DNA of 64,000 nt, from positions 3,472,001-3,536,000 of the forward strand of contig NZ_AP014924.1 of assembly GCF_001544015.1 (NCBI RefSeq), given 5' to 3'. Below the pieces are notes generated by a model. It saw only the letters and a program-made list of their open reading frames with translations. It had not been told where the DNA came from and made no database searches. The stretch comes from Limnochorda pilosa. GTDB taxonomy: Bacteria; Bacillota; Limnochordia; Limnochordales; Limnochordaceae. The position numbers and the translations under genes are program-made. Shown piece after piece: positions 1-64,000 of this stretch. Position 1 is the stretch's first letter, and each line of letters opens with the position of its first letter.

Positions 1-2408
1 CGGAAGACCGTCTTGCCCTCCTCCGCGTCCACCACCACCGTGTCGCCTTCCTCGAAGGCACCTCGCAGCATCTCGTCCGACAGCGGGTTCTCCACCAGCC
101 GCTGAATGGCCCGCCGCAGCGGCCGGGCGCCGAAGTCGGGGTCGTACCCTTCCCGGCTCAGGAGGTCCTTGGCCGCCTGGGTGTACTCCACCTGGACGCC
201 CCGCTCCTGAAGCTCCTTCGACACCTCCCGCAGCATGATGTCCACGATGCTGTGGAGCTGCTCCTCGGTCAGCGCATGGAAGACGATCACCTCGTCGATC
301 CGGTTCAGGAACTCGGGCCGGAAGGTGCGCCGCAGCTCATCCATGACCTTCTTGCGCATCTCCTCGTAGCTCTGGCGCTCATCCTTCTGCACCGTGAACC
401 CGATGCCCGTACTCCGCTGGATCTCGTGGGCGCCCACGTTGGAGGTCATGATCACCACGGTGTTGCGGAAGTCGACGGTCCGGCCCTTGGCGTCGGTCAG
501 GCGCCCGTCCTCCAGCACCTGCAGCAGGATGTTGAAGACCTCGGGGTGCGCCTTTTCGATCTCGTCCAGGAGGATGACCGAGTAGGGACGCCGGCGCACC
601 CGTTCGGTGAGCTGGCCGCCCTCCTCGTATCCCACGTAGCCGGGCGGTGCACCCACCAGCCGGGAGACGGTGTGCCGCTCCATGTACTCCGACATGTCGA
701 TGCGGATCATGGCGTCCTCGTCGCCGAAGAGCGCCTCGGCCAGGGCCCGGGCGAGCTCGGTCTTGCCCACGCCGGTGGGGCCCAGGAAGATGAAGGAGCC
801 GATGGGACGCTTCGGGTCCTTGAGCCCGGCCCGAGCCCGGCGGATCGCCCGCGCGACGGCCCCGATGGCCTCGTCCTGCCCCACCAGCCGATGGTGGAGG
901 ATCTCCTCCAGCTGGAGGAGGCGCTCGGTCTCGGCCTGCTGGAGCTTGCTCACCGGCACGCCCGTCCAGCTGGAGACCACCTGGGCGATGTCCTCCTCGT
1001 CCACGGTCCCCTCGGTGCGGGAGCGGTCGTTCTTCCACTGGCTGCGTCTCCGCTCCAGCTCCTCCCGCATCTTCTGCTCCTTGTCCCGCAGGGATGCGGC
1101 CTTCTCGAACTCTTCGTTCTTGATGGCCGCCTCCTTCTCCACCCGGGTCTCCTCGATCTCCTCCTCGAGCTGCTTCAGCTCAGGAGGCTGGACCAGCCCC
1201 TGGAGTCGCACCTTGGAGGCCGCCTCGTCCACCAGGTCGATGGCCTTGTCGGGCAGAAAGCGGTCGGTGACGTAGCGGTCCGAGAGACGGGCGGCCGACC
1301 GGAGGGCGCCATCGGTGATCTTCACCCGGTGGTGGGCCTCGTACCGGTCGCGCAAGCCCTCCAGGATGGCGATGGTCTCGTCGACGCTGGGCTCGTCGAC
1401 CATCACGGGCTGGAAGCGCCGCTCCAGGGCCGGGTCCTTCTCCACGTGCTTCCGGTACTCGTCCAGGGTGGTGGCGCCGATGGCCTGGAGCTCGCCCCGG
1501 GCCAGCGCGGGCTTGAGGATGTTGGACGCGTCGATGGCGCCCTCGGCCGCGCCGGCCCCGATGATGGTGTGCATCTCGTCGATGAAGAGGACCACGTCGC
1601 CCGAGGTGCGGATCTCGTCCATCACCTTCTTCAGGCGCTCCTCGAACTCGCCGCGGAACTTGGAGCCGGCCACCAGGGCCCCCAGGTCCAGGGTGACCAC
1701 CCGCTTGTTCAGGAGGGTCTCGGGCACGTCCCCGTTCACGATCATCTGGGCCAGACCCTCGGCGATGGCCGTCTTGCCCACCCCGGGCTCGCCGATGAGG
1801 ACGGGGTTGTTCTTGGTCCGGCGGGAGAGCACCTGGATGACCCGCTGGATCTCCTTCTCGCGCCCGATCACGGGGTCGAGCTTCCCCTCGCGCGCGAGCT
1901 CCGTCAGGTCCCGGCCGTACTGGTCGAGGGTGGGCGTCTTGCGGGAACGGGCCGACTTGGCCTGGCCGCCACCGCTGCCCCCGAGCAGCTCCACCACCTG
2001 CTTCCGAACCCCGTCCAGGTCCGCCCCCATGTTCCGCAGCACCTGGGCGGCGACGCCCTCACCCTCCCGGATGAGCCCCAGGAGGATGTGCTCGGTTCCG
2101 ATGTACGTGTGGCCCAACTGGCGGGCCTCGTCGAAGGCCAGCTCCAGCACCCGCTTCGCCCTTGGGGTGAACCCGATCTGCCCCGTGGGCGGGTTCTCGC
2201 CGCGGCCGATCACCTTCTCGACCTCGGCCCGGACCCCGTTCAGGCTGATGCCCATCTGTTGCAACGCCCGGGCCGCCACGCCCTCGCCCTCGGCCACCAA
2301 CCCCAGGAGGATGTGCTCGGTCCCGACCACGTTGTGGCCCAGCCGGCGGGCCTCCTCCTGCGAGAGCACCACGACCTTCTGCGCCCGCTCGGTGAAGCGT
2401 CCAAACAT
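1..2408 (-). CDS. clpC: ATP-dependent Clp protease ATPase subunit ClpC (3' end outside window)
   Basis: HSP100 unfoldase that feeds proteins to ClpP. The visible 802 residues show two N-terminal Clp repeats (about 1-145), a first AAA+ domain with Walker A GEPGVGKT near 206-213, a UVR-like coiled segment near 420-455 that in this family binds adaptors, and a second AAA+ domain with GPTGVGKT and the ClpC/ClpB C-terminal region. Only the last few residues lie beyond base 1. The ATG at 2408 is preceded by AAGGAAGG at good spacing. It is the last gene of ctsR-mcsA-mcsB-clpC, 36 bp after mcsB, so it is probably under CtsR control. The middle UVR segment and the company of McsA/McsB separate it from ClpB. 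Confidence 0.96.
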
Positions 2409-2444
2409 TTGGCAGCACCTTCCTTCGTACGCTCTACCTCTATT

Positions 2445-3527
2445 CTAACGCTGAACCCTGAACCGTTCGCGGATCAATGTCGCCCGCTGCACGTCGCGCT
2501 CCGGGGGCGCCAGCTCCCGGCCCACCAGGCGTTGCAGGTGAGCCGGGCGGATCCGCACCACCAGCTCCTGCAGGATGGTCGCGGGGATGCCGCTGATCAA
2601 GCCCAGGTCGATCCCCAGCCGCACGTCCGACAGGAGCCGAAGCGCCTCCTTCGTCGAGAGGGATCGGGCATGGGTCACGATCCCCAGCGATCGGTAGATA
2701 CCGTCCTCCAGCTCCACCCTACGGTGGCTCAACAGGTGCTCGCGGGCCTGGCGCTCCTGCTGGATGACCTGGCGACCCACGTTGGCCAGGTGGGTGGTGA
2801 TCTCCTCCTCTGATCGGCCCAGGCTCACCTGGTTCGAGAGCTGAAAGAGGTTGCCCGACGCTTCGCTCCCTTCGCCGTAGAGCCCCCGTACCGTGAGCCC
2901 CAGCTGGGCCACGGCACCCACCAGCTGCCGGACCTGCTCGGTGGCCGACAGGGCGGGCAGGTGGAGCATGAGCGACGCCCTCAGCCCTGTTCCCACGTTG
3001 GTGGGCCAGGCGGTGAGGTACCCCATCCGGTCCGAGAACGCGAACTGCAAGCGACCGTCCAGGGCGTCGTCGACCCGGTCCGCCAGGCGCCAGGCCTCCT
3101 CCGGCTGCATGCCCGGCAGGAGCACCTGGATGCGAAGGTGATCCTCCTCGTTCACCATGATGCTCACCCGCTCGTCGTCCCTCAAGGCCAGGGCATGGCC
3201 CGCCCCGCTCTTGCCGTGCTGCGGGCTGATCAGGTGCCGTTCCACCAGCAGCTCCTTGACCAGGGGGCTCAGCTCGTCCATGGAGTAGAATCCCAACGAG
3301 CCCGCCCCGCGGTCCGGGGCACCCGCCTGGCTGGAGAGGGGCTCCACCGCGCGGCGCACCTGGGCGACCACACCCAGCATCTGCTCCTGGGTGGCGACGC
3401 CAGGGAATGGGATCCCTTCCAGGTTGCGCGCCAGGCGCACCCGGGTCCCCACCACGATGTCGTTCGCTGGAGCCTCACCGGCCATCCACTGTGCGACGGG
3501 GTGGTTCAGCACCTCGTCCAGCGACAC
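2445..3527 (-). CDS. mcsB: Protein arginine kinase McsB
   Basis: Phosphagen-kinase-fold enzyme that phosphorylates arginines, marking proteins for ClpCP and inactivating CtsR. 360 aa, the usual length. Visible family features are the N-terminal WMxGE segment, the RVRLARNL nucleotide-binding motif near 30-40, NEEDHLRI near 125, and [13 protein letters not shown] near 170. The GTG at 3527 was chosen because it matches the normal McsB N-terminus and follows a GGGAGGAAGGGGG tract. An open frame continues upstream but overlaps mcsA and has no family resemblance. It sits 34 bp after mcsA and 36 bp before clpC in the same transcript. Confidence 0.95.
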
Positions 3528-3561
3528 GACCCCCACCCCCTTCCTCCCGATCCGCGGGCCA

Positions 3562-4089
3562 TCAGGAGCGCCCCAGGCGAGCTTCGAGGGCATGAATCCG
3601 GTCCCGGAGGGCGGCCGCTTCCTCGTACGCTTCCCGCCCGACGGCGGCCGCCAGCTGCTCCCGCAGCTTTTCGAGCTCCCGGCGCAGCACCACCGTCTGG
3701 TTCCCCCGGCTGGGAACCTTTCCGGTGTGGGTCGTGGCGCCGTGGATCCGGCGCAGGACGGGCTGGAGCTGGCGCTCGAACTGCTGGTAGCAGTGACCGC
3801 ACCCCAGTTGCCCCAGGCGCCGGAAGTCATCCAGGCTCAGCCCGCAGCTCTCGCACCGCACCCCCCGCTCGACCGCACCCGGAAGGCCGCCCGGCACCCC
3901 GGCGCCAAAGAGGGTCTCGGGGTCGAAGAGCCCCTTCAGGAAGGACTGCAACCCGAAGGGCCCCATCCCCTGCGCCTGGCTGCGCTTCTGGGCGCAGCTC
4001 TCGCAGAGGTGGGCCTCGCTCTTTTCCCCGTTGACGACGTGGGTGATGTGCACCGTCGCCTCGCGCTCGTGGCAATCCTCGCACAGCAC
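3562..4089 (-). CDS. mcsA: McsA zinc-binding activator of McsB
   Basis: 175 aa. Four zinc-type Cys pairs are visible: CEDC at residues 3-6, CESC near 29, CESC near 78 and CGHC near 97. The C-terminal 45 residues form a UVR motif (LRRELEKLREQLAAAV followed by YEEAAALRD), the arrangement expected of McsA, which activates McsB and aids CtsR release. The start is GTG at 4089, with GGGAGAGG about 6 nt upstream. A longer frame exists but has poor composition. It lies between ctsR (43 bp) and mcsB (34 bp). Confidence 0.93.
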   Translation of the reverse strand: MLCEDCHEREATVHITHVVNGEKSEAHLCESCAQKRSQAQGMGPFGLQSFLKGLFDPETLFGAGVPGGLPGAVERGVRCESCGLSLDDFRRLGQLGCGHCYQQFERQLQPVLRRIHGATTHTGKVPSRGNQTVVLRRELEKLREQLAAAVGREAYEEAAALRDRIHALEARLGRS

Positions 4090-4132
4090 CGGATCCCTCT
4101 CCCTTCATCCCGGGTGCCCGCCTCCTGGGGCG

Positions 4133-4612
4133 CTAGTTCAACACCACCATCAGCAGCGAGCGCAGCACCTGGGCGCGCACCCGGTCGGCCAGACCTGGGC
4201 CGAGTCCCTCGGTGGCTGCTTCGAGCGCGGCCCGGACCAGCCCGCCTTCCCGGCGGCCGATCCATCCCCGTGCTTCCAGCGCTCGGAGCAGCGTTTCCGC
4301 CGTGGTACGGTCCAGCTCGGATCCGATGCTCGCCCAGGGTTCACCGCTCGAGGGGCACCCGGAGGCGGCACGCGGGGTAGCCTCCCACGGCGCCAGCCAC
4401 GTGATGCGAATGTACCCGCCCCCACCCCGCCGGCTCTCGACCCGGTAGCCATGGTCCGGCGTGAACCGGGTCTCGAGCACGTAGTTGATCTGGGAGGGCA
4501 CGCAGGCGAAGAGGCGGGCCACTTCCCGCCGCTGGATCTCGATGACGCCGCCTGACGCGGCCGCGAGCATCCGCTTCAGGTGTGCCTCGATCTGTTCAGC
4601 CAGCGTTGCCAT
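4133..4612 (-). CDS. ctsR: Transcriptional repressor CtsR
   Basis: 159 aa, typical of CtsR, the class III heat-shock repressor of clp genes in Gram-positive bacteria. The N-terminal half holds the winged HTH (EIQRREVARLFACVPSQINY) and the glycine-rich wing RGGGGYIRI at about residues 62-70, which works as the thermosensing element in the family. The ATG at 4612 follows the operator and promoter described below, so the gene represses itself. First gene of ctsR-mcsA-mcsB-clpC. Confidence 0.95.
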   Translation of the reverse strand: MATLAEQIEAHLKRMLAAASGGVIEIQRREVARLFACVPSQINYVLETRFTPDHGYRVESRRGGGGYIRITWLAPWEATPRAASGCPSSGEPWASIGSELDRTTAETLLRALEARGWIGRREGGLVRAALEAATEGLGPGLADRVRAQVLRSLLMVVLN

Positions 4613-4625
4613 CTCCGACCCCCGA

Positions 4626-4642
4626 ACTGACCTTTCCTGACC
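4626..4642 (-). promoter_or_regulatory. CtsR operator
   Basis: On the minus strand the sequence is GGTCAGG AAA GGTCAGT: two direct heptads separated by 3 nt, the known CtsR-box architecture (RGTCAAA NAN RGTCAAA). It lies between the -10 box and the ctsR start, so a bound repressor would block the start of transcription. Confidence 0.85.
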
Positions 4643-4652
4643 TTCCTTGCCT

Positions 4653-4679
4653 ATTATAGCACACGGTCCCCCGGATCAA
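4653..4679 (-). promoter_or_regulatory. Promoter of the ctsR operon
   Basis: Minus-strand -35 TTGATC (4679-4674) and perfect -10 TATAAT (4658-4653), spacer 15 bp (16 if CTTGAT is used). The CtsR operator begins about 10 nt downstream. The short spacer is the only weak point. Confidence 0.75.
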
Positions 4680-4692
4680 GACCCCCCGGAGC

Positions 4693-4718
4693 AAAAAGCC
4701 CGGGCGGTCGCCCGGGCT
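4693..4718 (-). terminator. Rho-independent terminator of the ferredoxin-NADP reductase gene
   Basis: Minus-strand hairpin AGCCCGGGC - GACC - GCCCGGGCT (9 bp perfect stem, 4718-4697) running into TTTTT (4697-4693). It lies 20 bp after the stop at 4739. Confidence 0.9.
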
Positions 4719-4738
4719 GGAGGCGCGAAGCCCCTCCC

Positions 4739-5773
4739 TCAGTGCTTGCGGCTGGTGGAGTGCCCCGCGAAGAGGCGCGCCTTGGGGTCGATGAAGGTCT
4801 TGGCGTGGTTCACCGCGGTGGCGGCCTCGCCGAAGCCGGTGGCGATGAGCTTGAGCTTGCCTGGGTAGGAGGCCAGGTCGCCGGCGGCGTAGATGCCCGG
4901 AACCGAGGTGGCCATGCGGGTATCCACCACGATCCCGTTCTCGTCCATGGCCAGCCCCCAGTCCCGGATCGGCCCCAGGTCCATGTCGAAGCCGATGCTC
5001 ACCACGACCCTGTTCACGTCCAGCCGCCCCTCCTCCCCGGTCTGATTCTGGAAGACGGTAGCTCCTTCGACCTGGTCCACCCCGTGCAGCGCCCGCAGCT
5101 CGTAGGGGGTGAGCACCCGCACCCGGGACTCCTTCAGCTTCCTCACGCTCGTCTCGTGCGCACGGAAACCCGGTCGCCGGTGGATCAGCACGACCCCATC
5201 GGCCACGGGCTCCAGCATCAGCGCCCAGTCGACAGCCGAGTCGCCCCCGCCCACCACCAGCACCCGGCTCCCCCGGTAGGGCTCCAGCGACGGCACGTGA
5301 TAGGCGAGCCCCCGTCCCTCCAGCTCCGCCGCCCCGGGTACGTGGAGCCGGCGGGGGGTCATGGCCCCCACGCCGGCCGCGACGACCAGCGCCCGAGAGA
5401 AGTGGGTGCCCCGGGTGGTCGTGAGACGAAAGACGCCGTCGGATCCCCGGTCGACCTGCAGCACCTGCTCGCCCAGGCAGACGGTGGGGTTCCGCTGCAG
5501 GGCCTGCTGGACCAGGCGGTGGGCCAGCTCCTTGGCCAGGACCTCCGGAAACCCGCCCACGTCGTAGATGGTCTTCTCAGGATAGAGCGCTGCCAGCTGG
5601 CCCCCGAGCTGGTCGAGGCTGTCGATGACCTTGCACGAAGCGTCGCGCTCGCCCGCGTAGTAGGCGGCGAAGAGCCCGGTCGGCCCGCCGCCGATGATGG
5701 TGATGTCGTAGACGGTTTCGTCCGCCGCCCGGCCGTTGCCCGCAAGCAAGCCGTCGTCGATCACGCGTTCCAC
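4739..5773 (-). CDS. Ferredoxin-NADP reductase, YumC/TrxR-like type
   Basis: 344 aa FAD/NADP flavoprotein of the thioredoxin-reductase fold. Visible are an N-terminal FAD site DITIIGGGPTGLF (about 23-35), a NADP site VLVVGGGDSA (about 171-180), and the C-terminal FAD-contact motif GIYAAGDLASYPGK. There is no redox CxxC, which separates it from TrxB and fits YumC-type ferredoxin-NADP reductases. GTG at 5773 has GGGGTGA upstream; a second GTG at 5764 is possible. It is monocistronic between its promoter (5857-5885) and terminator (4693-4718). It would link the abundant ferredoxin enzymes of this window to NADPH. Confidence 0.88.
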   Translation of the reverse strand: MERVIDDGLLAGNGRAADETVYDITIIGGGPTGLFAAYYAGERDASCKVIDSLDQLGGQLAALYPEKTIYDVGGFPEVLAKELAHRLVQQALQRNPTVCLGEQVLQVDRGSDGVFRLTTTRGTHFSRALVVAAGVGAMTPRRLHVPGAAELEGRGLAYHVPSLEPYRGSRVLVVGGGDSAVDWALMLEPVADGVVLIHRRPGFRAHETSVRKLKESRVRVLTPYELRALHGVDQVEGATVFQNQTGEEGRLDVNRVVVSIGFDMDLGPIRDWGLAMDENGIVVDTRMATSVPGIYAAGDLASYPGKLKLIATGFGEAATAVNHAKTFIDPKARLFAGHSTSRKH

Positions 5774-5856
5774 CCGCCGTCACCCCGCCCGAAACCGAGT
5801 GGCTCCAGCCCAGCGGGCTGCCGGCCCGCACGGGCAGCGCCCGCACACACCTTCTA

Positions 5857-5885
5857 ATTATAACAGACTCGATTCTCGCGACCAA
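5857..5885 (-). promoter_or_regulatory. Promoter of the ferredoxin-NADP reductase gene
   Basis: Minus-strand TTGGTC (5885-5880), 17-bp spacer, TATAAT (5862-5857). It starts just after the tatC stop, so the reductase is transcribed independently of tatC. Confidence 0.75.
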
Positions 5886-5889
5886 CGGG

Positions 5890-6687
5890 TCAGGATTCGG
5901 TTTCGAGGGGCGGGCGGCGGCGACGCCAGGCGATCCTGGCCACCAGGTACCCCACCTCGTAGAGGACCAGCATGGGGAGTGCCAGGAGGACCTGCGAGAA
6001 CGGGTCGGTCCCGGGGGTGAGCAGCGCGGCGATGATGAAGACCAGGAGGATGGCGTACCGCCGGTTGTGGGAGAGGAAGCCGGGGCTCAGGAGCCCCACC
6101 CGCGCCACGAAGTAGACGAGCACCGGGAACTGGAAGAGCATCCCGAACGGGAGGGTGAGGTAGAGGACGAAGTTGACGAAGCTGCTCATGGAGATCATCG
6201 CTTCCAGCTCGGGGCTGGAGAAGCTCAGGAAGAACGCGAGCGCGCTGGGGAGGACCACCAGGAAGGCAAAGGCGCCGCCGGCAGCAAAGAGCAGGCTGGC
6301 CAGGGGCACCACCCAGTAGATCATGCGCGAGCCGCCGCGCGCCCGCTCGCGCACGAGCTGCCAGGCCTGCCAGAGCGCCACGGGGTAGGTTGCCACCACG
6401 CCCAGGCCCAGGGCGAGCTTGAACTGGGCCACCAGCGCCTCGGTGGGCGTCAGGAAGACCAGCGAGGTGAGGCGCGGCTGCACGGCCAGCAGGTCCTCGA
6501 AGAAGCGGCCACCCACGAAGAAGGCCGCCAGGGTCGTGGCGAGGAAGGTCGCGACCACCGTCAGCAGCCGCCGGCGTGCCCGGACCAGGAAGCCTTCCAG
6601 GCCCTCCCAGAGGCCCCTTACGTCGAGGCCGTCGTCCGGTGCCTCCGGCGCCCCGGCACCCGCGTCCGGCACGTCGGGCAACGCCAT
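5890..6687 (-). CDS. tatC: Sec-independent protein translocase TatC
   Basis: 265 aa integral membrane protein with six hydrophobic segments, as in TatC, the twin-arginine receptor. The family segments FLTPTEAL near 80, FQFPVLVYF near 200 and ALLTPGTDPFSQ near 235 are readable. Two starts compete. ATG 6705 overlaps the upstream stop (ATGA) but lacks a Shine-Dalgarno. ATG 6687 is preceded by AAGGAGGAGGAG at ideal spacing and was chosen. No TatA is adjacent. A likely substrate is the RR-containing beta-propeller at 56040-57239. Confidence 0.93.
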   Translation of the reverse strand: MALPDVPDAGAGAPEAPDDGLDVRGLWEGLEGFLVRARRRLLTVVATFLATTLAAFFVGGRFFEDLLAVQPRLTSLVFLTPTEALVAQFKLALGLGVVATYPVALWQAWQLVRERARGGSRMIYWVVPLASLLFAAGGAFAFLVVLPSALAFFLSFSSPELEAMISMSSFVNFVLYLTLPFGMLFQFPVLVYFVARVGLLSPGFLSHNRRYAILLVFIIAALLTPGTDPFSQVLLALPMLVLYEVGYLVARIAWRRRRPPLETES

Positions 6688-6701
6688 GCGCTCCTCCTCC
6701 T

Positions 6702-7886
6702 TCATGACCCGCCCGCGCCCGCCGTCAACTCGCCCACCGCGCCCAGCACCGTCTCCACTTCGGATTCGGTGTTGAAGAAGTGGACCGAAAGACGGACGGC
6801 CTCGGGACGGGGTACCCAGCGGCCGATCACCTGGTACCGCTCCGCCAGGAGTCGCGTCGCTTCGGGAGCCGAAAGCCCCCGCAGTCGGAAGGCGACCAGC
6901 CCCGCGGAACGCTCGGCTTCCATGGGGGTGATCACCTCCACGTCCCTTAAGGCGGCGAGCCCTTCCTTGAGTCGTCCGGTCAGGGCGGCGACCCGCTCCC
7001 AGATCGTACGCCGCCCCATGCCCTCCAGGATCTGGGTGGCCGTTCGCAAGCCTTCGAAGAGCGCAAGGCTGATGGTGGCCAGCTCGAACCGCCGGGCCGA
7101 GGCCTTCAGCCGGTAGGTCAGTGGACCGGCGGGGCTCTCCTCGTGCTCCACCGACGCCCAGGCGATCGAGGCCGGGGCCGCGACCGCCCACGCCCCCGGC
7201 GCGAAGTGGAGGAACCCGGTTCCCTCAGGCCCCATCAGCCACTTCTGTCCGGGGCCTGCGTAGAAGTCCGCGCCCAGCCCGTCCAAGGGCTCCGGGAGGC
7301 AACCGGCGGCCTGGGCTCCGTCCACCAGCAGCCGGCAACCGTGCGCTCGGGCCAATTCCGCCGCTGCTTCCACGGGCAGGCGCGCCCCCGTGGCGTAGGA
7401 GACGTGACTCATGCAGATGAGCCGCGTGCGGGTCGAAAGGCCCTCCCGTAGCTCGTCCGGGGTGAGCCGCACCCCGTCGCGCGGGCGGAGCACCCGCACC
7501 CGGACACCCAAGCGGTCCCGCAGGTAGCCGAAGGGGAGGAGGCCCGAGGCGTGCTCCAACTCGGATGTGACGACCTCGTCGCCGGGACGCCACACCATCC
7601 CGCCCACCACCGCGGCCATGCCGTGGCTGGTGTTCTGTGTGAAGGCGAGCTGGTCGGGCGTGGAGCCGAGGAAGCGCGCCAGATCGTTCCGCACCTGCTC
7701 CAGCCGGCGCCCGCTCTCCCGCAGGGCCTCCGCACTCCCCGGGCCCGCCTCGCTCAGGTAGCGCTCCGACTCCGCCTCGGCGCGCAGGGCCGGTTCCGGC
7801 ACCGGCCCGGACGTGCCCGTGTTCATGTAGATGCTCCGGCGGGTGACAGGCAGCAGATTTCGAACCTCTTCCACCCAGCCCTCCAT
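6702..7886 (-). CDS. Class V aminotransferase / cysteine desulfurase-like PLP enzyme
   Basis: 394 aa. Fold-type I PLP enzyme with FTQNTSHGMAAV near 83-94, LVDGAQAAG near 190 (the Asp that contacts PLP) and GQKWLMGPEGTGFL near 217-230, holding the Schiff-base Lys. It resembles the SufS/Csd and isopenicillin-epimerase branch, but no conserved catalytic Cys loop is obvious, so the substrate is open. ATG 7886 follows AGGGTGGGG. A longer frame to 8009 lacks family resemblance. It shares an operon with tatC (ATGA junction) and is divergent from the amidase gene. Confidence 0.85.
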   Translation of the reverse strand: MEGWVEEVRNLLPVTRRSIYMNTGTSGPVPEPALRAEAESERYLSEAGPGSAEALRESGRRLEQVRNDLARFLGSTPDQLAFTQNTSHGMAAVVGGMVWRPGDEVVTSELEHASGLLPFGYLRDRLGVRVRVLRPRDGVRLTPDELREGLSTRTRLICMSHVSYATGARLPVEAAAELARAHGCRLLVDGAQAAGCLPEPLDGLGADFYAGPGQKWLMGPEGTGFLHFAPGAWAVAAPASIAWASVEHEESPAGPLTYRLKASARRFELATISLALFEGLRTATQILEGMGRRTIWERVAALTGRLKEGLAALRDVEVITPMEAERSAGLVAFRLRGLSAPEATRLLAERYQVIGRWVPRPEAVRLSVHFFNTESEVETVLGAVGELTAGAGGS

Positions 7887-7962
7887 ACCCACCCCACCCT
7901 GAGCGGCCAGCCGCCGCCCCTGGGTTCTCAAGACCCCCACCGCACCGTATGAGGTACGGACG

Positions 7963-8790
7963 ATGCCACTCCGTGCCGGGAGGCGAAGGCCTGTGTCCCG
8001 CCGCCCCATCTGGGTGATCTCGGGTTGGACCCTCCTCGCCCTCTTGGGGCTCCTGCTGGCCGCAGGCGTGGCCTTGATCTACGCCGGCACCCTCCCCGGC
8101 CGGCCCGCCCCCCGCCCGGGCGATCGGGTGCTGGTGGATCCGGGACACGGCGGGATCGACTCAGGCTGCCACTGGGATCAGCTCTTCGAGAAGGACCTCA
8201 CCCTGCGCATGGCGGTCCTCGTCAAGAACCGGTTGGAGGAGGCGGGGGTGCCCGCCTTCCTCACCCGTTCCTCGGACCGCGACCTGGACCCTCTGGAACC
8301 CTCGATCCGCGGCCGCCACCAGCGGGACCTTCAGGCCCGGGCGGAGCTCGCCCGCCAGGTCCGGCCCGTGGCCATGGTCAGCCTCCACGTGAACGCCGGC
8401 ACCGGCGAGCGCCTCTCGGGAGCGATGGTCTTCTACCAGGCCCAGAGCCCCGAGAGCCGCCGCCTGGCCGCCCTGATCCTGGAAGAGCTGCGGAACGTGG
8501 TCCCCGGCAACCAAAATGGGATTCTGTCCGCGGACTTCTACCTCCTGCGGTCGGTGCCCCACCCCACCGTCCTGGTGGAGGCGGGTTTCCTCACCACCGC
8601 CCGGGATCGGGCGACGCTCACCTCGCCCGACGGCCAGGAGCGCATCGCCGAGGCGGTCGCAACCGGCATCCTGGCCTACCTGCGCGGCCAGGCGGCCCCG
8701 ATCCCAAGCGACCGGCCTTCCCTGGCCCCCGCCCTCGGCGGATTCGGCCGCGACCGCCTCGAACCGGACACGGACGGCTGCGGCTCCTAG
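7963..8790 (+). CDS. N-acetylmuramoyl-L-alanine amidase, CwlD-like
   Basis: 275 aa. An uncleaved signal/anchor helix (about 17-42) is followed by an Amidase_3 zinc domain: LVDPGHGGIDSG with the first zinc His, FEKDLTL with the Glu ligand, VSLHVNA with the second His, and PTVLVEAGFLT with the catalytic Glu. Size and single-domain layout match CwlD, which makes muramic-delta-lactam in the spore cortex, so it is weak evidence for sporulation. ATG 7963 has GAGG upstream; GTG 7994 after GGGAGGCGAAGG is an alternative start. The stop overlaps the convergent treT stop within the tetranucleotide CTAG. Confidence 0.86.
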   Translation: MPLRAGRRRPVSRRPIWVISGWTLLALLGLLLAAGVALIYAGTLPGRPAPRPGDRVLVDPGHGGIDSGCHWDQLFEKDLTLRMAVLVKNRLEEAGVPAFLTRSSDRDLDPLEPSIRGRHQRDLQARAELARQVRPVAMVSLHVNAGTGERLSGAMVFYQAQSPESRRLAALILEELRNVVPGNQNGILSADFYLLRSVPHPTVLVEAGFLTTARDRATLTSPDGQERIAEAVATGILAYLRGQAAPIPSDRPSLAPALGGFGRDRLEPDTDGCGS

Positions 8791-10064
8791 TTGGCTACGA
8801 AGAGCCCGGTGCGAGCCTCCACGGCGGCTGGCGCCGCCATGAGGCGGGCCAGGAGCTGGAGGTGGTCCTCCAGGTCGCGCGTCACCAGGAAGTGACGCCG
8901 CACGTGCTCGCGCCCCTCCCCGCCCATGCGCGCCCGTTCCGCCGGGTTCTGCAGGAGCCACTGGGTCCGGTCGGCGCACTGCTCCACCGACTCCACCAGG
9001 AAGCCGTTCTGTCCGTCCAGCACCTGGATGGGGATGCCGCCGGCGTTGCCCCCCACCACGGGCCGGCCCTTCCACAGGCCTTCGGTGACGGTGAGCCCGA
9101 ACCCCTCCCGCAGCGACTTCTGGATGATCACGTCCGCGGCCCGCTGGAAGGCGTTCACCTCCCGGTGGTTGATGCCGTGGAGGTTGGCCAGGATGAAGAG
9201 GTCCGGGTCCTCCCCGGCGTGGCGGAGCGTTCGATCGTAGAAGGTCCAGCCTTCGGGGTCGTCGGTGGCCATGGAGCCCACCAGGAGCAGCTGGACCTCA
9301 GGCATCTCCCGCTTCACCAGCCGGTAGGCGTCGACCACCCCCAGGGGATCCTTCCATGGGTCGAAGCGGGAAACCTGGGCGACCAACGGCCGCCGGGGAT
9401 CCATCCCAAACCGCCGGACGATCGCCTCCACCTCCGCGGGATCCAGGTCCCGGTTCTTCTCGCTCAGCGGATCGATGGAGGGCGGGATGATGGCTACCAG
9501 GGGAAGGCTCAGGTCCGGCTGGACGTAGGGGGCGAGGCTGAAGATGGCTCCGTCGTAGGCGGTGAGGTAGGGCCGGATCCAGGACCAGACCCCGGGGTTG
9601 GGGCGCGAGAGGTCGATGTGGCAGCGCCAGATCCACCGGCCTCTCCGATGCTCCACCAGGCTGGCCAGGGCCGCCGGCTGCGGGTCGTGGATCACCACGA
9701 CGTCGTAGGCGTCCCAGTCGAACCGGCTGTTGGCCACGTTCACCTCGCGGTAGGTCTCCTGCATGGGCCCGTCGATGACCACGTCGGCCCCTTGAAGCCC
9801 GTTGTGGGCCGTCTTGGTCACCCGGAAGAAGGCATCGGTGCCCTCCATCACCCACCAGTCGGTGGGAATGCCGACGCCATTCAGCAGGCCCACCAGCGGG
9901 AAGAGAAGCTCCACGACCCCTCCCCCGTACGCGGTGGCGTTCACGTGAGCCACCCGCAGACCCACCAGCGGCCGGGCCAGCGCCCGGATGCGTTCCACCA
10001 CGGCCTCACCGGCCAGCGGAGCATACGCCTCCACCCTCAGGGTGGGAACCGTCACCTGCTTCAC
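8787..10064 (-). CDS. treT: Trehalose glycosyltransferring synthase (TreT-type glycosyltransferase)
   Basis: 425 aa GT-B glycosyltransferase. TreT-type segments are readable: HVNATAYGGGVVELL near 40-54, GTDAFFRVTK near 75, RCHIDLS near 155, VSRFDPWKDP near 240, and KSLREGFGLTVTEG near 320 with GGNAGGIPIQV. TreT joins an NDP-glucose and glucose to make trehalose and is mostly known from thermophiles. GTG 10064 was chosen because GAGGAGGATCC sits just upstream and the preceding open frame (to 10229) is Arg/Pro/Gly-rich with no family match. A general group 1 glycosyltransferase is the alternative. Confidence 0.82.
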   Translation of the reverse strand: MKQVTVPTLRVEAYAPLAGEAVVERIRALARPLVGLRVAHVNATAYGGGVVELLFPLVGLLNGVGIPTDWWVMEGTDAFFRVTKTAHNGLQGADVVIDGPMQETYREVNVANSRFDWDAYDVVVIHDPQPAALASLVEHRRGRWIWRCHIDLSRPNPGVWSWIRPYLTAYDGAIFSLAPYVQPDLSLPLVAIIPPSIDPLSEKNRDLDPAEVEAIVRRFGMDPRRPLVAQVSRFDPWKDPLGVVDAYRLVKREMPEVQLLLVGSMATDDPEGWTFYDRTLRHAGEDPDLFILANLHGINHREVNAFQRAADVIIQKSLREGFGLTVTEGLWKGRPVVGGNAGGIPIQVLDGQNGFLVESVEQCADRTQWLLQNPAERARMGGEGREHVRRHFLVTRDLEDHLQLLARLMAAPAAVEARTGLFVAN

Positions 10065-10512
10065 CTGGATCCTCCTCGCGGGGCTCACCTTCGGGGCCGC
10101 CCGGTCGCCTGCCGTCGCGCGATCGCGCCGTCCCACCGCCCTCGGCGAGCCATTCGCCGCACGCCGTCCGCTTCCTCTCGGGCCCGGCGAGAGGATCGCG
10201 TCCCGAACGACCAGCCGTTCGCCATTCATGGAAACGCCGTTGACACGCGGGCCTCCCAGAAGTAGGCTGGAGATAGGAGAGTGATCGGATGCACCGTTCG
10301 CGTGCCATCACCCTCAGGCGCTCTCCTCCCTCTGGCCTTCCACGCTCCCAGCGTGAAGCATCTTCGGATCACACGGTGGTCGTCAATGGTTCTTCTTATC
10401 ACGCGCTCCCTTTCCCAGGGGCTCCCCCGGGACACGTCCCTTCCCATGAGGGATCCCCAGCTTCGGCGGAGGTGATGCAGCGGGCCCACACCGTACTGGC
10501 CGGCCCACTCCC
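10065..10512 (+). other. Divergent intergenic region treT/cstA with structured leader
   Basis: The left part (10065-10230) holds the treT upstream region with no clear minus-strand promoter. The right part is the probable cstA leader, about 300 nt after the promoter at 10240-10268. Visible structure: a perfect hairpin CACGCT-CCC-AGCGTG (10341-10355) and a long-range pairing of GTGATCGGATGC (10281-10292) with GCATC...GATCAC (10358-10372). AGGAGAG (10276) could also pair with CTCTCCT (10321). An open frame 10289-10570 begins 7 nt after AGGAGAG and ends TTGA across a possible cstA start. I recognise no known riboswitch. Confidence 0.45.
10240..10268 (+). promoter_or_regulatory. Predicted promoter of the cstA operon
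   Basis: Perfect -35 TTGACA (10240-10245), 17-bp spacer, -10 TAGGCT (10263-10268). It points at cstA and predicts a leader of about 240-300 nt. Confidence 0.6.
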
Positions 10513-12327
10513 ATGCGGGCCTCAACGGAGCATCCCGCGCGTCCGCAGGGACGCGCTCGAAAGGGGTTGAGGGGATTGACCACGTGGTTGTTGCTGCTCG
10601 GCCTCGTCCTTTATGTCGTCGCGTACCTGACCTACGGGCGGGGGCTGTCTCGTTCGGTGGTCCACACCGACGACAGCCGCCAGACCCCGGCACACACCCT
10701 GTACGACGGCGTCGACTACGTACCGGGGAACCCGCTGGCCATCTACGGGCACCACTTCGCCTCCATCGCCGGGGCGGGACCCATCACGGGGCCGGCCATC
10801 GCGATGATCTGGGGCTGGCTGCCCAGCCTCATCTGGATCTGGCTGGGGAACATCGTCATCGGCGCCGTGCACGACTACCTGGCGGTCATGGCCTCGGTCC
10901 GCTCGGAGGGCAAGTCGATCCAGTGGATCGCCGGCAAGACCATGAAGCCCAGGACCTCCCGCATCATGATGGTCTTCATCTACGCAACCCTGGTCCTGGT
11001 GGTGGCCGCCTTCGTCACCGTGGCCGGCCTCAACTTCGTCGCCACCCCCGGCGTCGCCTCGGCCAGCATGCTCTTCCTGGTCGCGGCCCTGGTCTTCGGG
11101 GTCCTCTCCTACCGGATGAAGGTGAACTTCACCCTGGCCACCGTCATCGGGCTCGTGCTGCTGGCCGGCGCCATCTGGCTCGGCTTCGTCTGGGGCTGGC
11201 ACGCCTCCTTCCAGACGTGGGTCGTGGTCCTGGCCATCTACGCGGTCCTTGCGAGCAGCCTGCCCGTCTGGCTCCTGCTGCAGCCTCGTGACTACCTGAA
11301 CAGCTACATCCTCTTCGTTGGCCTGGGGGCGGGCATCATCGCGCTCCTGGCGGCCTTCAAGGGCATGGCGCTGCCGGCCTACAGCGTGTGGAGCGCAAGC
11401 GCCGTGGGCGGCGTTTCCTCGCCCTTCTGGCCGGCCATTCCGCTGGTGATCGCCTGCGGGTCGCTCTCGGGCTTCCACTCGCTGGTGGGCTCGGGCACCA
11501 CGTCGAAGCAGCTGGACAAGGAGAGCCATGGGCTCCCCATCGGTTACGGCGGCATGCTCACCGAGGGCGTCCTGGCCACGGTGGTGGTGCTCGCCATGGG
11601 CGCCTACGGCTTCCAGGTGCTGGGCACCGTCAGCGGGCAGCTGGCCGATGCCGGCATTTCCCTGGCTCGGCTGGAGACGGACGCGGCCTACTACGGATCC
11701 ACCTTCCTGAAGGCAGCCAACCCCGTGGGCGGCGCGCTCGGGCTCTTCACCCGCAGCTACGGCCTTGCCCTCTCCGACGTCTTCGGAGTGACCGCCCAGT
11801 TCGGCACCCTCTTCGCGGGGCTCTGGGTGACGGCCTTCGTGCTCACCACCCTGGACACGGCCACCCGTCTGGCCCGGTTCACCTGGCAGGAGTTCTTCGG
11901 CTACCTGAAGGAGTCGAGCCCCGGCGTGCACCGGGTGATCACCGACCGCTGGGTGGCCGGCGCCATCGTCGTCATCCTGGCCGGGTGGCTCTCGTGGGGC
12001 GGCGCCTACACCGTGGTGTGGCCGGCCTTCGCGGGCGCGAACCAGATGGTGGCCGCGGTCGCCATGCTCACCGCCGCCCTCTGGGCCATCAAGATCCAGA
12101 AGGCCTCGTCCGGCTACCAGTGGGCCACGGTGATCCCGGGGGCCTTCCTCTGGGTCACCGTCTTCGCCGGCCTCATCTGGTACGTCTACGCGGTGCCGGC
12201 AACGCTGGTCATCAAGGCCATCTTCGTCCTCATGGCCGTGTTGTCGCTGCTGCTCTTGGTCGACTTCTTCGACGGCTACCGGCGCCGGGTCCAGGCGCCC
12301 GTGGGCGTTGCGGGGAGCGGCCGGTGA
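10513..12327 (+). CDS. cstA: CstA-family carbon-starvation / pyruvate or peptide transporter
   Basis: Polytopic membrane protein, about 15 hydrophobic segments, up to 604 aa. CstA signatures are AYLTYGR in the first helix, DGVDYVPGNPLAIYGHHFASIAGAGPI near 66-92, GWLPSLIWIWLGNIVIGAVHD near 103-123, and HSLVGSGTTSKQL near 320. The family imports pyruvate or peptides during carbon limitation. The start is uncertain: ATG 10513 lacks a ribosome site, while TTG 10576 (583 aa) follows GAAAGGGGTTGAGGGG and fits the family N-terminus better. It overlaps the next gene by GTGA and heads a four-gene operon with an ArsA-type ATPase. Confidence 0.9.
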   Translation: MRASTEHPARPQGRARKGLRGLTTWLLLLGLVLYVVAYLTYGRGLSRSVVHTDDSRQTPAHTLYDGVDYVPGNPLAIYGHHFASIAGAGPITGPAIAMIWGWLPSLIWIWLGNIVIGAVHDYLAVMASVRSEGKSIQWIAGKTMKPRTSRIMMVFIYATLVLVVAAFVTVAGLNFVATPGVASASMLFLVAALVFGVLSYRMKVNFTLATVIGLVLLAGAIWLGFVWGWHASFQTWVVVLAIYAVLASSLPVWLLLQPRDYLNSYILFVGLGAGIIALLAAFKGMALPAYSVWSASAVGGVSSPFWPAIPLVIACGSLSGFHSLVGSGTTSKQLDKESHGLPIGYGGMLTEGVLATVVVLAMGAYGFQVLGTVSGQLADAGISLARLETDAAYYGSTFLKAANPVGGALGLFTRSYGLALSDVFGVTAQFGTLFAGLWVTAFVLTTLDTATRLARFTWQEFFGYLKESSPGVHRVITDRWVAGAIVVILAGWLSWGGAYTVVWPAFAGANQMVAAVAMLTAALWAIKIQKASSGYQWATVIPGAFLWVTVFAGLIWYVYAVPATLVIKAIFVLMAVLSLLLLVDFFDGYRRRVQAPVGVAGSGR

Positions 12328-12587
12328 CGAAGGATCGCCCCGCCCGCTCCTTCGTCTCCGAGTGGTTGCGCGAGCGGGCGGTGGGATACATCCAGGTGGA
12401 GCGACGGGAGCTGGAGAACGTCTTCGCCCTCATGGTGCTGGGGGCGTTCGTGGGGCTCCCGTCGCCCCCCACTCCGCTGAGCCTGCGGCTCCTTCCCCAC
12501 CTGGGGAGGGAGTTGGCCGTGCTGCGCCGGCGGGCAGAGGAGATGGACGACCTCTATGGGGAAGCCGCTGCGCTCTTCGACCTCTGA
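12324..12587 (+). CDS. Small protein of unknown function between cstA and arsA-like gene
   Basis: 87 aa, not recognised. GTG 12324 overlaps the cstA stop (GTGA) and follows GGGGAGCGG. The sequence is amphipathic and charged at both ends, with one hydrophobic stretch (NVFALMVLGAFVGLP, about 32-46) followed by Pro-rich SPPTPLSLRLLP. That could be a re-entrant or peripheral membrane helix. The C-terminal 25 residues are acidic and helical (ELAVLRRRAEEMDDLYGEAA). Translational coupling to CstA on one side and overlap with the ATPase gene on the other (32 bp) argue it is a real partner subunit. Confidence 0.75.
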   Translation: MTKDRPARSFVSEWLRERAVGYIQVERRELENVFALMVLGAFVGLPSPPTPLSLRLLPHLGRELAVLRRRAEEMDDLYGEAAALFDL

Positions 12588-13656
12588 GCGAACCCGCGCC
12601 GGCGCGGCCCGCGATCCGCTGCCGCCCCTCTCCCGGGCCCTGGACCGCCTCCTCGATCGGGGCTCCACCCGGGATGCAGGCGACGTGACGCTGCTGATCA
12701 GCATGGGCAAGGGGGGCACGGGCAAGACCACCGTGGCCGCCAGCCTGGCCGTTCGGCTGGCTTCGGACGGCTTCCGGGTGCTGGTGGCCTCCATCGACCC
12801 TGCGCACAACCTGGGCGACGTACTGGAGCGGCCCCTGGGCTCGGAACCCTCGGCCGTGCCGGGCGCGCCGGGTCTCTGGGCCCTGGAGGTGGATACCGAT
12901 CGGGCGCTGGAGCGCTACCTCGAGCGCGCGAGTCGGGAGGTGACCGACGCCTACCGGTACCTGGAGACGCTCAACCTGGACCGGTTCCTCGAGGGTCTCC
13001 GCTACGCCCCCGGCGTGGAAGAGCAGGCTACCCTGGAGGCGGTGGGCGAGTTGCTGCAGCAGGCCGAGGCCGACCGCTTCGACGTCCTGGTGCTCGACAC
13101 CCCACCCACGGGGCAGACGCTGCGGGTGCTGGCCCTACCCGGTATCTCCCTGCGCTGGGCCCAGGAGCTGCACCGGGTACGCAGGGCGATCCTCGACCGG
13201 CGCCAGGCCGTCAGCCGCATCCTGGGCCATGAGACCGCCGTGGTGGGTGGGGAGCAGGTGACCCTGCCCTCCGAGGAGGAAGGGGACCCCATCAGCCGCA
13301 TCCTGGCGGCGTACGTGGAGCAGACCCGACGGCTCCGGCAGCGCTTTCAGGACGTGGATCGGACCGGCGTCCTCCTGGTCCGCAACCCTGACCGGCTTTC
13401 GGGGTTGGAAAGCCAGCGGGCGCTGGGGACCCTGGGCCGCTTCGGCGTCCCCCTCGCCCAGGTGGTCGTGAACCGCACGGATCCCCGGGAACCCGCCGGC
13501 ACCAGCGCGGACGCGCTGCCGCTGCCGGACCTCTACCCCCACGGCCGGTTGCCCCTCCTGCAGCCCGAGCCCTCGGGAGCCGAGGCCCTGCGCGCGCTCT
13601 CCACCCTCATGCTCGACCCAGCCGGATCGCAGAGCAGAGGAGGCACCGAGCGATGA
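12556..13656 (+). CDS. ArsA/Get3-family ATPase
   Basis: 366 aa with one ATPase domain. The deviant Walker A KGGTGKTT (52-59) carries the signature Lys of the SIMIBI/ArsA class. Further on are SIDPAHNLGDV near 85, the switch-like DTPPTGQTLR near 176-185, and a C-terminal VVVNRTDP segment. ArsA partners ArsB in arsenite efflux and Get3 inserts tail-anchored proteins. No arsB, arsR or arsC is nearby, and the operon instead places it with CstA, so a role in CstA assembly, delivery or energisation is inferred. ATG 12556 overlaps the preceding gene; its ribosome site (GAGGAG, 12 nt away) is modest. Confidence 0.85.
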   Translation: MGKPLRSSTSERTRAGAARDPLPPLSRALDRLLDRGSTRDAGDVTLLISMGKGGTGKTTVAASLAVRLASDGFRVLVASIDPAHNLGDVLERPLGSEPSAVPGAPGLWALEVDTDRALERYLERASREVTDAYRYLETLNLDRFLEGLRYAPGVEEQATLEAVGELLQQAEADRFDVLVLDTPPTGQTLRVLALPGISLRWAQELHRVRRAILDRRQAVSRILGHETAVVGGEQVTLPSEEEGDPISRILAAYVEQTRRLRQRFQDVDRTGVLLVRNPDRLSGLESQRALGTLGRFGVPLAQVVVNRTDPREPAGTSADALPLPDLYPHGRLPLLQPEPSGAEALRALSTLMLDPAGSQSRGGTER

Positions 13657-14321
13657 GCACCCCTTTCCTCACCTTCGTCATCCTCCTGGCCGGCGTCACC
13701 TTCCTCTTCTACCGGTGGGGGCGCCGGCGGAACACCGAGATCGCCGAACGCTCCGCCCGGGAGCTGGAGGAGGCGCTGCGGCCCGAGGACCAGAGCTACA
13801 CGTGGATCGGCGGCCTCATCGGATACCGGGTCGACTACCGGGTCCGCCGGGGGGAGCTGAACCGGGTGGAGGCCACCCTCACCATGCTGCCGCGGCACAG
13901 CCTGCTCTACCTGCCCTTCTCCTGGATCATCCGGCGCAGCGACGCGCTCTACCTCCTCTTTCGGCCCAACGTCCCCCTGCGGGGCCGGGGGCACCTGATC
14001 CTCCTGGACCACGGCTCGGCACCCCGTGTGGACCGTCCCGAGGACCTCCGCGTGGAAGAGCTGCGGTTGGGCCGCCATCGGTTCCGTCTCCTGTACGGCT
14101 CGGACGCCGCGGCCGCCTTCCTTCGCCGGGTGGCGGAGCATGCCTTCGGGCCGGCCGGAGCCGGCCCGGCTGCGACGAGCCGCCCGGAGGCCCCGGTCGT
14201 GCGCCACCTCTCCATCAACGCCGAGGAGGGGGCGCTCTACTGCCGGATGATTCCCGTGCCCGGCCGCATTCGCCCTGCGGTGGAACGCCTGGCGGCGGCC
14301 TTGGCCGGGAGCGAGGAGTGA
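13653..14321 (+). CDS. Membrane-anchored protein of unknown function
   Basis: 222 aa, not recognised. One N-terminal transmembrane helix (about 4-20) is followed by RWGRRR, suggesting a cytoplasmic soluble domain. That domain is beta-rich, with IGYRVDYRVRRGELNRVEATLTMLPRHS (first 20 residues from about 54) and a partly hydrophobic LYLPFSWIIRR. ATG 13653 overlaps the ATPase stop (ATGA) and has GGAGG about 9 nt upstream. Last gene of the cstA operon. Confidence 0.75.
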   Translation: MSTPFLTFVILLAGVTFLFYRWGRRRNTEIAERSARELEEALRPEDQSYTWIGGLIGYRVDYRVRRGELNRVEATLTMLPRHSLLYLPFSWIIRRSDALYLLFRPNVPLRGRGHLILLDHGSAPRVDRPEDLRVEELRLGRHRFRLLYGSDAAAAFLRRVAEHAFGPAGAGPAATSRPEAPVVRHLSINAEEGALYCRMIPVPGRIRPAVERLAAALAGSEE

Positions 14322-14351
14322 CCCTCCAGGCGGCCTCGGGCCCCCGTTCCG

Positions 14352-14382
14352 CTTCGGCAGACGCCCCCCGAAGTGGTAGAAT
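14352..14382 (+). promoter_or_regulatory. Weak predicted promoter of the ptb-buk-vor operon
   Basis: -35 TTCGGC (14353-14358), 18-bp spacer, -10 TAGAAT (14377-14382), 48 bp before the chosen ptb start. The -35 box is poor, so this is tentative. Confidence 0.4.
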
Positions 14383-14429
14383 GGAAGGGGTTCCGCGGGG
14401 TGGCAATCTCGACGAAGGCGGTGTCCGGC

Positions 14430-15335
14430 ATGGCCCTGCCCCCGTTACGACGGCTCGATGACCTGCTCGCGTCGGCCGTCGCCCGCCACCTCAAGGTGGC
14501 CGTGGTGATGGCCGGCGAGCCGAATACCCTCGAGGCCCTCCGCCTCGCCCACGAACACGGGCTGGCCGAGGGCCTTCTTATCGGTAATGGCTCTCAGATC
14601 CGTTCTATGGCCGAGGCGGTCGGTCTGCCCCCCCCGGCCTTCAGCGTGATCGACGAAGAGGATCCCCGGCGGGCCACCCTCCTCGCGGGCCAGGCGGTGG
14701 CCCGGGGCGAAGCCCACCTGATCATGAAGGGCCGCATCTCTACGGGTGCGCTCATGGCCGGCCTCCTTCAGCCCGAGGCCGCCTTCCGCACCGGGCGCCG
14801 CTTGAGCCACGTGGCGGTGATCGAGTCGCCCGGGCAAGACCGGTGGCTGGCGGTGACCGACGGCGCTGTGCACATCGCCCCCGACCTCTCTCAGAAGGTG
14901 GAGATCCTGCAGAACGCCGTGGACCTGGTTCAGAGGCTGGGGGCGGAGGAGCCCCGGGTCGCGGTGCTGGCGGCCCTGGAGCAGGTGAACCCCGAGATGC
15001 CGGCCACCCTGGATGCGGCGGCACTGGCCAAGATGGGCGAGCGCGGCCGGTTCGGGCCCGCCCTGGTAGACGGGCCGCTGGCCGCGGACGTGGCCCTTTC
15101 GCGCGAGGCGGCCGAGGTGAAGCATGTCCGCGGGCCCGTTGCAGGCGAGGCGCAGGTGCTCGTGGCCCCCTGCATCGAGACCGCCAACGTGCTGATCAAG
15201 GGGCTCCAGTACTTCGCCGGCGCCCGCTGGGGCGGGCTGGTGGTGGGCGGGCGGGTGCCCGTGGTGGTCGCCTCCCGGGCTGACCGGCGGGATACCCGCC
15301 TCTACTCCCTGGCCCTGGGCTGCCGGGTCGTCTAG
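14430..15335 (+). CDS. ptb: Phosphate butyryltransferase / phosphotransacylase
   Basis: 301 aa, matching Ptb (acyl-CoA + Pi to acyl-phosphate + CoA). Family segments are VVMAGEPNTLEALRLAHEHG near 25-44, LIMKGRISTGALM near 92-104, HVAVIESP near 127, and the C-terminal CIETANVLIKGLQYF with GGLVVGGRVPVVVASRAD. The frame is open back to GTG 14373, but that would lie inside the predicted -10. ATG 14430 gives the normal N-terminus (GAAGGCGG upstream, weak). It is followed after 15 bp by butyrate kinase, the enzyme it normally feeds. Confidence 0.9.
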   Translation: MALPPLRRLDDLLASAVARHLKVAVVMAGEPNTLEALRLAHEHGLAEGLLIGNGSQIRSMAEAVGLPPPAFSVIDEEDPRRATLLAGQAVARGEAHLIMKGRISTGALMAGLLQPEAAFRTGRRLSHVAVIESPGQDRWLAVTDGAVHIAPDLSQKVEILQNAVDLVQRLGAEEPRVAVLAALEQVNPEMPATLDAAALAKMGERGRFGPALVDGPLAADVALSREAAEVKHVRGPVAGEAQVLVAPCIETANVLIKGLQYFAGARWGGLVVGGRVPVVVASRADRRDTRLYSLALGCRVV

Positions 15336-15350
15336 AGAGGAGCCGAAGCC

Positions 15351-16472
15351 GTGGCCTTCCGAATTCTCGTCATCAACCCGGGCTCGTGCACGACGCGCCT
15401 CGCGCTCTTCGAGGACCTGGTCTGCCGGCAGCAGGTGACCCTGGAGCACCCTACCTTCCTGCCGCCCGACGAAGACCTGGAGCGCCGGATCGGATCCATC
15501 GAGGCCTGGTTGAGCGAGGTCGACCAGCCCGTGGACGCGATCGCCGCCCGCGGCGGCATGCTCCACCCGCTTCCCGGCGGGACCTATCGGGTCAACGACG
15601 CGATGTGCGAGGATCTGCGCACCTCCCGCTACGGGTGGCACCCCTCCAATCTGGCGGCGCTCATCGCCCGCCGGCTGGGAGAGCAACGGGAGGTGCCCCA
15701 GTTCGTGGTGGACCCGGTGGTGGTCGACGAGTTGGAGGACGTGGCCCGCATCAGCGGGCTCCCCAGCCTGCCCCGGCGCTCCGTCTTCCACGCGCTGAAC
15801 CAGAAGGCCGTGGCGCGCCGGGTGGCCGCGAGCCTGGGCATGCGCTATGAAGAGGCCCACATGGTGGTGGCCCACATGGGCGGGGGCATCACCGTGGGCG
15901 TGCACGCCGGGGGACGGGTCATCGACGTGAACAACGGCCTGGATGGCGAAGGACCTATGAGCCCCAACCGGGCCGGCACCCTTCCGGCGGGTCAGCTCGT
16001 CGATCTTTGCTTCTCGGGTCGCTACACCCGGGACCAGGTTTGCCGGATGCTGGTAGGTCAGGGGGGCCTGGTCGCCCACCTGGGCACGTCAGACGCCCGG
16101 GAGATCGAGGAGCGGATCCGCCGGGGCGACGAGGAGGCCCGCCCGGTCTACGAGGCCATGGCCTACCAGGTGGCCAAGGCCATCGCCGCCGGCTTCGCCG
16201 TCCTGAAGGGGCGGATCGACGCCTGCATCCTCACCGGTGGTCTGGCCCACTCGGAATTTCTGGTGGGCCGGATCCGCGACCGCATCGACTGGGCCTGCCG
16301 GGTGGTGGTCTCTCCGGGCGAGGACGAGATGCTCGCCCTGGCCAGCGGCGTCCTGAGGGTGCTGCGCGGCCAGGAGGAGGCGCGCACCTACCTGGCCACG
16401 GAACCCAGCGAAGGGAGGGACGAGATCCGTGGAACCGGTGATCATCGACCAGGAACGGTGCAAGGGGTGTGA
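15351..16472 (+). CDS. buk: Butyrate / branched-chain fatty acid kinase
   Basis: 373 aa, ASKHA acetate-kinase superfamily. It begins with LVINPGSCTTRLALFED (phosphate-1 motif), then AARGGMLHPLPGGTY, HMGGGITVGVHAGGRVIDVNNGLDGEGPMSPNRAG (Buk hallmark near 183-216) and the adenosine motif LTGGLAHS near 295. It makes ATP from acyl-phosphate. GTG 15351 follows GAGAGGAGCC. It is about 15 residues longer than usual because its tail overlaps the ferredoxin gene by 44 bp. With the downstream oxidoreductase the likely substrates are isobutyryl-, isovaleryl- or 2-methylbutyryl-phosphate. Confidence 0.92.
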   Translation: MAFRILVINPGSCTTRLALFEDLVCRQQVTLEHPTFLPPDEDLERRIGSIEAWLSEVDQPVDAIAARGGMLHPLPGGTYRVNDAMCEDLRTSRYGWHPSNLAALIARRLGEQREVPQFVVDPVVVDELEDVARISGLPSLPRRSVFHALNQKAVARRVAASLGMRYEEAHMVVAHMGGGITVGVHAGGRVIDVNNGLDGEGPMSPNRAGTLPAGQLVDLCFSGRYTRDQVCRMLVGQGGLVAHLGTSDAREIEERIRRGDEEARPVYEAMAYQVAKAIAAGFAVLKGRIDACILTGGLAHSEFLVGRIRDRIDWACRVVVSPGEDEMLALASGVLRVLRGQEEARTYLATEPSEGRDEIRGTGDHRPGTVQGV

Positions 16473-16641
16473 GCTCTGCCTGGCCGCGTGCGGCCCTGGC
16501 GTGCTGGAGCTGTCCGAGGCTTTCAACAGCCGGGGCTACCGCTACAGCCAATTGACCGACCCCGACCGCTGCACCAGCTGCGCCCAGTGCGCGCGGGTGT
16601 GCCCCGAGGCGGCCATCGCCGTCTACAAGCTGGCGAGCTGA
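16429..16641 (+). CDS. 2[4Fe-4S] ferredoxin-type delta subunit of 2-oxoacid:ferredoxin oxidoreductase
   Basis: 70 aa with two CxxCxxCxxxC sets: CKGCELCLAAC (about 11-21) and CTSCAQCARVC (about 49-59). The second set is followed by the usual Pro and the first by Gly-Pro. This matches VorD/KorD electron-transfer subunits that precede the catalytic subunits. GTG 16429 has AAGGGAGGG upstream, inside the buk 3' end. It passes electrons from the VorA/VorC core to external ferredoxin. Confidence 0.88.
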   Translation: MEPVIIDQERCKGCELCLAACGPGVLELSEAFNSRGYRYSQLTDPDRCTSCAQCARVCPEAAIAVYKLAS

Positions 16642-16729
16642 CGCGGCGCGGCCGGCTTTCCGGAGCGGGCCGGACGCACGTTCGGGAAGAGAGGCCGCCG
16701 CCGGGGGAAGGGCAGAAGGAGGCGCACGC

Positions 16730-17833
16730 ATGGCTGAACGCAAGCTCATGAAAGGGAGCCACGCCCTGGCCGAGGCAGCGCTGCGAGCGGGGTGCCGGTA
16801 CTACTTCGGATACCCCATCACCCCCCAGACGGAGCTCTCGGAGTACATGGCGCGGGAGCTGCCCGCCCGGGGAGGCGTGTTCATTCAGGCCGAGAGCGAG
16901 GTGGCGGCCATCAACATGGTCTACGGAGCCGCCGGTGCGGGCGGCCGGGTCATGACCTCGTCCTCAGGTCCCGGGGTGAGCCTGAAGCAGGAGGGCATCT
17001 CGTACCTCTGCGGGTCCGAGCTCCCGTGCGTGATCATCAACATCATGCGGGGCGGTCCGGGTCTGGGCAACATCATGCCCTCCCAGTCCGATTACTTCCA
17101 GGCGGTGAAGGGCGGAGGCCACGGTGACTACCGTCTGATCGTGCTGGCGCCCTCCACGGTTCAGGAGGCCGCCGATCTCATGCGCCTGGCCTTCGAGCTG
17201 TCGGAGCGCTACCGCAACCCGGCGATGGTCCTGGGCGACGGGATGCTGGGGCAGATGATGGAGCCTGTGGAGCTCCCGCCGGAAGTGGCTCCGGCACCGC
17301 CCGAGCGCCCGTGGGCCACCCGCGGAACCGGTGGCGGCGAGCCTCGGGTGATCACGTCCATCTACCTTGAACCCGAGGTGCTGGAGGAGCACAACCGCCG
17401 CCTCCAGGCCAAGTACGCCGAGATCGAGGCCCGAGAGGCCCGCTGGGAGCTCCTGGAGCCCGAGTCGGACTTCTTCCTGGTGGCCTACGGAACCGTGGCC
17501 CGCATCGCCCGGAGCGCCATGAAGCTTGCCCGCGGCCGGGGTCTCTCGGTGGGACTGCTCCGCCCCATCACCCTGTGGCCGTTCCCGCGCCGGGCCTTCG
17601 AGCAGGTGCTCCCGCATGCCCGGGCCTTCCTCACCGTGGAGATGAGCAGCGGCCAGATGGTGGAGGACGTGCGGCTGGCGGTCGACGGCCGGGCACCGGT
17701 TGCGTTCCACGGACGGCTCGGGGGCGTCGTTCCCGAGCCGGAGGAGATCGTGGCCCGGCTGGAAGAGCTCGCCGGGAAGGTCGAAGACGGAGGTGTCCAC
17801 CGTGTCGCCACGTTCGAGCACGCAGGCCGCTGA
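16730..17833 (+). CDS. vorB: 2-oxoacid:ferredoxin oxidoreductase alpha subunit, VOR type
   Basis: 367 aa. It has the [17 protein letters not shown] active-site/pyrimidine-domain start, [16 protein letters not shown] near 84, and a C-terminal domain II with [19 protein letters not shown] typical of 3-methyl-2-oxobutanoate (VOR) or 2-oxoglutarate enzymes. ATG 16730 follows AGAAGGAGG. Adjacent ptb/buk favour branched-chain 2-oxoacids, but specificity cannot be read from sequence alone. Confidence 0.9.
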
Positions 17834-18629
17834 CGGTGTGCGGGTGATCTACCACCGCCCCCGGGCGCTCTCCGACGCCCACACCCACTACTGCCCGGGC
17901 TGTACCCACGGCATCGCCCACCGGCTGGTGGCGGAGGTGATGGACGAGCTGGGCATCGTCGACCGGACCATCGGGGTGGCCTCGGTGGGCTGCTCGGTCT
18001 TCGCCTACAACTACCTCCGATGCGACTTCCAGCAGGCCGCCCACGGCCGGGCGCCGGCGGTGGCCACGGGGATCAAGCGGGTCCTGCCGGACCGGGTGGT
18101 CTTCACCTACCAGGGCGACGGCGACCTCGCCTCCATCGGCACCGCGGAGATCATCCACGCGGCCGCCCGCGGCGAGCGGATCACGGTGATCTTCATCAAC
18201 AACGGCATCTATGGGATGACCGGCGGGCAGATGGCCCCCACCTCGCTGGCGGGCCAGGTGACCACCACCTCGCCGAGGGGCCGCGATCCCCAACTGCAGG
18301 GCAACCCGATCCGCATCACCGAGATGCTGGCCCAGCAGCCTGGGGTGGCGTACCTGGCCCGGGGCTCGCTCCACTCGAGCCGCGAGATCGGCCGGGCCCG
18401 GCGGATGGTCCAGCGGGCCTTCGAGGCCCAGCTGAACGACGCGGGCTTTGCGATGGTGGAGCTCCTCTCCAGCTGCCCCGTGGGGTGGAACATGACACCC
18501 CGGCAGGCGCTGGAGCACATCGAGCAGGCGGTCGTACCCGTCTACCCCGTGGGTGAGCTGGTACCGGCACCGCCCTCGCGAGGTGCCAGCGACGGGCGGC
18601 ACGGGAAGGGAGGCTCCGACCATGCCTGA
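17802..18629 (+). CDS. vorA: 2-oxoacid:ferredoxin oxidoreductase beta subunit (TPP-binding), VOR type
   Basis: 275 aa. [12 protein letters not shown] near 31-42 and CSVFAYNY near 63 hold iron-sulfur and active-site residues. The TPP motif is [17 protein letters not shown] near 107 through [11 protein letters not shown] near 133. GTG 17802 follows GGAGG at 8 nt and overlaps vorB by 32 bp. It carries out oxidative decarboxylation of the 2-oxoacid with the alpha subunit. Confidence 0.9.
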
Positions 18630-19203
18630 CATGGACCGTGCGGGGACGCGCCACTCGGAGATTCTCGTGGCCGGCTTCGGGGGCCAGGGCATCCTCACCG
18701 CGGGCCTGATTCTGGCCCAGGCCGGGCTGCAGGAGGGTCGCGAGGTGAGTTGGCTGCCTTCCTACGGCCCGGAGATGCGGGGTGGGACGGCCCACTGCCA
18801 CGTGGTGCTCTCGGATGAGCCGGTCGCGTCGCCGCTGGTGACCCACCCCGACATCCTGCTTCTCTTCAACAAGCCCTCCCTGGAGCGCTTCGAACCGGCC
18901 CTGCGGGCGGGCGGCTACCTCATCGCCAACAGCTCGCTGGTACCGCCCGCGACCCGCACCGATGTCCGGCGGGTGGAGCTTCCCGCCACCCGCATGGCCC
19001 TCGAGATGGGTGCCCCCGAGGCGGCGAACATGGTGATGCTGGGCGCGATGGTCGCCTCTGCCGGGGCGGTCTCTTTCGAGAGCCTGGAGGCGGCGCTCCC
19101 CGTGGTGATCAGCAAGCGTCACGCCGACAAGATCCCGCTGGATCTGGAGGCGATCCGGAAAGGTATGGAGGCCGCGGCGGCCCTGGTGCCCCAGGGTGCC
19201 TGA
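18622..19203 (+). CDS. vorC: 2-oxoacid:ferredoxin oxidoreductase gamma subunit, VOR type
   Basis: 193 aa. CoA-binding gamma domain with [20 protein letters not shown] near 15-34 and [15 protein letters not shown] near 47-61, both strong family signatures. ATG 18622 has GGGAGG upstream and overlaps vorA by 8 bp. Last gene of the ptb-buk-vorDBAC operon; a 10-bp hairpin follows at 19234. Confidence 0.92.
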
Positions 19204-19233
19204 GCCAGGCCCGGTGCTCGACCCTGGTTCGGT

Positions 19234-19257
19234 GCCGGCGGGCTTCGGCCCGCCGGC
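19234..19257. terminator. Bidirectional terminator-like hairpin
   Basis: Perfect 10-bp stem GCCGGCGGGC / GCCCGCCGGC with a TTCG tetraloop, between the converging vorC and mreB-like genes. There is no T-run on either side, so termination is probable but not certain. Confidence 0.6.
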
Positions 19258-19280
19258 CTGCTTCCGGGGCCGGCGGCAGG

Positions 19281-20516
19281 TCAGCCCGTGTGGGAGGTTC
19301 CCCCCGTGCCGCGCGGCAGCCTGGGGGGCGCCACCGCCTTTGCCTCGGGAGCGCGCGCGACCGCCACTTCTCCCAGGTCTTCGGTGAGCCTCTCGGGCAG
19401 CGGCGCGTCCAGGTCGGGCGTTGAACCTGCGTACCACGGCCCCTCGCGCTGGGGGATGCCCGGGAAGACTGCCTTCTCCTTCTCCCGGGCGGGACGATGC
19501 ACGCCTTCCGCGGGAATCAGCCCTGGGTTGGAGAGCCAGCGGTGGAACCCCTCCAGGAGGTAAGCCTCGGGCTCGGGCTCCTTGTGGACGGCGAGCTTCA
19601 GCTCCTCCTCCAGCACCTTCTCGAAGCCCTCCATCCGGGAGCCCCCACCCGTCAGGACGATCCCTCGTTCCAGGAGGTCGCCCGAGACCTCTGCGCTGCA
19701 CCCTTCCAGCAGGCGCTGCATCGCCGCCGCAATGAGCCGCACCTGATCCGCCATCTGGGAGCGCAGGAGCGCGGGCTCCACCTGGATCCTGGAGGGAAGG
19801 CCCGTCTTCAGGTTCTTGCCCGCCACAGGGATGGGGTCCTCCTCGCCAGCCGCCTCAGGCCGAAGGCTGCCTAGCCTGAGCTTGGCCTCCTCGGCCATGA
19901 GCGGGCTCACCTCGACCCCTGCCCGGGTCAGGGCCCACTCGCGTACCGCTTCGTCCAGAGCCCGGCCCCCCACCGGGATCACCTGCGCCGCCACCACCGC
20001 CTCACGGGAAAGGATGGCCAGCTCGGTGGCCTCTCCCCCCACGTTGACCACCGCCGCCACCCGGCCGTCCTGGTCCAGGGCACCGGACCCCAGCGCGAGG
20101 ACGTAAGGTTCGGCGGTCAGGTGGACCCGGGCCGCCCCAAGGCCCCGCAGGACCCGGACCGCCACCTGGCGCTCGCTGGAAGTGCTGGCCATGGGGACGC
20201 TCACCCAGACGTGCCGGCGGCGCCACCCCACCTGCAGGGTCTCCCGGGTGATGGCGGCCAGGAGCTGCTCCAGCAGCTCGGGGTTCTCCAGCCGCCCTTC
20301 GCGGTAGGGACGAGCCAGCCGGTAGCTGGGCGGAAGCCGGCCGACGAGCTGCCGGACCTGATCCCCGGCGGCATAGGGTTCCTTCAGGCCGCGCCGCAGG
20401 ATGAGGAGGCTGGCCTCCGAACGGAAGGCGGTCGCGCCGGCAGCGGCGAAGAGCGTCGTCGTCGTGCCCAGATCAAGGAAGAAGTCCCTTCGCCACCAAC
20501 GTGAGCCTCGTCCCAT
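19281..20516 (-). CDS. MreB-like actin-family protein with C-terminal extension
   Basis: 411 aa. The actin-like phosphate-1 loop FLDLGTTTTLF (13-23), phosphate-2 loop VVNVGGEATELAIL (about 152-165) and adenosine loop GIVLTGGGSRMEGF (about 280-293) are clear. IPVGGRALDEAV and MAEEAKLRLGSL follow MreB spacing. It is divergent: the usual EPS-V-A segment is SEASLLIL, and about 75 residues, Pro- and charge-rich, follow the actin fold. It stands alone, away from mreCD. A cell-shape or sporulation paralogue is likely; a PilM/FtsA-like role is less so. ATG 20516 follows AAGAGGTGG. Confidence 0.75.
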   Translation of the reverse strand: MGRGSRWWRRDFFLDLGTTTTLFAAAGATAFRSEASLLILRRGLKEPYAAGDQVRQLVGRLPPSYRLARPYREGRLENPELLEQLLAAITRETLQVGWRRRHVWVSVPMASTSSERQVAVRVLRGLGAARVHLTAEPYVLALGSGALDQDGRVAAVVNVGGEATELAILSREAVVAAQVIPVGGRALDEAVREWALTRAGVEVSPLMAEEAKLRLGSLRPEAAGEEDPIPVAGKNLKTGLPSRIQVEPALLRSQMADQVRLIAAAMQRLLEGCSAEVSGDLLERGIVLTGGGSRMEGFEKVLEEELKLAVHKEPEPEAYLLEGFHRWLSNPGLIPAEGVHRPAREKEKAVFPGIPQREGPWYAGSTPDLDAPLPERLTEDLGEVAVARAPEAKAVAPPRLPRGTGGTSHTG

Positions 20517-20592
20517 GCAACGCCACCTCTTGGGCGCCCGGGGCGGCCGCCCCGGGTTGATCGTTCAAACGAGCCCCCGCAGGATGGGCCCG

Positions 20593-22233
20593 TCAGGAGC
20601 CGACCCGTACGTCCATCTCTACAGGGAGGTCCTGAGACCGGTAGACCACCCGCCCGTCCCAGAAGGTCCCCCGCACGTGCAGCTCCTCCCACGCCTCCAG
20701 CGGCAGCTGCGCCAGGTCGTGGCTGAGGATCACCACGTCCGCCAGCTTCCCGGGCTCGATGCTGCCCTTGGCCGCTTCCTCTCCCGACGCGAAGGCAGCC
20801 CCGAGCGTGTAGGCCTCCAGCGCCTCCTGCAGGGTGAGCCGCTCCCGGCTCCTCTCGTCTTCTTCCGGCTCCCAGGCTTCCCCGGGCAGGCGGCGCGTCA
20901 TCGCGGCGTGCAGGCCCAGAAGCGGGTCGGGGCTCTCCACGGGCGCATCGGAGCCGAAGGCGAGGCGGGCGCCCGCCTCCCGCAGCGAGCGCCAGGCATA
21001 CGCATGGCCGGCCCTTTCCGCGCCCCAGTGGCGCGTCACCAGCGTGCGGTCCTGGGGGCCGTGGACGGGTTGCATGGAGGCGATCACGCCGAGCTGGCCG
21101 AACCGGGGTCGATCCCGCGGGTCCACCAGCTGCGCGTGCTCGATGCGGTGACGGAGCCCGCGCCGGCGGCTGTGGAAGAGCCAGGGCTCCAGCGCGTCCA
21201 GGGCCATCCGGTTCGCCCGGTCGCCGATGGCGTGGATGGCCGCGGCAAGCCCCGCCTGGGTGGCGCGGGCCACCAGGTCCTCCAGCTCGTCCGCCTCGGT
21301 GACCACCACACCTCGGTAACCGTCGGCCTCGCGTCCCTGGTACGGATCCAGCAAGGCAGCGGTCTGCGAGCCCAGAGAGCCATCGGCGAAGATTTTGACG
21401 GGGCCCACCCGCAGCAGGCTGCTTCCGAAGCCGCCCTCGATCCCCAGATCGGCGGCAGCCTGCAGGCGATCTGCGGGGAGCATCATGCAGACCCGCAGGG
21501 CGAGGTCGCCCGAGGTCGCCATCTCCTGGAAGAGGCGGAAGGCGGTGGGCCCTTCGGGCACGTGGATGCCGGTGACGCCCAGCGCGTGCAGGCGCTGCTG
21601 GGCCCTTGCCGCCATCCGCCTGAGGGTGGGAAGGTCCGGATCCTGAACGACCTGCCAGATCCGGTCCGCTGCCCGTTCCTTCAGCACGCCCGTGGGGCGG
21701 CCCGCTTCGTCTCGCTCCACCACCCCACCGGCAGGATCGGGGAGGCCGGAAAGGAATCCTGCCCGCTCCAGGGCCAGGGTATTGACCCACACCTGGTGAC
21801 CGTCCTTGCTGGCCAGGGCCACGGGCCGATCGGGCACCGCCTGGTCCAGGGCCTGCGCGGTGGGGCGATCGGACGCCGGCCAGAGGTTCCGGTCGTACCC
21901 GCCGCCCACCACCCACTCGCCCGGAGCCAGATCGGCCGCCTTGGCCCGGACCCGCTCCAGCACCTCCGCAAGACCCCCGGCACCTTCCAGGGTCACCTGC
22001 TCCGTCCGCTGGGCAAAGGCGGTGAAGTGGATGTGACAGTCGGTGAAGCCGGGGATGACCGAGCCGCCCTGCGCGTCCACCCGAAGCACCGAGCGCCCCA
22101 GGAGGCTCCGGACCGAGAGCTCGTCCCCCACACCCAGTACCCGGCCGTCCCGCAACGCGACGGCGGCCCCCCGGAGCGTCCCCCGGGGACTCATGGTATG
22201 CACCCTGGCGTTGACGATGAGCGTCTCCTGCAC
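20593..22233 (-). CDS. Amidohydrolase, YtcJ-like metal-dependent family
   Basis: 546 aa. The N-terminal VIPGFTDCHIHFTAF gives the HxH metal ligands near 65. Also visible are the family's KDGHQVWVN near 142, GPVKIFADGSLGSQT near 295, AIHAIGDRANRMALD near 350, HRIEHAQLV near 380 and LAFGSDAPVESPDPL near 437 (metal Asp), with GSIEPGKLADVVIL at the end. The substrate is unknown. GTG 22233 follows AGCAGGAGG and was preferred to an upstream ATG at 22311 without family sequence. It runs with the mreB-like gene, 76 bp apart. Confidence 0.85.
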   Translation of the reverse strand: MQETLIVNARVHTMSPRGTLRGAAVALRDGRVLGVGDELSVRSLLGRSVLRVDAQGGSVIPGFTDCHIHFTAFAQRTEQVTLEGAGGLAEVLERVRAKAADLAPGEWVVGGGYDRNLWPASDRPTAQALDQAVPDRPVALASKDGHQVWVNTLALERAGFLSGLPDPAGGVVERDEAGRPTGVLKERAADRIWQVVQDPDLPTLRRMAARAQQRLHALGVTGIHVPEGPTAFRLFQEMATSGDLALRVCMMLPADRLQAAADLGIEGGFGSSLLRVGPVKIFADGSLGSQTAALLDPYQGREADGYRGVVVTEADELEDLVARATQAGLAAAIHAIGDRANRMALDALEPWLFHSRRRGLRHRIEHAQLVDPRDRPRFGQLGVIASMQPVHGPQDRTLVTRHWGAERAGHAYAWRSLREAGARLAFGSDAPVESPDPLLGLHAAMTRRLPGEAWEPEEDERSRERLTLQEALEAYTLGAAFASGEEAAKGSIEPGKLADVVILSHDLAQLPLEAWEELHVRGTFWDGRVVYRSQDLPVEMDVRVGS

Positions 22234-22329
22234 CGCGTCCGCGCCTCCTGCTGGGAAGAGTTCCCGCCCCTCGCGAGCCGTTCCTGCCAAAACGGTGTGC
22301 GCGAGGTGCATTCACCGAGAGGGAATAGG

Positions 22330-22361
22330 GGTGCGGGGCGGGGGGAGCCCCGCCCCGCACC
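22330..22361. terminator. GC-rich hairpin after the aminotransferase gene
   Basis: Perfect 14-bp stem GGTGCGGGGCGGGG / CCCCGCCCCGCACC with loop GGAG, 5 bp beyond the stop at 22366. No T-run follows, so it may act as a pause or a Rho-independent-like terminator. Confidence 0.55.
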
Positions 22362-22365
22362 TGCC

Positions 22366-23712
22366 TTAGCGCTGGTGGGCCTCGACGGCCGCCAGCGCTC
22401 CGTCGACGGCGTCGAGCGCCTCGTCCAGCTCCTCCACGCTCATGGCGAGGCTGTTCAGGAACCGGACCACGTTCCCGTGCACGCCCGCCTTCACCAGGAG
22501 CACCCCCCGTTGCAGCGCCTCCTGCAGCAGCCGGTTGGTCTCCTGGGCGGCGGGCTCCTTGGACATCCGGTCGCGCACCAGCTCCATGGCTGCCATGGGC
22601 CCTGCGCCCCGCACGTCGCCGACCAGCGGGTGCCGCTCCTGCATGCCCTCCAGGCGCCGGAGCAGGTGGTCGCCAAGGGTCCGGGCCTTGCCCAGCAGGT
22701 CCTCGTGATCGAAGACGTCCAGCACGCCCAGGGCCGCCTCGCAGGCCACCGGGTTCCCCACGTAGGTCCCGCCGATGCGGCCGTCACCCGGGGCGTCCAT
22801 CACCTCCGCCCTCCCGATCACCCCGCTCAGGGGCCAGCCGTCCGCGATGGACTTGGCCACGGTGATCAGATCGGGCTCGAGGCCGAAGCGCTCCGAGGCG
22901 AAGAAGGTGCCCGTTCGTCCGAAGCCCGTCTGAACCTCGTCCACCACCAGGAGGATGCCATGGTCCCGGCAGATGGCCTGGATCCTCTGGAGGAACTCAG
23001 CCGGCGGGACCACGAAGCCCCCTTCGCCCTGCACCGCCTCCACCACCACGCAGGCGACCTCTTCCGCGGCCACCTGGGTCACGAACGCCTTCTCAAGCTC
23101 ACCGGCGCACGCCACGCCGCACTCGGGGTAGCTCTTCCCCAGGGGGCAGCGGTAGCAGTACGCGTAGGGCACCCGATAGACCTCGGGGGCGAAGGGCCCG
23201 AAACCTGCCTTGTAGGGATGGGTCTTGCTGGTGAGACTCATGGCCATGAGGGTCCGCCCGTGGAAGGCCCCTTCGAAGGCGATGACCGCCCTGCGGCCCG
23301 TGTACGCCTTCGCGATCTTGACGACGTTCTCCACCGCCTCCGCCCCCGAGTTGAAGAACGCCGCCTTCTTCGGCCCTGGCCCCGGAACCCGGGGGGCCAG
23401 GCGCTCGGCCAGCTCGATCCACGATTCGTACATGACCACGCTGAAGTCGGTGTGTACAAAACGCTCCAACTGGCGCTGGACCCGCTCCATCACCCGGGGA
23501 TGCCGGTGCCCCGCGTTCAACACCCCCAGGCCCCCTGTGAGGTCCAGGTACGTGTTGCCGTCCACGTCCACCACGCGGCTGCCCTCTGCCCGGTCGATGG
23601 CGATGCCGGTGAGGATCTGGAACGCCGCCGCAACGGCCCGGTCCTTGCGCGCGAGCAGAGCGCGCGAGCGCGGGCCCGGGATCTCCGTGACCTGCCGGAT
23701 GGCCTTGCCCAC
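22366..23712 (-). CDS. Class III aminotransferase (4-aminobutyrate aminotransferase-like)
   Basis: 448 aa. PLP class III pattern: FFNSGAEAVENVVKIAKAYTGR near 119-140, AFHGRTLMAMSLTSK near 149, the metal-site-like CYRCPLGKSYPECGVAC near 187, VVEAVQGEGGF near 222, LLVVDEVQTGFGRTGTFFASE near 255-275, and ITVAKSIADGWPLSG near 286 (PLP Lys). It resembles GabT and related omega-amino acid transaminases. GTG 23712 follows GGGAGG. The amidohydrolase downstream suggests an amino-acid breakdown unit. Confidence 0.9.
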   Translation of the reverse strand: MGKAIRQVTEIPGPRSRALLARKDRAVAAAFQILTGIAIDRAEGSRVVDVDGNTYLDLTGGLGVLNAGHRHPRVMERVQRQLERFVHTDFSVVMYESWIELAERLAPRVPGPGPKKAAFFNSGAEAVENVVKIAKAYTGRRAVIAFEGAFHGRTLMAMSLTSKTHPYKAGFGPFAPEVYRVPYAYCYRCPLGKSYPECGVACAGELEKAFVTQVAAEEVACVVVEAVQGEGGFVVPPAEFLQRIQAICRDHGILLVVDEVQTGFGRTGTFFASERFGLEPDLITVAKSIADGWPLSGVIGRAEVMDAPGDGRIGGTYVGNPVACEAALGVLDVFDHEDLLGKARTLGDHLLRRLEGMQERHPLVGDVRGAGPMAAMELVRDRMSKEPAAQETNRLLQEALQRGVLLVKAGVHGNVVRFLNSLAMSVEELDEALDAVDGALAAVEAHQR

Positions 23713-23961
23713 CTGCTCGACCTCCCTCGTGGTGAGCTGCGTCTGCCTCAGAACGCGCCGGTGCGCGGCGCAGCTCTTCCTCCTACGCCTTCGTCTCGGG
23801 TTCGAGCGTCTCCTTCCCCGTCAGAGCCCATGGATAGGGTATCCAGGCGTCCGTGCGGCCCGCCGGCAGGAACCGGGAGAGGATGGAGCGAACCCCTGGC
23901 CCCGGGTGGCGGCCGGCTGCCGCGCCCTCACGCCACGCGCTGGAACGGGGAGACCGGTGCA

Positions 23962-25374
23962 ATGGGGACGCTCGAGTCGTGGGACCGCCTCTACCAAGAG
24001 GCTCTGGAATCGGTACCCGACATGTTGGCCCGGGGTCGGGGGGTGGCCGTGGGTTTCCACACGGTGGTGGACGGTCTCCACCAGGCCCGACCGGGGGAGC
24101 TCGACCCCCTGCTGGCCGGAAACCCTGATCTCGCGGAAGCCGCTTCATCGGGTACGCTGAGCCCGCCCGACGAGCTGCGCTCCCCTTCAGACGTGGTGGC
24201 CGCGCTCTCCTGGTCCCTGGCGCACAGCACCGCCCTGGAAAGGGTGATCACGGACCCTGCCACCTTCCGCTGGCTGTCGGCGACGTTGCCCGTCGACCGT
24301 CCCACCGTGGGCGGCAACTCGGGGAACATGGCCCTGGCCCTGGCCGACCTGGGCCTGCCCCGGGTGCTGGTCTTCGCACCGCCGCTCCACCCCCTCCTGG
24401 TCAGGCTCTTGGCCCAGGCTCCACGCATCCAGGTGCTGGTGGACGGGCAGGGTTCCGTGCCCGTCACCCGGGCCCCTGTTCCCGCGGAGGACGGCGCACT
24501 CCACTGGATCTTCGAGTATCCGTCGGGCCTGGAGGTGCACCTTCCTTCCGGCACCCTCTCCGCCGCCCGCGCCAACCGGTTCATCGCCGCCTGGAACCCC
24601 GGCAACCACAGGCTGGCGGAGGGCACGGCGTGGCTCGAGGCCCTGGCGCCGGTGGCCGGGGAGTTTAGTCACCTGGTGCTCTCGGGCTTTCAACTGCTCT
24701 CGGAACGCTACCCCGACGGTACCCGGTTCGAGACCTGGGCCCAGCCGCTGGTGGACGCTCTGGGCCGGGTGCGCCGGGCCGCCCCTCGGATCCGGGTCCA
24801 CTACGAGTGGGCGTCCATCGCCTCACCCGAGATCCGCACCTACCTCCTGCGCCACCTGCTCCCGAAGGTGGACAGCCTGGGTCTGAACGAGGCAGAGATG
24901 GCGGTGATGGCCCGAGACCTGGGGCACCCCGAGTGGGCGGCCTCCATGGGACCCCGCCAGGTGCTGGAGACGCTCCGGCTCCTCCACGAAGAGACCGGCC
25001 TCAGGCGCATTCAGCTTCACGTTCCCGGCCTGTACCTTACCACCAGCCGCTCCGCCGTGCACACGGCCCAGGAGCGGCTCGCCCTGGCCTACACAGCCCT
25101 CGCGGCCGCCGCCCGCTCGGCCAGGGGCCGGGCCACGCCCGGCGACCTGCCGTCGCACCTGGCCACCCCCCTGGCCCCCGCGGGTGTGGAGGCGGTGGAG
25201 GGCCTCCGCTCCCTGCCCGGGGCGCTTGGCGATCCTTCCGGACCCGAAGGGCTCCGCTGGGGATCGCTGACCGCCGTGGCGATCCCCACCCGCTGGGTGG
25301 AGCGGCCCGTCTGGACGGTGGGCCTGGGGGACCTGATCTCTGCCGTCCCCTTCAGCCTCTGGCAACCCTACTAG
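23962..25374 (+). CDS. ADP-dependent glucokinase/phosphofructokinase family sugar kinase
   Basis: 470 aa, the usual length. Ribokinase-like ADP-PFK/GK signatures are VGFHTVVDG near 31-39, VGGNSGNMALALADLG near 114-129, RVHYEWASIASPEIRTY near 275, KVDSLGLNEAEMAVMARDLG near 302-321 (the SLGLNE motif of ADP kinases) and the catalytic GLGDLISA near 455 (GxGD). The family uses ADP instead of ATP and is mainly archaeal, so a bacterial copy is unusual. ATG 23962 follows GGGGAG. The choice between glucose and fructose-6-phosphate is open. It converges with the DUF1992 gene, overlapping by 23 bp. Confidence 0.85.
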   Translation: MGTLESWDRLYQEALESVPDMLARGRGVAVGFHTVVDGLHQARPGELDPLLAGNPDLAEAASSGTLSPPDELRSPSDVVAALSWSLAHSTALERVITDPATFRWLSATLPVDRPTVGGNSGNMALALADLGLPRVLVFAPPLHPLLVRLLAQAPRIQVLVDGQGSVPVTRAPVPAEDGALHWIFEYPSGLEVHLPSGTLSAARANRFIAAWNPGNHRLAEGTAWLEALAPVAGEFSHLVLSGFQLLSERYPDGTRFETWAQPLVDALGRVRRAAPRIRVHYEWASIASPEIRTYLLRHLLPKVDSLGLNEAEMAVMARDLGHPEWAASMGPRQVLETLRLLHEETGLRRIQLHVPGLYLTTSRSAVHTAQERLALAYTALAAAARSARGRATPGDLPSHLATPLAPAGVEAVEGLRSLPGALGDPSGPEGLRWGSLTAVAIPTRWVERPVWTVGLGDLISAVPFSLWQPY

Positions 25375-26017
25375 AGCGCCACCGAGCGCTTCCGGGAGGG
25401 CGGGCGGGCCGGTCCGGGTCCGGCCGCGGCCCTGGCTCCTTGAGGCCACCGAGGCCCGGGAAGGCCCTCTCGCACGCCTGCACGAAGGCGTCCAGGCGCT
25501 CGCGGGCGGGCCAGCGCCCCTTCTGCCACAGGATGTGGGGGACGACGCGATTGAAGCGGTCCACGGTGGCGTTGAGCTGCTCCAGCAGGCGATGGGCCTC
25601 GGCCAGGGCTTCCGCATGGGCCTCGCGGACCACCCCTCGCCGGGCGCGCGCCGCCCGGCCGGCCTCCGGGCTAGCTGACGCCTGCATCCGGCTCCAGGCC
25701 TCCCACTCCCGTTCCAGCCACTTTCCGTGCGTGGTCGTGAGCTGAGCGAAGCGTTCCTTGAGCTCGCGGATCTCCTTGTCCAGCTCGATCCAGTCGGGGG
25801 CGAACCCGGCGTCGTGCAGTAGCTTGTAGGGCATGCGCAGGTGGGGAGGGACGAAGGGGAACTCCTCCATCTCCAGGGGGCGGCCTTTCGGGGGCAGGTC
25901 GTCGAACTCGCCGCGCTCCATGGCCTCCTGGATGCGCGCCTCGGCCACCAGCTCCACCCAGGTCACGCCGTCGTCTTCCCAGGGCTCGTCGCGATGCCCC
26001 GGCCTGGCCGTGGCCAC
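25352..26017 (-). CDS. DUF1992 (DnaJ homologue C28 conserved region) protein
   Basis: 221 aa. The N-terminal 70 residues fit DUF1992: IQEAMERGEFDDLPPKGRPL and PPHLRMPYKLLHDAGFAPDWIELDKEI (first 20 residues from about 57). The middle is a long charged helix and the C-terminus is Pro/Arg-rich. Function unknown. GTG 26017 follows GGGGAGGGGGG. Its 3' end overlaps the ADP kinase gene by 23 bp on the other strand. Confidence 0.8.
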   Translation of the reverse strand: MATARPGHRDEPWEDDGVTWVELVAEARIQEAMERGEFDDLPPKGRPLEMEEFPFVPPHLRMPYKLLHDAGFAPDWIELDKEIRELKERFAQLTTTHGKWLEREWEAWSRMQASASPEAGRAARARRGVVREAHAEALAEAHRLLEQLNATVDRFNRVVPHILWQKGRWPARERLDAFVQACERAFPGLGGLKEPGPRPDPDRPARPPGSARWRSSRVARG

Positions 26018-26223
26018 GGGCTACCCCCCTCCCCGCTCCGGCATCCGATGGATCGATCGGTTTCCCGTGCAGGGTGGGTCTTCATCACACACCGGGTCGG
26101 GCCCTTCTCGGGAGCGACTCTCAGGAAATGGGCCCCGGCGCAGGCATTGACAGAGCCCACGGGCAGGAGCACGCAGCCGCCGGCCCGAACCTCTCTCTGC
26201 AATTCCAGAGGAGGAGCAACCCC

Positions 26224-26739
26224 GTGACCCGTCCCTCGCAGCCGCCGGGATCCCCGGCGGCGCGTTTTCCGCAGAACGCCCACCTCCAGGGCCTCCTTCA
26301 GGCCGCCTGCCGGCTCGAGGTGAACCTGGAGGCCAGCGACGTCGCCGGGCAGTGGCTCTACCGCCCGGACGAACGCACCCTGTACGTCTGGGAGCCGGAC
26401 CTGGAGAACGAGTCTCTTTCCTTCCTGGTGGTCATCCTCGCCCACGAGCTGGGCCACGTGCTCGACTTCGACGAGAAGCCGCACTACCGGGAGGTCATCC
26501 GGACCCTCCACTGGTCCCAGGTTCCGGAGGAGATCGAGCGCTCGGCCTTCATCCGGGGTTTTCGGATCCTGGAGGCGCTTGGCATTCCGGTATCCCTGGA
26601 GGCCTACCTCCAGATGATCGAAGAGCCCGTGGCGGCTCAGGTCGGCGCCGCGCTCCGGGCAGGGGAGGGCGTCGCGTTCCCCGACGGCTTCCTGGAGCCC
26701 TCGGCCCGGCAGGCCCGGCTCCAGCGCTCGTGCGGATGA
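26224..26739 (+). CDS. Small HExxH zinc metallopeptidase-like protein
   Basis: 171 aa, not assigned to a named family. VVILAHELGHVLDFDEK near 73-89 gives HELGH zinc ligands, and FIRGFRILEALGIPVSLEAY near 111-130 would supply the later helix. It resembles the fold of IrrE/ImmA-like or minigluzincin peptidases but has no HTH. There is no signal peptide, so it is cytoplasmic. GTG 26224 follows AGAGGAGGAGC. Isolated between DUF1992 (divergent) and the secreted-protein genes. Confidence 0.7.
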   Translation: MTRPSQPPGSPAARFPQNAHLQGLLQAACRLEVNLEASDVAGQWLYRPDERTLYVWEPDLENESLSFLVVILAHELGHVLDFDEKPHYREVIRTLHWSQVPEEIERSAFIRGFRILEALGIPVSLEAYLQMIEEPVAAQVGAALRAGEGVAFPDGFLEPSARQARLQRSCG

Positions 26740-26829
26740 CGGGCCGGAGATCACCGGCCGGAATGCCTGTCCCGACAGTGCGGATCAGAACGGAGTTTAC
26801 CCGGCCGTAACCGTATCTTTTCGATGCCA

Positions 26830-26838
26830 TGCTATAGA
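26830..26838 (+). promoter_or_regulatory. Extended -10 promoter element upstream of the secreted protein genes
   Basis: TGC-TATAGA (extended -10 form TGnTATAAT, two changes) with no convincing -35, about 70 bp before the GTG at 26909. Confidence 0.4.
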
Positions 26839-26908
26839 ATGGACGTGGGGTCCTCGCAGGCGGTTCGTCGCGCCGTCCTTGCGGGACGCCGGGTACGGGG
26901 GTGACAGC

Positions 26909-27604
26909 GTGGACCGGGGTTGTCGGTACCGGGCGTCTCCCTATCGGGGCAAGCCCTGGAGACGGCTTTTCCTCGCGGCGGCCGTGCTCCTCCTGGCCGC
27001 CGGGCCCTGGGCCGCGTCCGCAGCCGGGACCGAAGAGCCCGGAAAGGTCGTTCTCAGCCAGGACCAGGCCCTGGATCTGCTCGACACCCTCATCGCGCGC
27101 AGGCCCTTGGATCAGGGGCGGGTGCGCTTCCGGGTGGAGGGGACCGTGGCCATGGCCGGCCTTGACGCCCCTTTCCTGGCCGAAGTGGAGCAGCGGGGGG
27201 CCAAAGCCGTGGTGAACGTGGAAGAGGCTCCCCCCTTCGTTCCCCGGGAGATCGAGGCGGTGTTGAGCGACGCCCGCACCTTCCTGGCCGACTTCGACTT
27301 CTCCTTCGCAGGCGTGGAGCTGCTGGAGGAGGAGCCCCAGGCGGTCTTCCAGGGGACGCTCCGGAAGGGGGCCTCGGGGGCCCGCAAGGGCTCCGTTTGG
27401 ATCTCCCTCGAGACGGGAGAGTTGAGGCGGCTCACCCTGAGCTACTGGTGGGGCACCGTCGACTCCACCCTCGAGTACGGCCTCGAGCTCGGCCACCAGG
27501 TGGTGCAGAACCAGCAGGTGCGCGTCTCCCCCTGGGGGCTCTCCCTCACCTTGCGCTACCACGGCTTTCGCTGGCTTGACGGGGAGGACCAGGCCCAGCG
27601 ATGA
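26909..27604 (+). CDS. Secreted protein of unknown function (LolA-like fold possible)
   Basis: 231 aa. GTG 26909 with GGGGGTGAC upstream opens a signal peptide: KPWRR then LFLAAAVLLLAAGPWAASAA (about 15-39, likely cleavage after Ala-Ser-Ala-Ala). The mature part is all-beta in appearance, with alternating hydrophobic strands (RVRFRVEGTVAM, AVFQGTLRKG, LTLRYHGFRWL). That pattern recalls LolA/LppX-type lipoprotein carriers, but no decisive motif is visible. It lacks a lipobox Cys. Next gene, after about 215 bp, is also secreted. Confidence 0.65.
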   Translation: MDRGCRYRASPYRGKPWRRLFLAAAVLLLAAGPWAASAAGTEEPGKVVLSQDQALDLLDTLIARRPLDQGRVRFRVEGTVAMAGLDAPFLAEVEQRGAKAVVNVEEAPPFVPREIEAVLSDARTFLADFDFSFAGVELLEEEPQAVFQGTLRKGASGARKGSVWISLETGELRRLTLSYWWGTVDSTLEYGLELGHQVVQNQQVRVSPWGLSLTLRYHGFRWLDGEDQAQR

Positions 27605-27820
27605 GCCAAACGCCCCCGGGCGGCCCACGGCGCGCCGGGCCCACTCCCCGGCACAGCGCTCCACACCTTCCGGCGTAAGGGACCCCTCACCGGAAGGAAG
27701 CCAGCGTCCGATACCTAAGACATGAGCACCCGGGCGGGCGCGCCGGCGGCGGGGCTCCCTTCCCCGGACCGTGCCGGAGTCCACGCCTTTTCCCGTCTTG
27801 AGCAAGGAGGCATCCGTGCC

Positions 27821-28477
27821 ATGACCTTTTCTCCTGCATCCGCCCAAAGGGCCGCGAGGCGCCCGCACTTGGCCCACGAACTGCTCGCGCTCTCTCTTTG
27901 GCTGGCCGCCACCCTCGTGGTCACTGCGATTCCCGTCCGGGCCCAGGACGGCGGCCCTCTTCTGGCCGGTGGGGGCGGCCCCACGCTGGACGTGCTCCTC
28001 CTGGACCCGGAGGAGCTTTCTGGGGCTCCCGGCCTGCCGGAGATGCTCCTGCTCCAGGGCGGCGGCGGCTTTGGTCGCTACCAGGCCTGGCGCGTGGGCG
28101 GGAGCGGCGCCGCAGGGCAGGTAGGCGCCTCCGACGGAGCAACCTTCGGCCTCAGCTACGGCGGCCTCAGCTTCGCGTACCTGCCCGGCGCCTACGGCGC
28201 CCTTCCCCTGCCCTCGCCCCGCACCAGCTTCGGCGCCCTCTTCGGCCTGGGGGCCGCCACCCTCCAGCCGGCCGGGTCAGAGGCGCAGAGGCTGCCCTTC
28301 ATCCTCTTCCGCCCCGAGGCGACCGCGGAGATCTCCCTGGGAAGCCTGGGAACGCTGCAGCTGGGGGCGACCTACTCCTTCCCCATCCCGCTGGGGTCCG
28401 AGGACACCCCACTGGGCGACCTGGGCGCGATCCAGAGGCCGGGCTTCCGGCTGGGATTGGTCTTCGGCGGGTTCTAG
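27821..28477 (+). CDS. Secreted, possible outer-membrane beta-barrel protein
   Basis: 218 aa, not recognised. ATG 27821 follows AAGGAGG. A signal peptide (about 22-41, ending VRAQ) precedes a Gly-rich region (GGPLLAGGGG). The rest has short alternating strands such as GATFGLSYGGLSFAYLPG, ATAEISLGSLGTLQLGATYS and a last strand GFRLGLVFGGF. A terminal Phe after an alternating strand is the classic C-terminal signature of outer-membrane barrels. This is inference from pattern only. Confidence 0.6.
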   Translation: MTFSPASAQRAARRPHLAHELLALSLWLAATLVVTAIPVRAQDGGPLLAGGGGPTLDVLLLDPEELSGAPGLPEMLLLQGGGGFGRYQAWRVGGSGAAGQVGASDGATFGLSYGGLSFAYLPGAYGALPLPSPRTSFGALFGLGAATLQPAGSEAQRLPFILFRPEATAEISLGSLGTLQLGATYSFPIPLGSEDTPLGDLGAIQRPGFRLGLVFGGF

Positions 28478-28492
28478 CGGGAGGTTCGCGCA

Positions 28493-28588
28493 TGGCGGGA
28501 GCAGATGGGAATCGAACCCACCGCGGGTGGATCGCACCCGCCGACGGTTTTGAAGACCGTGGCCGTCACCAGACGGACGCCTGCTCCC
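28493..28588 (-). tRNA. selC: Selenocysteine tRNA (anticodon TCA)
   Basis: 96 nt including encoded CCA. An 8-bp acceptor GGGAGCAG / CTGCTCCC, discriminator G, 5-bp anticodon stem ACGGT / ACCGT with loop CTTCAAA (anticodon TCA at 28553-28551), a long variable arm GCGGGTG-CGAT-CCACCCGC, and a 5-bp T stem around TTCGATT give the 8+5 layout of bacterial tRNA-Sec. It has its own promoter at 28620-28648. No selA, selB, selD or obvious selenoprotein gene is in the window. Confidence 0.95.
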
Positions 28589-28619
28589 ACGCTGCCCCTG
28601 GGCCGGGGCGTCGGCTCCC

Positions 28620-28648
28620 ATGATGCGGCAGAGGGCGCCGAAAGTCAA
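28620..28648 (-). promoter_or_regulatory. Promoter of tRNA-Sec
   Basis: Minus-strand TTGACT (28648-28643), 17-bp spacer, CATCAT (28625-28620). The predicted start is about 25 nt before the tRNA 5' end. Confidence 0.7.
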
Positions 28649-28674
28649 GAAGCCCCGTAGCGTATCCTTGTAGC

Positions 28675-29802
28675 ATGGCCATCGTCACGACGGACACGGC
28701 GCAGCAGCTCCGAGCCGCCGCTCGGGTGGCGGCCACCTACGTGGGTACGGTGGTGGGGGCCGGCTTCGCCTCGGGTCAGGAAGTCCTCCAGTTCTTCGCC
28801 CTGTACGGCATGGGAGCGGTCTGGGGCATCCTCCTGGCAGGGGCCCTGCTGGGCCTCTTCGGCTACCTGATCCTGCAGGTGGGGAACGAGGCTCGGGCCC
28901 GGTCGCACCGGGACGTCCTCGACGCCTTGGGGTCGCCTGGGCTCGCGACCGCGCTGGATGGGCTCATCACCCTCTTCCTCTTCGGCGGTCTGGCAGCCAT
29001 GGCAGCAGGGGCGGGGGCCGTGGCACGCGAGCAGCTGGGGCTGCCGGCCGCCCTGGGATCCACCCTGCTGGTGGCGGGCGCGGCCGGGACGGTCCTCTTC
29101 GGCATCGAGGGGGTGGTGCGGGCCATCTCGGCGGTGGTCCCGTTCCTGGTGGGCGCCGTGCTCCTGGTCTGTCTGGGCAGCCTGGGCTCCCGCCCGCTCC
29201 TCCTCTCGTGGGCGGCGCCCGGGCGGGCTTTCTTCCCTGTCTGGCCCCTGGCCGCGCTGGCGTATGCGTCGTACAACCTGGTGCTCTCCCTCTCCATCCT
29301 GGGCCCCCTGGGCCGGGTGAGCCCGAGCCGGTCCCTCCTGCCGGGGGCGGCGATGGGCGCTCTGGTGCTGGGGGTCGCGGCCGCGGCCATCCACCTCACC
29401 CTCTTCACCCTGGGGCCCGGGCTCCTGGAGGAGACGGAGGTCCCCATGCTGGCGGCCGCCCGGCGCTTGGCCCCAGCCCTTGGCACGGTCTACGCGCTGG
29501 TGCTGCTGGCGGAGGTCTACACCACGGCGGTGGGCAACCTGTTCGGGGTGGTCGCCCGCCTGCGCTCGCCCGGCCGTACCCGCGAGCGCGGGCACAGGGC
29601 CGAACCCCGCCCCCCTAAAGCGTCCGGCCGAGGGTGGACCCTCGCTACCCTGGGGACAGCCCTGATCGCCTGGGCGGTGGCGCAGCTGGGCTTCTCCACC
29701 CTGGTGCGGAACCTCTACTCCGTGATGGGGATCGCAGGGACCGTCCTGCTCGTGACCTTGATCCGTCGCCTCCTGGGCCGGAACGGCCGCGCTGCATCCT
29801 GA
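28675..29802 (+). CDS. YkvI-family membrane protein
   Basis: 375 aa, about ten hydrophobic segments. The N-terminal GTVVGAGFASGQEVLQFF near 25-42 is the hallmark of YkvI-like proteins, distant relatives of the APC/BCCT transporters. The substrate is unknown. A poorly conserved Arg/Pro-rich loop lies near 300-320. ATG 28675 has no ribosome site, and a TATCCT box ends 6 nt before it, so a leaderless mRNA is possible. It diverges from tRNA-Sec. Confidence 0.82.
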   Translation: MAIVTTDTAQQLRAAARVAATYVGTVVGAGFASGQEVLQFFALYGMGAVWGILLAGALLGLFGYLILQVGNEARARSHRDVLDALGSPGLATALDGLITLFLFGGLAAMAAGAGAVAREQLGLPAALGSTLLVAGAAGTVLFGIEGVVRAISAVVPFLVGAVLLVCLGSLGSRPLLLSWAAPGRAFFPVWPLAALAYASYNLVLSLSILGPLGRVSPSRSLLPGAAMGALVLGVAAAAIHLTLFTLGPGLLEETEVPMLAAARRLAPALGTVYALVLLAEVYTTAVGNLFGVVARLRSPGRTRERGHRAEPRPPKASGRGWTLATLGTALIAWAVAQLGFSTLVRNLYSVMGIAGTVLLVTLIRRLLGRNGRAAS

Positions 29803-29929
29803 AGACGGAAAGGGCAAGGTCCCGGGCGGGTCCAGGTCGAAGGCTCCTTGGGGCGACAGGCCCGCCGACGCTGTGCTGCCGGCCGCACCCGCGGCAGGCG
29901 CGGGACCGGGCGCCCCGGGAGGTGAGGTC

Positions 29930-31056
<1,127 letters not shown>

Positions 31057-31060
<4 letters not shown>

Positions 31061-32526
31061 GCCTGCAGGCAGGCGCCCCCGTCGCGCCCGAGACCTACCT
31101 GGAGCGCAGCCGCCTCCCCTTCCCCTTCTGCCCCGGCTGCGGCCATGGCCGGATCCTGGAAGCCCTGGACGGCGCCCTGAAGGCCCTCGGCCCCGACCCC
31201 ACCCGGGTCGCGGTGGTGACCGACATCGGCTGCGTGGGGCTCGCCGACCCCTACCTGGCCACTCACACCTTCCACGGGCTCCACGGGCGGGCGCTCACCT
31301 ACGCGACCGGGCTCAAGCTCGCGGACCCTGGGCTCCTGGTGGTGGTGCTCATGGGCGACGGCGGCGCCGGCATCGGGGGGAACCACATCCTCCATGCCGC
31401 CCGCCGCGACGTGGACCTGACCCTGCTCGTCTTCGACAACTTCAACTTCGGCATGACGGGCGGCCAACACTCGCCGACCACGCCGCCCGGCAGCCTCACC
31501 GCCACCACCCCCGCCGGCTCCCGCGAGCACCCCATGGACCTCTGCGCCACCGTGCTCGCCAACGGCGCCCGCTTCGCCGCGCGCACGACCGCGTACGATC
31601 CGGAGCTGGTGCCGATCCTGGCCGATGCGCTCCGGCACCCCGGGTTCGCCCTGGTGGACGTGTGGGAGCTTTGCACGGCCTACTTCGCCCGGACGAACCG
31701 GGTAGACGCCCGCGCTCTGGGCGCCCGCATGGAAGCCCTGGGGATGGCCTCGGGCCGGATGGGTCCGTCCGTTCCTGAGCCCAGGCCGGCCGGACCCGGA
31801 GGTGCGACCGCGCAGGGCCCTCCGCCTGCAGCAGCGACCGCCGTCGCGACCCGCCGGGGCGACGGACCCCGCAGCGATGTCCGCCACCTGGGCCTGACGG
31901 GACGCGCGGCCGAACCGTCTTTCCGTTCGGTGGAGGCGGGCCCTGCGGTGGTGGTGGTTGCGGGGGCGGCCGGGCAGAGGATCCGGTCCAGCGCCGCGCT
32001 CCTGGCCGAAGCGGCCACGGCCAGCGGCCTGTGGGCGCGCCAGGAGGATGACTACCCCGTGACGGTCCAGTCGGGGCACTCCATCTCGGCGGTGGAGCTG
32101 CGGCCCGACCCCGCGCCCGCCCAGGCGACAGACGGAGAGCCCCTCGCGGCAGGACCGCCCGTGGAAGGCCCTCCCGTTTCGTCCCGGTCCGCGGTCTACC
32201 TGCTGCTCCTGGCGCCGGAGGCGCTCCGCCAGCGTCCCTGGGCCTGGATGGAGGGGGCCGGTGACCTGTGGGTCTATGGCGAGCCGGGGCTGCTCGATCG
32301 GGTGCCGCCGGAGGTTACGGGGCACCGGCGCCCGCTGCAGGTGGGCCGCATGCGGGGCCGCGCCCGCCGCCAGGTGGGGCTGGCCGCCCTGGCCGCGCTG
32401 GTGCACGAGCACCCCCTGGTGCCCATGGAGGCCCTCGAGGCGGTGGCCCGGGCCCTGAAGCCCCAGGAGCGGGCCGAGGAGGCCCAGGAAGCGCTGGCCG
32501 CCGGGCCTGGGCTCCTGGATCCCTGA
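31057..32526 (+). CDS. 2-oxoacid:ferredoxin oxidoreductase, fused beta-gamma subunit
   Basis: 489 aa. Residues 1-240 are a KorB beta subunit: FCPGCGHGRILEALDGAL near 24-41, the TPP motif GDGGAGIGGNHILHAARR near 104, and FNFGMTGGQHSPTTPPGS near 129. About 70 residues of Ala/Pro/Gly-rich linker follow. From about 310 to the end there is a gamma-like domain (VVVVAGAAGQRIRSSAALLAEAA, then DDYPVTVQSGHSISAVELRP). Beta and gamma are normally separate genes, so this is a fusion. ATG 31057 overlaps korA and has GGGGGTGA upstream. Confidence 0.85.
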
Positions 32527-32537
32527 TCCGATAGAAT

Positions 32538-32580
32538 GGGCGTCTTCCGGTTCCGCCGCGTGCGGCGGGGGAAGACGCCC
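32538..32580. terminator. Bidirectional hairpin between korBC fusion and ferredoxin genes
   Basis: Outer 11-bp stem GGGCGTCTTCC / GGAAGACGCCC with an inner CCGCCGC / GCGGCGG stem, between converging stops at 32526 and 32633. No T-run is present. Confidence 0.6.
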
Positions 32581-32632
32581 GGCCAGGTGGGGGGTGGAGG
32601 TCAGCGGCCCACCCGTCCCCTTTGGTCGTCCC

Positions 32633-32866
32633 TCACTTGAAGAAGTTGGCGTTCTTCTCGACGAAGGACTGCCACTCCTCGGGCACCTCGTCCTCGGGGA
32701 AGATGGCTTCCACCGGGCACTCGGGCTCACAGGCGCCGCAGTCGATGCACTCCTCGGGGTCGATGTAGTACTGATCCTCCCCCTCATGAATGCAGTCGAC
32801 AGGGCAAACCTCCACGCAAGCTGCATCCTTGACGTCGATGCATGGCTCCGCGATCACGAAGGCCAT
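32633..32866 (-). CDS. Seven-iron type ferredoxin
   Basis: 77 aa. The Cys pattern [18 protein letters not shown] then [16 protein letters not shown] is that of [3Fe-4S][4Fe-4S] ferredoxins (C-x7-C-x3-CP, then CxxCxxCxxxCP). ATG 32866 follows AAGGGGGG; an in-frame ATG 18 bp upstream lacks a ribosome site. It is a probable electron acceptor for the oxidoreductases encoded next door and at 16429-19203. Confidence 0.9.
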
Positions 32867-33000
32867 GGCCAACCCCCCTTCCACCTACCAGGCTACGACT
32901 TCCCGGTGCCAGGTTCTGCGACCGTGGTTGCACACCTTCTTTCTCTCCTGCCCGGGTTCGAATCATTCGCGGACGCGTCTGTACCGCTCATGGCCCAGGC

Positions 33001-34242
33001 TTATCGCCTCGCCCATCGCCCCGCCAGGGCCAGGACCACTTCCACGGCCTTCTCCATCCACTGGACCGAGACCCACTCGGTGCGGGAGTGGAAGTTGACG
33101 CCGCCCGCGAAGAGGTTGGGGGTCGGCAGGCCCATCTGGGACAGGCGGGCGCCGTCGGTGCCGCCGCGGATGGGTGTCTCGATGGGCTCCACGCCCGCGT
33201 CCCGGTAGGCCTCCCGGGCCCGCTCCACCACCTGGGGGAAGCGCTCCAGGGCCTCCCGCATGTTTCGGTAGCCCCCCGTCTCCGCCACGGTCGCCTCGGC
33301 CCCCGGGTGGGCCAGCCGGAGCGCCTCCAGCTCCCGCTCCAGAAGGGCCCGCTTGGCCTGCAGGCCCTCCGCGGTGAAGTCCCGGAGCAGCCAGGCCATC
33401 TCCACCTGCTCCACCGAACCCTGGACGCGGTCCACGTGGAGGAAGCCCTCGCGCCCCTGGGTCGTCTCGGGTCGCATCTCGGCGGGAATGCCTTCGATGA
33501 GCCGGGCTGCCAGGTGCACGGCGTTCACCATGGCCCCCCGGGCGGTCCCCGTGTGGGCCGACCGGCCCTGAAGGGTCACCCGGAGGTTGAGGGCGTTGAA
33601 GTTCTCCCATTCGAGCTCGCCCAGGCGGCCGCCGTCCAGGGTGTAGGCCGCCACGGCCCCGAAGCCGGCCACGTCGAAGTGCTCGATGCCCTTGCCGTTC
33701 TCCTCGTCGGGGGTGAAGGCGACGCGGATGGGGCCGTGCACGTGCCGCTCGTCTTTCAGCAAGCGGCACAGGGCCTCCATGAGGGCCGCGACGCCTGCCT
33801 TGTCATCGGCTCCCAGGAGGGTGTCGCCGCTGGAGGTGACGAGGTCATGGCCCACCACTTCCCGCAGCAGCGGGTGGTCGGCTTCGCTCAGTACCGGCCC
33901 GGCGGGCAGGACGAGGTCACCCCCCCGGTAGCTCCGGTGAACGATGGGTTGGATCCCCCGGCCCGGTGCGGCCGGGCTCGTGTCCATGTGAGCCAGGAAG
34001 CCTACCGCCGGCGCCTCTGGCGCCCCCCGGGCCGGAAGGGTGGCGGTGACGATCCCGTGCTCGTCCACCCGGACGTCCTCCAGGCCCATGGTTTCCAGCT
34101 CTGTGGCCAGGATCCGGGCCAGCTCCCACTGCCCCGGGGTGCTGGGGATGTCCTGAGGGTCCTCTGCCGAGGTGGTCTCCACCTGCACGTATCGGAGGAA
34201 CTTGGCCAGCAGTCCCTCGCTCAGGAGCTCGTTCCGGGTCAT
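33001..34242 (-). CDS. pepT: Peptidase T (tripeptide aminopeptidase)
   Basis: 413 aa, the usual length. M20 zinc peptidase with VGFLAHMDTSPAAPG near 81-95 (metal His and Asp), TLLGADDKAGVAALMEAL near 144-161, FTPDEENGKGIEHFDV near 178 (catalytic Glu pair), QGRSAHTGTARGAMVNAV near 225, and a C-terminal RGGTDGARLSQMGLPTPNLFAGG near 360. It cleaves N-terminal residues from tripeptides. ATG 34242 gives the family N-terminus and follows GCAGGCGA. It fits a peptide- and amino-acid-using lifestyle. Confidence 0.95.
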   Translation of the reverse strand: MTRNELLSEGLLAKFLRYVQVETTSAEDPQDIPSTPGQWELARILATELETMGLEDVRVDEHGIVTATLPARGAPEAPAVGFLAHMDTSPAAPGRGIQPIVHRSYRGGDLVLPAGPVLSEADHPLLREVVGHDLVTSSGDTLLGADDKAGVAALMEALCRLLKDERHVHGPIRVAFTPDEENGKGIEHFDVAGFGAVAAYTLDGGRLGELEWENFNALNLRVTLQGRSAHTGTARGAMVNAVHLAARLIEGIPAEMRPETTQGREGFLHVDRVQGSVEQVEMAWLLRDFTAEGLQAKRALLERELEALRLAHPGAEATVAETGGYRNMREALERFPQVVERAREAYRDAGVEPIETPIRGGTDGARLSQMGLPTPNLFAGGVNFHSRTEWVSVQWMEKAVEVVLALAGRWARR

Positions 34243-34285
34243 CGTGTCGCCTGCTTTCCTGGAGAGTGTCTTCGGAAGTCGGCCA

Positions 34286-35251
34286 TCAACCGTCCCCGTC
34301 CGGCCTGTCTCCCGAGTCGTGCGGGACCCGCGCACCGATCCCACCCGCAAGCACCCGGAGCCCGGCCGCAGCGGCCGCAGCATAGGCGGGCCGGAGGGCT
34401 TCCAGGAAATCCTCCCGACCCCTCCAGAAGGGGAAGGGGCCCACCTGCTCCAGGAGGGCGGACGGAGTCCGAAGGCCGGCTGCCTCGCCCGAAAGGCCGT
34501 CGGGAAGCGGGCTACCCTTCCAGAAGGCGACGGGTTCCGCCGGCAGGGACTCCGGCGATGCCTCCGGCTTCGGAGAGCCATCGTCGTCTGGTTTCGGGGC
34601 CCTACCCTTCGCCCGCGCGCCTGGCGCCCTCGTCCCGCGTTCGGTCCGGTGGCCCAGAGCCTCGAGCATCGCCTCCCGGGGCATCCCCCGGAGGGTGAAG
34701 ATGAGGAAAGGATCCCTGTCGAAGGCTTCCCCCAGCAGGTAGTAGACCGCCGCGATGTGCTTGCACGGGTTGGCGTCGTCGGGGCACGAGCACTCGGTGG
34801 CGAGGTCGCGCCGGGTGGAAGGGAAGAGGGTGAGTCTCGCCCTCTCGAAGACGTCCTCCACCTGAGGCGGCATCTCGCCGGCCAGGAGCTTTGCTGCGTA
34901 AAGCGCCTGCCGGGCCAGGGCTCGGGTCACCCTCTCCCACTCTTCCCCGGAGAGGGTCTTCACGCGGATCTCCACGGCGTAGGGCCTGGGGCGCGAGCCC
35001 TGCACCTGGGCGGTCACCCTCCCTGCCGCGACCTCCAGGGAGAGCACCTGGCCCTGGCGGGCGTAGGTGCGGCCCCGGCGGAGCCGGGCGGTCTCGTGGA
35101 AGCGCTCCAGCACCGCAATCCAGCGCTTGGCCCACCAGCTCTTGCCGAAGGCTCCCCGCCTGGTTCCGGCCCGGATGCCCCCTTCCGCCCGGATGGGAAC
35201 CGAGGGCTCGTACCAGGGCCCATCGTACTCGTCGTACCGCCTACCGCTCAT
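34286..35251 (-). CDS. SWIM zinc-finger protein paired with SNF2 helicase
   Basis: 321 aa. N-terminal GKSWWAKRWIAVLERF near 37-52 is typical of this family. The SWIM finger is CSCPDDANPCKH near 155-166 (CxC...CxH). The C-terminal third is Pro/Gly-rich. ATG 35251 overlaps the stop of the upstream SNF2 gene (ATGA). The SWIM-SNF2 pair is a recurrent neighbourhood, as in B. subtilis ywqA/ywqB, with no settled function. Confidence 0.88.
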   Translation of the reverse strand: MSGRRYDEYDGPWYEPSVPIRAEGGIRAGTRRGAFGKSWWAKRWIAVLERFHETARLRRGRTYARQGQVLSLEVAAGRVTAQVQGSRPRPYAVEIRVKTLSGEEWERVTRALARQALYAAKLLAGEMPPQVEDVFERARLTLFPSTRRDLATECSCPDDANPCKHIAAVYYLLGEAFDRDPFLIFTLRGMPREAMLEALGHRTERGTRAPGARAKGRAPKPDDDGSPKPEASPESLPAEPVAFWKGSPLPDGLSGEAAGLRTPSALLEQVGPFPFWRGREDFLEALRPAYAAAAAAGLRVLAGGIGARVPHDSGDRPDGDG

Positions 35252-38200
35252 GTCTCGCGCACCGCCTCCTCCACCCGGAGGGCGAAGAGCTCCCTCAGCT
35301 CATGGTTGGAGAGCTCGGTCAGCCATGCCTCGCTCGTACCCACCACCTGGCCGGCCACCCACCGCTTCTGCTCGATCATCCGATCGATCCTCTCCTCCAG
35401 GGTGCCGGCGCAGACGAAGGCGTGAACCTCCACCCGCCGCTCCTGGCCGATGCGGAAAGCCCGGTCCGTCGCCTGGCTCTCCACGGCAGGGTTCCACCAG
35501 CGGTCGAAGTGGAAGACGTGGTTCGCCCGGGTCAGGTTGATCCCGGTGCCACCGGCCTTCAGGGAAAGGACGAAGACGGGCGGGCCGTCGTCCTCCTCCT
35601 GGAACCGCCGCACCATCCGGTCCCGCTGGGGCTTGGGCACGGCCCCGTGGAGGAAGAGCACCTCCCGGCCGAACCGCTCCTGGAGGTGGCGACGGAGGAT
35701 CTGGCCCATCTCGGCGAACTGGGTGAAGATCAGGGACCGCTCACCGGTTTCCAGGATCTCCTCGAGCATCTCCGCGAGGCGGGTCAGCTTGCCCGACCGG
35801 CCCTCGATGGCAGAGCCGTCCTGGAGGAACTGGGCCGGGTGGTTGCACACCTGCTTCAGCTTCGACAGCGTGGCCAGCACCAGCCCCCGCCGGCTCATGC
35901 CCTCCGAAGCCTCCAGGGCCTCCTCGGCCTCCTGCACCACCGCCTGGTACAGGGTCGCCTGCTCCCGGGTGAGCGGGGCGAAGACCTTCATCTCCAGCTT
36001 CTCGGGGAGGTCGGCGATGATGCTGCGATCCGTCTTCACCCGCCGAAGGATGAAGGGCCCCGTGAGCTGCTTCAGCCGTGCGGCCGCCTCAGGATCCTGC
36101 CGGGTCTGGATGGGGAGGAAGAACCGGCGCTGGAAGTCGGCCTGGCTGCCCAGGAGGCCGGGATTGAGGAACTCCATGAGGGACCAGAGGTCGCCCACGT
36201 GGTTCTCCACGGGCGTACCGGTGAGCGCCACCCGGTACTCGGCCGGGAGGGAGCGAGCCGCCCGGGCCTGCTTGGTTTCGGGGTTCTTCACGTTCTGAGC
36301 TTCGTCCAGCACCACACCGGCCCACTCCACCGTCTTCAGCAGGGCCTGGTCCTTCTGCAGCAGCGCGTAGCTGGTGAGGACGAGCCCGCTGCCCGCCGCG
36401 GCCTCCCCGAAGGCCTCCCCCCGCTGCCGCTCGGGTCCGTGGTGGACCATCACCGGCAGGCCGGGCGTGAAACGGGACGCCTCGCGCTGCCAGTTGCCCA
36501 GCACCGTGGTGGGGCAGACCAGGAGCACGGGCCGCGTCTCCCCGGCCTCCCGCTCGTGTTGCACGAGGGCCAGGGTCTGGATCGTCTTGCCCAGCCCCAT
36601 GTCGTCCGCCAGGCAGGCTCCCAGCCCCCAGCGCCGGAGGAAGTGGAGCCAGGCGTATCCCCGCATCTGGTAAGGGCGGAGGGTGCCCTGGAAGCCCCGG
36701 GGCGGGTCGAGCTCCTCCAGGGCGGTCCTCTCCTGGACCTGGTGCAGGAGCCGCCCGATCCATCCGGTGGCCTGCACCCCGTCCACGGGCACCCCGCCGG
36801 GACCGGCAGCACCCCCCAGGCCGGCCCGGAGCACCTCCCGCGCGGGGCGCCGCTCGCCCGAGTGCTCCTGGACGAACCGGAGCACCTGGCGGATCTGGGC
36901 CCCGTCCACCTGGACCCACCGCCCCCGCAGCCGAACCAGCGGGACCTTGAGGCGGGCCAGCTGCTCCAACTCCTCGCGGGTGAGGGGCTCGTCTCCCAAA
37001 GCTGCCTGCCAGTCGAAGCGGACCAGGCTTTCCAGGGTGAACCCGTTGCGGGCGGACCGTCCGGAGCCGGCGCCCGACACCCTCCCCCGCAGGTTCAGCC
37101 GTGCCCGGGCCCTGCCCCTGGTCCACCAGGCGGGCAGCATCACCCGGAACCCAGCCTCCTCCAGCGCGAGGGCATGCTCCGTCAGGAAGCGGTAAGCGCC
37201 GGTCGCATCCAGGGCGCAGCCCGCCGGCCGCGGCTGCCTGAGGCCTGCTTCCACGTCCGGCACGAGCCGGGCCGCCTGCCCCAGGGCCGTGAGGGCATAG
37301 CGGCGCGGGTCCGAACCATGGGCCGCCAAGAGCCTCGCTTGCCGGGACCGGGCCGGCCAGACCTGCTCCATGGGCACCAGGAGGCTTGGGTCGGGCACGG
37401 GCTGGAGGAGGTAGCGCAGGCGCCAGGGCTGCTCGGGCTCCGCTGCGGCAGGCGGTTCGCCGTCGCCGGTCTCCTCGGGGGCAGGCGGCTCCTCCAGGCG
37501 GAAGCAGAGCCGAAAGGGCGCGCCGGCCAGCTCTTCCACCGGGCGCCGCCACTCCCGCACCTCCGCGGCCAGAGGTTCGAGCGCGTCCCGGCTGCCCGCC
37601 AGCCGGCCGTCGGGTGCCAGGAGCGCTCGGAGCCAGAGCTCGTGGGGCGTCTCGGCCCGGGACGCACGACGTTTGGCTGCCGCGCCATCCGCGGCCCTTT
37701 CCTGTGCGCTGTCCGCGGCCCGCTCCTGCAGGCCGGAGCGCACCAGGTGGTCCACGAACCCTGCGAGGACCTCCCCGACCGCGTCCTCGGCCGGCGAGTT
37801 GGAGAGGGCCCGGGCCACCGCCGGCATGGCGCGGGCGAGGGCGTGGAGGCGCTCCTGGTCGGATCCCTGCAGAACCGGCTGCCACCGGGCCGCGAAGGTC
37901 TCCTCTTCCCCCACCAGGTCCGGCAGGAACCGGCCCCGCGCCACCAGGTCACCGGCCACCCGCAGGAGCGCTGCCCAGAAGGCCAGGTCCTCACCCACCG
38001 CGATGCCCGGGGCAAGGGTGCGCTGGCCTGAGCAGGCCAAGAGGAGGCGGACCGCCTCGCCAGGCGACAGGAGAACGGCCGTGACCCGCCAGGGCAGGAT
38101 GCGGGTCGGGGCCCTGGAGGCGGGCGGCTCGCCGATGAGGGAGCTCGAGGGGATGGGCAGGCCGCCCGCGGACGGGGAGCGCAGGATCAGTCCGTCGAGG

Positions 38201-38406
38201 CGCCGGCTTCCCACACGGATGCTTGCTGCGGCCGCCGACACCGCGGCCTGGAGCCCTTCACGCCCTGCATCGTAAGGGTACGGGAGAGGGTGCGGGTCCC
38301 GAGGGGGCCTGCCCCTCCGGGGCTTAGGAGGGGGCGATCCGTCGAGGGACCGCTCCGCCCAAAGGGCCAGACGGCCCTGGATGGCGCCCGCATGGACGAC
38401 GATCAT
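35248..38406 (-). CDS. SNF2/Rad54-family DEAD-like helicase
   Basis: 1052 aa. The N-terminal half (about 1-560) matches the region that precedes the motor in HepA-like bacterial SNF2 proteins and is rich in Arg/Ala. The motor shows Q-like LRPYQMRGYAWLHFL near 570, Walker A ADDMGLGKTIQT near 592, VLDEAQNVKNPETK near 685 (DEAQ box), ALTGTPVENHVGDLW near 710, and in the second lobe SLKAGGTGINLTRANHVFHFDRWWNPAVESQATDRAFRIGQ (its start near 950). Probably ATP-dependent DNA translocation; partner is the SWIM protein. ATG 38406 is preceded by a weak GGGGA. Confidence 0.92.
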   Translation of the reverse strand: MIVVHAGAIQGRLALWAERSLDGSPPPKPRRGRPPRDPHPLPYPYDAGREGLQAAVSAAAASIRVGSRRLDGLILRSPSAGGLPIPSSSLIGEPPASRAPTRILPWRVTAVLLSPGEAVRLLLACSGQRTLAPGIAVGEDLAFWAALLRVAGDLVARGRFLPDLVGEEETFAARWQPVLQGSDQERLHALARAMPAVARALSNSPAEDAVGEVLAGFVDHLVRSGLQERAADSAQERAADGAAAKRRASRAETPHELWLRALLAPDGRLAGSRDALEPLAAEVREWRRPVEELAGAPFRLCFRLEEPPAPEETGDGEPPAAAEPEQPWRLRYLLQPVPDPSLLVPMEQVWPARSRQARLLAAHGSDPRRYALTALGQAARLVPDVEAGLRQPRPAGCALDATGAYRFLTEHALALEEAGFRVMLPAWWTRGRARARLNLRGRVSGAGSGRSARNGFTLESLVRFDWQAALGDEPLTREELEQLARLKVPLVRLRGRWVQVDGAQIRQVLRFVQEHSGERRPAREVLRAGLGGAAGPGGVPVDGVQATGWIGRLLHQVQERTALEELDPPRGFQGTLRPYQMRGYAWLHFLRRWGLGACLADDMGLGKTIQTLALVQHEREAGETRPVLLVCPTTVLGNWQREASRFTPGLPVMVHHGPERQRGEAFGEAAAGSGLVLTSYALLQKDQALLKTVEWAGVVLDEAQNVKNPETKQARAARSLPAEYRVALTGTPVENHVGDLWSLMEFLNPGLLGSQADFQRRFFLPIQTRQDPEAAARLKQLTGPFILRRVKTDRSIIADLPEKLEMKVFAPLTREQATLYQAVVQEAEEALEASEGMSRRGLVLATLSKLKQVCNHPAQFLQDGSAIEGRSGKLTRLAEMLEEILETGERSLIFTQFAEMGQILRRHLQERFGREVLFLHGAVPKPQRDRMVRRFQEEDDGPPVFVLSLKAGGTGINLTRANHVFHFDRWWNPAVESQATDRAFRIGQERRVEVHAFVCAGTLEERIDRMIEQKRWVAGQVVGTSEAWLTELSNHELRELFALRVEEAVRET

Positions 38407-38438
38407 CGGTTGCTGCAGTCCCCGCCTTCCCGGGCCGC

Positions 38439-38834
38439 GGCACGGGCCCTCAGATCACGGACGTTTTCGCCAGAAACGGCCCGCCTCCTCGCCGCGCCAC
38501 GGACCGGCGAGGCCGCCTCCTGGAATTGACGCCCCGGAGTCGTGCGCAGGCGCAGCGGGCCGCGATCTGGGCCCAGCCGGTGCAAGCCGCCGTGAGCACC
38601 CTCCCGCGGCGGCAGAGGGAAGGGCTCCTCCAGGGTCTCCTCGAACTTATCGCCGCCCTGAACCGCGCCGGCGTGATCACCGTGGCCCGCACCTGTCTCA
38701 CCTGCCGCTTCTTCGAGCCGGCCGCCCCGAGCGGCTCCGGCGTCCACCGCTGCCGGCTGCTGGAGAAGCCCCTGGCCGCGGAGGATCTGCGGGTGGACTG
38801 CCCGGATCATGAGCCGCACGTGGTCGAGACCTGA
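38439..38834 (+). pseudogene. Remnant of a MarR-family regulator with Cys-rich tail
   Basis: From about 38493 the frame reads RRATDRRGRLLELTPRSRA, the wing-to-helix sequence of MarR proteins (DRR-x-RLV-x-LT), and runs on to a dimerisation helix and a tail CLTCRFF ... HRCRLLEKPLAAEDLRVDCPDHEP that is conserved in one MarR subgroup. No start codon or recognition helix precedes it in frame. In another frame at 38448-38490 the sequence ALRSRTFSPETARLL resembles part of the HTH, so a frameshift plus 5' loss is likely. A TTG at 38526 could in principle express a 102-aa tail with no DNA-binding part. Confidence 0.6.
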
Positions 38835-38857
38835 GCCTCACCGGGAGGGATGCCTGC

Positions 38858-39529
38858 GTGAGAACGCCCGAGCGGTCGCGCCACCCTCTCAACCGCCGCA
38901 CCTGCATCGACCGGGTTCCCGTCTTCACCCGCCTCTCGCCCGAGGCGCGGGCCCACCTGGCCCGGGAGCTCCACCACCGTCGCTTCGCACCGGGTGAGCT
39001 GCTGGCCGCGGGGGAGGCTCAGACCCACCTGACGATTCTCGCCGCCGGCCTGGCGCGCCACGCGGTCAGCTCGGCCGACGGGCGCGAGCAGATCCTCCGC
39101 TTCCTGGGCCCCGGCGAGTTCTTCGGCGAGATGGCGCTCTTCACCGGGCGGCCCCTCGCGGGTGAGGTGCAGGCCGTGGAACCCGTGGAGGCCTGCGTCC
39201 TCGACGGCAACGCGCTGCGGCGGGCGGTGGAGAGCGAGCCGGCCCTGGGGTGGGACCTCCTGCGGGAGCTGGCCCGCCTGCTGGAGGAGACCACCCGCAT
39301 GGCCGGCAGCCTCTCCACCCAGAGCGTCGAGGAGCGGGCGGCCCACCTCTTCCTGCGCATGGCTGCGACCTCAGGACCCCAGTTCGCGAGGCGGGGGTGG
39401 ACTCGCGGTGAATCGGCCCTGGCTTCGGTTGGGAAAGGAGCGGCCCCCCTGGCTCTGGCCCGGGGTGGCCGCGCTCCTCATGGGCGCTGGGTGGGTGGCG
39501 GGGCGGGCCGGCTTCGCCGCCGTCGCTGA
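38858..39529 (+). CDS. Crp/Fnr-like protein lacking the DNA-binding domain
   Basis: GTG 38858 (GGGAGGG upstream) opens a cyclic-nucleotide-binding-type beta roll: VPVFTRLSPEARAHL near 19-33, LTILAAGLARHAVSSADGREQIL near 60, GEFFGEMALFTGRP near 92-105. A long dimerisation helix ends at VEERAAHLFLRMAA near 155-168. A normal family member then has an HTH of about 60 residues. Here the frame instead reads Gly/Arg/Ala-rich sequence inside the following ATPase gene and stops at 39529, with no HTH in any frame. Either a regulator truncated by deletion or a sensor-only protein. Confidence 0.65.
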   Translation: MRTPERSRHPLNRRTCIDRVPVFTRLSPEARAHLARELHHRRFAPGELLAAGEAQTHLTILAAGLARHAVSSADGREQILRFLGPGEFFGEMALFTGRPLAGEVQAVEPVEACVLDGNALRRAVESEPALGWDLLRELARLLEETTRMAGSLSTQSVEERAAHLFLRMAATSGPQFARRGWTRGESALASVGKGAAPLALARGGRAPHGRWVGGGAGRLRRRR

Positions 39530-41474
39530 GGCAGGGATGGTGGCGGCGGCCCTCGTGAGCGGGCTGCCCATTGGGCGCAAGGCCTGGGCCGGCCTCCGGA
39601 TGGGGTCGCTTGGCATCGACGCCCTGGTCACCCTTGCGGCTGCGGGAGCCATCGCCATCGGCGAGGCGTGGGAGGCCGCCGCGGTCACCTTCCTCTTCAG
39701 CCTGGGCGAGGTGCTGGAGGGGGCGAGCCTGGCCCGGGCGCGGCGGGCTCTGGAGGACCTGGTGAGCTGGATGCCCGAGACCGCCCGGGTGGACCGGGGT
39801 GGCTGGGTGGACGTGCCCGTGGAGGAGATCCGGCAGGGCGAGCGCCTGGCTCTCCGCTCGGGGGAGAAGCTGCCCGTGGACGGTGAGGTCGTGGCCGGTC
39901 GGGCCACCGTGGACACCTCCCGGGTGACGGGCGAGTCCATGCCCGAGCTCCGCGAGCCCGGCGATCGGGTCATCGCCGGCAGCATCGTGCAGGCAGGCTA
40001 CCTGGAGGTGGTCGCTACCCGCGTGGGAGCCGAGAGCACCTTCCAGAAGGTGGTGGCCCTGGTCCTGGAGGCCCAGGAGTCCAAGCCCCGCGTCCAGGCC
40101 TTCCTGGAGCGGTTCGGGCGGCTCTACACCCCGATGGTGCTTCTCCTGGCCGCCGGCAGCCTCGTCGTCACCCGTGACGTGAGGCTCGCCCTCACCCTCC
40201 TGGTGGTGGCCTGCCCCGGAGCGCTGGTCATGGCCGCCCCGGTATCGCTCATGAGCGGGCTGGCCATGGCCGCCCGCCACGGCGTGCTTGTGCGCCGGGC
40301 CTCGGTCCTGGAGGCCCTGGCCCGGCTCGACACGGTGGTCTTCGACAAGACGGGCACCCTCACCCAGGGTGCGCCCGCGGTCGTCGCCACCCACACCTTC
40401 CACGGATGGAGCGAGAAGGGGGTCCTGGGGGACGCGGTCGCGCTGGAGGCACGGTCCGAGCACCCGCTGGCGGGAGCGGTGCTGGCCGCTGCCCGGGAGC
40501 TGGGCGTGACCTCCGGCGAGCGGTCGTCCCGTCCTTCCGTCTCCGGCGACCGGCCTGCGGCCGCCGAGGACACGCCATGGCCCGTTGACGAGCTGGAGGT
40601 CCTGCCGGGCAGAGGCCTGGTCGCACGGGTCCAGCGAGAGTCCACCGGGGGTTCGGCCCTTCTCCCACCGCGCGTCATCCATGTGGGCAGCGTGCGGTTG
40701 GTCCAGGAGGGTGAGATCCGCCTTCCGGATGAAGCGCGCCCCGTCCTGGAGGCTGAGGAGGCCGCCGGTCGCACCGTCGTCCTGGTGGCCGAAGATCGCC
40801 GGGTGGTGGGCCTCCTGGCCCTGGAAGACCCCCCTCGCCCTGAAGCGGCCGGTGCCATCGCGTGGCTGCGGAAGCTCGGGATTCGCTCCCTGGTCATCCT
40901 CTCGGGGGACCGTCCGGCGCCCGTGACCGCCCTCGGCCGGGCCCTGGGCGTCGACGAGGCCCGGGGCGGCCTCCTCCCCCAGGAGAAGCATGCGGAGGTG
41001 GCCCGTCTGGCCAGAGCCGGGCACCGGATGGGCATGGTGGGCGACGGTATCAACGACGGCCCGGCCCTTTCCCGGGCGGACGTGGCCTTCGCCATGGGGC
41101 TCGGCGGGACGGACCTGGCCCGGGGCCTGGCCGACGTGGTGGTGGCCTGGGATCATCTCACCCAGGTACCGCTGGCGATCGAGCTGGCCCGGTCCGTGGT
41201 GCGGGACGTCCGGCAGAACGTGGCGCTGGGGGTGCTCACGGCCGGGCTGCTGCTCGCGGCCGTGCTGGCCGGTGAGGCGCATCTGGGGGCCGCGATGCTG
41301 GTCCACCAGCTCAGCGTCCTGGCCGTGATCGGGAACGGCCTGCGGCTCTTCCTGTATCGACCGCGTCACGAGAACCTGTCGCTCCAGAGAGACCGTCCGG
41401 TGTCGGGGACATTCGCACTGCCCAAGTTGGGACGTTCGCACCGTACCCGGGAGGGATCGAGCCAGGTAAGATGA
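39408..41474 (+). CDS. P1B-type heavy-metal ATPase with CPG motif and no N-terminal metal-binding domain
   Basis: 688 aa membrane ATPase. Transmembrane pairs lie near 18-55 and 62-100. The actuator has VTGESMPE near 183. The transmembrane metal site reads VVACPGALVMAAP near 267-279, CPG where CPC or SPC is usual. The P-domain has FDKTGTLTQG near 310, the N-domain HP motif is SEHPLAGAVL, and the hinge is MVGDGINDGPAL near 542. There is no HMA (GMxCxxC) domain, and the GTG start at 39408 lies inside the end of the truncated crp frame. Likely efflux of Zn/Cd/Co-type cations; metal unknown. Confidence 0.85.
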   Translation: MNRPWLRLGKERPPWLWPGVAALLMGAGWVAGRAGFAAVAEAGMVAAALVSGLPIGRKAWAGLRMGSLGIDALVTLAAAGAIAIGEAWEAAAVTFLFSLGEVLEGASLARARRALEDLVSWMPETARVDRGGWVDVPVEEIRQGERLALRSGEKLPVDGEVVAGRATVDTSRVTGESMPELREPGDRVIAGSIVQAGYLEVVATRVGAESTFQKVVALVLEAQESKPRVQAFLERFGRLYTPMVLLLAAGSLVVTRDVRLALTLLVVACPGALVMAAPVSLMSGLAMAARHGVLVRRASVLEALARLDTVVFDKTGTLTQGAPAVVATHTFHGWSEKGVLGDAVALEARSEHPLAGAVLAAARELGVTSGERSSRPSVSGDRPAAAEDTPWPVDELEVLPGRGLVARVQRESTGGSALLPPRVIHVGSVRLVQEGEIRLPDEARPVLEAEEAAGRTVVLVAEDRRVVGLLALEDPPRPEAAGAIAWLRKLGIRSLVILSGDRPAPVTALGRALGVDEARGGLLPQEKHAEVARLARAGHRMGMVGDGINDGPALSRADVAFAMGLGGTDLARGLADVVVAWDHLTQVPLAIELARSVVRDVRQNVALGVLTAGLLLAAVLAGEAHLGAAMLVHQLSVLAVIGNGLRLFLYRPRHENLSLQRDRPVSGTFALPKLGRSHRTREGSSQVR

Positions 41475-41486
41475 TCCTGGGTTATT

Positions 41487-41504
41487 GAAGATATAGCAGT
41501 CTTC
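41487..41504. promoter_or_regulatory. Short inverted repeat upstream of the Cu nitrite reductase-like gene
   Basis: GAAGA-N8-TCTTC in a locally AT-rich patch 100 bp before the ATG at 41604. It does not match the FNR consensus. Possible operator, unproven. Confidence 0.3.
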
Positions 41505-41603
41505 TTTCACCTGTTACGACCGTCATGCCGGGGATGGCCACCGCCGAAGGGAGAGGGCTTCCCGTGCACGGTTGCGGGCCGTCTCGGGGAAGGGGGAAAC
41601 GAC

Positions 41604-42665
41604 ATGTTCCGCATGCGAACCGGACAGGCACGGAGGTCGGACGATCCCCGCGCGGGCGGGCGCCCGCCCGCCTGGAGGCGATGGGTGCCGCCGGCCGTGG
41701 TGTCGATGGCCTTGGTGGCGCTTCTCGTCACGCCGGCGGTGATGCGGGCGGCGGGAGGCCCGACGGGGATCGACATCGCCCGGACCAACGACCCCATCCA
41801 GCCCGACCGCGGGGGGCGGGTGGTGGACGTGACCCTTGAGAGCTACCCAGTGGAGTGGCCTGTGGCCGACGGCCAGACCCAGGTCATGTGGACCTTCAAC
41901 GGCCAGGTTCCCGGCCCCGTCGTCCGCGTGCGCCAGGGCGACGTGGTCCGCTTCACCCTGGTCAACCGCGATCCGCGCCTGCCCCACTCGGCCGACCTCC
42001 ACGCGGCCAGGACGCCTTGGGACCGGGATTTCCGCGACGTCCCGCCCGGCAAGTCGCTCCAGTTCTACTGGAAGGCCGAGTACCCGGGCGTCTGGATGTA
42101 CCACTGTGGCACCCAGCCGGTCATCCTCCACATCGGCAACGGTATGTTCGGCGTCGTGATCGTCGATCCGAAGGAGGGACGCCTGCCGGCCCGCGAGTTC
42201 GTGCTCGTTCAGCACGAGATCTACGGGGGGCCGAACGACCTCACCGGAATGCTGGCCGACACGCCCAAGTACGTGGCCTTCAACGGCGAGCGCAACCGCT
42301 ACGCGGCCTCGCCCCTCCAGGCGCGTCCCGGGGAGCTGATCCGCCTTTACGTGGTCGACGCCGGGCCCAACCGCTCGTCCGCCTTCCACGTGGTGGGCAC
42401 CATCTTCGATCGGGTCGAGGTCAACGGCAACCCCCGCAACACGCTGTACGGCATCCAGACGTACACGGTGCCTCCCGGGGGCGGCTCGGTCTTCGAGCTG
42501 CGAATTCCGGAAGAGGGACGCTACCCGGTGGTGACCCACGCCTTCAACGACGCGACGGCTGGTGCCCTCGGCATCCTCGAGGTGCGGAAGGACGCTCCCG
42601 CGGCCTCCCCCGCCCCGGACGCGCTGATGCCCGGGGTCGCCTCCCGGCCTCCGTCGACGGACTGA
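41604..42665 (+). CDS. Two-domain copper nitrite reductase-like multicopper oxidase (NirK-like)
   Basis: 353 aa. A transmembrane/signal helix (about 30-50) is followed by two cupredoxin domains. Ligands can be placed by pattern: type 1 Cu His128, Cys168, His176, Met181; type 2 Cu His133, His167, His312; and the NirK catalytic pair Asp131 (in HSADLH) and His262 (in FHVVGTIFD). That set fits nitrite reduction to NO. The loop after HAA, usually glycine-rich in classical NirK, is instead ARTPWDRDFRDV, so this is a divergent clade. ATG 41604 follows GGGAAGGGGGAAA. Faces a cluster of nitrogen-oxide-type genes. Confidence 0.82.
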   Translation: MFRMRTGQARRSDDPRAGGRPPAWRRWVPPAVVSMALVALLVTPAVMRAAGGPTGIDIARTNDPIQPDRGGRVVDVTLESYPVEWPVADGQTQVMWTFNGQVPGPVVRVRQGDVVRFTLVNRDPRLPHSADLHAARTPWDRDFRDVPPGKSLQFYWKAEYPGVWMYHCGTQPVILHIGNGMFGVVIVDPKEGRLPAREFVLVQHEIYGGPNDLTGMLADTPKYVAFNGERNRYAASPLQARPGELIRLYVVDAGPNRSSAFHVVGTIFDRVEVNGNPRNTLYGIQTYTVPPGGGSVFELRIPEEGRYPVVTHAFNDATAGALGILEVRKDAPAASPAPDALMPGVASRPPSTD

Positions 42666-42712
42666 CGGCCAAGTGCCGCCGCCCGCGGTCCCTTCGGCCG
42701 CGGGCGGCCGCG

Positions 42713-43438
42713 TCACCTCACCTGGGCGAACTGCTCCAGCCGCCCCGGGTCCAGCACCCGGATGCGCCCCCGGTCCAGGTCGATGACGCCCTGCTCCTCC
42801 ATGCGGCGGAGGATGCGCCCCACCACCTGCCGGGCGGTGCCTGCGAGGGAGGCCATCTCCTGCTGGCTCAGGCCGCCGCTTGCGCCCACCAGGCAGTCCT
42901 CCCGGGTCAACAGGAGGCGGGCCACCCGGGCCGTCACGCTCAGGAGGGAGAGGTCGGCGGCGAGGCCCGCGAGGCGCCCCACCGTACCCGCGAGCCCGGC
43001 CACCACCGCGTCGGCCACCGGACCCCCGGAGCGGACCAGGCTCCGCAGGAGCTCCGAGGGGATCTGGAGCACCCGGGAGGAGTGGAGCGCCACCGCGGTG
43101 GCCACGTGGGTCCCACCCACGGCGCCCGCCTCGTTGAAGGTCTCCCCGGGATCCACCACCTGCAGGGTCTGCTCCCGGCCGTCGGGGGAGTGCTTGACCA
43201 CCTTCACCCGCCCCGACAGCAGCAGGTAGAGGCTGCGGGCGGGCTCGCCCTCGGTGTAGAGGACGCCGTTGCGCCGGAGCCTCAGGACGTGGGAGAGCTC
43301 GAGGACGCCCTCGCGCTCCTCCTCGCCCAGCGGGGCGAAGAAAGCATGCGACCGGAGGAGGCGCCGGACCTCCTCCGGGTCGCTGGCTCGGGGGCGATGC
43401 CCTGGGCGCTCCGGGCCTGGCAGTGGGGCAAGGGACAT
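42713..43438 (-). CDS. Crp/Fnr-family transcriptional regulator (intact)
   Basis: 241 aa. Sensor domain with LYTEGEPARSLYLLLSGRVKVVKHSPDGREQTLQ near 60-93 (each segment under family consensus), then dimer helix and an HTH GLSQQEMASLAGTARQVVGRILRRM near 190-214, giving a normal C-terminus. No N-terminal Cys cluster, so not an oxygen-sensing FNR proper; NO- or effector-sensing types (DNR/NnrR-like) are possible. ATG 43438 follows GGGAGG; GTG 43474 lacks a site. It is likely the binder of the FNR-type palindrome at 47023-47036. Confidence 0.88.
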   Translation of the reverse strand: MSLAPLPGPERPGHRPRASDPEEVRRLLRSHAFFAPLGEEEREGVLELSHVLRLRRNGVLYTEGEPARSLYLLLSGRVKVVKHSPDGREQTLQVVDPGETFNEAGAVGGTHVATAVALHSSRVLQIPSELLRSLVRSGGPVADAVVAGLAGTVGRLAGLAADLSLLSVTARVARLLLTREDCLVGASGGLSQQEMASLAGTARQVVGRILRRMEEQGVIDLDRGRIRVLDPGRLEQFAQVR

Positions 43439-43493
43439 GGGGTGACGGCCTCCCGCGTCGTTCGTCTCCTTCACTCTAACCCAGATCCGGGCT

Positions 43494-44444
43494 TCAGCCC
43501 AGGCCCAGGAAGATGCCGAGCGCGAAGAGGAGCGAGAGGCCCACCTCGGTGAAACCGATCCGGCGCAGGTTCAGGGGGAGCTTCACCCGGAAGACGCCCA
43601 CCACGTTCTTCACCAGCGAGGGCACGTACCCTACGAAGGGCCAGGTACCGACCCCCGCCGCCGACCCCGCCAGGGCCAGCACCGCGGCCAGGGCCGCGGA
43701 GTAGAGGAGGGTGCCCCAGCCCAGGCGGACCCGGTCCATGGGGGTCGAGGGGCGCTCCCGCTGCTGGGCCACCTTCATCTTCACGTAGAAGACGGGCCCC
43801 ACGAAGTAGAGCGCAAGGAGAAGCCACACGAGGAGCGCGCGCTCCACCGTGCCCCACTGGAGGCCGCCCTCCGCCAGGTGAAGGAGGACAGGTCCCTCCG
43901 ATCCGGCGAGGCCCTCCTGGACGGCGGTGGACACCGAGAGAAGGTAGCCCATGGGTCCTGCGGCCGACATCCCCACGAAGCCCACCACCTCCGCCCAGGC
44001 GGACCGTTCCTGCCGGCTCCGGCGCAGGAGTACGAAGAAGGCCAGGAAGCCCAGGCCCGCCGCGCCTGCCGCCACGAGCCACACCTGGCGGGTCGCCCCC
44101 ACCAGGAGGCCCCCGATGACCAGCAGGGCGAGCAGTTCGCCCAGGACCCAGCGCCGGGCACGCGCCGCCTCCTGTCGCTCCGCCGCCTGACGGGCGGGGT
44201 CGCGTGCCCGCTGGGGGCGGTATGCCTGGAAGAGGGCTTCACGCAGCATGAACAGGACCACCGCGGCCGCGCCCGCGCTCAAGGCGGGCCAGAGCGGCCC
44301 CCCGGCTTGCACCGCCAGCGCCGCGCCCAGGGCAATGCCGGTGAGGAAGGCGCCCCACGCGCCGTGCTCGCCCGGGATGGGGCGGCGGCGCGTTCGTGCG
44401 GCCGCACCCGGGCGTGCCGCCCGGGTCGCCTCAGGAGCGCTCAT
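43494..44444 (-). CDS. YwiC-like integral membrane protein
   Basis: 316 aa, about eight hydrophobic helices. The N-terminal RRPIPGEHGAWGAFLTGIALG near 20-40 carries the PxEHGAW motif of YwiC-like proteins. B. subtilis ywiC lies in the fnr/nar region, and the present gene also sits by a Crp/Fnr gene. Function unknown. ATG 44444 has AAAGGAGG at 8 nt and overlaps the preceding gene by 14 bp. Confidence 0.82.
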   Translation of the reverse strand: MSAPEATRAARPGAAARTRRRPIPGEHGAWGAFLTGIALGAALAVQAGGPLWPALSAGAAAVVLFMLREALFQAYRPQRARDPARQAAERQEAARARRWVLGELLALLVIGGLLVGATRQVWLVAAGAAGLGFLAFFVLLRRSRQERSAWAEVVGFVGMSAAGPMGYLLSVSTAVQEGLAGSEGPVLLHLAEGGLQWGTVERALLVWLLLALYFVGPVFYVKMKVAQQRERPSTPMDRVRLGWGTLLYSAALAAVLALAGSAAGVGTWPFVGYVPSLVKNVVGVFRVKLPLNLRRIGFTEVGLSLLFALGIFLGLG

Positions 44445-44991
44445 GAACGGTCGCCTCCTTTCCGCCGGCGCGGCGCTCCGCGATGCGTTCCCGCACGTCC
44501 TCGGGAACGACGCTCCGAACCTCGCCGGGGACGCCCAGCAGGGTGGTTCCCAGGTTGTACGCGTAGAGCACGATCGAGCCCGCCAGCGCGAGCGTTCCGC
44601 TCCACGCGGCCCAGCCCAGGCTCGGGTCGGCCACGAAGAACCGCCCCGCCCGGGCCCCCATGGAGAGGAGCAGGCCGGCCTGGTAGAGCCAGAACTGGAC
44701 CCAGGCGAGGCGGGGCAAGCGGATCAGCGGCTGCGACGCCATGGCGGGCAGCATGGTGTACGAGACCCCCATGATCATCGAACCCACGAAGCCGTACAGG
44801 TGCCACAGGTTGAAGACCGTTCCGGCGGCGCCCTTCAGCTTGAGCACCAGCCCGCCCGGCAGCGCCGGGTAGTCCATCACCGCGAGGAAGAGCGCGCCCA
44901 CGGCCAGATAGGCCAGGCTCGTCCCGTAGTAGGCCATGCTCAAGCGACGCACGGAGCGTCGTGTCCGGTCTTTGACGGCGGCAATGCCCAT
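44431..44991 (-). CDS. Small heme-copper oxidase subunit I-like membrane protein
   Basis: 186 aa, four hydrophobic helices. YYGTSLAYLAVGALFLAVMD near 20-39 and NLWHLYGFVGSMIMGVSYTMLP near 59-80 resemble the first helices of cbb3/NorB subunit I, including a conserved His before a Gly-rich helix. It is far too short to be a full oxidase and lacks the six-His metal set. It may be a heme-binding or NO-response protein. ATG 44991 follows GGGGGTGAGG. Confidence 0.6.
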   Translation of the reverse strand: MGIAAVKDRTRRSVRRLSMAYYGTSLAYLAVGALFLAVMDYPALPGGLVLKLKGAAGTVFNLWHLYGFVGSMIMGVSYTMLPAMASQPLIRLPRLAWVQFWLYQAGLLLSMGARAGRFFVADPSLGWAAWSGTLALAGSIVLYAYNLGTTLLGVPGEVRSVVPEDVRERIAERRAGGKEATVHERS

Positions 44992-45062
44992 GCCCTCACC
45001 CCCGTTCCGCGCGGTCCGCGAAGCCGCGCCCCCCACGACCTCATGGTGCCATGGCCGTCCTC

Positions 45063-45371
45063 TCACGTCCAGCCCAGGGCCCGCAGGGCGTCCCGGCTCA
45101 TGCGCTCCGGCCCCCACGGCGGCTCCCCCACCAGATGGACGTCCACCGACCGGACCCCGGGGAGCATGGCCACCACCTCCCGAACGCCATCGGCCATGCT
45201 CCCGTGCAGGGGGCAGCCGGGGGTGGTGAGGGTCATGGTCACCTCTACGTGGCCGCCGTCCCCGATGTGGACGTCGTAGATCAAGCCCAGGTCCACCACG
45301 TTCAGACCCAGCTCGGGATCGATCACGCTCTTCAAAGCCTCACGCACGGTGGAGGGTCCAAGCCAAAGCAC
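45063..45371 (-). CDS. DUF59 / MIP18-like iron-sulfur assembly factor
   Basis: 102 aa. VREALKSVIDPELGLNVVDLGLIYDV near 9-34 and TLTTPGCPLHGSMADGVREVV near 49-69 are the SufT/PaaD DUF59 signatures, with the conserved Cys in TPGCPL. Members help iron-sulfur or metal-centre assembly. GTG 45371 is inside the end of the upstream gene (32-bp overlap); GTG 45347 is an alternative. Neither has a good ribosome site, so coupling is likely. Confidence 0.85.
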   Translation of the reverse strand: MLWLGPSTVREALKSVIDPELGLNVVDLGLIYDVHIGDGGHVEVTMTLTTPGCPLHGSMADGVREVVAMLPGVRSVDVHLVGEPPWGPERMSRDALRALGWT

Positions 45372-46635
45372 CCCGGCCGGCCCAGGCGTGGGCGTGCTCC
45401 CACGCTCCGCCCAGCAACACGGACAAGGCTGTTCCGACGGTGCCCAGGTGGAGGAGCGCCAGCCCTGTCCACGCCCGCCGCTCGTCCAGCATCTGCCGGA
45501 GCAGGGGCGCGCCGCCCGCCACCCGGTTGCGGTACACCTGGTTCCACGCCATGAAGGGCACCAGCTTGGTGAGGATGGCCAAGATCATGCCCGCCACGAA
45601 GCCGAGGCCCACCCACAGCCCGACCCCCACGGCCAGCCGGTTCTGCCCCGCCAGGTCCAAGCCGTCGTACCGCGCCGCACCTGCCGCCATCGCCCCGATG
45701 GCCAGGGCGAGCTGGCCTGCGGATGCGACGGCCCCCGCGTGCACCGGTTCCAGCCTCCGCCGCAGCCTGTGCCGGAGGATTCGCAGGAGGTCCCAGGCGT
45801 AGAGGAGGCCCGCGACGCCCAGCAAGGCCATGCCGGCCGCCTTCACCCAGCCGGGCCAACCCTGGGCCGCGCCCAGGGCGGCCGTCCAGATCCCCGCCTG
45901 GGCCAGGACCAGGATCGCCCTCCCGGCTCCCTCCGGATGGTTGTGGGTGAGGGTGAACATGGGGATCAGCTTGTAGGAGACCCCCACGATGGTGAGGAAG
46001 AACCAGCCCCCCACGCCCCACAGGAGGTGGATCGGCAGCCCTTCCGCCAGGAGGCCCGGCAGGAAGGTGAAGCGCAGGTTGATGGCCATGGTGAGCCCCA
46101 TGAGGACGGTGAGCCCCAGGTAGCCCAGGGAGAAGGCCAGGTACCGGGCGGTCAGGTTCCAGGAGCGGTTCTGGGTCAAGGTCCGGTACAGGTTGTAGGC
46201 GGCCACGGCGAAGCCGGCCACCACCAGCGCGCCTCCCAGTGCGACACCCTGCAGGAAGAAGCGGGCGAAGCTGGCCACCAGCACGGTGACGCCCAGGACA
46301 TGGTGGACGTACGCCACGTACCCGAGCCGGGTGCTGTGCAACCGCACGTCGAGGAGCACGGGCACCATCTGGTGCAGCACCCCCAGGGTGAGGGTGGTGC
46401 CGAAACCGAGGACGAAGAGGTGTACCAGCGCCAGGAGCGGTGCGTTGTGCCGGTAGAAGGGCAGCGCCCCCTGGTGGTAGGCCACCAGCCCGACCCCAAA
46501 GAGCACCGCTGCCACCAGCGCGGTGGCCAGGTAGAAGACGGGAAGCGGGAAGACCCATCTCGCCGCACCCGCACCTGGCATTCCGGGAAAGCCGGTGCCT
46601 GGCGGTGTACGGGTTCTCGCCCCAGCGTCGATCAT
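45340..46635 (-). CDS. Polytopic membrane protein, NnrS / heme-copper-like
   Basis: 431 aa, about twelve hydrophobic helices. LVHLFVLGFGTTLTLGVLHQMVPVLL near 71-96, YVHHVLG near 108, HLLWGVGGWFFLTIVGVSYKLIPMF near 200-224 and HNHPEG contain His residues spaced as in NnrS/heme-copper-like proteins. NnrS is a heme-copper membrane protein tied to NO metabolism. I cannot place it firmly in one family. ATG 46635 follows GGAGGAGGGGG; an upstream frame extension is Gly/Pro/Arg-rich. Confidence 0.65.
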   Translation of the reverse strand: MIDAGARTRTPPGTGFPGMPGAGAARWVFPLPVFYLATALVAAVLFGVGLVAYHQGALPFYRHNAPLLALVHLFVLGFGTTLTLGVLHQMVPVLLDVRLHSTRLGYVAYVHHVLGVTVLVASFARFFLQGVALGGALVVAGFAVAAYNLYRTLTQNRSWNLTARYLAFSLGYLGLTVLMGLTMAINLRFTFLPGLLAEGLPIHLLWGVGGWFFLTIVGVSYKLIPMFTLTHNHPEGAGRAILVLAQAGIWTAALGAAQGWPGWVKAAGMALLGVAGLLYAWDLLRILRHRLRRRLEPVHAGAVASAGQLALAIGAMAAGAARYDGLDLAGQNRLAVGVGLWVGLGFVAGMILAILTKLVPFMAWNQVYRNRVAGGAPLLRQMLDERRAWTGLALLHLGTVGTALSVLLGGAWEHAHAWAGRGALAWTLHRA

Positions 46636-46684
46636 GATCCCCCTCCTCCTCCCCCGCGTCGATCCGACCGCGCGGGGCTCCGCC

Positions 46685-46924
46685 TCAGGCGCTCCGCCCG
46701 ATCCGGACACGCCAGACCTCAGGACCTTCCTCCAGGTACGTCCAGCTGAAGCGTCCCGCCTGCTCGGCTGCGAACTGGTAGTAGAGGGGCTTCGGGTCGT
46801 GGTCGTTCACCAGCACGAAGTGCTCGCCGGACTGGAGGGACTCGAAGCGGGCGAAGATGTTACCATGCCGGACGGCGGGCGGCATCGATCGGACATCGAG
46901 GACTGCAATATCGGCTTCGGCCAT
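46685..46924 (-). CDS. DUF2249 small protein
   Basis: 79 aa. VLDVRSMPPAVRHGNIFARFESLQSGEHFVLVNDHDPKPLYYQFAAEQAGRFSWTYLEEGPEVWRVRI in pieces: LDVR near 8, RHGNIF near 18, LVNDHDPKPLYYQF near 36-49 and W-x-YLEEGPEVWRV near 61-71 are DUF2249 marks. The fold is TusA-like and members recur near nitrogen-oxide genes. ATG 46924 follows AGGAAGGGTGG. First gene downstream of the FNR-type site, so probably the head of the leftward operon. Confidence 0.82.
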   Translation of the reverse strand: MAEADIAVLDVRSMPPAVRHGNIFARFESLQSGEHFVLVNDHDPKPLYYQFAAEQAGRFSWTYLEEGPEVWRVRIGRSA

Positions 46925-46997
46925 GCGAGCCACCCTTCCTGTGCCTCCCACCGTGCACAGGCGGCGGGAGCCGGACGATGTTCGGTCACCCCCCACG

Positions 46998-47003
46998 ATA
47001 ACA
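46998..47003 (-). promoter_or_regulatory. Possible -10 of the DUF2249 operon
   Basis: Minus-strand TGTTAT. It would put the start near 46991, about 39 nt from the centre of the palindrome at 47023-47036, close to the class II FNR activator spacing of 41.5. No -35 box is seen, as expected for activator dependence. Confidence 0.4.
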
Positions 47004-47022
47004 GGGGCCGGGCGGATGCGCA

Positions 47023-47036
47023 GTGATCTGAATCAC
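47023..47036. promoter_or_regulatory. FNR/Crp-type operator
   Basis: Perfect palindrome GTGAT-CTGA-ATCAC, matching the FNR/DNR layout TTGAT-N4-ATCAA with one symmetric change. It lies between the leftward DUF2249 operon and the rightward ZIP gene. Confidence 0.7.
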
Positions 47037-47050
47037 AGCTGCGGAATCCA

Positions 47051-47079
47051 TTGCGCTCACCCGCGATCCGGAGTAGAAT
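47051..47079 (+). promoter_or_regulatory. Promoter of the ZIP transporter gene
   Basis: TTGCGC (47051-47056), 17-bp spacer, TAGAAT (47074-47079), 54 bp before the ATG. The FNR-type palindrome is centred about 56 nt upstream of the predicted start. Confidence 0.55.
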
Positions 47080-47132
47080 TAGATGCGTGCAACTCACGCG
47101 TTAGTAGATGGTAAAGAAGAGGCGACGCCTTC

Positions 47133-47948
47133 ATGCAAGAGCTCTTTCTTCGCATCGCAGGATCGAACCCCATCGGGCAGGGCCTCGCGGGTGGCGTGAC
47201 CATCGCCTTCCTGAACCTGCTGGGCGCGCTGGCGGTGCTGGTGGTCCGGCGGCCGTCCGAACGCCTCCTGAACGTCGCCCTCGGCTTCTCGGCCGGGGTG
47301 ATGCTCGCGGCCAGCTTCACCAGCCTCATCATGCCTGGGATCGAGCTGGGGGGTGTCCTCCCTGTGCTGGCCGGCATCGTCCTGGGGGTCTTGGTCCTGG
47401 ACCGGGCCGACCGCTGGATCCCCCACCTCCACGTGGCCGTCACCGGGCGAGCGTGGTCCAACGGATCCGAGGCGGCGGCCGCCGAAGGGGTGGGTCCGAG
47501 CCGGGTGGCCGGAGTGATCCTGTTCATCGTGGCCATCACCCTCCACAACATGCCCGAGGGCCTGGCGGTGGGCGTGGGCTTCGGCTCCGGGGACGTGGGG
47601 CGGGCCCTCTCCCTCATGTGGGCCATCGGCCTCCAGAACATCCCCGAGGGGCTGGCGGTCTCGGTCTCCGCGCTGCAGGCGGGGTTCGGGCGCCGCTTCT
47701 ACGCCGCCTACACCGGCATCCGGGCCGGTCTGGTGGAGATCCCGCTGGCGGTCCTGGGGGCGTGGGCGGTGAGCGTGGCCGAGCCCATCCTTCCCTACGC
47801 CATGGGGTTCGCGGCGGGGGCCATGCTCTTCGTGATCAGTGACGAGATCATCCCCGAGACGCACGCCCGCGGCCACGAGCGGCTGGCCACCTTCGGGACC
47901 ATCCTGGGCCTCATCGTGATGCTCTACCTGGACGTGACTTTGGGCTGA
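47133..47948 (+). CDS. ZIP-family metal transporter
   Basis: 271 aa, eight hydrophobic helices. The paired metal motifs ITLHNMPEGLAVGVGFG near 137-153 and IGLQNIPEGLAVSVSAL near 167-183 are typical of the bacterial ZupT/GufA branch, and ISDEIIPETHARGHER near 240-255 is the third motif. Imports Zn, Fe or Mn. ATG 47133 follows GAAGAGGCG. Confidence 0.92.
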   Translation: MQELFLRIAGSNPIGQGLAGGVTIAFLNLLGALAVLVVRRPSERLLNVALGFSAGVMLAASFTSLIMPGIELGGVLPVLAGIVLGVLVLDRADRWIPHLHVAVTGRAWSNGSEAAAAEGVGPSRVAGVILFIVAITLHNMPEGLAVGVGFGSGDVGRALSLMWAIGLQNIPEGLAVSVSALQAGFGRRFYAAYTGIRAGLVEIPLAVLGAWAVSVAEPILPYAMGFAAGAMLFVISDEIIPETHARGHERLATFGTILGLIVMLYLDVTLG

Positions 47949-47973
47949 GGGCCGCACCCCGGGGCCGCGGGCT

Positions 47974-49803
47974 TCAGCCGGTGCTCGCCCGCTGCCAGAG
48001 GACCTGGGCCACCTCGGGCCGGGTGAACTCAGGCGGGGGCAGCTCGCCCGCGCGCAGCATCGCCCGCACCCGGGTGCCGCTCAGCACCACGTGGTCCTCC
48101 GCGCCGTGGGGGCAGGTCTTGGCCGTCGCCATCTGGCCGCAGCGTCTGCAGAAGAAGCTGTGCTCGAACTTCAGGATGCCGATCCCCAGCTCGTCGGGCC
48201 GGAAGCGGTCGAAGACCTCCTGGGCGGCGTAGGTGCCGTAGTAGCTCGCCACCCCCGCGTGGTCCCGTCCCACGATGAAGTGGGTGCAGCCGTAGTTCTT
48301 CCGGCTGATCGCGTGGAAGACGGCCTCCCGGGGCCCGGCGTAGCGCATGGCCGCCGGGAAGACGGCCAGGAGCACCTGCTCCCGGGGATAGTAGCGCTCC
48401 AGGATCGTCTCGTAGCTCCGCAGCCGCACCTCGGCCGGCACGTCGTCGGCCTTGGTGGCGCCCACCAGGGGGTGGAGGAGCAGGCCGTCCACCGTCTCCA
48501 GCGCGCACTTCTGGATGTACTCGTGGGCCCGGTGGATGGGGTTCCGGGTCTGGAAGGCGACCACCGCCCGCCAGCCCCGCTCCTGGAAGGCCCGGCGGGT
48601 CTCGGCGGGGGTGAGGCGGTAGCGGCCGAAGGCCTCCCGCCCGGGCCGGTCCAGGACCCAGACGGGCCCGCCCAGGTAGACCTCGCCCTGGCGGTAGAGG
48701 CGGGCCACGCCGGGATGGGCCTCGTCGGAGGTGCCGAAGACCCGCTCCGCCTCCCGGCGCCGGTCGTAGGGGAAGACCTCGGTGATGTGCATGAGGCCCA
48801 CGGTCCGCCGATCGCCCGGGGTCACCAGGGCCACCTCCTGCCCTTCCCGGATCCGAGCGGCCTCCTCCCAGGAGACGGCCAGCGTGACGGGCATGGACCA
48901 GACCAGCCCGTCGGCCAGGCGCATGGTCTCCACCACCGTCTCGTACTCCAGCCGGCGCATGAAGCCCCCCAGCGGGCTGAGCGCGCCGACGCCGATCATC
49001 TCCAGGTCGGCCAGCTCCCGCTCGTCCAGCTCCACCGCCACCAGCTCCCGGGCCCGGCGCAGGGCCTCCTCCCGCGCCTCACCCTCCAGCTCCCGGTTCA
49101 CCAGCACCCCGCCGTGGGGCTCCACCGGGCCGGGCCATGGCCGCTGGGCCGAGCGGCCGCCTTGCCCTTCGGGCGGCTCGTACCTGGCGACGACCGTGCC
49201 TCCGTCTGAGATACCGTGTCCGGCAGCGCTCCCGACCCCGTTCACCTCAAGGACGACCCGGTGTGCGGCGCCGTTGCCTGCCGACAGGTACCCCCGCTGT
49301 TCCAGCAGGTGGATGACCCGGGCGGCGCACCCGTCCACCGTCTCCTGATCGGTCCGCAGCAGCAGGTCCGGGTGCTCGGGGGGTTCGTAGGGGTCGCTCA
49401 CTCCCGTGAAGTTGGGGATCTCCCCGGCCATGGCCTTGCGGTAGAGGCCCTTCACGTCCCGCTCGAGGAGCGTCTCCATGGGCGCGCTGACGAAGACCTC
49501 CAGGAACTCCCCCACCTCCCGCCGGGCCTGCGCCCGCACGGCCCGGTAGGGCGAGATGAAGGAGGCCAGGCAGATGACGCCGTTGCGGGTGAGGAGCTTC
49601 GCCACGAAGGCCACCCGCTCGATGTTGCGGTCCCGGTCTTCCCTGGAGAAACCCAGGTCCCGGGTGAGGCTCTGCCGTACCACGTCGCCGTCCAGGCGCT
49701 CCACCCGGACGCCCCGAGCCCGGAGGGCGACCTCCACGGCCTTGGCGACGGTGGTCTTTCCCGCCCCCGAGAGGCCGGTGAACCAAACGGTCACGCCGCG
49801 CAT
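47974..49803 (-). CDS. Bifunctional APS kinase / ATP sulfurylase
   Basis: 609 aa. Residues 1-190 are APS kinase (CysC): [16 protein letters not shown] near 8-23 and [13 protein letters not shown] near 83, with [24 protein letters not shown] near 130. A linker of about 50 residues leads to ATP sulfurylase (Sat) from about 240: [21 protein letters not shown] near 405, [19 protein letters not shown] near 490 and a zinc-type [13 protein letters not shown] near 552. The kinase-first order is that of metazoan PAPS synthetases and is less usual in bacteria. ATG 49803 is 6 nt after GGGAGG. The operon's APS reductase uses APS directly, so the kinase may serve another PAPS need. Confidence 0.9.
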
Positions 49804-49852
49804 GGTCATCCTCCCATTCGGTCGCATCGATCGGTCCCGCGCGAACCGCTCC

Positions 49853-50569
49853 TCATCCTGCCGGTCGGGTTGCCGTGTGAAGCCCGCACTCGGTCTTCTG
49901 GCTCCCCCACCAGCGACCCGACCGGTCGTCCACCCTGGCACCCGCGGGTGCGACCCGGCGGGTGCACTGCACACACCCGAGGCTGGGGTATCCCTCGTCG
50001 AGCAAAGGATTGTAGGGGAGGTCGTGCGCGTCCAGGTACGCCCACACCTGCTGCCGGCTCCAGCCGGCCAGCGGGTTGATCTTGGTGATGGTTCGACCGG
50101 GCCCGACCGGGTGCACCGGCTGGAGGTGGTGCTCCTCCACCACCCGCGCGCCGGTCCGGGCCTCGGTCTGTCCCCGCCGGATCGCGGTCATCCAGGCATC
50201 GTAGCCCTGGAGCAGGGTGAAGAGGGGTTCCACCTTCCGGATCCGGCAGCAGAGGTCCGGGTCCCGGGCCCAGAGATCGTCGCCGTAGCGGGCCGCCTGC
50301 TCCTCCGGCGTCAGCCTGGGGACCACCTCCACCACCCGCAGGCCGAGCCTGCGTGAAAGGCGTTCCTGGAAGGCAACGGTCTCGGGGAAGAGGAAACCCG
50401 TGTTCACCCAGGCCACCGGCACCGAGGGGTCCACCTGGGCGACCATGTGGAGCAACGCCGTTCCTTCCGGATTACCGAAGGACGATGAGACCACGAGGCC
50501 TTTCCCGAGCTGCTCCACCGCCCAACGGATCGTCTCTTCCGGTTTCCAGTCCAGCGTCGGTCTGATCAC
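49853..50569 (-). CDS. cysH: Assimilatory adenylyl-sulfate (APS) reductase
   Basis: 238 aa. [15 protein letters not shown] near 28-42 is the PP-loop, CC at 107-108 with C199 and C202 (GCVQC) is the [4Fe-4S] signature of APS-type reductases, and the redox Cys is C228 (ECGLH). It reduces APS to sulfite with thioredoxin or glutaredoxin. GTG 50569 follows GGGAGGGAG and overlaps the SUMT stop (GTGA). Confidence 0.93.
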
Positions 50570-51444
50570 GCGTCTCCCTCCCGTGCAGCCACCTGGATCA
50601 CGGACCGTCCTTGCGTTCCCAGGGGCTCGGCGGCCCGCACGGCCACGCCTTCGGCTGCCACCGGCCAAGGCCTGCCTTCGCGGAACGGCGGGCTCCTGGC
50701 GGTGTGGATCGCGGCGCGGAGCGCGACCACGTCCCCCACCACCACGGTCGCCGGGCTTCGGATGCCGGCGGCTTCGGCTACCCGAGCCATCCCCTCGAGG
50801 CGGGTCACCACCACCCGCTGCTCCGGGGTGGTCCCCCGCTCCACCAGGGCGATGGGGGTCCCGCCCGTCCACGAGCTCTCCAGGAGCGCTTCCTCCAGGG
50901 CCTCGAGCACGCCCACGGCCATCAGCGCCACCAGCGTGTCGGGACGCCCGAGGGCTGCCACCTGGGCCTGCAGGCTTCCCTCCTGGCAGGTCCGCGCGGT
51001 AAGAACGGCGAAGCTCCGGGCCAGGCCCCTGTGGGTGAGCGGAATACCCGCGCACGCCGGCACCGCGTGGGCCGAGCTCACACCAGGAACCACCTCCACC
51101 GGTATGCCGGTACTGGCCAGCGCGACCATCTCTTCTCCCCCGCGCCCGAAGACGAAAGGGTCTCCCCCGTGGAGCCGGACCACCACCGCCCCCGACCGGG
51201 CGGCAGCGACCATGACCCGGTGGATCTCCTCCTGAGGCATCGAGGGGCCGCCCGGGCGCTTTCCGGCGTTCACCCGTACGGCGCTCGGCCGGGCCCGAGC
51301 CACCAGCTCCGGGGCCACCAGGCGGTCGTGGATCACCACGTCCGCGGCCTCCAGGCACCGGAGGCCTTTGACCGTGATCAGATCCGGGTCTCCGGGCCCG
51401 GCGCCCACCAGGTAGACGGTGCCGGGGCGGGGCCAGCCGCTCAC
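50566..51444 (-). CDS. cobA: Uroporphyrinogen-III C-methyltransferase (SUMT)
   Basis: 292 aa, slightly longer than usual. VYLVGAGPGDPDLITVKGL near 10-28, VVIHDRLV near 36, RLHGGDPFVFGRGGEEM near 89-105, and GIPVEVVPGVSSAHAVPA near 112 are clear SUMT signatures. It makes precorrin-2 for siroheme, the cofactor of the sulfite reductase in this region. GTG 51444 overlaps the precorrin-2 dehydrogenase stop (GTGA). The last 45 residues are family-atypical. Confidence 0.93.
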   Translation of the reverse strand: MSGWPRPGTVYLVGAGPGDPDLITVKGLRCLEAADVVIHDRLVAPELVARARPSAVRVNAGKRPGGPSMPQEEIHRVMVAAARSGAVVVRLHGGDPFVFGRGGEEMVALASTGIPVEVVPGVSSAHAVPACAGIPLTHRGLARSFAVLTARTCQEGSLQAQVAALGRPDTLVALMAVGVLEALEEALLESSWTGGTPIALVERGTTPEQRVVVTRLEGMARVAEAAGIRSPATVVVGDVVALRAAIHTARSPPFREGRPWPVAAEGVAVRAAEPLGTQGRSVIQVAAREGDA

Positions 51445-52100
51445 GGGCGCCCGCCTCCCGCGGTCACGGCGTCGTCCAGGAGGCGCATCAGCCGTTCCTC
51501 GGCCTCGGCTCGGCTGTCCTGCCGGCAGAGGTCGAGGACCGCCTCGTCGCGGGCCATGGCGTGCAGGACGGCCCGGCGGGCCTCGACGTTCGGAACGCGC
51601 TCCAGCACCTGCCGCCGGGCCCGCCCCAGAATCTCCACATACGGCCCGTAGGCAGCATCGTACTCCTTCTCGAGCCGCTCCCGCAGGAGCCGGGCCAGGG
51701 CCGGGCTCCGCCCGCCGGTGGAGACGGCCAGGACCAGCCCGCCCCGCCGGACGAGCGCGGGAGAGATGAAGTCACAGCACGCGGGGAGGTCGACGGCGTT
51801 CACCAGAACCCCCAGGGCCCGCGCCTCCGCCGCGACCCGGCGCTTCACCTCCGGCTCGGAGCAGGCAACGATGACGAGGGCGGCACCTTCCAGGTCGCCG
51901 GGCTCGTAGGCCCGGGGCACCCACTCCACCTCGTTCCTCTGCGCCAGCTGCGCCAGCCCGGGCTCCAGGAAGCCTGAGGTCACCACCACCCGAGCACCGG
52001 ATTCCAGGAGGCCGCGCACCTTGGAGGCAGCCTCTTCCCCGCCGCCCACCACGATGCACCGGCGCCCTTCGAGGTTCAGGAAGATGGGATAGTACGGCAT
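51441..52100 (-). CDS. Precorrin-2 dehydrogenase / sirohydrochlorin ferrochelatase-type
   Basis: 219 aa, CysG N-domain/Met8/YlnF class. PIFLNLEGRRCIVVGGGEEAASKVRGLLESGARV (NAD fold, first 20 residues from about 5), NAVDLPACCDFISPALVRRG near 100-119 and AVSTGGRSPALARLLRERLE near 123 are diagnostic. It oxidises precorrin-2 on the way to siroheme. ATG 52100 follows GAAAGGGGAT. Confidence 0.92.
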   Translation of the reverse strand: MPYYPIFLNLEGRRCIVVGGGEEAASKVRGLLESGARVVVTSGFLEPGLAQLAQRNEVEWVPRAYEPGDLEGAALVIVACSEPEVKRRVAAEARALGVLVNAVDLPACCDFISPALVRRGGLVLAVSTGGRSPALARLLRERLEKEYDAAYGPYVEILGRARRQVLERVPNVEARRAVLHAMARDEAVLDLCRQDSRAEAEERLMRLLDDAVTAGGGRP

Positions 52101-52131
52101 GCGGATCCCCTTTCCGGCTGGAACCTCGCCG

Positions 52132-52386
52132 TCACGCGTTGCACTCGCCCTGACCGATGGAGACCTGGAACTCCGCTTCTTCCGATCCCAGGTCCCGGTA
52201 GAGGTCGGGCGCGGCCTCGGGAGGAACCAGGGTCTGCAGCGGCTCCAGCAGCGGGCGGAAGGAGGTCGCCCCGACCCGGGCCAGGTACGCCCGGAAGTCC
52301 TCGCCGGGGGCCCGTTCTCGCGCGAAGCGCTCGAGGATCAGCCGCACCGCCTCCGGAACGCGCCGTGCAGGGAGCTGGAGTACCAC
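52132..52386 (-). CDS. Stand-alone homologue of the sulfite reductase C-terminal module
   Basis: 84 aa. Its segment VPEAVRLILERFARERAPGE then DFRAYLARVG near 10-44 aligns with the C-terminus of the sulfite reductase encoded at 52571-54346 (LPRVVRPLFERWKRSRRPGE then TFGDFCHRVG), so it is a separate copy of that module. The last 35 residues are acidic. GTG 52386 is the only plausible start, with GGGGGAAG about 14 nt away. First gene after the promoter at 52528-52556, heading the siroheme/APS genes. Role unknown. Confidence 0.75.
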   Translation of the reverse strand: MVLQLPARRVPEAVRLILERFARERAPGEDFRAYLARVGATSFRPLLEPLQTLVPPEAAPDLYRDLGSEEAEFQVSIGQGECNA

Positions 52387-52493
52387 CGTGCCGCATGATC
52401 TTCCCCCTTACCCATCGATCTCGGATTCGTTCGGGGTGTGGTGTCGCACCGGCCCCGCCGGAGCACGGAGCGGTTCTGCCTGGGCCTAATTAC

Positions 52494-52509
52494 ATGTTAC
52501 TTGATTTGT
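52494..52509 (-). promoter_or_regulatory. Putative sulfur-regulon operator, copy A
   Basis: ACAAATCAAGTAACAT in the leader just after the promoter at 52528-52556. It matches 12 of 16 bases with copy B at 54407-54422 upstream of the sulfite reductase. The binding protein is unknown. Confidence 0.45.
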
Positions 52510-52527
52510 TTTCATGGATTTACGCCC

Positions 52528-52556
52528 ATGCTAGCCTCTTCCGGGCGAGATGTCAA
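52528..52556 (-). promoter_or_regulatory. Promoter of the 84-aa/siroheme/cysH/sat operon
   Basis: Perfect TTGACA (52556-52551), 17-bp spacer, TAGCAT (52533-52528). It begins 14 bp after the sulfite reductase stop, so the downstream genes have their own strong promoter. Confidence 0.8.
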
Positions 52557-52570
52557 GGGTCGCGTATGCC

Positions 52571-54346
52571 CTATCTTCGCAGGTGTTCCAAGCCCACCCG
52601 GTGGCAGAAGTCGCCGAAGGTCTCCCCCGGCCGCCGGGATCTCTTCCAGCGCTCGAAGAGGGGCCGGACGACGCGCGGCAGGTCGTCCAGGGCTACCAGG
52701 TCCAGGAAAGGTAGCGCCAGCCGGGTACCGGCCTGATCGCCGCCCACAAAGACCGTGTAGCGACCAGCGCCCCGGCCGACGAAGGCCAGCTCGGCCGTGT
52801 ACGGCCGGGCGCAGCCGTTGGGGCATCCGGTCATACGGATGGCGATGGGCTCCCCCTCCAGGCCCAGCTCGCGGAGCTCCGCCTCGATCCGCCCCATGAG
52901 GCCGGGCATCGCCCGCTCTGCCTCGGTGATGGCAAGCCCGCAGGTGGGCAGGGCCGGGCAGGCCATGGCATGGCGGCGAGCCGCGCTGTAGTCCTCCACC
53001 GTCCGGATCCCGTAGGCGCGGAGCAGCACCTCCACCTCCGGCCGGGCAGTTGGCTCCAGGTCGGTGAGGAGCACGTTCTGCTGGGGCGTCAGGCGCACCC
53101 CGGGGCGCAGGCGCTGCACCAGCTCTCGCAGGCCCGTCTTCAGCCGCTCCTGCCCCGCGTCGCGGATCCGGCCGTTCTCCACGGGCAGGCCCAGGAAGAG
53201 GCGGCCGTCGCCCTGAGGGTGCCATCCCAGGTGGTCGTCCGCCCGGAAGGGTTCCATGGGCGTGGGCTCCGAGAGGCTGAAGCCCAGACGGCGCTCCAGC
53301 TCCTCCCGGAACCACGGGAGCCCCCGCTCGGCCAGCACGTACTTGAGGCGGGCCCGGTGCCGGTCCGCCCGGTTCCCGAAGTCCCGGTGGATCGAGATCA
53401 CCGCCTCGGCCACCGGGAAGACCCAGTGGGGCGGGACGAAGCCGACCACGTCCGCCAGCCGGGGGAAGGTGCCTGGCGTGCCGTGGCTCATGCCCAGGCC
53501 GCCGCCCGCCAGCACGTTGAACCCTGCGACCTCCCGGCCGTCAGGGATGGCCACCAGGCCCAGGTCCTGGGTGAAGACGTCGATGCAGTTGTCGCCGGCG
53601 AGGGCGATCCCCGTCTTGAACTTGCGCGGGAGGTAGGTGGGCCCGTAGAGAGGTTCCACAGGGTCCTCGAGGGCCACGCCGGGACCAGGACGGCCGTCGC
53701 GGTCCCATCCCGCATGCGCCTCGGCCGGTGCGAGCCGGTCCGCCCCCGGCCGAGCATCGCCCGCCGGCCGTTCCACGGCGATCCGCTCGCCGTTCAGCCA
53801 GACCTCATAGTAGGCCCGGCTCCGGGGAAGGAGCCGGGAGGAGAGGGCACGGGCCTGGCGGGTGACGAGCCCATGGAGCGGGTCGGCCAGGGGTGCCGGG
53901 CAGGCCACCACGTTCCGCTCCACGTCCCCGCAGGCGGCCAGGGTGGTGACCAGGACCTGGTTCAGCTCCTTCAGCCCCGCCTGGAGGTTGCCCTTGAGGA
54001 CGCCATGGAACTGGAAGTCCTGGCGGGTGGTCACCCGGAGGGTGCCGTTACCGAAGCGGTCGGCCAGGTGGTCGTGGACCAGGTACTGCTCGGCGCTGAG
54101 GACTCCGCCCGGGATCTTGGTGCGGACCATGAAGAGGTACCGCGGCTGTTCCCCCGCCCGCTTCCGCTCCCGGCGCACGTCCCGGTCGTCCTGCTGGTAG
54201 ATGCCGTGGAACTTGAGCACCTGGCGCCCGTCCTCCGAGAGGTGGGAGCTCGGGGAGGCAAGCTGATCGCTGAGATCCCCCTTCAGGTAGGCGCTTGCTT
54301 CCTTGATCTGCTCCACCTTCGAGCGTTCCGTCGCCCTCGAGGACAT
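52571..54346 (-). CDS. Assimilatory sulfite reductase hemoprotein
   Basis: 591 aa. Siroheme/[4Fe-4S] enzyme that reduces sulfite to sulfide. LKFHGIYQQDDRD near 43-55, LRVTTRQDFQFHGVLKGNL near 103-121, NVVACPAPLADPLHG near 145, and the cluster Cys set ACPALPTCGLAITEAERAMP near 470 plus TGCPNGCARPY near 515 are readable. Two substrate-type repeats are present. ATG 54346 is behind GGGGGG. It has its own promoter at 54432-54460. No CysJ is nearby, so ferredoxin is a possible donor; nitrite reductase is the less likely alternative. Confidence 0.92.
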   Translation of the reverse strand: MSSRATERSKVEQIKEASAYLKGDLSDQLASPSSHLSEDGRQVLKFHGIYQQDDRDVRRERKRAGEQPRYLFMVRTKIPGGVLSAEQYLVHDHLADRFGNGTLRVTTRQDFQFHGVLKGNLQAGLKELNQVLVTTLAACGDVERNVVACPAPLADPLHGLVTRQARALSSRLLPRSRAYYEVWLNGERIAVERPAGDARPGADRLAPAEAHAGWDRDGRPGPGVALEDPVEPLYGPTYLPRKFKTGIALAGDNCIDVFTQDLGLVAIPDGREVAGFNVLAGGGLGMSHGTPGTFPRLADVVGFVPPHWVFPVAEAVISIHRDFGNRADRHRARLKYVLAERGLPWFREELERRLGFSLSEPTPMEPFRADDHLGWHPQGDGRLFLGLPVENGRIRDAGQERLKTGLRELVQRLRPGVRLTPQQNVLLTDLEPTARPEVEVLLRAYGIRTVEDYSAARRHAMACPALPTCGLAITEAERAMPGLMGRIEAELRELGLEGEPIAIRMTGCPNGCARPYTAELAFVGRGAGRYTVFVGGDQAGTRLALPFLDLVALDDLPRVVRPLFERWKRSRRPGETFGDFCHRVGLEHLRR

Positions 54347-54362
54347 GGGGTGCCCCCCTGCG

Positions 54363-54399
54363 GGCCGATCCGGCGGGACGAGGAGCGGCCGGATCGGCC
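54363..54399. repeat. Inverted repeat in the sulfite reductase leader
   Basis: GGCCGATCCGG / CCGGATCGGCC, 11-bp perfect arms with a 15-nt loop, lying 17-53 nt before the ATG at 54346. In RNA it would form a stable stem next to the ribosome site. Confidence 0.7.
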
Positions 54400-54406
54400 G
54401 ATACTA

Positions 54407-54422
54407 ATGATAACCGATTTGT
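54407..54422 (-). promoter_or_regulatory. Putative sulfur-regulon operator, copy B
   Basis: ACAAATCGGTTATCAT, directly after the promoter at 54432-54460. Identical to copy A at 52494-52509 in 12 of 16 positions. Confidence 0.45.
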
Positions 54423-54431
54423 ATTTGTGGC

Positions 54432-54460
54432 ATTCTACGCAGGCCGGAGCGGTCCGTCAA
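54432..54460 (-). promoter_or_regulatory. Promoter of the sulfite reductase gene
   Basis: TTGACG (54460-54455), 17-bp spacer, TAGAAT (54437-54432). Predicted start near 54426, giving an 80-nt leader with the operator-like motif and the inverted repeat. Confidence 0.8.
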
Positions 54461-54557
54461 GGGATGTCCACCGCGAAAACACACTCCCCTCACACGTGCC
54501 TGGGGCTGCTCCGGGACGGTCTCTGCCGAAGCTGATAGGATTCTCACGTCCAGCGCC

Positions 54558-54586
54558 TTGAGGGCCGCCGTGCGATTGGTTACCAT
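54558..54586 (+). promoter_or_regulatory. Weak predicted promoter of the methyltransferase gene
   Basis: TTGAGG (54558-54563), 17-bp spacer, TACCAT (54581-54586), 60 bp before the ATG at 54646. Confidence 0.4.
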
Positions 54587-54645
54587 CATAGCGGCGCAGA
54601 TATGAACCCCGGTAGCGTCTTGACCGGTGGGAGGGGTCGCCCTCG

Positions 54646-55287
54646 ATGGACGAGGAGTTGAAGGCTCGCACCGAGCTGGCCCGCAGGCGCTACGACCGCC
54701 ACGCCCGCACCTACGACCACGAGATGACCTTCACCGAGCGTCTGGGCATGGCCAGGTGGCGCGTGCTGCTGTGGGAGGACCTCTCGGGCAAGGTGCTCGA
54801 GGTGGGTGTCGGAACGGGCCTGAACTTCCCCTACTACCCGGAGGCGGCCGAGGTCACGGCCATCGACTTCAGCCCGGCCATGCTGGAGAGGGCGCGCCCG
54901 AAGGCCGAGGCGCTCGGGGTCCGGGTCGATCTGAGGTGGATGGACGTCCAGAGCCTCGAGTTCCCCGACGCGAGCTTCGACGCCGTGGTGACCAGCTGTG
55001 TCTTCTGCTCGGTGCCGGACCCGGTCCTGGGACTGCGGGAGATCCGCCGCGTCCTCAAGCCGGAGGGTGAGTTGCGGATGTTGGAGCACGTCCGGAGCCA
55101 CCTCCCCATCCTCGGCCGCCTGATGGACTGGTTCAACCCGCTGGCGGTGGCCGTGAGCGGGGCGAACATCAACCGGGAGACGGTGGCCAACCTCCGGCGA
55201 GCGGGGCTGGCGGTTCGAGAGGCGCGGCCGCTCTTCTGGGACATCGTCTTCCTCATCCGGGCGACGCGCTCGGAAGACGCCATCTAA
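54646..55287 (+). CDS. Class I SAM-dependent methyltransferase
   Basis: 213 aa. VLEVGVGTGLNFPYYP near 50-65 (motif I), AIDFSPAMLERARPKAE near 72 and SFDAVVTSCVFCSVPDP near 105-121 fit the PmtA/UbiE-like group that methylates phosphatidylethanolamine or small lipids. The C-terminal helix pair is conserved in such proteins. ATG 54646 follows GGGAGGGG. It lies 4 bp before the cupredoxin gene, so they are co-transcribed. Confidence 0.82.
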   Translation: MDEELKARTELARRRYDRHARTYDHEMTFTERLGMARWRVLLWEDLSGKVLEVGVGTGLNFPYYPEAAEVTAIDFSPAMLERARPKAEALGVRVDLRWMDVQSLEFPDASFDAVVTSCVFCSVPDPVLGLREIRRVLKPEGELRMLEHVRSHLPILGRLMDWFNPLAVAVSGANINRETVANLRRAGLAVREARPLFWDIVFLIRATRSEDAI

Positions 55288-55291
55288 GGGG

Positions 55292-55882
55292 ATGAGCCCG
55301 TTGCAGCGGAGATCCTTGCTGGTGGCCGTGCTGGGGCTTGCGGCCATAGCCTTCCTCGCATCCGGCATGGGCTGGCGTTTCGGAGGTTTCTGGGGCGTCG
55401 GGCCCATGGGCTGGGGGATGATGGGCGGCCGCGGCCCCATGATGGGTGGGGCGCCGTCCACCGGATGGGGGCCGTACGGCACCGGGTACGGGCCAGGTGG
55501 AAGCGCACCGCCGGTTGTCGGCGGCTCGGAAGCTCCGGTCCCGAGGTCGGACCCTGGCGGAGAGCCGGGAGCGCCCGGCGCCCAAGTCACGGTGGAGATG
55601 AGCGAGTTCGCCTTCAAGCCGGGCAGCTTTACCTGGAAGGCGGAGGAACCGGTCCGGTTGAGCATCGTCAATGTCGGGCGGGCCTACCACGACTTCACCA
55701 TACCCGGAATCCCCGTGCGCCTGCCCGACGGCCGCTCCCAGGAGGGGATCCAGGTGGGCTTGGGACCCGGGGGCAGCCAAGTCGTCCAGTTCACCCCCAC
55801 GGAGGCCGGACGCTTCCCCTTGCTCTGCACCGTGCCCGGCCATGCCTCGGCGGGCATGCAGGGACAGGTGACGGTTCTCTGA
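55292..55882 (+). CDS. Membrane-anchored cupredoxin
   Basis: 196 aa. A signal/anchor helix (about 8-24) is followed by a Gly/Met-rich stretch (GVGPMGWGMMGGRGPMMGG, about 35-53) and a cupredoxin domain with type 1 Cu ligands by pattern His133, Cys179, His184, Met189 (CTVPGHASAGM). It could donate electrons to the NirK-like enzyme at 41604 or bind excess copper. ATG 55292 abuts TAAGGGG; TTG 55301 gives better spacing to the same site. Confidence 0.85.
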   Translation: MSPLQRRSLLVAVLGLAAIAFLASGMGWRFGGFWGVGPMGWGMMGGRGPMMGGAPSTGWGPYGTGYGPGGSAPPVVGGSEAPVPRSDPGGEPGAPGAQVTVEMSEFAFKPGSFTWKAEEPVRLSIVNVGRAYHDFTIPGIPVRLPDGRSQEGIQVGLGPGGSQVVQFTPTEAGRFPLLCTVPGHASAGMQGQVTVL

Positions 55883-56039
55883 GCGCGGAATGCCCGGGAG
55901 CCACTCCAGGGCCGTTCTGGAGCGCAACCCCGGCAAGCGCGGTCCAGCTGTGGACGCGTCCGGAGAAGAACCGCCCGGAGACGCCCGTCGCGGTGGGCGA
56001 CGAGGGGCCATCCGATCTTGCGGGAGGCGAGGACGCACC

Positions 56040-57239
56040 ATGATGGATTCCTGCCGGTACAGCGAGAACACCATCAAGGGCGGCATGACCCGCCGCGATT
56101 TCCTGGCGGCCGGCGGCGCCACCGTCGCCGGGCTCCTGGCTGCAGCCCCGACCGGCCGCCTGGCCCGGTCCCTGGCCCGGGAGCCGTCAGACCTCCTCTT
56201 CGTCTCCAACGCGGGCGACAAGAGCCTCGCCGTGGTGCAGGGCGACACGCCCCTGGGGAAGCTGCCGGCGGAAGCCGTCCTCTTCTTTCCCGCCAACGGT
56301 CCCTCACCCCCGGGCAACGTGATCTGGACCGGGCTCGATGGCGGCGTGGCAGGCCTCGACGCGCAGACCGGCCGGATCGTCGCCCGGGTGGAGACGGGCT
56401 CCGCCCAGAACTACGTCCAGCTCACTCCCGACGGACATCACCTGATCGTCGCCGCCCGCTACACCGACGCGTACCTCAGGATCGACGCCGACCCCGCGAG
56501 CCCCACCTTCGGCCAGGTGACCGCCCGTTTCGATATCTACGCCAACGCCGGGCCCTGCGACGTGACGGTGGAGAGGTCGGGCCGTTACGCCTACACCCCC
56601 GACCGGCGCTCGGACGCCGTCTCGGTCCTGGACCTGGACGCCTTCCGTGTGATCCGCACCGTTTCCGTGGAGCCCCTGGTGGGCAACCGGCCGGACCCCT
56701 TCATGGCCACCGTCTCGCCCGACGGCCGCTGGCTCCTGGTGGAGAACACCGAGGGCGGCGGCACCGAGAGCATCTTCGCCCTGCAGGACCCGACCGACCC
56801 CCGCGAGGTCGTCCGCCTGACGGCCGAGGACGGTCTGGGCCGGAACCCCCTCACCAGCGAGTTTCGCCCCGACGGCCGCTTTGGTTACGTGATCTGCCGG
56901 GATTCGAACGAGCTGACGGTGATCGACCTGGAGGCGCTGGAGGTGGCGGGAAGCGTGCGCTTCCCCGCTGGCAGCAACCCCGTCAGCGGAGCGGTCTCTA
57001 CCAACGGTACCCGCCTTTACGTGCCGCTCCCGGGCCGCGACGCGGTGGCCATCGTGGACCTGGAGGCGAACGAGCTGGCGGGCTTGATCCCGTCCGGCCC
57101 CGTGCCGCTCCACGCGGTCGTTCTCCGCACCACCGTGCCGGCCGGGCTGGACCGCTCGGGGCTGCTTCCAGGGGTCCTCCCGGTGGCCCGCACCTTCCCC
57201 GAAGGCTGCCCCTACTTCTGCTGCGGGGAGATCGTCTGA
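56040..57239 (+). CDS. Tat-exported YVTN-like beta-propeller protein
   Basis: 399 aa. The N-terminus has MTRRDFLAAGGATVAGLLAAA near 16-36, a twin-arginine signal for TatC at 5890. The mature part has repeated blades of the YVTN/surface-protein type, such as LLFVSNAGDKSLAVV, RYAYTPDRRSDAVSVLDLD, GYVICRDSNELTVIDLEAL and RLYVPLPGRDAVAIVDLEA. It ends with a Cys cluster CPYFCCG, unlike usual propellers. ATG 56040 (GGGAGGCGAGG upstream) or ATG 56043. Ligand and role unknown; metal binding by the tail is possible. Confidence 0.8.
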   Translation: MMDSCRYSENTIKGGMTRRDFLAAGGATVAGLLAAAPTGRLARSLAREPSDLLFVSNAGDKSLAVVQGDTPLGKLPAEAVLFFPANGPSPPGNVIWTGLDGGVAGLDAQTGRIVARVETGSAQNYVQLTPDGHHLIVAARYTDAYLRIDADPASPTFGQVTARFDIYANAGPCDVTVERSGRYAYTPDRRSDAVSVLDLDAFRVIRTVSVEPLVGNRPDPFMATVSPDGRWLLVENTEGGGTESIFALQDPTDPREVVRLTAEDGLGRNPLTSEFRPDGRFGYVICRDSNELTVIDLEALEVAGSVRFPAGSNPVSGAVSTNGTRLYVPLPGRDAVAIVDLEANELAGLIPSGPVPLHAVVLRTTVPAGLDRSGLLPGVLPVARTFPEGCPYFCCGEIV

Positions 57240-57333
57240 TGCGTTCCCGGCTTGCCCCCGGGGTCGAGATCCTCCTCGGTCTCGCGGTGGCGCCCTGGCC
57301 AGCTGGGCCGCGGCGGCCCGGCGCGGCGCGCCC

Positions 57334-58455
57334 TTAGCGCGGCACCCTGGCCGGCTGGCCCTCCGCGAGCGGTATGCCGGAAGGACGGCGCGCCGGGGCG
57401 AGGCTCTCCCTGGGTGCAGCGCTCTGGCTCCAGCAGGCGGCCGCATGAACCGCCTGGACACAGGCGCGGTCGCCGGGTCGCACGCGAGGCCTGGTCTGGG
57501 TCTGCACCCGCAGCTCCGTCCCGGCGGCCAGCCTGACGGCGACCAGCCAGAAGGCGCCGTGGTACGTGGTGCGAAGCACCCGGCAGGCCCCCGGCGCTCC
57601 CTCGTGTGAGGCGGGCTCGAGCGACAGCCACTCGGGCCGGAGCATGAGGAGGACTGGACCCCTTTGCGGGTCGAGGAGCGAGACCTCCCCCAGGTCGCAC
57701 CGCGCGACGGAGCCCAGAGCCTCCCCGCGGAGCAGGTTCACCTGGCCCAGCAGGGCGGCCACCCCGGGGGTCGCGGGGCAGCGGTAGAGGTCCTCAGGGC
57801 TCCCGACCTGAAGGATCCGCCCTGCCCCCATGACCGCCACCTGATCGGCCAGGGTCAGCGCCTCCTCCCGGTCGTGGGTCACCAGCACCACCGTGGTGCC
57901 GGCCTCCTCCAGGATCTCCCGCACCTCGTCGCGGACCCGTGCCCGGAGGCCGGCGTCCAGGTTGGAGAAGGGCTCGTCCAGGAGGAGCAGCTCCGGCTCC
58001 GGGGCCAGGGCCCGGGCCAGGGCGACCCGCTGCTGCTGCCCGCCCGAGAGCTCGTGGGGATACCGCTCGGCCAGCCCTCCGAGGCCGACGCGCTCGAGCC
58101 AGCCGGCCACCCGCTTCTCCCGCCCGCGTGCGTCCCGGAGTCCGAAGCCCACGTTCTGGGCCACGGTAAGGTGGGGGAAGAGGGCGTAATCCTGGAAGAC
58201 CATGCCGATCCGCCGCTGCTCGGGCGGCACGGTTCGGCCGTGCTCCGCCACCCGATGCCCGGCGAGCTCGATCCAGCCCCTGTCGAGCGCTTCAAACCCG
58301 GCCAGGAGACGGAGCAGGGTGGTCTTGCCGCAGCCGCTGGGCCCGATGAGGGCGGTCAGGCGGCCGCGCTCCAGGACCAGGTCCAGCCCGTCCACCGCCC
58401 GCGCTGGGCCGAAGTGCTTCGCCACGTCGTGGCACCGTACCAGGATCTCGTTCAC
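57334..58455 (-). CDS. Ferric iron ABC transporter ATP-binding protein (FbpC-like)
   Basis: 373 aa. ABC ATPase with Walker A GPSGCGKTTLLRL near 38-50, Q-loop VFQDYALFPHL near 85, signature LSGGQQQRVALARAL near 135 and Walker B LLLLDEPF near 155. The C-terminal TOBE-like region has RPEWLSLEPASHEG near 290. GTG 58455 overlaps the permease stop (GTGA) and follows GGGAGGGAG. The last 30 residues are Arg/Pro/Ala-rich. Confidence 0.9.
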   Translation of the reverse strand: MNEILVRCHDVAKHFGPARAVDGLDLVLERGRLTALIGPSGCGKTTLLRLLAGFEALDRGWIELAGHRVAEHGRTVPPEQRRIGMVFQDYALFPHLTVAQNVGFGLRDARGREKRVAGWLERVGLGGLAERYPHELSGGQQQRVALARALAPEPELLLLDEPFSNLDAGLRARVRDEVREILEEAGTTVVLVTHDREEALTLADQVAVMGAGRILQVGSPEDLYRCPATPGVAALLGQVNLLRGEALGSVARCDLGEVSLLDPQRGPVLLMLRPEWLSLEPASHEGAPGACRVLRTTYHGAFWLVAVRLAAGTELRVQTQTRPRVRPGDRACVQAVHAAACWSQSAAPRESLAPARRPSGIPLAEGQPARVPR

Positions 58456-60134
58456 TGGGGCTCCCTCCCAAAGGCTCGGTCCTGACGGAGCATCACCCAG
58501 ACCGAGAGGCCGGAGAGCAAAAGAAGGACCAGCCCCGGAACCGCCGCGCGGGCGAAGAACCCCTCGGAGGCGTCCAGCCAGGCGACGGTGGCCAGGGTGC
58601 GGAAGCCGGTGGGCGCGAGGAGGAGGGTCGCCGGCAGCTCCTTCATGGCGGTGAGGAAGACGAGGACCGCCCCCGAGAGGAGGCCGGGGCGGACCAGCGG
58701 CAGGCTGACCGTCCGGAGGACGGCCAGGGGACTCCTTCCCAGACCCCTCGCCGCCTCCTCCAGGGACGGGTTCACCTGAAGGAAGGAGGTACGGAAGGCA
58801 CCCACCGCCTGGGGCATGAAGTGGACGGCGTAGGCAAGGGTCAAGACCGGCAGCGTCTGGTACAGGGCCGGTAGGCTGCGCGCGGAGAAGAAGACGAGGG
58901 CGAGGGCCAGGACGATGCCCGGCAGGCCGTAGCTCACGCAGACGAGGCGATCCAGGACCCGGCTCAACCTCCCCGGGTAGCGCACGCCCAGCACGGCCAC
59001 CGGGAGGGCCATGAGGCCTGTCGCCGCCGCGGCCAGCCCCGAGGCGAGCAGGGAGTTGCGCGCGACCGCCCAGAAGGCGGTGACCTCCTGGCCCTGGAGA
59101 ATGCCCCGTACCGTCCAGTAGAGGAGGACGCCCACGGGCGTGCCCACCCCCGCCAGGACCAGAAGCCCGACTCCGACCAGCGCCGGCACCTTCCACGGCC
59201 CGAGCGCGACACGCGGCGCCGGGCGGGCCGCCCCCGGCTGGCGTCTGAAGTAGGTGCCCCGCGCTCGGGTCCGCCGCTCGAGCTCCAGCACCATGACGGT
59301 GACCAGGACCAGCGCCAGCGCAAGGAGCGCCGCCCGACCCCGGTTGAAGGAGGCGGCGTACTGGGCATAGATCGCCCGGGTGAAGGTGTCGAACTGGAGG
59401 AGGGAGACCGCGCCGAAGTCGCTCAGCGCGTAGAGACCCACCAGGAGGCTCCCCACAGCGATCGCCGGACGGAGCTGGGGCAGCGTCACCCCCCAAAAGG
59501 TGGCCCAGCGCCCCAGGCCCATGGAGCGGGAGGCTTCCTCCAGCGCCGGGTCGAGGCGGCTCCACGCGGCCCGGACCGAGAGGAGGACGTAGGGGTAGGT
59601 GAAGAGGGTCAGCGCGATCCATGCGCCCGCAAAGCCGTAAGGCTCCGGCAGGCTCTCCACACCCAGAGGCCGGAGGAGCTGGGCAAGCAGCCCCCCAGGA
59701 CCGACGGCCGAGATCAGGACGAAGCCGCCGATGTACGACGGCACCGCCAGCGGTAGGACCAGGAGCGACGACCAGAACCGGGCTCCCGGGAGATCCGCGC
59801 GAAGGAGGAGCCAGCTCAAGGGAACCGCCAAGAGGACCGCGCCGGCGGTCACCGCAGCAGCGAGCCCGAGGCTGTTGGCCAGAAGCTCGAAGAGGCGCGG
59901 CTGGGTCATCACCCGCCAGGCGCCGGATCCGGCCATCGCCGAGCGGAGGACGAGGTACGCCAGGGGGAGGGCCATGAGCCCTCCCACCGCCGCACCCGGG
60001 AGCCTGAGCCAGGCGGGCGCCGTGCCGGCCCGGACCGGACGCATCCACGACGGCGTCGGCGGAGCATCGGAGAGCGGCACACCCTCGGGAGGATGCAGGA
60101 ACCCCCGGGGGCCGCCTTCGAGCCGCCCCCCCAT
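58452..60134 (-). CDS. Ferric iron ABC transporter permease (FbpB-like)
   Basis: 560 aa, about twelve helices in two halves. Each half has the EAA-type loop: LEEASRSMGLGRWATFWGVTLPQLRPAI near 199 and LEEAARGLGRSPLAVLRTVSLPLVRPGL near 440. This double-permease form is typical of Fbp/Sfu iron and related ABC systems. ATG 60134 abuts the FbpA stop and follows GGGGGCG. Energised by the ATPase at 57334. Confidence 0.9.
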   Translation of the reverse strand: MGGRLEGGPRGFLHPPEGVPLSDAPPTPSWMRPVRAGTAPAWLRLPGAAVGGLMALPLAYLVLRSAMAGSGAWRVMTQPRLFELLANSLGLAAAVTAGAVLLAVPLSWLLLRADLPGARFWSSLLVLPLAVPSYIGGFVLISAVGPGGLLAQLLRPLGVESLPEPYGFAGAWIALTLFTYPYVLLSVRAAWSRLDPALEEASRSMGLGRWATFWGVTLPQLRPAIAVGSLLVGLYALSDFGAVSLLQFDTFTRAIYAQYAASFNRGRAALLALALVLVTVMVLELERRTRARGTYFRRQPGAARPAPRVALGPWKVPALVGVGLLVLAGVGTPVGVLLYWTVRGILQGQEVTAFWAVARNSLLASGLAAAATGLMALPVAVLGVRYPGRLSRVLDRLVCVSYGLPGIVLALALVFFSARSLPALYQTLPVLTLAYAVHFMPQAVGAFRTSFLQVNPSLEEAARGLGRSPLAVLRTVSLPLVRPGLLSGAVLVFLTAMKELPATLLLAPTGFRTLATVAWLDASEGFFARAAVPGLVLLLLSGLSVWVMLRQDRAFGREPQ

Positions 60135-61160
60135 CTAGAGCGCCCCCGTCTCCCAGAGGAGGTCGAGGGTCCGCTCCAGGCCGGCAAGATCGCCCAGATC
60201 GATCTCGGGCGTGCGGATCTCGGGCAGCGGGACGAGCCGGGGATCGGCCGGCACGCCCGTCACCAGCGGGTACTCGTACGTCTCCCCGGCGAAGTACCTC
60301 TGGGCCTCCTCCGAGAGCAGGAAGTCGACGAACGCCTCCGCCGCCTTTGGATGACGGGCATCCTTCAGGACGCCGACACCGGCCACGTTGATCATCGCGC
60401 CGGCGCCTCCGTCCCTAGGATGGTAGTTCCGGACGGGAAACGACGGCCCCTCCTCGGCCAGGAAGCGGTAGAGGTAGTAGTGGTTCACGAAGGCGACGTC
60501 CACCTCGCCCGCGGCCACCGCCTGGATGGCGGCGGTGTTGTTCCGGTACACCCGGGGTTGGTTGGCCTGGATGCCCTCGAGCCATGCCCGGGCACCGTCC
60601 TCACCCAGCGTCACCCGCAGCGCGGTGACGAAGGCCTGGAAGGACCCGTTGGTGGGTGGCCAACCGATGCGTCCCTTCCACTTCGGGTCGGTGAAGCCCA
60701 GAATCGAGCCGGGCATCTGATCGGGCGTGACGCGCTCGGTGCTGCACGCGACCACCCGGGCCCGGCCCGTGACCCCGACCCACTCACCCCGGGGCGAGCG
60801 GAACCGAGGCTCCACCCGCTCCAGCAGGCGGTCCGGCAACCTGGCGAGCCGACCCTCGGCGGCGACCGCTCCCAGCGCACCGGCGTCCTGGGCGAAGAAG
60901 AGGTCCGCCGGGCTGTTGGGTCCTTCCTCGAGGATCGCGGCGGCCATTTCGGAGGTCTCCCCGTAGCGGACCTGGACGTCGATCCCTGTCTCCTCCTCGA
61001 AGCGCTCGATGGGGGGACCCACCAGTGCCTCGTTCCGCCCTGAGTAGACGACCAGCCGCTCCTCGGGCTGACCCGACGCGGGCGCCCAGCGCCACGCGAC
61101 GGCGGCGATGGCCAGGAGGGCGACGCTCGCGAGAACGAGCTTGCGATGGATACGGTCCAC
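60135..61160 (-). CDS. Ferric iron ABC transporter substrate-binding protein (FbpA-like)
   Basis: 341 aa. A signal helix (about 7-24) leads to a periplasmic-type ligand-binding fold: RLVVYSGRNEALVGPPIERF near 35-54, FFAQDAGALGAV near 88, NGSFQAFVTALRV near 165, and AFVNHYYLYRFLAEEG near 218-233, whose paired Tyr are the iron ligands in FbpA. No lipobox Cys is present, so tethering may be by the uncleaved helix. GTG 61160 follows AAAGGAG. First gene of fbpABC. Confidence 0.9.
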   Translation of the reverse strand: MDRIHRKLVLASVALLAIAAVAWRWAPASGQPEERLVVYSGRNEALVGPPIERFEEETGIDVQVRYGETSEMAAAILEEGPNSPADLFFAQDAGALGAVAAEGRLARLPDRLLERVEPRFRSPRGEWVGVTGRARVVACSTERVTPDQMPGSILGFTDPKWKGRIGWPPTNGSFQAFVTALRVTLGEDGARAWLEGIQANQPRVYRNNTAAIQAVAAGEVDVAFVNHYYLYRFLAEEGPSFPVRNYHPRDGGAGAMINVAGVGVLKDARHPKAAEAFVDFLLSEEAQRYFAGETYEYPLVTGVPADPRLVPLPEIRTPEIDLGDLAGLERTLDLLWETGAL

Positions 61161-61377
61161 AGTGACGCTCCTTTCGGCGACGGTGTGGCGGGACCCCTGG
61201 GGCCGAGCCGGTCATCGGCAAGGGAGCCCTACCAAGAATTCCGACCTCAGTACTTTGAATTCAGTCCAACAAAAAAGCGCCTCTCTCCACGCGATCCGTT
61301 CTTGCCAGGACCGCGTCCTTGTTGCACTCAGATGCGATCTAGGACTGATTCAGGCCATCACTCCCGATTTCAACCAG

Positions 61378-61407
61378 ATTATAGAGGCCATGTCCGTCTG
61401 TCGTCAA
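61378..61407 (-). promoter_or_regulatory. Promoter of fbpABC
   Basis: TTGACG (61407-61402), 18-bp spacer, perfect TATAAT (61383-61378), giving a leader of about 210 nt. No classical Fur box was found at this promoter. Confidence 0.75.
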
Positions 61408-61667
61408 GTATCTCTTGAAGTCGTCTCTTTCCGCCCGGTATCGGGGCGGTCTGGACGCACCCGGTCTCGTCATCATGTACGCGTCACCGCCCTAGCACCC
61501 GGGAGGACGCGCTCAGACCGCGTGCTCCACAGGTAGGACCACCCTCCGGGGTGGGTTCCGCGTGGAGTACTCCCTGTGACCGAGCCCTGACATAGGTTCC
61601 TAGGCTCCTCGACCCGCCTGTAGCCGGCGTCCCGCGCGTGCCGGAGAAGAAGGTCCCACGGTTCCCC

Positions 61668-61698
61668 TTGACCTTCTAGCCACTCGAAGGTTCATACT
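61668..61698 (+). promoter_or_regulatory. MerR-type promoter with operator inside an elongated spacer
   Basis: -35 TTGACC (61668-61673) and -10 CATACT (61693-61698) separated by 19 bp, with a dyad ACCTTC-N9-GAAGGT (61671-61676 and 61686-61691) between them. This is the standard layout for MerR-family activators, which twist an overlong spacer. The dyad resembles copper-type CueR boxes as much as mercury ones. Confidence 0.75.
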
Positions 61699-61730
61699 AT
61701 GGCATGAGTCGGACGAAAGGAAGACGCCCC

Positions 61731-62255
61731 ATGGAAGACGCGCTTTCCATCGGCGAGCTGGCCCGCCGGACGAGCATCGACCCGAGGACGATCCGCTACT
61801 ACGAGAAGGCGGGCATCCTGCCCACCCCCCGTCGGCTGGAGAACGGCTACCGCGCCTACTCGCCCGAGGACGTGGACCGCTTGCGATTCGTTGCGGGCGC
61901 CCGCAGGCTCGACTTCTCCCTGGCTGAGATCGCCGAGATCCTCGCGCTGCGCGATCGGGGGGAGGCCCCTTGCGACCGGGTCCTCCAGGCGATGGAGGAA
62001 AAGGCCCGGGAGGTGGCCCTCCGCATCCGGCAGTTGCGCGCGCTGGAGACGCATCTGGCCGAACTGCGAGCAGCGGCTCGAGAGCTGCCTGTGCGCCGCC
62101 CGGAGGAGGGTCCGTGCATCTGCCGGCTGGTGGAGGGGGTCCCGGGACGGAGCTCCATCCGCCTCCACACCACTGGGGGCGGCTTCATGGAACGTTCAGC
62201 TCCCGATGCCGGTCAGGACGCCCAGCGGCCTGGTACTGAGCGCATCCGACGTTGA
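61731..62255 (+). CDS. merR: MerR-family metal-responsive regulator
   Basis: 174 aa. N-terminal HTH IGELARRTSIDPRTIRYYEKAGIL near 7-30 and wing ENGYRAYSPEDV. The dimer helix runs about 85-120, and metal-type Cys are C81 and the CxC pair C129/C131 (GPCICRL). Adjacent merA points to mercury, though the Cys spacing is not exactly that of classical MerR. ATG 61731 follows AAAGGAAG; an earlier in-frame ATG 61704 lies too close to the -10. About 40 extra residues follow the CxC. Confidence 0.85.
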   Translation: MEDALSIGELARRTSIDPRTIRYYEKAGILPTPRRLENGYRAYSPEDVDRLRFVAGARRLDFSLAEIAEILALRDRGEAPCDRVLQAMEEKAREVALRIRQLRALETHLAELRAAARELPVRRPEEGPCICRLVEGVPGRSSIRLHTTGGGFMERSAPDAGQDAQRPGTERIRR

Positions 62256-62270
62256 CAGGAGGACCCCACG

Positions 62271-63710
62271 ATGTCCGATCGCCACGACGCGTACGACCTG
62301 GTCATCCTCGGCTCGGGATCCACCGCCTTCGGAGCGGCGCTGCGGGCGGCCGCTCTGGGCAAGCGGGCGGTGATGACCGAGAACCGCACGCTGGGGGGAA
62401 CCTGCGTGAACCGTGGGTGCCTCCCCTCCAAGAACCTGATCGCCGCGACCCGCATCCTCTGGGAAAGCAGCCATCCGCGCTTCCCGGGGCTCTCGCCGGC
62501 GGCCATGAACGTGGACTTCCCGGCACTCATCGCCCAGAAGGACGAGGTGGTGGAGCACTACCGCGAGAGGAAGTACGGCTCTGTGGTGGGCGCCGAGGAC
62601 CGGGTGGAGGTGGTGGAGAGCCACGCCCGGCTCATCTCTCCCCACGAGGTGCAGGCGGACGGACGCGTCCTCCAGGGGGACCAAATCCTGGTGGCCACGG
62701 GCAGCCACCCCGTGGTTCCACCCATCGAGGGCCTCGACCGCGTGCCCTACCTCACCTCCGACCTCCTCACCTCCGGGGAGGTGGAGGAGCTCAAGGAGCA
62801 ACCGGCATCGCTGGCCATCATCGGCGGGGGGTACATCGCTCTGGAGCTGGGCCAGCTCTTCCAGCGGCTGGGCACCCAGGTGACCCTCCTGGAGCAGAGC
62901 CCCGAGATCCTGCCGGCCGCGGAGCCCGAGGCGGCCCGTGAGCTCCACCGGCTGCTGGAGGAGGAGGGTTTGCGCATCGCCTGCGGCGTGAGGGTGGAGC
63001 GGGTGGAGGGTGACGAGCGCAGAGTGCGAGTGTACGGGCGCACCGGCAAGGAGCAGCGGACCTTCGAGGCCGAGCGCTTGCTGGTGGCCGCAGGCCGCGC
63101 CCCCAACACGCAGGAGATCGGCCTGGACCGGGCCGGGGTGGAGACCGACGGTCAGGGCTTCATCCGGGTGGATCCCTTCCTGCGGACCAACGTGCCCCAC
63201 ATCTGGGCGGCGGGCGACGTCATCGGCCGCCACACCGGCAGCCAGATGGCCACCCCCGTGGGCGCCCACGACGGCGGCATCGTCGCGGAGAATGCCCTGA
63301 ACGGCGCGCAGGTGGAGGTGGATCACGCGGTGATCCCCCGGGCCATCTTCACCGACCCCGAGCTGGCCAGCGTCGGCCTGACCGACCGGGAAGCCGCGGA
63401 GAAGGGCTATGCCTGCTCGTGCAGGGTCGTCCCCATGGAGCTCGTCCCCCGGGCCGGTGCCGTGCGCGACACCCGCGGCCTCATCAAGATGGTGATCGAC
63501 CGGGAGAGCCGCCGGGTGCTCGGCGTCACCATGCTGGGGCGCCACGCCTCGGAGGTGATCCACGAGGCGGCCATGGGCATGCGCTTCGGCGCCCGGGCCG
63601 AGGACTTCCGGGAGATGCTCCACGTCTACCCCACCATGTCGGAGGCGCTGAAGCTGGTGGCCACCAGCTTCGTCAAGGACGTCCGCAAGCTCTCGTGCTG
63701 CGCGGACTAG
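62271..63710 (+). CDS. merA: Mercuric reductase MerA (no N-terminal HMA domain)
   Basis: 479 aa flavoprotein disulfide reductase. FAD site [18 protein letters not shown] near 10-27, redox pair [13 protein letters not shown] (C45, C50), NADPH site [15 protein letters not shown] near 183, AAGDVIGR near 316, and the Hg-delivering vicinal pair C476-C477 near the end (SCCAD). The last feature separates MerA from lipoamide dehydrogenase. ATG 62271 follows CAGGAGG. It reduces Hg(II) to Hg(0). Co-transcribed with merR, 15 bp apart. Confidence 0.93.
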
Positions 63711-63796
63711 GTGGGGTGCGCCCGGCGCCGCACGTGGCGAGGGACCGGGCCGGGGAGCACGGCGACCCGGGAGTCGAACGGAGGGGAGTGGGACGC

Positions 63797-64000
63797 ATGA
63801 CCGTTGTGATGGGCGCATCGGTTGGGCCCAGGGCCCACGCGGAGAAGCTCCAGGTCAAGATCGGCGGCATGCAGTGCTCCTTCTGCGTGTCGAGCCTCGA
63901 GAAGGCCTTCCGGCGGACGAAGGGCGTCTCCGACGTCAGCGTCAGCCTGGCGCACGAAGAGGCCCTGGTCCAGTACGATCCCGCCAGGGTCACGCCTCAG
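63797..64000 (+). CDS. HMA-domain protein, N-terminal part (3' end outside window)
   Basis: 68 codons to the window edge. LQVKIGGMQCSFCVSSLEKAF near 19-39 is a heavy-metal-associated domain with GMxCxxC. ATG 63797 follows GGAGGGGAG. The protein may be a P1B-type ATPase or a MerTP/heavy-metal transporter continuing beyond base 64000; its position suggests part of the mercury operon. Confidence 0.8.
   Translation, partial: MTVVMGASVGPRAHAEKLQVKIGGMQCSFCVSSLEKAFRRTKGVSDVSVSLAHEEALVQYDPARVTPQ

Follow-up and report, generated by a model that had tools for sequence, protein, structure and literature searches.

Why should a gene for an ArsA/Get3-type ATPase lie directly behind a gene for a CstA transporter, and what do the two small proteins encoded with them contribute? 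In the window that we analyzed (a stretch of 64,000 nucleotides from the genome of Limnochorda pilosa), the four genes cstA, cstX, arsA and cstY are all present and in frame on the forward strand (Table 1), with a third-position GC of 0.89–0.94 each. An initial annotation had described them as overlapping or abutting by 4–32 bp, and the measured overlaps are 4, 32 and 4 bp in gene order. CstA has about 14 predicted membrane helices and is the only CstA in the L. pilosa genome. Its start is more likely the TTG, which is preceded by AGGGG, than the upstream ATG, since close relatives begin near the former. A gene on the reverse strand (8787–10229) encodes a TreT-like trehalose synthase that scores 476 bits against NF041139, for which the cut-off is 775.

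Table 1. Genes of the cstA operon in L. pilosa, with coordinates in the window.
Gene	Coordinates	Strand	Product
cstA	10576..12327 (ORF open from ATG 10513)	+	CstA-family transporter, PF02554 E 7e-129
cstX	12324..12587, GTG start	+	87 aa, helical, cory-CC-star/CstX family; CstY-associated subtype
arsA	12556..13656	+	Single-domain ArsA/Get3 ATPase, 366 aa; TIGR00345 182.5 bits
cstY	13653..14321	+	222 aa; N-terminal membrane helix and soluble alpha/beta domain, predicted CCDC47/TtfA-like fold

The ATPase passes the TIGR00345 cut-off of 135 bits and matches PF02374 with an E-value of 6e-48. Its active site is intact, with GKGGTGKT at residue 51, SIDP at residue 79 and DTPPTG at residue 181, and it shares with the Get3/TRC40 and ArsA ATPases the deviant Walker A, the switch I SxD and the switch II DTxPTG. 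Unlike those enzymes, it lacks both the CxxC zinc motif of Get3/TRC40 and the ArsA cysteines (it contains no cysteine at all), has a single domain and is encoded with CstA. It is not an arsenical pump ATPase by the TIGR04291 model: it scores 101.7 bits where the model requires 650, has one domain instead of two and has no Cys113/172/422. An arsenite site of the ArsA type is ruled out because there is no cysteine to form it. Membership in the ArsA family is what speaks for an arsenite or metal detoxification ATPase that came to lie next to CstA by chance. Given the missing cysteines, the single domain, a linkage to CstA that is conserved across two domains of life and the lack of any ars gene among the scanned neighbors of the operon (as the initial annotation had also noted), we regard that explanation as extremely improbable.

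The association between this ATPase and CstA is not new. From both bacteria and archaea, Castillo and Saier described in 2010 operons in which cstA is accompanied by cstX (about 90 aa) and a single-domain arsA; five archaea also had a cstY of about 210 aa with one membrane segment (PMC2963123). They noted that the ArsA cysteines were absent, proposed that ArsA energizes CstA and suggested CstX as a linker (PMC2963123). The idea of an ATPase that acts on CstA through a linker had therefore been published before the initial annotation arrived at it, and a linking role for the 87-aa protein is plausible. The annotation did not recognize the two small proteins, which we identify as CstX (87 aa) and CstY (222 aa). 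The latter has one hydrophobic segment, at its N-terminus; in size, topology and operon it agrees with the published description of CstY, on which the match is based. The L. pilosa locus resembles the published operons in its CstA, the CstX of roughly 90 aa, the single-domain ArsA (about 330 aa in those operons) without the three cysteines, the one-helix CstY of roughly 210 aa and the absence of ars genes. It differs in that CstY was then confined to five archaea and was given no fold, whereas here it occurs in Bacillota and Synergistota. The locus is thus a real, conserved and previously described transporter system, in this case with a bacterial CstY. In the literature that we searched, there was no follow-up to the 2010 proposal and no functional test of CstA-linked ArsA/Get3 ATPases.

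A gene-neighborhood search bore out the suggestion that the ATPase belongs with CstA. The order CstA-CstX-ArsA-CstY on one strand recurred in 24 loci besides the one studied (L032, L049, L135, L136, nine loci from Thermoproteota and eleven from Synergistota), so that the full order spans two bacterial phyla, Bacillota and Synergistota, and one archaeal phylum, Thermoproteota. The arrangement is not unique to L. pilosa, and finding the same order in 24 other loci from three phyla makes it more than chance. Two Synergistota loci, in which cstY sits at the end of a contig, lack the other operon genes. When the CstY family was searched with profiles A2 and A4 and matches were counted at an E-value of 1e-9 or better, it was found in 5 of 398 genomes of Bacillota (the phylum of the window), in 13 of 151 from Synergistota and in 18 of 250 from Thermoproteota; one Asgard genome gave no match. 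CstY is therefore not restricted to archaea. It was first reported from Thermococcus and Pyrococcus (PMC2963123), neither of which is among the genomes surveyed here.

The core of the system is spread more widely. We scanned genome contigs with an ATPase profile, taking one genome per species, and considered the best 80 ArsA loci. CstX lay beside ArsA in 56 of these 80, and CstX, ArsA and CstA occurred together in 45 (45 of the 56 with CstX), in Gammaproteobacteria, Actinobacteria, Chloroflexi, Gemmatimonadota, haloarchaea and Pyrobaculum. The remaining 11 of those 56 had CstX-ArsA and no CstA within the locus neighborhood considered. This runs contrary, as far as those neighborhoods extend, to the 2010 statement that CstX is never found without CstA (PMC2963123). 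Because CstX-ArsA occurs without a nearby CstA, CstX tracks the ATPase as much as it tracks the transporter.

Examples of such loci came from three groups. In four gammaproteobacterial loci (L077 6669–7918, L093 6633–7927, L104 6636–7918 and L097 3514–4769), the pair lies downstream of ratA/ratB and of a gene for a sodium:neurotransmitter symporter, and in L093 it is itself followed by genes for a small HSHD/CEVC protein and a TonB receptor. Two Firmicutes loci (L033 6220–7174 and L035 1981–3605) combine ArsA with a CstX that ends in -DWCC; in L033 the pair adjoins a gene for DUF2284, which is predicted to bind metal, and in L035 a regulator gene of the arsR family. The CC tail of these two CstX proteins may have a role that involves metal. 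The third group comprises the Chloroflexi loci L071, L092 and L125. Conversely, in L137 cstX is absent and arsA has been reduced to a remnant of 69 codons (6568–6841), with cstA and cstY intact on either side, so CstA and CstY can persist without the ATPase.

Both kinds of locus would be accounted for if ArsA and CstX were a general ATPase-adaptor pair that serves various membrane partners, of which CstA is one, with CstY as an independent subunit of CstA that occurs in archaea and in a few phyla of bacteria. We consider this unlikely, since CstA is by far the commonest neighbor of CstX-bearing ArsA loci in our sample.

E. coli CstA requires YbdD, a protein of 65 aa, to take up pyruvate (PMC5847655). 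In both systems, the gene for a CstA-family transporter goes with one for a small partner protein; unlike the L. pilosa locus, E. coli has no adjacent gene for an ATPase or for CstY. The AlphaFold2 model of CstX (pLDDT 88) has helices at residues 5–43, 50–59 and 61–84, and a fold search with it returned no PDB match. Part of the CstX family is covered by NCBIfam NF041419, named cory-CC-star, probably after the -CC ending of many CstX proteins. The L. pilosa protein ends in -FDL and, in contrast to the cory-CC-star subtype, has no C-terminal CC; it matched NF041419 with an E-value of 6e-5 but, at 23 bits, did not reach the cut-off of 80. The CstX of Haloferax volcanii, a species that also has CstA, likewise scores under that cut-off. 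The nearest relatives of the L. pilosa protein are plain CstX proteins, among them that of L032 (76% identity over 80 residues by blastp). Identity in the family alignment was 73% to the L032 protein and 48% to an archaeal CstX (L176).

YbdD ends in -ARCC and many CstX proteins end in -RCC. We considered homology between CstX and YbdD and dropped it: in the comparison with YbdD (PF04328), CstX proteins gave no Pfam match, and hhalign found no signal (probability below 1%). We propose a functional replacement only. No YbdD-family protein is encoded in the L. pilosa genome, and YbdD was present in 1 of 40 genomes with a CstX operon that were drawn from our other searches. Of 294 Pseudomonadales genomes, 32 have CstX, 22 have YbdD and 2 have both; all genomes with either protein also have CstA, and both genomes with the two together carry at least two CstA genes. 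CstX and YbdD largely exclude each other in this order. Fisher's exact test on the 57 Pseudomonadales genomes with a strong CstA hit gave p = 8e-9, which is an indication only, because relatives were counted as independent and relatedness was ignored. As the two families have no sequence relation, it is distribution, and nothing else, that points to CstX as a replacement for YbdD.

The new element of this analysis is the CCDC47-like fold that is predicted for CstY. We modeled the protein with AlphaFold2 from 33 family members (pLDDT 92.3). A Foldseek search with this model was headed by chains that we verified by name as CCDC47 (E-values of 2.6e-6 and 4.2e-6). VIA-align superposed the model on CCDC47 chain 7tm3_4 with a Z score of 15.3 (208 of 222 residues, 3.3 Å), on 9i78_4 with a Z score of 14.4 (207 residues) and on 6w6l_7 with a Z score of 9.3, and the superposed ranges take in the membrane helix. 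TtfA (PDB 6t84) followed with a Z score of 8.6 over 152 residues of the soluble domain only, and all chains after it scored 6.6 or less. The match of the modeled fold to CCDC47 is well supported. In eukaryotes, CCDC47 forms part of the PAT complex, a chaperone of multipass proteins. Like it, CstY would consist of one membrane helix followed by a cytosolic alpha/beta fold. Unlike CCDC47, CstY has neither the luminal domain nor the C-terminal coiled coil: its chain runs from the membrane helix to the end of the globular domain.

Homology between the two proteins is unproven by sequence, and all sequence support was weak. PF07946 (CCDC47) matched 4 of the 33 CstY members. The L. pilosa protein reached 15.2 bits against a gathering score of 27.7, and its best relative, from L192, was also below the cut-off (20.3 bits, E-value of 3.5e-4, residues 6–187). 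A CstY profile search of the PDB gave no CCDC47 match up to an E-value of 10, comparison of CstY profiles with the PDB copy of human CCDC47 by hhalign did not rise above shuffled controls, and searching Pfam with consensus CstY sequences brought no real gain. As a benchmark, human and Chaetomium CCDC47 themselves matched with an E-value of only 1.6e-5. The human segment used in that benchmark differs from the PDB copy only within the membrane helix.

The fold bears directly on what the operon might do. ArsA, CstX and CstY could be a module devoted to the assembly and stability of CstA, helping to fold and insert this many-helix transporter and not driving it. The superposition of CstY on CCDC47, membrane helix included, and the place of the ATPase in the TRC40/Get3/ArsA family are both in keeping with this. 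However, the parts of CCDC47 outside the shared fold are missing from CstY, a single dedicated ATPase for a single client would be unusual, and the ATPase does not carry the hallmarks of Get3. Besides having no cysteine, it has no methionine at residues 190–270, a region that we take to correspond to the client-binding helices of Get3; judged by its sequence, this argues against a Get3-like, Met-rich client groove. TtfA, moreover, provides an example of a similar fold that serves a transporter directly. It has a membrane helix at its N-terminus and binds to MmpL3, whose transport activity depends on it (PMC6593404). CstY would share with it the membrane helix, a related soluble fold and a transporter as partner; the differences are that MmpL3 belongs to another transporter family and that no ATPase partner is known for TtfA. 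We regard an assembly module as possible but rather less likely than not; it is the main alternative to the reading that we favor.

A further step would be to see CstY as a true prokaryotic homolog of CCDC47, perhaps the ancestral form, that acts with CstX and the Get3-type ATPase, in bacteria as well as archaea, as an assembly factor devoted to a many-helix transporter. We hold this to be slightly more doubtful still. A paper from 2022 states that the PAT components are lacking in prokaryotes (PMC9630114), and a CCDC47-like protein in bacteria or archaea would qualify that statement. It would also offer a simple genetic system in which to ask if the fold serves to build transporters or to act together with them.

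The reading that we favor, at a probability of about 0.5, is that the locus encodes a bacterial CstA-CstX-ArsA-CstY transporter in which the ATPase acts through CstX to switch or energize CstA, and CstY is a subunit anchored in the membrane. In the role of small cytoplasmic partner, CstX would replace YbdD, and it would couple CstA to an ArsA homodimer, whose binding and hydrolysis of ATP would switch or energize the transporter. CstY may contact CstA as TtfA contacts MmpL3. ArsAB would be the model: a transporter able to work alone, with an ATPase that drives or controls it in addition. CstA probably transports pyruvate, some other 2-oxo acid or peptides, which would supply the 2-oxoacid:ferredoxin oxidoreductase, Ptb and Buk. 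Genes for Ptb, Buk, a small ferredoxin and a VorB-type 2-oxoacid:ferredoxin oxidoreductase subunit (14373–19203) start about 50 bp after cstY, and Buk- and Ptb-type genes precede cstA in L137. We infer that these neighbors are in keeping with CstA as an importer of pyruvate or another 2-oxo acid, or of peptides.

Our preference for driving or switching over assembly is a modest one. In its favor are the linkage of CstX and ArsA with CstA, the order shared by 24 loci, the mutual exclusion of CstX and YbdD, the persistence of CstA and CstY in L137 and the precedent of TtfA and MmpL3. Against it, E. coli CstA and BtsT work without an adjacent gene for an ArsA partner, the 11 of 80 loci without a nearby CstA suggest that the ATPase may serve something else, and a CCDC47-like fold of CstY would suit assembly at least equally well. 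The link between CstA and these ATPases has been known since 2010; the pattern of CstX in place of YbdD and the predicted fold of CstY now make their role testable.

Tandem ArsA genes adjoin CstX in three loci (L045 6306–8338, L047 7052–9021 and L192 7278–9287). One copy in these pairs reads STNPVHS in place of SxDP, with the switch I Asp changed to Asn, which suggests a heterodimer with one inactive site.
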